64,000 nt of DNA, from positions 248,001-312,000 of the forward strand of contig NZ_PTIX01000005.1 of assembly GCF_002934265.1 (NCBI RefSeq). Reading direction: 5' to 3'. Made by a program: the position numbers and the translations under genes. The notes beneath the pieces were generated by a model. That model was not told the DNA's origin, did not search any database, and was given only the letters and a program-made list of their open reading frames with translations. Shown piece by piece: positions 1-64,000 of the stretch; the first letter of the stretch is position 1; each line of letters opens with the position of its first letter. This DNA comes from Actinokineospora auranticolor. Its GTDB lineage: Bacteria; Actinomycetota; Actinomycetes; Mycobacteriales; Pseudonocardiaceae.

Positions 1-3000
1 GGCGCCGACGGCACCGGGTGGGGCGAGGGTGTCGGCGTCCTGGTGCTGGAACGCCTTTCGGACGCCCGCCGCGCGGGCCGGGAGATCCTGGCCGTGGTCC
101 GTGGCACGGCGGTGAACCAGGACGGCGCCTCGAACGGCCTCACCGCGCCGAACGGGCCCGCGCAGCGCCGGGTGATCGAACTGGCCTTGGCCGACGCGGG
201 CCTCACACCGTCCGATGTGGACCTGGTGGAGGCGCACGGCACCGGCACCGCCCTCGGTGACCCGATCGAGGCCCAAGCGCTGTTGTCGACCTACGGCCAG
301 GACCGCGCCGAACCGCTCTACCTGGGCTCGGTCAAGTCCAACCTCGGGCACACCCAGGCCGCCGCCGGGGTCGCCGGGGTGCTCAAGGTCATCGGCGCGA
401 TGCGGCACGGCACCCTGCCCCGCACCCTGCACGTCGACGAACCGACCCCGCACGTGGACTGGAGCGGCGGCGAGGTCGCCCTGCTGACCGCCGCTCGCCC
501 GTGGCCCGACCTCGACCGACCCCGGCGGGCCGGGGTCTCCTCGTTCGGGGTCAGCGGCACCAACGCGCACGTGATCCTCGAAGAAGTCCCCGCCGAACCG
601 GCGCCGGGGAAGTCCACACAGGACTCAATGCTGCCCTGGGTGCTCTCGGCGCGGGGAGCGGCCGGGATCGAGCGGCAGGCGCGGCGGCTCGCGGCGGCGG
701 TCGACGGCGCCTCGCCGGTCGACGTCGGCTGGTCCCTGGCCAACACCCGAGCCGCCCTGCCCGACCGGGCCGTCATCATCGGACGCGACCCGGTGGCCGC
801 GTTGGACGACGCCGTCACCGGCACCGCGCAGGACCCGGCCGGGGTGGTCTTCGTCTTCCCCGGCCAGGGTTCGCAGTGGCTCGGCATGGGCAGGCAGCTG
901 CGCGCCGAGTCGCCGGTCTTCGCCGCCGCCCTCGACCGCTGCGCCGAGGTGCTCGACGGCCTCGTCGACTGGTCCCTGCACGACGTGCTGGACCGCGACG
1001 CGCTCGACCGGGTCGACGTCGTGCAGCCCGCGCTCTGCGCCGTCATGATCTCCCTCGCCGAACTCTGGGCCGCCTACGGTGTGCGCCCGGACGTCGTCGT
1101 CGGCCACTCCCAGGGTGAGGTCGCCGCCGCGCACGTCGCCGGGATCCTGACCCTCGAGGACGCGCTGCGGGTGGTCGTCACCCGGTCCCGGCTGCTCACG
1201 CGCCTCGCCGGGACCGGCGGGATGCTGTCCGTCCACACCGACGTCGACACGCTGGCCCCGGTCTTGGCGGACGTCTCCGTCGCGGCGGTCAACGGCCCGG
1301 CGTCCACGGTCCTCTCCGGCGACCCCGCCGCGCTGACCGCGGTCGAGCGGTGGTGCGAGGACAACGGCGTCCGCGCCCGCCGGGTCCCGGTCGACTACGC
1401 CTCCCACTCGCCGCACGTCGAAGCGATCCGGGACGACCTGCTCGCGGCGCTGCGCGAGCTGAACCCGCGTCCGGGCGCCGTCACCTTCCGGTCCACCGTC
1501 ACCGGCACGGTGCCTGCCGGGCCGGAGTTGGACGCCGACTACTGGTACCGCAACCTGCGCGAACCCGTCGGTTTCCGCGACGCCGTCGACGACCTGGTCG
1601 ACCAGGGGCTCGGGAGCTTCGTCGAGCTCAGCCCGCACCCGGTGCTCGTCCCGGCGATCTCGGACCTCCCGGTCGTGGTCGCGGGCACGCTGCGCCGCGA
1701 CGAAGGCGGTCTCGAGCGGTTCCTGCGGTCCGCCGCCGAACTGTGGGTGCGTGGCGTCGACGTGCGGTGGACCGCCGCCTTCCCCGAGGGCAGGCGCGTC
1801 CCGTTGCCCACCTACGCCTTCGACCACCGCGACTACTGGGCCGTCCCGGTGAAGGCGGTCGCGGAGGCCACCGACGACTGGCGCTACCGGGTCACCTGGA
1901 AACCCGTCGAGGCGGAACCGGCACCCAAGACCCCGGCCCACCGGTGGGTCGTGGTCCCCGACGGCGACCTCGACGCCTGGGGCGAGTCCGTGCTGGCGGC
2001 CCTGCGCGCCGACGGCGACGTCACGCTCGTCCGAGACGCGCTGCCGACGACCCCGGCCGACGCCGTGGTCTCGCTGCTCGGCGAGACCCACGGCTGGGCC
2101 GCACCCGGTGTGCCGAGCGCTTGGGCGGCGACGGCCACGCTCGTGCGGGCCTTGCGCGAACGCGGCGTCGAAGCGCCGCTGTGGTGCGTCACCCGAGGAT
2201 CCGCCGCCGTCGCACCGGACGACACGGTCGACCCCGTCCACACCGGACTCTGGGCACTCGCGCGGGTCGCCGGGCTGGAACACCCGCGCGAGTGGGGCGG
2301 CCTGATCGACCTCCCGGTCGACTTGGACGCCCGGTCCGCCGACCGGCTCGGCTGGGCGCTGCGGGAGGCGGGCGCCGAGGACGAACTCGCGGTGCGCGGT
2401 GGACGAGTCCTGGCGCGCCGCCTCACGCGGTCGCCGGAACCGACCGCGACGGCTCCCGTCGAGCGGCGCGACGGCACCGTGCTGGTGACCGGCGGCACCG
2501 GGGGAGTGGGGCTGCGACTGGCCCGCTGGCTCGTGGCGCGCGGCGACACCGACATCGCGCTGGTCGGCAGGCACGCCACCGCGTCCGAGCCCGCCAAGGC
2601 GCTGGCCGCCGAACTCGACGCGCGGATCGAGGTCGTGGACTGCGACGTCACCGACCCGGCCGCCGTCGCCCGTCTGCGCGACGCGCTCGGGACCACCGTG
2701 CGCTCGGTGTTCCACGCCGCAGGCGTGGTCGACCGGGAACCGCTCGCCGACGCCGAACCCGAGACCTGGTCCCGGATCTGCGCGGCCAAGGTCGCGGGCG
2801 CCCACAACCTCGACGACGCGTTCGACGACCTCGACGAGTTCGTCCTGTTCTCCTCCAACGCGGGTGTCTGGGGCAGCGCGGGACAGGCCGCCTACGCCGC
2901 CGCGAACGCCTACCTCGACGGGTTCGCCGCCGCCCGTGGCCGCCCGGTGCTGTCGGTCGCCTGGGGCGCGTGGGCCGAGGTCGGGATGGCGGCGGGCGAC

Positions 3001-3475
3001 GACCTGGCCCGGATCGGCGTGCGCGGCATGGCCCCCGAACGGGCCCTGCGCGTCCTGGGGCGGGCGCTGGCGGCCGGGGAGAACACCGTCGCCGTGGCCG
3101 ATGTGGACTGGGAGACCTTCGCCGCCGCCTACACCGCCGCCCGGCCGCGCCGCCTGCTCGACGACCTCGTCGACACGACCGCCCACGCACCGGAAAGCAC
3201 CGGCCTGGCCGGGGAACTGGCGAGCCTAACCCGCGCGGAACGGGGGGAACACCTACTTCGACTGGTGACAACCCAAGCCGCAGCGGTCCTACGGTACCGG
3301 AAGGACGAGGCACCGCCCGCGGACAAGGCGTTCCGGGACCTGGGCTTCGACTCGGTGACCGCGGTGGACCTGCGCAACCGGCTGGGCCGCGCGACCGGCC
3401 TCGCCCTGGCCGCCACCACCGTGTTCGACCACCCGACGGCGACCGGGCTCGCGGCGCACCTGCACCAGCTGCTGT
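1..3475 (+). other. Module 1a: KS(partial)-AT(methylmalonyl)-KR(A-type)-ACP
   Basis: AT has GHSQG and YASH, the usual methylmalonyl-CoA fingerprint. KR keeps Lys, Ser (FSSNAG), Tyr (QAAY) and Asn. It has Trp in AGVWGS and lacks the LDD motif (it reads VVDRE), which is the A-type pattern giving an L-configured hydroxyl. There is no DH. Predicted product unit: alpha-methyl, beta-hydroxy. The KS active-site Cys lies before the window. Confidence 0.85.
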
Positions 3476-3717
3476 TCCCCGCCGCCACCCCGGACACCGC
3501 GCACACCGACCTGGACACCCTGGAGAGCACCCTGGCCGACCTGGCGGCCGACCCGGCCCACCGCACCGCGCTCGCCCCCATCGCGGGCCGCCTGCGCGCC
3601 ATGGCCGACCGCCTCACCGGCCACCCGGCCGACGACGATAACCCGGCCGGGGACCTGGACACCGCCGACGCCGACGACCTGCTCGCGTTGCTGCGCAGCG
3701 AGTTCGGCCGAAGCTGA
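1..3717 (+). CDS. PKS-1, type I modular polyketide synthase, 5'-truncated (last module KS-AT-KR-ACP)
   Basis: The reading frame is open from base 1, inside a ketosynthase, so the true start lies upstream; 1238 residues are visible. Order is C-terminal half of KS (VEAHGTGT and [10 protein letters not shown] supply the two catalytic His), AT (FPGQGSQ at about residue 283, GHSQG at 368-372, YASH at 466-469), KR (TGGTGGVG near residue 830) and ACP (GFDS, phosphopantetheine Ser at residue 1118). The tail after about residue 1160 is a helical C-terminal docking region ending in an acidic helix, DDLLALLRSEFG. It extends a polyketide by one methylmalonyl unit and reduces the beta-ketone to an L-type hydroxyl, then passes the chain to PKS-2. 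It is followed after 31 bp by PKS-2, so the genes are probably one operon. The family call is certain. What lies upstream, including other modules of this protein, cannot be seen. Confidence 0.97.
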   Translation, partial: GADGTGWGEGVGVLVLERLSDARRAGREILAVVRGTAVNQDGASNGLTAPNGPAQRRVIELALADAGLTPSDVDLVEAHGTGTALGDPIEAQALLSTYGQDRAEPLYLGSVKSNLGHTQAAAGVAGVLKVIGAMRHGTLPRTLHVDEPTPHVDWSGGEVALLTAARPWPDLDRPRRAGVSSFGVSGTNAHVILEEVPAEPAPGKSTQDSMLPWVLSARGAAGIERQARRLAAAVDGASPVDVGWSLANTRAALPDRAVIIGRDPVAALDDAVTGTAQDPAGVVFVFPGQGSQWLGMGRQLRAESPVFAAALDRCAEVLDGLVDWSLHDVLDRDALDRVDVVQPALCAVMISLAELWAAYGVRPDVVVGHSQGEVAAAHVAGILTLEDALRVVVTRSRLLTRLAGTGGMLSVHTDVDTLAPVLADVSVAAVNGPASTVLSGDPAALTAVERWCEDNGVRARRVPVDYASHSPHVEAIRDDLLAALRELNPRPGAVTFRSTVTGTVPAGPELDADYWYRNLREPVGFRDAVDDLVDQGLGSFVELSPHPVLVPAISDLPVVVAGTLRRDEGGLERFLRSAAELWVRGVDVRWTAAFPEGRRVPLPTYAFDHRDYWAVPVKAVAEATDDWRYRVTWKPVEAEPAPKTPAHRWVVVPDGDLDAWGESVLAALRADGDVTLVRDALPTTPADAVVSLLGETHGWAAPGVPSAWAATATLVRALRERGVEAPLWCVTRGSAAVAPDDTVDPVHTGLWALARVAGLEHPREWGGLIDLPVDLDARSADRLGWALREAGAEDELAVRGGRVLARRLTRSPEPTATAPVERRDGTVLVTGGTGGVGLRLARWLVARGDTDIALVGRHATASEPAKALAAELDARIEVVDCDVTDPAAVARLRDALGTTVRSVFHAAGVVDREPLADAEPETWSRICAAKVAGAHNLDDAFDDLDEFVLFSSNAGVWGSAGQAAYAAANAYLDGFAAARGRPVLSVAWGAWAEVGMAAGDDLARIGVRGMAPERALRVLGRALAAGENTVAVADVDWETFAAAYTAARPRRLLDDLVDTTAHAPESTGLAGELASLTRAERGEHLLRLVTTQAAAVLRYRKDEAPPADKAFRDLGFDSVTAVDLRNRLGRATGLALAATTVFDHPTATGLAAHLHQLLFPAATPDTAHTDLDTLESTLADLAADPAHRTALAPIAGRLRAMADRLTGHPADDDNPAGDLDTADADDLLALLRSEFGRS

Positions 3718-3732
3718 CACCTCAAGACGTGT

Positions 3733-3742
3733 GGGGGCGGGA
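3733..3742 (+). promoter_or_regulatory. Ribosome binding site of PKS-2
   Basis: A purine-rich GGGGGCGGGA run lies 6 bases before the GTG at 3749. It decides the start: the in-frame GTG at 3731 would lie in front of this site, and only 3749 gives the usual docking-domain beginning (ADDNELLASLKW). Confidence 0.6.
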
Positions 3743-3748
3743 CGCGAA

Positions 3749-13285
<9,537 letters not shown>

Positions 13286-13402
13286 ACCTAGCCGCGCGCA
13301 CCCAGGTGATCCCCTAGATCGACTGGGGACTACCCAAGCGGCCCCGACCTTACGGTGACCCGCGAGCAAGCCACGCGATCTCGCGATGTCACAGAGGGTC
13401 TG
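13286..13402 (+). promoter_or_regulatory. 117-bp gap before PKS-3 with a small inverted repeat
   Basis: This is the longest gap between genes in the window. At 13310-13329 TCCCC pairs with GGGGA around a short centre, and two more pairs are possible past one bulged T. No U-rich tail follows, so it is not a convincing terminator. An RBS-like AGAGGG lies at 13393-13398. An internal promoter is possible here but I see no clear -35/-10 pair. Confidence 0.3.
13393..13398 (+). promoter_or_regulatory. Ribosome binding site of PKS-3
   Basis: AGAGGG sits 4 bases before the ATG at 13403. It supports that ATG over the in-frame GTG at 13355, which would add 16 residues (starting MTREQATRS) with no docking-domain character. 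Confidence 0.55.
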
Positions 13403-36173
<22,771 letters not shown>

Positions 36174-36175
<2 letters not shown>

Positions 36176-36183
36176 GGAGGGGG
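36174..36183 (+). promoter_or_regulatory. Ribosome binding site of PKS-4
   Basis: GAGGAGGGGG overlaps the stop codon of PKS-3 and ends 7 bases before the GTG at 36191. It is the strongest Shine-Dalgarno in the window and fits coupled translation after the giant upstream gene. Confidence 0.75.
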
Positions 36184-36190
36184 CCCGGCC

Positions 36191-44700
<8,510 letters not shown>

Positions 44701-44704
<4 letters not shown>

Positions 44705-47700
44705 CCGGTGACCAGAACGCCAGTGACGACAAGCTGCTCGGCTACCTGAAGAAGGTCACCGCCGACCTGCACCGCGCCCGCGGCGAACTGGCCGCGAACC
44801 ACGAGCCGATCGCCATCGTCGGCCTGGCCTGCCGGTTCCCCGGCGGGGCCCGGACCCCCGAGGAGTTCTGGGCGCTGCTCGCCGACGGCGTCGACGCCAT
44901 GACCGGCTTCCCCGCCGACCGCGGCTGGGAACCCGCCGACCACGTCCCCGTCGGGGGCTTCCTCGACGGCGTCGGCCACTTCGACGCCGACTTCTTCGGC
45001 ATCTCCCCGCGCGAGGCGCTGGCCATGGACCCGCAGCAGCGGCTGCTGCTGGAGTGCTCCTGGGAGGCGCTGGAACGCGCCGGGATCGACCCGGAGTCGC
45101 TGCGCGGCACCGCCACCGGCGTGTTCGCGGGCACCAACGGGCAGGACTACCCGGACCTGCTGTCGACGGCCGTCGAGGGCGCCGAGGTCAGCGGCCACGC
45201 CGCCACCGGCAACATCGCCTCCGTGCTGTCCGGCCGCGTCGCCTACGCGCTCGGCTTGGAGGGCCCGGCCGTGTCGGTGGACACCGCGTGCTCGTCGTCG
45301 CTGGTCGCGCTGCACTGGGCCGTGCGGTCCCTGCGCGCGGGTGACTGCTCGTTGGCCCTGGTCGGCGGGGTGACCGTGATGTCCACCCCGGCCGTGTTCG
45401 CCGAGTTCGCCCGGCAGGGCGGGTTGGCCGCCGACGGCCGGTGCAAGGCGTTCTCCGACGACGCCGACGGCACCGCCTGGGGCGAGGGCATCGGCGTGCT
45501 CGTCGTGGAACGGCTGTCGGACGCGCGCAGGCACGGGCACGACGTGCTGGCGGTCGTGCGGGGCTCGGCGGTGAACTCCGATGGCGCGTCGAACGGGCTG
45601 ACCGCGCCGAACGGGCCGTCGCAGCAGCGCGTCATCACCCGGGCCCTGGCCGACGCCGGGCTCTCCGCCGACGAGGTCGACGTCGTGGAGGCGCACGGCA
45701 CCGGGACCGTGCTGGGCGACCCCATCGAGGCCCAGGCCCTGCTCGCCACCTACGGCCGCCACCGCACCCGGCCCCTGCTGCTCGGTTCGGTGAAGTCCAA
45801 CATCGGCCACACCCAGGCCGCCGCCGGGGTGGCCGGGGTGATCAAGGTCGTGCTGGCCATGCGGCACGGTTCGGTGCCCGCCACCCTGCACGTCACCGAG
45901 CCCACCTCCCGGGTCGACTGGTCCGCCGGGTCGATCGACCTCGCCGCCACCGCGCGGCCGTGGCCCGCCGACCGGCCGCGCAGGGCCGGGGTGTCGTCGT
46001 TCGGCATCAGCGGTACCAACGCGCACGTCATCCTCGAACAACCCGCCGAGCCCGAGTCGGTCGCCGACACCGACCCCGGCGCCGTGGTCCCGTGGGTGCT
46101 GTCGGCGCGTGGCCCGGAAGCGTTGACAGCGCAGGCCGAAGCGCTCGCGGGCGTGTCCGGCGGGGTCGCGGACATCGGCTGGTCGCTGGCTACCACCCGC
46201 GCCGCGTTGCCCGACCGGGCCGTGGTCGTCGGCGCGGACCTCGACGAACTGCGCGACGGCCTGGCCGCGCCCGCGGTGCGTGGGCGCGCGGCGGGGGAGG
46301 GGCGCGTCGGCGTGCTGTTCTCCGGCCAAGGCGCGCAACGGCCCGGCATGGGAACCCGCCTGGCCGAGCGGTTCCCGGTGTTCGCACGGCACTTCGATGA
46401 GATCCGCGCGCACTTCGACCCGTCCGTGCGGCACGCCATGGAGACCGGCGACGCCCTCGACGACACCGGTCGCGCGCAGCCCGCGCTGTTCGCCTACGAG
46501 GTCGCCCTCTACCGGCTCCTCGAGTCCTGGGGCCTGCGCCCCGAGGTGCTGATCGGCCACTCGGTCGGCGAGATCGCCGCCGCGCACGTCGCGGGTGTCT
46601 GGTCGCTGCCCGACGCCTGCGCCGTGGTAGCCGCGCGCGCCCGGCTGATGGCCGCGTTGCCCGCGGGCGGGGCGATGGTCGCGGTCGAGGCCACCGAGGA
46701 CGAGGTGCGGCCGCTGCTCACCCCCGGGGTGTCGCTGGCGGCGGTGAACGGGCCGCGCGCGGTCGTTGTGTCCGGTGTGGACAGTGAGGTGGAAGCGCTG
46801 GCGGCGCGGTTCGACGGGCGTCGGACCAGGCGGCTGGCGGTCAGCCACGCGTTCCACTCGCCGCTGGTGGAGCCCGCGCTGGCCGAGTTCGCCCGGGTCG
46901 TGCGCGGACTCGACGCGCACGCGCCGACGCTGCCGGTGGTCTCCAACCTCACCGGCGCGGTCGTGGGCGCCGAACTGACCGACCCGGACTACTGGGTCCG
47001 GCACGCCCGCGACACCGTCCGGTTCGCCGACGGCGTGCGGGCCGCGGTCGAGCGCGGCGTGGACGCGTTCGTGGAAATCGGTCCCCGACCCGTGCTCGCG
47101 CCCGCGGCGGGCGCGCTGACCGAGGTCCCGGTCGTGCCGCTGGCCCGGGACGCGCTGACCGAGGACCGCGCGGTGCTTACCGGCGCGGGCGCGCTCTGGA
47201 CGACCGGCGTGCCGATCGACCTGACCGCCGCGTTCGACGGACTCGACCCCCGGCGCGTGCCGCTGCCCACGTACCCGTTCCAGCGCGAGCGGTTCTGGCC
47301 CACCCCCGCCAAGCCCGCGACCGGCGGACGCGACGACCGGCTGTGGGAACTCGTCGCCTGCGAGGACGTCCCGGGTGTCGCGGAGCTGCTCGGCACCGAC
47401 GTCGACCAGCCCGTCGACGGCTTGCCGGGCCTGGTGTCCGTCCTCGGTTCGTGGCGGCGCGGTGTGCACGAGGCGTCGGTCGTGCGGTCCTGCCGCTACG
47501 ACGTCCGCTGGGTGTCGCTGCGCCCCGAACCCGCGACCCCGCGTGGCCTGTGGGCCGTGCTGCGGGAGGACAGCCCGGTGGCCGACGCGCTGCGGGCGGG
47601 TGGCGCCGAGGTCGTGGAGATCGGGATCGGCGCGGGCGTCGACCGGGCCGACCTGGCGGGCCGGGTGTCCGCCGCGCTGGGCGACCGGCTCGGCGAGCTG

Positions 47701-50700
47701 ACCGGCGTCGCGTGCCTGCCCGGCTGGGACGACGACGGCGACGCGGCCGTCGGCGCGCTGTGGGAGCTGGTCGTGGTCACGCAGGGGCTGGCTGACCTCG
47801 GTGTCGACGCGCCGCTGTGGTGCCTGACCCGCGCCGGTGTCGCGGTCGGCGCGGGCGACACCGTCGACTCCCCGGTGGCCGCCGGGCTGTGGGGCCTGGG
47901 TCGGGTCATCGGGCTCGAACGCGGCGCCGCCTGGGGCGGTCTCGTCGACCTGCCCACCGACCCGTCGGACGGGGCGTGGGCGCGGGCAGCGGCCGTGATC
48001 ACCGGGGGCGCCGTCGGGGAACGGGAGATCGCCGTCCGCGCGTCCGGCTCGTTCGGCCGCAGGCTCGTGCCCCACCGGGACACCGGCGAGACCCGCACCG
48101 GCCCCGACCTGACCGGCGCGACCGTCCTGGTCACCGGCGGCACCGGCGCGCTCGGTCGCCGCGCGGCGGACTGGCTCGCCGGGCACGGCGTGGCCCGCGT
48201 GGCGCTGCTCGGCCGCGGCGCCGACACCGCCGAACTCGACCCGCTCCGCGCCCGCCTGGCCGAACGCGGCGCCACCCTCGAGACGCACGTCTGCGACGTC
48301 GCCGACCGCGGCAGGCTGGCGGAGGTCGTCGCCACGCTGCGCGCCTCCGGCCCGCCGCTGCGCGGGGTCCTGCACGCGGCCGGGGTCGTGGCCAACGGGC
48401 TCGTGGTCGACCTGGCGTGGGAGGAGTTCGTCGACGTCGTCCGCGCCAAGGTCATCGGCGGCTGGAACCTGCACGACCTCGCGGGTGAGGTCGACCTGTT
48501 CGTCTGCTTCTCCTCCATCGCCGGGGTCTGGGGCTCCGGCGCGCAAGCCGCCTACGCCGCGGGCAACGCCTTCCTCGACGGCCTCGCCTGCTACCGCGCC
48601 GGGCTCGGCCTGCCCGCCACCTCCGTCGCGTGGGGGCCGTGGGAGGGCGGCGGCATGGTCGCCGGGGCCGAACTGGTCCAGGAACTGCACCGGCGCGGCC
48701 TGGCCCGCATCGCCCCCGGGGTCGCCTTCGCCGCGCTGGACCGGATCACCGCCGGGGGCGAGCCGTGCGCGGTCGTCGCCGACGTCGACTGGTCGCGCCT
48801 CGCACCCGCGTTCGCCGCAGCCGGGATGGCCCGGGCGTTCGCCGAGATCCCCGCCGCCCGCGACGTCGAACCGACCCCGAGCGACACCCCCGTGGCTGGG
48901 CTCGCCGCTGTGCTGCGGCCGCTGCCGGAGGTGGAGCGCGACCGGGTGCTGCTCGACCTCGTCGCCGAGCACGGCGCGCTGGTCCTCGGGCACCGCGACC
49001 GCGGGCGCCTCGACGTCGACCGCCCGTTCCGCGACCTCGGGTTCGACTCGCTGACCGCGGTCGAGTTGCGCAACCGGCTGGTCGCCGCCGCGGGTGTATC
49101 CCTGCCCGCGTCGGTCGTGTTCGACTTCCCGACGCCGCGCGCCCTCGCCGTGGACTTGCGTACGCGCCTGGTCGGCGACGCGGTGCTCCCGGCGACCGAG
49201 GTCGGACCGGTCCTTGTCGACGACGACCCGGTCGTGATCGTCGGCATGGCGTGCAGGCTGCCCGGCGGGGTGTCCACACCGGACGAACTGTGGACGCTCG
49301 TCGCCGATGGGGTCGACGGCATCGGCCCGGCGCCCACCGACCGGGGCTGGCGGCTGGCGGCCGAGGGTGGGTTCGTCGCCGACGCCGACCGCTTCGACGC
49401 GGCGTTCTTCGGGATCTCCCCGCGCGAGGCCCTGGCCATGGACCCGCAGCAGCGGCTCGTGCTGGAGAACACCTGGGAGGCGCTGGAGAACGCGGGCATC
49501 GACCCGGTTTCCCTGCGGCACAGCGACACCGGGGTGTTCGTCGGTGTCACGTACTCCGGCTACCAGGCCGCCGTCGAGGCGTCGGCGGAGGAAGCGGCGC
49601 GCGGCTACGGCCTCACCGGCTCGGCACCCAGCGTTGTCTCGGGTCGTGTCGCCTACGTCCTGGGACTGGAGGGTCCGGCGGTGTCGGTGGACACCGCGTG
49701 CTCGTCCTCCCTGGTCGCCCTGCACTGGGCCGCCCAAGCCCTGCGGCGCGGCGAGTGCTCGCTGGCCCTGGCGGGCGGCGTCACCGTGATGGCGACCCCG
49801 GGCGCGTTCGTCGAGTTCGGCCGCCAGGGCGGCCTGGCACCGGACGGCCGGTGCAAGGCGTTCTCCGCCGACGCCGACGGCACCGGCTGGTCGGAGGGCG
49901 TCGGTTTCGTTGTCGTGGAACGCCTTTCCGACGCCCGTCGACGCGGCCACGAGGTCTTGGCCATCCTCCGCGGCTCCGCCGTCAACTCCGACGGCGCCTC
50001 CAACGGCCTCACCGCCCCCAACGGGCCGTCGCAGGAACGGGTCATCACCCGGGCCCTCGCCGACGCAGGCCTCACACCGTCCGAAGTGGATTCTGTGGAG
50101 GCGCACGGCACGGGCACCCGCCTGGGCGACCCCATCGAGGCCCAGGCCCTGCTCGCCACCTACGGCCAGAACCGCGACCACCCCCTCTGGCTCGGCTCGG
50201 TCAAATCCAACCTGGGCCACACCCAAGCCGCCGCGGGCGTCGCAGGCGTGATCAAGACAATCCAGTCCCTACGCCACGGCCTCCTCCCGAAAACCCTCCA
50301 CACCCCCACCCCCACCACCCACGTCGACTGGTCCCAGGGCCACGTCGCCCTGCTCACCGAACCCCGCGACTGGCCGGACACCGGTCGCCCCCGCCGCGCG
50401 GCCGTGTCCGCCTTCGGCATCAGCGGAACGAACGCCCACGTCATCCTCGAACAGGGCGCCACCCCCACACACCTACCTGCCTCCAGCTCCACGCCCGCCT
50501 CTGCTCCTGCTTCCGCCGCCACCCCCGCCTCTGCTTCCGCACCGATCCCCACCTCCGCGTCCGCCCCGACTCCCGTCCCGGCCTCCACCCCCGCGCAAGA
50601 TCGCGCCGATGTCCGGACTGAGCGGGTCCGCCCGGCCCAGGAGCCGAGCGAACCCGCGAGGGCAGAAGCCGGCCCAGAGCGATCTCGCCGCGTCGGCGAG

Positions 50701-53700
50701 GGGGATGCGGGCGGCGTCGAGTCACCTCGTCCTGGCCAGGCCGAGCCGATCGACGCCGCGCGACCCCGCCTGCCCCGGCGGAGTCGAGGCCGTGGCGCGG
50801 CCGAGGCCCCGCACACACCGTGGGTGTTCTCGGCGCGGGATCCCCGGGCGCTCGCCGCGTTGGCCGCCCGGTTGGCCGCGCCCGCCGCGACCGCGCCCGT
50901 GGCGGGCGTCGGCCGGGCGCTGGCCACCGCCCGGACCGGCCTACCGGTGCGCGCCGTGGTCCTCGGCGACGACCGCGACTCCCTCCTCGACGGGCTCCGC
51001 GCCGTCGCCGACGGTCGCCGCGCCGCCGGGGTGGTCACCGGTACCGCCCCGGCCGACCCGGGGCCGCTCGCCGCCGTCTTCGTCGGTCAAGGTGCCCAGC
51101 GCCCCGGCATGGGCCGTGACCTGCACCGCCGCCACCCCGTGTTCGCCGACGCCTTCGACGAGGTGTGCGCCCAGTTCGACCTGCTGCTCGACCACCCGCT
51201 CCGCGAAGTCGTCTTCGGCGGCGACCGCCTCGACCGGACCGCCCACACCCAGGCCGCGCTCTTCGCGCACGGCGTCGCCCTGTGGCGGCTCGCCGAGTCC
51301 TTCGGCGCGCGCGCCGACTACCTCATCGGCCACTCCGTCGGCGAGCTGACCGCCGCCTACCTGGCGGGCGTGTGGTCGCTGCCGGACGCGTGCGCGTTGA
51401 TCGCCGCGCGCGGCGGGCTCATGCAGGCGCTGCCCGCGGGCGGGGCGATGGTCGCCGTGGAGGCGGCCGAGGACGAGGTACTCCCGCTGCTGCGCGGTCG
51501 TACGGGCCAGGTCGGCATCGCGGCGGTGAACGCGCCGGAGTCGATCGTGCTGTCCGGGGACGAGGACGCCGTCCTCGACATCGCCGCGGCCCTCGCCTCC
51601 GGTGGTCGGCGAACCCGGCGGCTGCCGGTCAGCCACGCCTTCCACTCGCCGCGCATGGACGCCATGGTCGCCGACTTCGCCCGCGTCGCGGCGGGCGTCA
51701 CCTACCACGCCCCGCGCGTCCCGCTGGTGTCGAACCTGACCGGGGCGCTGGTCGACGACGAGCACATCCGGTCGCTGCAGTACTGGGTCTCGCACGTGCG
51801 GCAACCGGTCCGCTTCGCCGACGGCATCGGCCACCTGCTGACCCGCGGCGTCCGGCGGTTCGTGGAGGTCGGGCCGGACACGGTGCTGGCCTCCGCCGTC
51901 CACCGCACCGCCGAGGACCGCGGCGAGACCGCCCGGGTGAGCACCCTGCAACGCGCCGGGCGACCGGAGGACGCGGGCCTGCTCGCCGGGCTCGGCGCCC
52001 TCTACACCGACGGCACCCCGATCGACTGGACCGCGGTGGTCGGCGACGCGCACCCGGTCCCGCTGCCGACGTACCCGTTCCAGCGGGAACGCTTCTGGCT
52101 CACGCCGTTCGCTCAGCCCGTATCCGACCAGGTCGGCGACCACGCGTACGAGATCACCTGGGAACCGCTCACCCGTCACCCGGCGCAGGACCCGCCCGCG
52201 CGGTGGCTTGTGGTCGCGGGGGAGTCCGACGAACTGGCCTCGCGGTTGGTCTCGGTGCTGCCCGACGCGGAACTGGTGTCCGAATGGGACGGTTCTGGGG
52301 CGTCGGGCGGCGTACTGGTGCTTCCCGGTTCGGTGGCGGAACTCGCCGCGTTGGCGCGGTCGGCCGCGTCCGGCCCGGTGTGGTGCCTGACCCGGGACGC
52401 CGTCGACGCGGACGGCGTCGAGGTCGACCCGGCGGCCGCCGCGCTGTGGGGCCTCGGACGGGTCGCGGCGCTGGAGTACCCGCGCTCGTGGGGCGGCTTG
52501 GTCGATGTGACCGGCCCGGTGACCGACGACGTCCTGGCCGCCGTCCGGGACATCGTGTCCGGCGTCTACGGCGAGGACCAGATCGCATTGCGCGGCAACG
52601 AGGTCCTCGGCCGACGACTCGTGCGCGCCAATATTTCCACTGTGGACTGGAAGCCGACCGGGACCGTGCTGGTGACCGGCGGTACCGGCGGTCTCGGCGC
52701 CGCCGTGGCCCGCTGGGCCGCCGCCAACGGCGCCGCGCACCTGTTGCTGCTCAGCCGCTCCGGCGAGTCCGCGGCTCCCGAGCTGCGCGTCGAACTCGCC
52801 GCCCTGGGCGCCACCGCCACCTTCGCCGCCTGCGACGTCGCCGACCGGGACGCTCTCGCCGCCGCACTGGCCACCGTCCCCGTCGACCACCCGCTGACGG
52901 CTGTCGTCCACACCGCGGGCGTCGGTCAGTCCTGTCCCCTGGAATCCATGGACGACACCGAACTCCACCGCGTGCTGACCGCCAAGGTCCGCGGCGCCGA
53001 GAACCTGCACGAACTGACCGGCGACCTCGACGCGTTCGTGCTGTTCTCGTCCATCGCCGCGACCTGGGGCAGCGGCGGCCAAGCCGGGTACGCCGCCGCC
53101 AACGCCCACCTGGACGGCCTCGCCGCCCGCCGCGCCGCGCTCGGCCTCCCCGCCACCGCCATCGCCTGGGGCCCTTGGGACGGGGCGGGCCTCGCCGTCG
53201 CCGAGGGCCGCGCCGATCAACTGGCCCGCCGCGGCCTACCGCTCATGGACCCCGCCCTGGCCCTCGCAGGCATGGCCCGCCTGGTCGGCTCCGGCACCCC
53301 CACCACCACCTTCGCCGAAGTCGACTGGACCCGGTTCGCACCGCCCTTCACCGCCCTGCGCCCCAGCACCCTGTTCGACGCCCTACCCGAGACCCGCCCG
53401 GACTCCGCCGTCCGACTCGACCCCCCCAGCCGCGCCGCGCTCCTTGACCTGGTACGCACCGAGGCCGCGCGAGTCGTCGACGGTGACCCGGCCGACCCGG
53501 TCGTCCAGCTTGAGGCTGATGGCCGCGCGGCGATTCTCGAACTCGTTCGCGCCGAGACCGCCCAAGCCCTCGGCCTCGCCTGCCCTGACGCGACCGAACC
53601 CGCCAGCGACCTCGAGTCCTCCAGCCGTGCTGCGATTCTCGCCTTGGTGCGCGTTGAGGCAATGCGAGCCGCCAATGACCACCCGGCCGGTCGTGACGCG

Positions 53701-54291
53701 AGTGCCGACCCGGTAGCCCGCCTCGCACCCGCCGCCCGTACCGCCATTCTCGACCTTGTGTGCGCCGAGGTCGCCTCGCTGCTCGGTCTTGCCGTCCCCG
53801 AAGCCCACCCGGTCGAGCCCACTGTCCGATTCGGACCCGCCAGCCGTGCTGCCGTCCTCGACCTGGTGCGGGTCGAGGCCGCCCGAGTGCTCGGCTTCGG
53901 CGGTCCCGTCGACGTGCCCGCCACCCGCGCGTTGAAGGACCTCGGTTTCGACTCGCTCACCGCGGTCGAACTGCGTGACGCCCTCACCTCCGCCACCGGC
54001 GTCGCGCTGCCCGCCACCCTCGTCTTCGACCACCCGACCCCGACCGCCCTGGCCGACCACCTCTTCCGGCTACTCGACGGCATCGCCGTCTCCGGCCTGC
54101 TGGGCGACCTCGACCGCGTGGGCGCCGCCTTGGCCGACCTGTCCGCCACCGACCGCCTCGCCGTCGAGCGGCGGTTGCGGGGGTTGGTGGCGGCCGTCAC
54201 CGGTCAGGCCGTCGAGGAGGGCCCGGCCGACCTGTCCGAGGCCAGTGACGACGACCTCTTCGACCTGCTCGACGGCGAGTTCGGGCGCTGA
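44701..54291 (+). CDS. PKS-5, two-module type I polyketide synthase with repeated ACP-helix segments
   Basis: 3196 residues. The GTG at 44701 overlaps the stop of PKS-4 by four bases. The frame stays open upstream but codes PKS-4 in another frame there, and only from 44701 does a docking helix ([15 protein letters not shown]) appear. Module 5a is KS (from 36, Cys 197), AT (from 537, GHSVG Ser 621, HAFH), KR (from 1145, Trp 1277, Tyr 1285) and ACP (Ser 1450). Module 5b is KS (from 1508, Cys 1667), a 119-residue Pro/Ala/Ser-rich insertion (1921-2039), AT (from 2123, GHSVG Ser 2212, HAFH), KR (from 2659, Trp 2789, Tyr 2797), then five tandem copies of the ACP helix-I segment (2910-3065), then ACP (Ser 3085). 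The docking tail ends [13 protein letters not shown]. Both modules should add malonyl and make L-type hydroxyls. The two insertions make 5b clearly longer than an ordinary KS-AT-KR-ACP module such as 4a. Confidence 0.96.
44806..49170 (+). other. Module 5a: KS-AT(malonyl)-KR(A-type)-ACP
   Basis: KS DTACSSS (Cys 197); AT GHSVG plus [14 protein letters not shown], no LDD (it reads VVANG), Trp 1277 in AGVWGS, Tyr 1285 followed by AAGN, so A-type; ACP GFDS. Predicted unit: CH2 with an L-hydroxyl. Confidence 0.85.
50461..50817 (+). repeat. Low-complexity insertion in the KS-AT linker of module 5b
   Basis: Residues 1921-2039. The first 45 or so are Ala/Ser/Pro/Thr with recurring TPAS and APAS steps. 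The rest is rich in Arg, Glu, Pro and Gly, with no domain I recognise. The KS-AT linkers of neighbouring modules lack this segment. It is predicted to be disordered. Confidence 0.75.
53428..53930 (+). repeat. Five tandem copies of an ACP helix-I segment ahead of ACP 5b
   Basis: Copies start at 53428, 53521, 53623, 53734 and 53842, spaced 93, 102, 111 and 108 bases (31-37 residues). Each has the pattern R-x-A-x-L-x-L-V-[RC]-x-E-x-[AM], for example [13 protein letters not shown]. The last copy is the true first helix of the ACP and runs into GFDS. The first four end in divergent, non-ACP linkers. These copies use more A/T-ending codons (ATT, CTT, GTT) than the flanking domains. Confidence 0.85.
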
Positions 54292-54299
54292 CCCCCAAC

Positions 54300-54305
54300 A
54301 AGGAG
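54300..54305 (+). promoter_or_regulatory. Ribosome binding site of PKS-6
   Basis: AAGGAG ends 11 bases before the GTG at 54317. The nearer in-frame options run into a stop, so 54317 is the only start that gives a docking helix ([15 protein letters not shown]). Confidence 0.55.
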
Positions 54306-54316
54306 CGTGTTCCCCG

Positions 54317-57300
54317 GTGAGCGTTGAGCAGAAACTGCGCGACTACCTCAAGCGCGCGACGACCGACCTGCGCGAGGCCAACCGCCGGGTGCGCGAGTTG
54401 GAGGACCGGCGGGAGGAGCCCGTGGCCATCGTCGGCATGGCCTGCCGCTACCCGGGCGCCGCCGACCCGGAGGCGCTGTGGGAGCTGCTGCTCGCCGAGA
54501 CCGACGCGGTCGGCCCGGTGCCCGCGGACCGGGGCTGGGACCTGGCGGAGTTGGCCGCGGCGGGCGCGGTCCCCGTCGGCGGCTTCCTCGACGACGTCGC
54601 GGGTTTCGACGCCGGGCTCTTCGGCATCTCACCGCGCGAGGCGCTGGCCATGGACCCCCAGCAGCGGTTGCTGCTGGAGTGCGCGTGGGCGGCGTTGGAG
54701 TCGGCGGGGCTCGACCCGACGGGGCTGGCCGGTTCGGACACGGGGGTGTTCGTCGGGACCAGCGGGCAGGACTACCCGGCACTGCTGGCGGCGTCGGGGG
54801 ACGTGGCGGAGGTCGCCGGTCACATCGCCACGGGGACGTTGGCGTCCGTGCTCTCGGGTCGGGTCGCGTACGTGCTCGGCTTGGAGGGGCCGGCGCTGTC
54901 GGTGGACACGGCCTGTTCGTCGTCGCTGGTCGCGCTGCACCAGGCGGTCCAGTCGCTGCGGCGGGGGGAGTGCTCGGCGGCCCTGGTCGGCGGGGTGACG
55001 GTGATGTCGACGCCGGGGGCGTTCCTGGAGTTCGGTCGTCAGGGCACTTTGGCCGCCGACGGCCGCTGCAAGCCCTTCGCCGAGGGCGCCGACGGCATCG
55101 CGTGGGCGGAGGGCGTCGGCGTCCTGGTCGTCCAGCGCCTGTCCGACGCCCGCCGCGCGGGCCGCCCCGTCCTGGCCACGGTCCTCGGCTCCGCCGTGAA
55201 CTCCGACGGCGCCTCCAACGGCCTGACCGCCCCCAACGGCCCGTCACAGCAACGGGTCATCACCCGGGCACTCGCGGACGCCGGGCTGTCTTCGTCCGAT
55301 GTGGACTTCGTCGAAGCGCACGGCACCGGGACCGCGCTGGGCGACCCGATCGAGGCGCAGGCCCTCCTGGCGACCTACGGCCAGGACCGCGACCGGTCCC
55401 TCTGGCTCGGCTCGGTGAAGTCGAACATCGGCCACTCCCAGGCGGCGGCCGGCCTCGCGGGCGTGATCAAGACCGTCTTCGCCCTGCGCGAGGCGCAACT
55501 CCCCGCGACCCTCCACGCCACCCAACCCACCACCCGGGTCGACTGGAGTTCGGGCGCGGTGGAACTGGTGCGGGAGCGGCGGGCGTGGCCCGAGGTCGAC
55601 CGACCGCGCCGGGCGGCGGTGTCGTCGTTCGGGGTCAGCGGGACGAACGCGCACGTGATCCTGGAACAGGGGGACGCGGCGGAGGTCGTCGAGTCCGAAG
55701 AGGTCGAGGTGGTGCCGTTGGTGCTGTCGGCGGCCTCGGAGGAGGCGCTGCGCGAGTACGCCGCACGGCTGAGGGGTATGCCTCCGGCCCCCGATATCGA
55801 TGCTACCGGGCAGCACCGACAGAACCCGAACAAGACGATCAAGCCTGTGGACAACTCGACCCCGGAAGACCGCGGGGCGACCGCTACCGCGAGTGGTGCG
55901 CGGGAAATGGCAGGTGGGAACGCGGGCGGTGGTGTGGTTTCCGGGGTGTCGGGGGCCGATCACGGGAGCCGGACCGTTGCGTCGTGGGTGGGCCGTGCGG
56001 GCCAGGAGGATCACGACGTGGAGCCGGGGGCGACCGCTATGGCTCTTGGTGCGCGGGAAGCGGTAGCGGGGAATGTCGGGGGCGGTGCGGTTTCCGGGGT
56101 GTCGGGAGCAGACCTCGGGAGTCCGACGTCCGCACGCCGCGCGGGTGGGATCTCGGTTGCCGATCTCGGGTTCTCGCTCGCCACGACGCGGGCGCGGTTG
56201 GGGTATCGGGCGGTGGTGGTCGGGCTCGGTGCCGCTGGGCTCGACGTCGTTGCCGCGGGCACCTTGAGGGACGGGGTCGTCGAGGGCGTCGCGGACCTCG
56301 ACGGGCGGGTCGTGTTCGTCTTCCCCGGGCAGGGTGCCCAGTGGATCGGCATGGCGCGGGAGCTCCTCGACACCTCCCCGGTCTTCGCCGCCCGCATCCG
56401 CGACTGCGAGGCCGCCCTGGCCCCGCACGTCGACTTCTCCCTGACCGCCGCCCTGCGCGGCGGCCCGGACGCGCCGTCGCTGGAGCGGGTGGACGTCGTG
56501 CAGCCCGCGCTGTTCGCGGTGATGGTCGCGCTGGCCGCCCTGTGGGCCGCGCACGGCGTCCACCCGGACGCGGTGATCGGGCACTCCCAGGGCGAGATCG
56601 CCGCCGCGCACGTCGCCGGGGCGTTGTCGCTGGCCGACGCCGCGAAGGTCGTCGCGGTGCGCAGCCGCGAGCTGACCGTCCTGCACGGCACCGGCGGCAT
56701 GGCGTCCGTGCGCCTCCCGCTGGCCGACGTCGAGGCCGACCTGGCCGACGTGCCCGGCGTGTCCGTGGCCGCGATCAACGGCGCGTCGTCGATCGTCGTG
56801 GCGGGTGACCCGGCCGGGCTCGACGAACTCCAGGCCCGCTGGGACGCCCGCGACATCCGCAACCGCCGGATTCCCGTGGACTACGCCTCCCACTCGCCGC
56901 AGGTCGAGGCCATCCAGGACCGCCTGCGCGCCGAACTCGCCGACATCACACCCGGCCGCGCCACCACCCCGTTCCACTCCACGGTCACCGGCACCACCCT
57001 CGACGGCCCCGAACTCGACGGCGCGTACTGGTACCGCAACCTGCGCCAGGTAGTCCGCTTCGAACCGGTGGTCGAGTCGCTGCTGGACGCGGGCCACGAC
57101 ACCTTCGTCGAACTCAGCCCCCAGCCCGTGCTCACCATGGCCGTCCAGGAAACCATCGACGCCAAGGACGCCCGCGCCGTCACCACCGGCACCCTCCGCC
57201 GCGACGACGGCGGCTACCGCCGGTTCCTCACCTCCGCCGCCGAGATCCACGTCCGCGGCGCCACCGTCGACTGGACCCCCGCGTTCCCCAAGGCGACCGC

Positions 57301-60300
57301 CATCCCGCTGCCGACGTACCCGTTCCGGCACCGCCGCTTCTGGCCGACCCCCGCCACCGCCCGCCAGGACGCGACCGCACTCGGCCTCACCCCCCTCACC
57401 GACCACGCCATCCTCGGCGCAGCGGTCCCACTCGCGGGCGGCGGCCACGTGCTGTCCGGCCGAGTCTCACTCGCCACCCACCCGTGGCTCGCCGACCACA
57501 CCGTCGGCGGCACGGTGGTCTACCCCGGCACCGGCTTCGTCGACCTCGCCCTCCGCGCAGGCGACATCCTCGCCCGCGACGCGATCGCCGACCTCACCCT
57601 GGTAGCACCCCTCCTCCTCCCGGAGACAGGCGCCACCCGCCTCCAGGTCACCCTCGATGGCGACACCATCACCATCCACTCCCACCCCGAGGACGCGGAC
57701 CCCCACACCCCCTGGACCCTCCACGCCACCGGCACCCTGGCCGAGTCAACACTCGCCGCCCTCCCGACCCAACCAGCGGACGCGTCCCAACCGGAGACCC
57801 TCTCCGCAATGTCCACGCTGGACTCATCCTCGGGAACTGCTTCGGTCGCCGCGACCGGCGCCATCGGAACTCTCGCCGAGTCCACGGCGGAGTCGAAGCT
57901 GGCCGCCGCCCATCCGGTCGAACCGGCTGACACATCCCGACTCAAAGCGTCCACACTGGACTATCCGCCGCGAGAAGTGTCGATCGACGCCCCCGATCGC
58001 CGGGCCGGTTCCGCGCCCGACTCGTCGTCCCGTGGCCAAGAGGTTGCCGAGCGCTCTGTTGGCTCCGCGGTTCCGTTTGCTCCTCGGCCTCCTGAGGACG
58101 CCCGCGCGCTCGACACCACAGCCTCACGGCCGCGGGGTGCTTCGCCCGGCGCCCCCGATCACCACGCCGGTGCCACATCTGACTTGTCGCCTCGTGATCC
58201 TGAGGTCGTCGAGCACTCCGCTGGCACCCCAGCTCCTTTCGCGTCGGGGCCTCCCGAGAACGTGCCCCCGCCCGATGCCGCGGGTCGCCGGGCCGGTTCC
58301 GACTCGTCGTCTCGTGGCCGTGGTGCCGTCCAGCACCCCCTCGCCTCCGCGCCGTGGCCTCCCGCGAATGCCTGCCCGCTCGACACCACCGACTTCTACG
58401 CCGGCCTAGCCGCCGCGGGCCTCGCCTACGGCCCCCTCTTCCGCGGCCTCACCGCCGCCTGGACCCACGACGACTCCCTCTACCTCGACGTCACCCTCCC
58501 CGACGCCGCCGCCCGCGCCCACCACGTCCTCCACCCCGCCCTCCTCGACGCCGCCCTCCAGGGCATCGCCCTCGCCGCTGACGGCCCCGCCCGCGTCCCC
58601 TTCTCCTTCGACGGCGTCACCCTGCACGCCACCGGCGCGAGCCGCCTCCGCGTCCGGCTCACCCCCACCACCCCCGACGCCGTCGAGCTCACCGCCGTCG
58701 ACGACACCGGCGCCCCGGTCCTCACCATCGCCGCCGTGAGCCTCCGCCCCGTCGACCCGGCGGCGTTCACGGCCACCGCCGAGCCGCTCCTCGAGCCCCG
58801 GTGGACCCCGGTCGAGCTACCGGTCGCCGAGCACGCGTCCGACGCGCGTGTCCTCACCGTCACCGGCGGCGACCCGAGGGTCCAGCTCCACAAGACGTTG
58901 GCCGCCATCCACGACACCCTCTCCGGTGATGGCAGGCTCGTCGTCCGCACCACCACGCGGGACATCGCGTCCGCCGCTGTCCTCGGGCTCGTGCGCTCGG
59001 CCGCGACCGAGAACCCCGGCCGGATCGTCGCGGTCGACTCGGACGCGGAGTCGTCGCACCTGCTGCCCGCCGCCCTCGCCTCCGGGCTGCCCGAGGTCGC
59101 GCTGCGCGGGGGGACCGCCCACGTCCGGCGGCTGGTCCGGCTCGCGGGGGCGCCGGGGAAACGGCCGATCAAGGACGGCACCGTGCTGATCACCGGCGGC
59201 ACCGGGCACCTCGGCGGCCTGCTCGCCCAGCACCTGCGCACCCGCCACGGCGTCCGGGACGTGCTCCTGCTCAGCCGCACCGGCCGCGCCCCGAACACCG
59301 AACCGGGCGTGCGCGCCCTGGCCTGCGACGTCACCGACCGCGGCGCGCTCGCCGCCGCCATCGCCGACGCCGGACCGATCGCCGCCGTCTTCCACGCGGC
59401 CGGGGTGCTGGACGACGCCGTCGTCACCGGCCTCACCCCCGACCGCGTCGACCACGTCCTCTCCGCCAAGCTCGACGCCGCCCAGTGGCTGCACGAGCTG
59501 ACGCTGCCCCACGACCCCAGCCACTTCGTGCTGTTCTCGTCCGTGGCGGGTCTCCTCGGCAGCGCCGGGCAGGGCAACCACGCCGCCGCCAACGCCGCAC
59601 TCGACGCGTTCGCCGAGTACCGGCACAGCCTCGGCCTGCCCGCGACCTCACTCGCCTGGGGACCCTGGGAGGGCGGCAAAGTAGGCGCGCTCACCACCAC
59701 CGACACCGCCCGCATGGCCCGCTCCGGCCTGCGACTGCTCACCGCCACCAGCGGCATGGCCCTGCTCGACACCGCGCTGGACAGCGACCGCCCCATCCTG
59801 GCCCCCGTCCTCGTCGGCGGCCCCGCCACCATCCCCGACCAGGTCCCACCCCTCCTGCGCGGCCTCATCGGCACCCCCCGCCGCCAAGCGCGGACCGCGG
59901 ACACCCCCAAACCGAACGACCTGGCGGCGACCCTCGCCGCACTCCCCGAAGACGAACGCCACACCACCCTGACCGACATCGTCCGCCGCCAGGTGGCGGC
60001 CGTCCTCGGCCACGACTCGATCCGCGAGATAGGCCACCGCCGCACCTTCAAGGACCTCGGCTTCGACTCCCTCACGGCGGTGGACCTCCGCAACCGCCTG
60101 GCCACGACCACCGGCCTGCGCCTGCGCGCCTCCCTGGTCTTCGACTACCCGGACGTCACCACGCTCACCGCGCACCTCCTCAAGAACCTGACCCGATCCG
60201 CCGCCGACCCCACTCGCGCCACTCGTGGCCGCACCGCCGAACCCGCGCACGCTGCCGGCTCCGCCGGGGCCACCCGCTCCGTCGATGCCGCGCACGCTAC

Positions 60301-63300
60301 CGATTCCGTCGGGTCCGGCCGCATTGGCGATGCCGCCCGCGCTGCCGGCTCCGCCGGGGCGACCCGCTCCGTCGATGCCGCGCACGCTGCCGGCTCTGCT
60401 GGGGCCACCCACTCCGCCGATGCCGCCCGCGTTGCCGGCTCCGCCGGGGCCACCCACTCCGCCGACGCCGCAGACGCTGCCAGCTCTGCTGGGTCCGGCC
60501 ACTCCGTCGATGCCGCGCACGCTACCGATTCCGTCGGGTCCGGCCGCATTGGCGATGCCGCCCGCGCTGCCGGCTCCGCTGGGTCCGGCCACTCCGCTGG
60601 GCCTGTCCGCACTGTCGACCCCTCTGGACTCGGCAGTCCCGCCGCTCCTACCGAGCCCGGCCGCGCAGCCGAGTTCGCAGGCACCACCCAATCCGCCGAG
60701 CCCAGCCTCGTCGCCAACCCCGCCTGGCATGGCCGCACCGCCCAGCCCGCGCGCGTCGCCGACTCCGCCGAGCCCACCCGCACCGCCGACCCCGCTCCGA
60801 ACCCCGCGCAGCCCAACGAGCCCGCCGAGGCCAAGCTCACCCAGGCCACCCGGCCCCACACCTCGTCCCCGGCCGCCGATTTCGGGCAGCCGCCAGCCGA
60901 GCAGCCCGGGGAGCCCCCGGTTTTCCATTCTACCGCGCAGGACCGACGAAACGGGCAGGTCAGCGAGCCGCCTGTGGATAACTCCCCAGGGGCGATCGCG
61001 ATTGTCGGGATGGCGTGTCGGTTCCCCGGTGGGGTCGACTCGCCTGCCGCGTTGTGGGAGTTGGTCGAGGCGGAGGTCGACGCGATCGGGCCGTTCCCGA
61101 GCGACCGGGGGTGGGCCGCCACCGACGGGCTCGGTGGGTTCGTGCACACCGCCGCCGAGTTCGACGCCGAGTTCTTCGGGATCTCTCCCCGTGAGGCCAC
61201 CGCGATGGACCCGCAGCAGCGGTGGTTGCTGGAGTGCACCTGGGAGGCGTTGGAGCGGGCCGGGGTCGACCCGCACGGGTTGCGGGACAGCGATGCCGGG
61301 GTGTTCGCCGGTCTGTCCCACTCGGTGTACCAATCCGCCGGGGGAGGGCTGGGGGAGGCCAGTGGCTTCGCCGTCACCGGGACGTCGCCGAGTGTCGCCT
61401 CCGGCCGCATCGCCTACGTGCTCGGCACCCAAGGTCCCACGATGTCGGTCGACACCGCCTGCTCCTCCTCCCTCGTCGCCCTCCACCTCGCCGTGCGGGC
61501 GCTGCGGGCGGGCGAGTGCGGGCTGGCCATCGTCGGCGGCGTCGCGGTGATGGCCACCGACGGCCTGTTCGCCGAGTTCGAGATGCAGGGCGGACTCGCC
61601 GCTGACGGGCGGTGCAAGGCGTTCGCCGACGCGGCCGACGGCACCAGTTGGGGTGAGGGCGCCGGTGTGCTGGTCGTGGAACGCCTCGAGGACGCCCACC
61701 GCGCCGGGCACGAGGTGCTGGCCGTCATCCGCGGCAGCGCCGTCAACTCCGACGGCACCTCCAACGGCCTCACCGCCCCCAACGGCCCCTCCCAGGAACG
61801 GGTCATCACCCGGGCCCTCGCCGACGCGGACCTCGCACCGTCCGAAGTGGACGCGGTCGAGGCGCACGGTACGGGCACCCGGCTGGGCGACCCGATCGAG
61901 GCGCAGGCCATCCTCGCCACCTACGGCCAGGACCGCGACCGCCCCCTCTGGCTCGGCTCGGTGAAGTCCAACATCGGCCACACCCAGGCCGCCGCGGGCA
62001 TGGCCGGGCTGATCAAACTCGTCGAGTCCCTGCGTCACGGCACCCTCCCCAGGACGCTGCACGTCGACCGCCCCTCCACCCACGTCGACTGGACCGAAGG
62101 CGCCGTCGAGATCCTCACCGAGACCCGCCCCTGGCCCGCCACCGGACGTCCGCGCCGCGCCGCCATCTCGGCCTTCGGCATCGGCGGCACCAACGCCCAC
62201 GTCATCCTCGAACACACCCCGACCCAACCCCCAACCCCCGCGGACCACGCCGAACCGGTGCCCCTGGTCCTCTCCGCCCGCACTCCCGCGGCCCTGAGCG
62301 ACCAAGCGCGCGCCCTCAAAGAAACCCTTGCCAAGCAACAAAACTGGAACCGCACCGCAGTCGCGCACCGCATCACCACCACCCGCGCCCGCTTCGACCA
62401 CCGAGCCGTCGTCCTCGCGAACGACAACGAATCCGTCCTGGACGGTCTCGCCGCCATAGCGGCGGGCGCACCGGAAATCCACGGCACGGCCCGCCCCGGT
62501 GCCCGACCGGTCTTCGTCTTCCCCGGCCAAGGCTCGCAATGGCCCGCCATGGCCGTGGAGCTCATGGCGCGCCCGGTCTTCCGCGCCGCCATCGAGGACT
62601 GCGCCACCGAGATCGACCGGTTCACCGACTGGTCCCTCCTCGACACCCTCACCCGCGCCGAACCCCTCGACCGCGTCGACGTCGTGCAACCCGCCCTCTT
62701 CGCCGTCATGGTCGCCCTCGCCCGCCTCTGGCGCGCCCACGGCGTCACCCCGGGCGCCGTGATCGGCCACTCCCAGGGCGAGATCGCCGCCGCGCACGTC
62801 GCGGGCGCCCTGTCCCTGCGCGACGCGGCCAAGGTCGTCACACGTCGATCCCAGGCCCTGCGCGCGCTCAGCGGTCAAGGCGGCATGGTGTCGGTCACCC
62901 TCTCGGCGGCCCGCGTCGAGGAACTCCTCACCGCCGGGCTCTCGGTAGCCGCGACAAATGGTCCACAATCGACAGTCGTGTCCGGTGACGCCGAAGCCAT
63001 CACCGCGTTCCTCGCCGAGTGCGAGAAACGAGACGTGCGGGCGAAACGCGTCCCCGTCGACTACGCCTCGCACTCCGCGCACGTCGAACGCATCCACAGC
63101 GAGCTTCTGACCACTTTGGACGACATCCGACCCCGAACCGGCGACATCCCCTTCTACTCGACCGTTCGCGGTCGCCGAATCGACACCGCCGAACTGACCA
63201 CGGCCTACTGGTACGACAACCTCCGCCTCCCCGTCCGCTTCGACGAGGTCGTGCGCGCCCTCCTCGACCGCGACCACAACGTCTTCCTGGAGATGAGCCC

Positions 63301-64000
63301 CCACCCCGTCCTGACCTTCGGTGTCGAGGGCACGATCGACGACGTCGACGCCCCCGCCGCCGCCCTGGGCACCCTGCGCCGCGACCACGGCGGCCCGGAC
63401 GAGTTCCGCGCCGCGCTCGCCCGCGCCCACGCCCACGGCGTCGAGCCGGACTGGGCCACCCTCTTCCCCGCGAACCCCACCGGCCCGGTCCCGGACCTGC
63501 CCACGTACCGGTTCCAGCGCAAGCACTTCTGGCCGCGCGGCTCGGCCGCGGCGCCCACGGCCCCCGACCCGAGCGGCCACCCGTTCGTCCGCGACGTCGT
63601 CGACCTCCCCGGCACCGACGGCCTCGTCCTCCGGGGCCGGGTCTCCACCGCCACCCACCCCTGGCTGGCCGACCACGCCGTCAGCGGCACGGTCCTGTTC
63701 CCCGGCACGGCCTTCGTCGAACTCGCCACGACCGCCGCCGCCCGCGCGGGCCACCCCCACCTCGACGAACTCACCCTCGCCGCCCCGCTCGTCCTCCCGC
63801 CCGGCGCGACCGTCGACCTCCAGGTCTCCGTCGGCGCCCCGGACGACGGGCGCCGCCCCGTCGAGCTCTTCTCCCGGCCCGCCGACGCCCCCGACGGCAC
63901 ACCGTGGACCCGGCACGCCGCGGGCCACGCCACCCGGCAGGCCGGACCGGCGGCCGACTTCCCCTGGCCCCCGACCGGCGCCACCGAGATCGACGTCCCC
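54317..64000 (+). CDS. PKS-6, type I polyketide synthase with repeat insertions, 3'-truncated
   Basis: The frame is open to the end of the window (3228 codons) without a stop. The N-terminal docking helix (1-33) contains [11 protein letters not shown], as in PKS-4. Module 6a is KS (from 35, Cys 200), an inserted repeat linker (about 487-618), AT (from 666, GHSQG Ser 757, YASH 856-859), DH (from 1027, His 1061, Asp 1411) interrupted by a repeat insertion (about 1139-1358), KR (from about 1625, His 1755 where Tyr is expected) and ACP (Ser 1918). A repeat-rich linker (about 1955-2224) leads to module 6b: KS (from 2225, Cys 2382), AT (from 2732, GHSQG Ser 2819, YASH 2916-2919) and the start of a DH (from 3088, His 3120 in [10 protein letters not shown]). 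Both ATs look methylmalonyl-specific. 6a would give a methyl-branched alkene if its KR and DH work. The insertions use relaxed, less GC-rich codons. The rest of 6b and any thioesterase lie beyond the window. Confidence 0.95.
55775..56170 (+). repeat. Insertion with a 51-residue tandem duplication in the KS-AT linker of 6a
   Basis: Two copies start at 55874 and 56027 (period 153 bases). They share [13 protein letters not shown] / [13 protein letters not shown] and then [10 protein letters not shown] / [10 protein letters not shown], with strong DNA identity as well. The stretch is Gly/Ala/Ser-rich and has no recognised domain. Copy B of the 72-bp dispersed element lies at its 5' edge. Confidence 0.8.
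55787..55858 (+). repeat. Dispersed 72-bp element, copy B (KS-AT linker of 6a)
   Basis: Same length and ends as the copies at 24659 and 60914: a CCCCCG start, GCTACCGGGCAGCACCGACA in the middle, and TGTGGACAACTC at the end. On the complementary strand it begins GAGTTGTCCACAGG and contains TGTCGGTGCTGCCCGGTAGC. Confidence 0.5.
57731..58391 (+). repeat. Nested tandem duplications splitting the DH domain of 6a
   Basis: Two repeat families follow one another. The first has units at 57731 and 57866 (period 135 bases), both beginning GTLAEST and ending STLD. The second has units at 57989, 58151 and 58277 (162 then 126 bases), each with RRAG or HHAG, then a Ser/Arg stretch, then PP and LDTT or PDAA. 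The last unit ends in [12 protein letters not shown], which is the normal DH sequence before YGPLF. The expansion therefore looks derived from DH's own middle segment. Codons here are relaxed (GTT, TCT, GCT, CCT). Confidence 0.78.
60245..60900 (+). repeat. 45-base tandem repeat (15 residues) in the ACP-KS linker of PKS-6
   Basis: Eight clear units run 60245-60604, for example [15 protein letters not shown] and [15 protein letters not shown]. Decayed units follow ([30 protein letters not shown]), then Pro/Ala-rich sequence to about 60900. Units at 60290 and 60515 are identical 45-mers exactly five periods apart, with identity running into the next unit, which shows recent unequal exchange or slippage. 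Confidence 0.88.
60914..60985 (+). repeat. Dispersed 72-bp element, copy C (ACP-KS linker before 6b)
   Basis: CCCCCGGTTTTCC start, TCTACCGCGCAGGACCGACG centre, TGTGGATAACTC end. Compared with copy A the central block is shifted by one base relative to the reading frame, while the tail encoding VDNS is in the same frame in all three copies. Confidence 0.5.
60989..64000 (+). other. Module 6b (partial): KS-AT(methylmalonyl)-DH...
   Basis: KS DTACSSS (Cys 2382), VEAHGTGT and NIGHTQ are intact. AT has GHSQG and YASH. The DH start has HPF and [10 protein letters not shown] (His 3120); the window ends before YGPxF and the Asp motif. KR, possible ER and ACP lie outside. The first 350 bases or so of KS use more G-ending codons than the rest. 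Confidence 0.85.

Follow-up and report, generated by a model that had tools for sequence, protein, structure and literature searches.

A post-KR segment of the LLRGLVR type followed by helix I of the acyl carrier protein (ACP) is typical of DH-KR modules in polyketide synthases (PKSs). In PUFA synthases it is whole ACP domains that are repeated, according to one report (PMC3585217). For DEBS, another study describes helix I as carrying the epitope for ACP-to-next-KS translocation, with its N-terminal ten residues mattering and Glu23 of ACP4 in contact (PMC3962154). The locus analysed here repeats a smaller piece, helix I with its surroundings, in front of a single ACP. Among the matches listed by literature searches on tandem repeats, helix I, ACPs and PKSs, no title or opening of an abstract mentioned such an array.

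The window, that is, the whole stretch of 64,000 nucleotides analysed (G000:C5:248001-312000 in its own genome), holds part of a large cis-AT type I PKS cluster. In the second module of ORF D, five in-frame units stand between the KR and the module's only ACP, which confirms the arrangement described in an earlier note on this DNA. The span given there, 53428-53930, was correct to within about ten codons, and the full units occupy 53404-53919. The features are as follows.

44698..54291, + strand: ORF D, bimodular type I PKS subunit, KS-AT-KR-ACP twice plus a C-terminal docking region, from the frame and motif positions (the GTG start at 44698 and the docking label are our reading; the stop is at 54291)
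53404..53499, + strand: unit 1, extra helix I copy (block repeat; PSSM rank 13 of 19,965)
53500..53604, + strand: unit 2, extra helix I copy (block repeat; PSSM rank 14)
53605..53712, + strand: unit 3, extra copy, the most diverged (block repeat; PSSM rank 50)
53713..53820, + strand: unit 4, extra copy (block repeat; PSSM rank 15)
53821..53919, + strand: unit 5, the genuine helix I of the ACP (block repeat; PSSM; aligned to the single helix I of the sister genome G002)
53944..53958, + strand: GFDSL phosphopantetheine site of the second module's only ACP (motif; Pfam PP-binding, 52.1 bits)

A repeat search recovered a 75-nt block in five copies, starting at 53405, 53498, 53600, 53711 and 53819; the spacings (93, 102, 111 and 108 nt) are all multiples of 3, and all five units are translated in the one open frame of ORF D. 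The GFDS core is joined to the fifth unit only, as had been noted before, and Pfam finds one PP-binding domain in 53230-54288. The remainder of the module is normal by motif, its ACP is normal by Pfam and fold, and each other module of the cluster for which the linker was printed has a single helix I. Tandem Repeats Finder (TRF), a program of the kind proposed earlier as a check, gave no row for the array even at a score of 30, although the repeat search finds five copies. The genome is a draft of 61 contigs, a state in which an assembly artefact might be suspected, but a false join would yield near-identical copies, whereas the other four copies are 63-76% identical to the reference copy (24-37% of positions differ), and the array lies inside a 447,560-base contig with its frame intact; we regard an artefact as scarcely credible.

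To compare the units with known helix I segments, a PSSM was made from 29 such segments of the cluster, its flanks and the G002 counterpart, with the array module and its ortholog excluded, and was scored over 19,965 18-mers from five PKS frames of the window. The top 12 18-mers were all helix I segments of ACPs, unit 5 included, and one of them, checked separately, precedes a GVTS core; 10 of these 12 were in the training set, so that their lead over the held-out units is partly built in. Directly under them came units 1, 2 and 4 at ranks 13, 14 and 15 (scores 17.4, 14.7 and 11.3; next non-unit 18-mer, 8.5), and unit 3 stood at rank 50 with a score of -1.1, which shuffles of its own residues reach with p about 0.002. 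The first four units therefore score above shuffled and background 18-mers against the helix I of other modules, and are not simply the random Ala-rich helices that the earlier note had named as the alternative. On these scores units 1, 2 and 4 are clear helix I copies, and unit 3 is backed mainly by its register with the others. Sequence comparison agrees with the former description of the units as helix I with the preceding linker and extends it, each unit comprising pre-helix linker, helix I and the start of loop I. When a higher-order (AB)(AB)A arrangement was considered, protein scores favoured same-parity pairs (60, 84, 73 and 49 versus 54, 54, 46, 56, 24 and 64), and DNA scores did not clearly do so. 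Elsewhere in the window, at about 25673 in ORF B, an ACP core reads GVTSM in place of GFDSL.

The genome G002, from the same genus, has a collinear cluster: the window from 1002 to past its end corresponds to G002:C9:600026-679993 in large blocks of 74-80% DNA identity (blastn). Its orthologous module reads ...FDGIAGAETTTAPEPAGDGRFLRELSALAGAARRTAVLDLVRAEVAAVLGFAGPADVPAARAFQEMGFDS..., with a normal linker, one helix I (RTAVLDLVRAEVAAVLGF) and one ACP. The KR and ACP matches lie 456 nt apart in the window and 84 nt apart in G002, giving 124 extra residues in the window, and the copy number of the repeat is five versus one, with one genome per species. The core DNA of the units is 0.53-0.76 identical to the G002 helix, a value that, for each unit, none of the 29 other helix I DNAs reaches; the lead is 0.02 in units 2, 3 and 5 and 0.04 in unit 1, and it is largest, 0.11, in unit 4, which retains three G002 helix I residues absent from unit 5. 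Because the DNA of each unit is closest to the G002 helix, by margins of 0.02-0.04 except in unit 4, the array most likely grew from the helix of its own module. When the ACP and C-terminal part served as a protein query against 390 genomes of the family, G002 matched at 71%, and the rest, besides the window, at 57% or less among the matches listed; with one ortholog found, the choice between gain in the window lineage and loss in G002 rests on parsimony.

The same comparison bears on whether the units descend from five tandem whole ACPs whose cores have since been deleted. Each unit begins like an ACP, and the sister genome does have tandem whole ACPs at another locus (L019). Tandem ACPs, however, would carry a GxDS serine and a PP-binding domain in every unit, and here there is one GFDS and one PP-binding match, with neither a GxDS motif nor a second match between the units; the sister ortholog has one ACP, and the scheme requires four parallel deletions to similar lengths. 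This makes a degenerate ACP series very improbable. Locus L019 itself (G002:C10:3640-6858) belongs to another PKS of the sister genome and has at least three tandem whole ACPs.

We also aligned the six collinear PKS frames of both genomes and recorded gap runs of at least 12 aa, with the first 150 and last 30 columns excluded. A misaligned ORF B stretch (1489 versus 1111 + 413 aa, where blastn shows continuous collinearity) and the pre-start frames (six window runs at 43438-44551 and one G002 run of 75 aa) were set aside. There remained 16 window-only runs at six sites, summing to 800 aa, and two G002-only runs, of 12 and 18 aa. The array is one of the six sites, five of which lie in ORFs D and E.

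24608..24707, + strand: window-only insertion in an ORF B linker, 33 aa, GC3 0.76 (two-genome alignment)
about 50456..50817, + strand: window-only insertion in the KS-AT linker of the array's module, low GC3, with two gap runs of 23 and 83 aa that span 50470-50815 (alignment)
53383-53833, + strand: the array as a gap site, window-only runs (two-genome alignment)
55793..56159, + strand: window-only linker insertion in ORF E, 122 aa, with a 101-nt direct repeat at 78% (alignment and repeat search)
57788..58349, + strand: window-only insertion in an ORF E linker, with four gap runs (46, 54, 39 and 35 aa) and diverged direct repeats (alignment and repeat search)
60191..60995, + strand: window-only insertion in a post-ACP linker of ORF E, with four gap runs (162, 36, 17 and 34 aa; alignment)

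The KS-AT insertion is Pro/Ala/Ser-rich and measures 362 nt in the window versus about 41 nt in G002. Within the post-ACP insertion of ORF E, absent from G002, lies a 45-nt tandem repeat of about 8 copies (~60229-60597), and other sites carry 101-nt and 53-nt direct repeats. GC3 is 0.62-0.79 in 14 of the 16 runs (0.92 and 1.00 in the remaining two), compared with 0.91-0.94 over the six whole frames, except the ORF D frame at 0.86, which includes pre-start sequence (0.92 from the start codon). Within ORF D, the 25 lowest of 314 60-codon windows (GC3 0.72-0.82; gene mean 0.92) all overlap or adjoin the array or the KS-AT insertion. By these alignments the array belongs to a group of linker expansions seen only in the window, lacking at the orthologous site of the one sister genome compared and accompanied by other insertions. 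The claim rests on the protein alignments rather than on TRF counts or a low-GC3 scan: TRF returned 8 rows in the 144-kb window cluster versus 6 in the 80-kb G002 cluster, 0-5 in four other PKS regions of the own genome and 0-5 in five control stretches, which does not mark the cluster as repeat-rich, and the scan, which includes out-of-frame and pre-start artefacts, found 22 low-GC3 stretches in the window cluster versus 3 in that of G002 and 0-6 in other PKS regions of both genomes.

In our judgement the likely explanation is that tandem duplication took place as part of linker growth specific to this lineage, leaving a longer, helix-rich tether on a normal ACP. A segment of ~100 nt, running from the linker before the ACP through helix I to the middle of loop I, would have been duplicated repeatedly and in frame within one module, after the split from the sister species as judged from the comparison and parsimony, and presumably by slippage or unequal crossover. 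This duplication would have belonged to a broader growth of interdomain linkers in the same PKS. Its product would be a KR-ACP tether lengthened by 124 residues with four extra helix I-like helices, the ACP being intact with its own helix I (unit 5), and its effect is most likely that of a longer, helix-punctuated spacer of near-neutral consequence. Three observations sit less easily with this account. The core nucleotide difference between units, 25-47%, is as great as that between the two species in the flanks, and third-position identity between units is just 0.41-0.65, whereas copies from a recent burst would be expected to look younger, unless this segment evolves rapidly; the TRF counts do not single out the cluster as rich in repeats; and the conservation of the helix cores leaves room for a selected role.

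This conservation was assessed by codon position. In the 17-residue cores, identity between units at codon positions 1 and 2 exceeded that at position 3 by 0.218 (permutation p = 0.0027), but the eight pre-helix codons gave no such difference (p = 0.54). Core dN/dS, the comparison among units proposed earlier, was 0.20-0.81 in ten non-independent unit pairs, and Glu at core position 11 is present in five of five units, encoded by GAG each time. The former statement that the copies have diverged yet kept their pattern is supported, the cores being conserved above their silent sites. In this short alignment there is moderate evidence that the helices are constrained and the linkers are not. The constraint would probably be purifying selection that keeps the cores short, soluble and helical rather than selection preserving a recognition function.

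A recognition function would be expected if units 1-4 were a selected array of decoys or epitopes, mimicking helix I and modulating how the ACP docks with its own module or with the KS of ORF E. The core conservation and the invariant Glu are what such an array might show, and in a low-confidence model most of the ten DEBS-type positions would fall within the conserved core in units 1, 4 and 5. Against this, unit 3 has drifted furthest, and the helix I motif is absent from the printed inserted residues of the other five window-only expansion sites; because linkers grew in parallel without helix I, the decoy reading is unnecessary. A free helix I, without helices II and III, is also not known to fold or dock, which counts against a decoy. 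We consider such an array unlikely, and no more favourable a view can be taken of its extension, an unlikely intramolecular docking competitor or ladder in which detached helix I copies would time elongation against chain hand-over to the next subunit.

Structure prediction bears on a different role, in which units 1-4 would pack into a four-helix bundle, by themselves or across the PKS dimer, and position the ACP. AlphaFold2, run with 12 window sequences on a stretch that included the array and the ACP, predicted helices at residues 32-50, 57-80, 94-115, 134-151 and 170-188 of that stretch, one per unit, and the four extra helices could in principle pack. For units 1, 4 and 5 this low-confidence model starts the helix three residues ahead of the conserved core, and for units 2 and 3 earlier. 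Block pLDDT was 40-73 in the array, as opposed to 93-98 in the ACP core, with a pTM of 0.42; from a single sequence, the array alone gave five helices with a mean pLDDT of 44.6, a pTM of 0.25 and no confident packing. Core hydrophobic moments were 0.04-0.20, not above shuffles in any unit, and the same held for the G002 ortholog as for unit 5. Best Foldseek matches were PKS ACPs covering the ACP part (top, 7vrs_C, the salinomycin module 9 ACP), and a sequence search of the PDB found no solved relative of the array at E up to 1. A bundle or dimer element is, on this evidence, quite unlikely. Of what the earlier note had proposed for the array, the copying of a small DNA piece and the longer tether stand; a decoy, docking-competition or dimer-bundle role is not supported, the array being one of six expansion sites with no confident packing and with cores that are not strongly amphipathic.

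Similar arrays were sought by profile searches with two-unit alignments: A1, partly misregistered by MAFFT, on 390 family genomes, and A2 on 394 class genomes and on 333 genomes of one genus of the class. The own genome was counted in the family and class searches, and scoring was limited to 14-17 candidates per genome. Among the profile matches listed, adjacent units occurred in the own genome only. The 14 loci opened from the class search besides the window's own comprised 13 PKS modules with one helix I and one locus without a PKS (a further match, L012, was already among the loci brought in by another search), and none of the 25 loci opened from the single-genus search was an array. Among the 101 non-redundant ACPs with a helix I score of at least 8 in the loci examined, that of the window has the sole helix-I-only array. 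A contig search for relatives of the array protein confirmed none of 427 stretches, and tblastn of the array against plasmids gave nothing at E 0.01. A contig search for a DNA pattern of two DLVR motifs 90-120 nt apart returned 55 loci, 12 of them flagged with an ACP core; all 12 (L042, L048, L051, L056, L063, L071, L073, L078, L082, L084, L089 and L091) were rejected as a KR end plus one helix I. The silence of this pattern says little, since it would miss the window's own array, which uses GTA, GTT and TGC codons. The array is likely absent elsewhere, judging from these sequence searches, and the possibility raised before, that it is common in unrelated PKSs, found no second example among the PKS loci opened.

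Two other loci seen in this work have repeats of their own. In L083 (Mycobacterium sp. M26), an apparent in-frame internal duplication of ~35-40 residues lies around the pattern match at 6873-6995, in a frame that we take to be thiamine-phosphate-synthase-like. L061, from a Myxococcales MAG, has from base 45 a short-period repeat of the ELLDLVRLDE type in an open frame, unrelated to PKSs as far as it was read.

The array seems less a new device than an expanded linker that the enzyme tolerates. Provided that the pathway is active, one ACP tether has gained 124 residues and a second linker about 250, with the PKS frames still open. The cluster would then be a natural experiment on the linker change that an assembly line tolerates, with the collinear, unexpanded sister pathway as its control, and such tolerance is a practical question for PKS engineering. 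The array also shows that duplication can act on a fragment of a carrier domain and need not take in the whole.

Set beside known systems, the array is closest in its parts to helix I of cis-AT modular PKS ACPs, which its units match residue by residue, and the ACP behind the array can be superposed on those of PKSs; in contrast to them, four of the array's units are without helix II, helix III and the Ser. The post-KR LLRGLVR-type segment with helix I resembles two units ~30-40 aa apart, and both the pattern and the profile searches returned it, but its first element is the KR end and it has a single helix I. Tandem ACP arrays of PUFA synthases and some PKSs have in common with the array their tandem in-frame copies in the carrier region, whereas the array repeats only the first third of the domain and has one Ser. 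Although its unit contains a helix and its copies have diverged and were missed by TRF, the array shares with in-frame minisatellite-like linker expansion units that are multiples of 3 nt and absence from the sister, and a 45-nt example of such expansion lies ~6 kb downstream.
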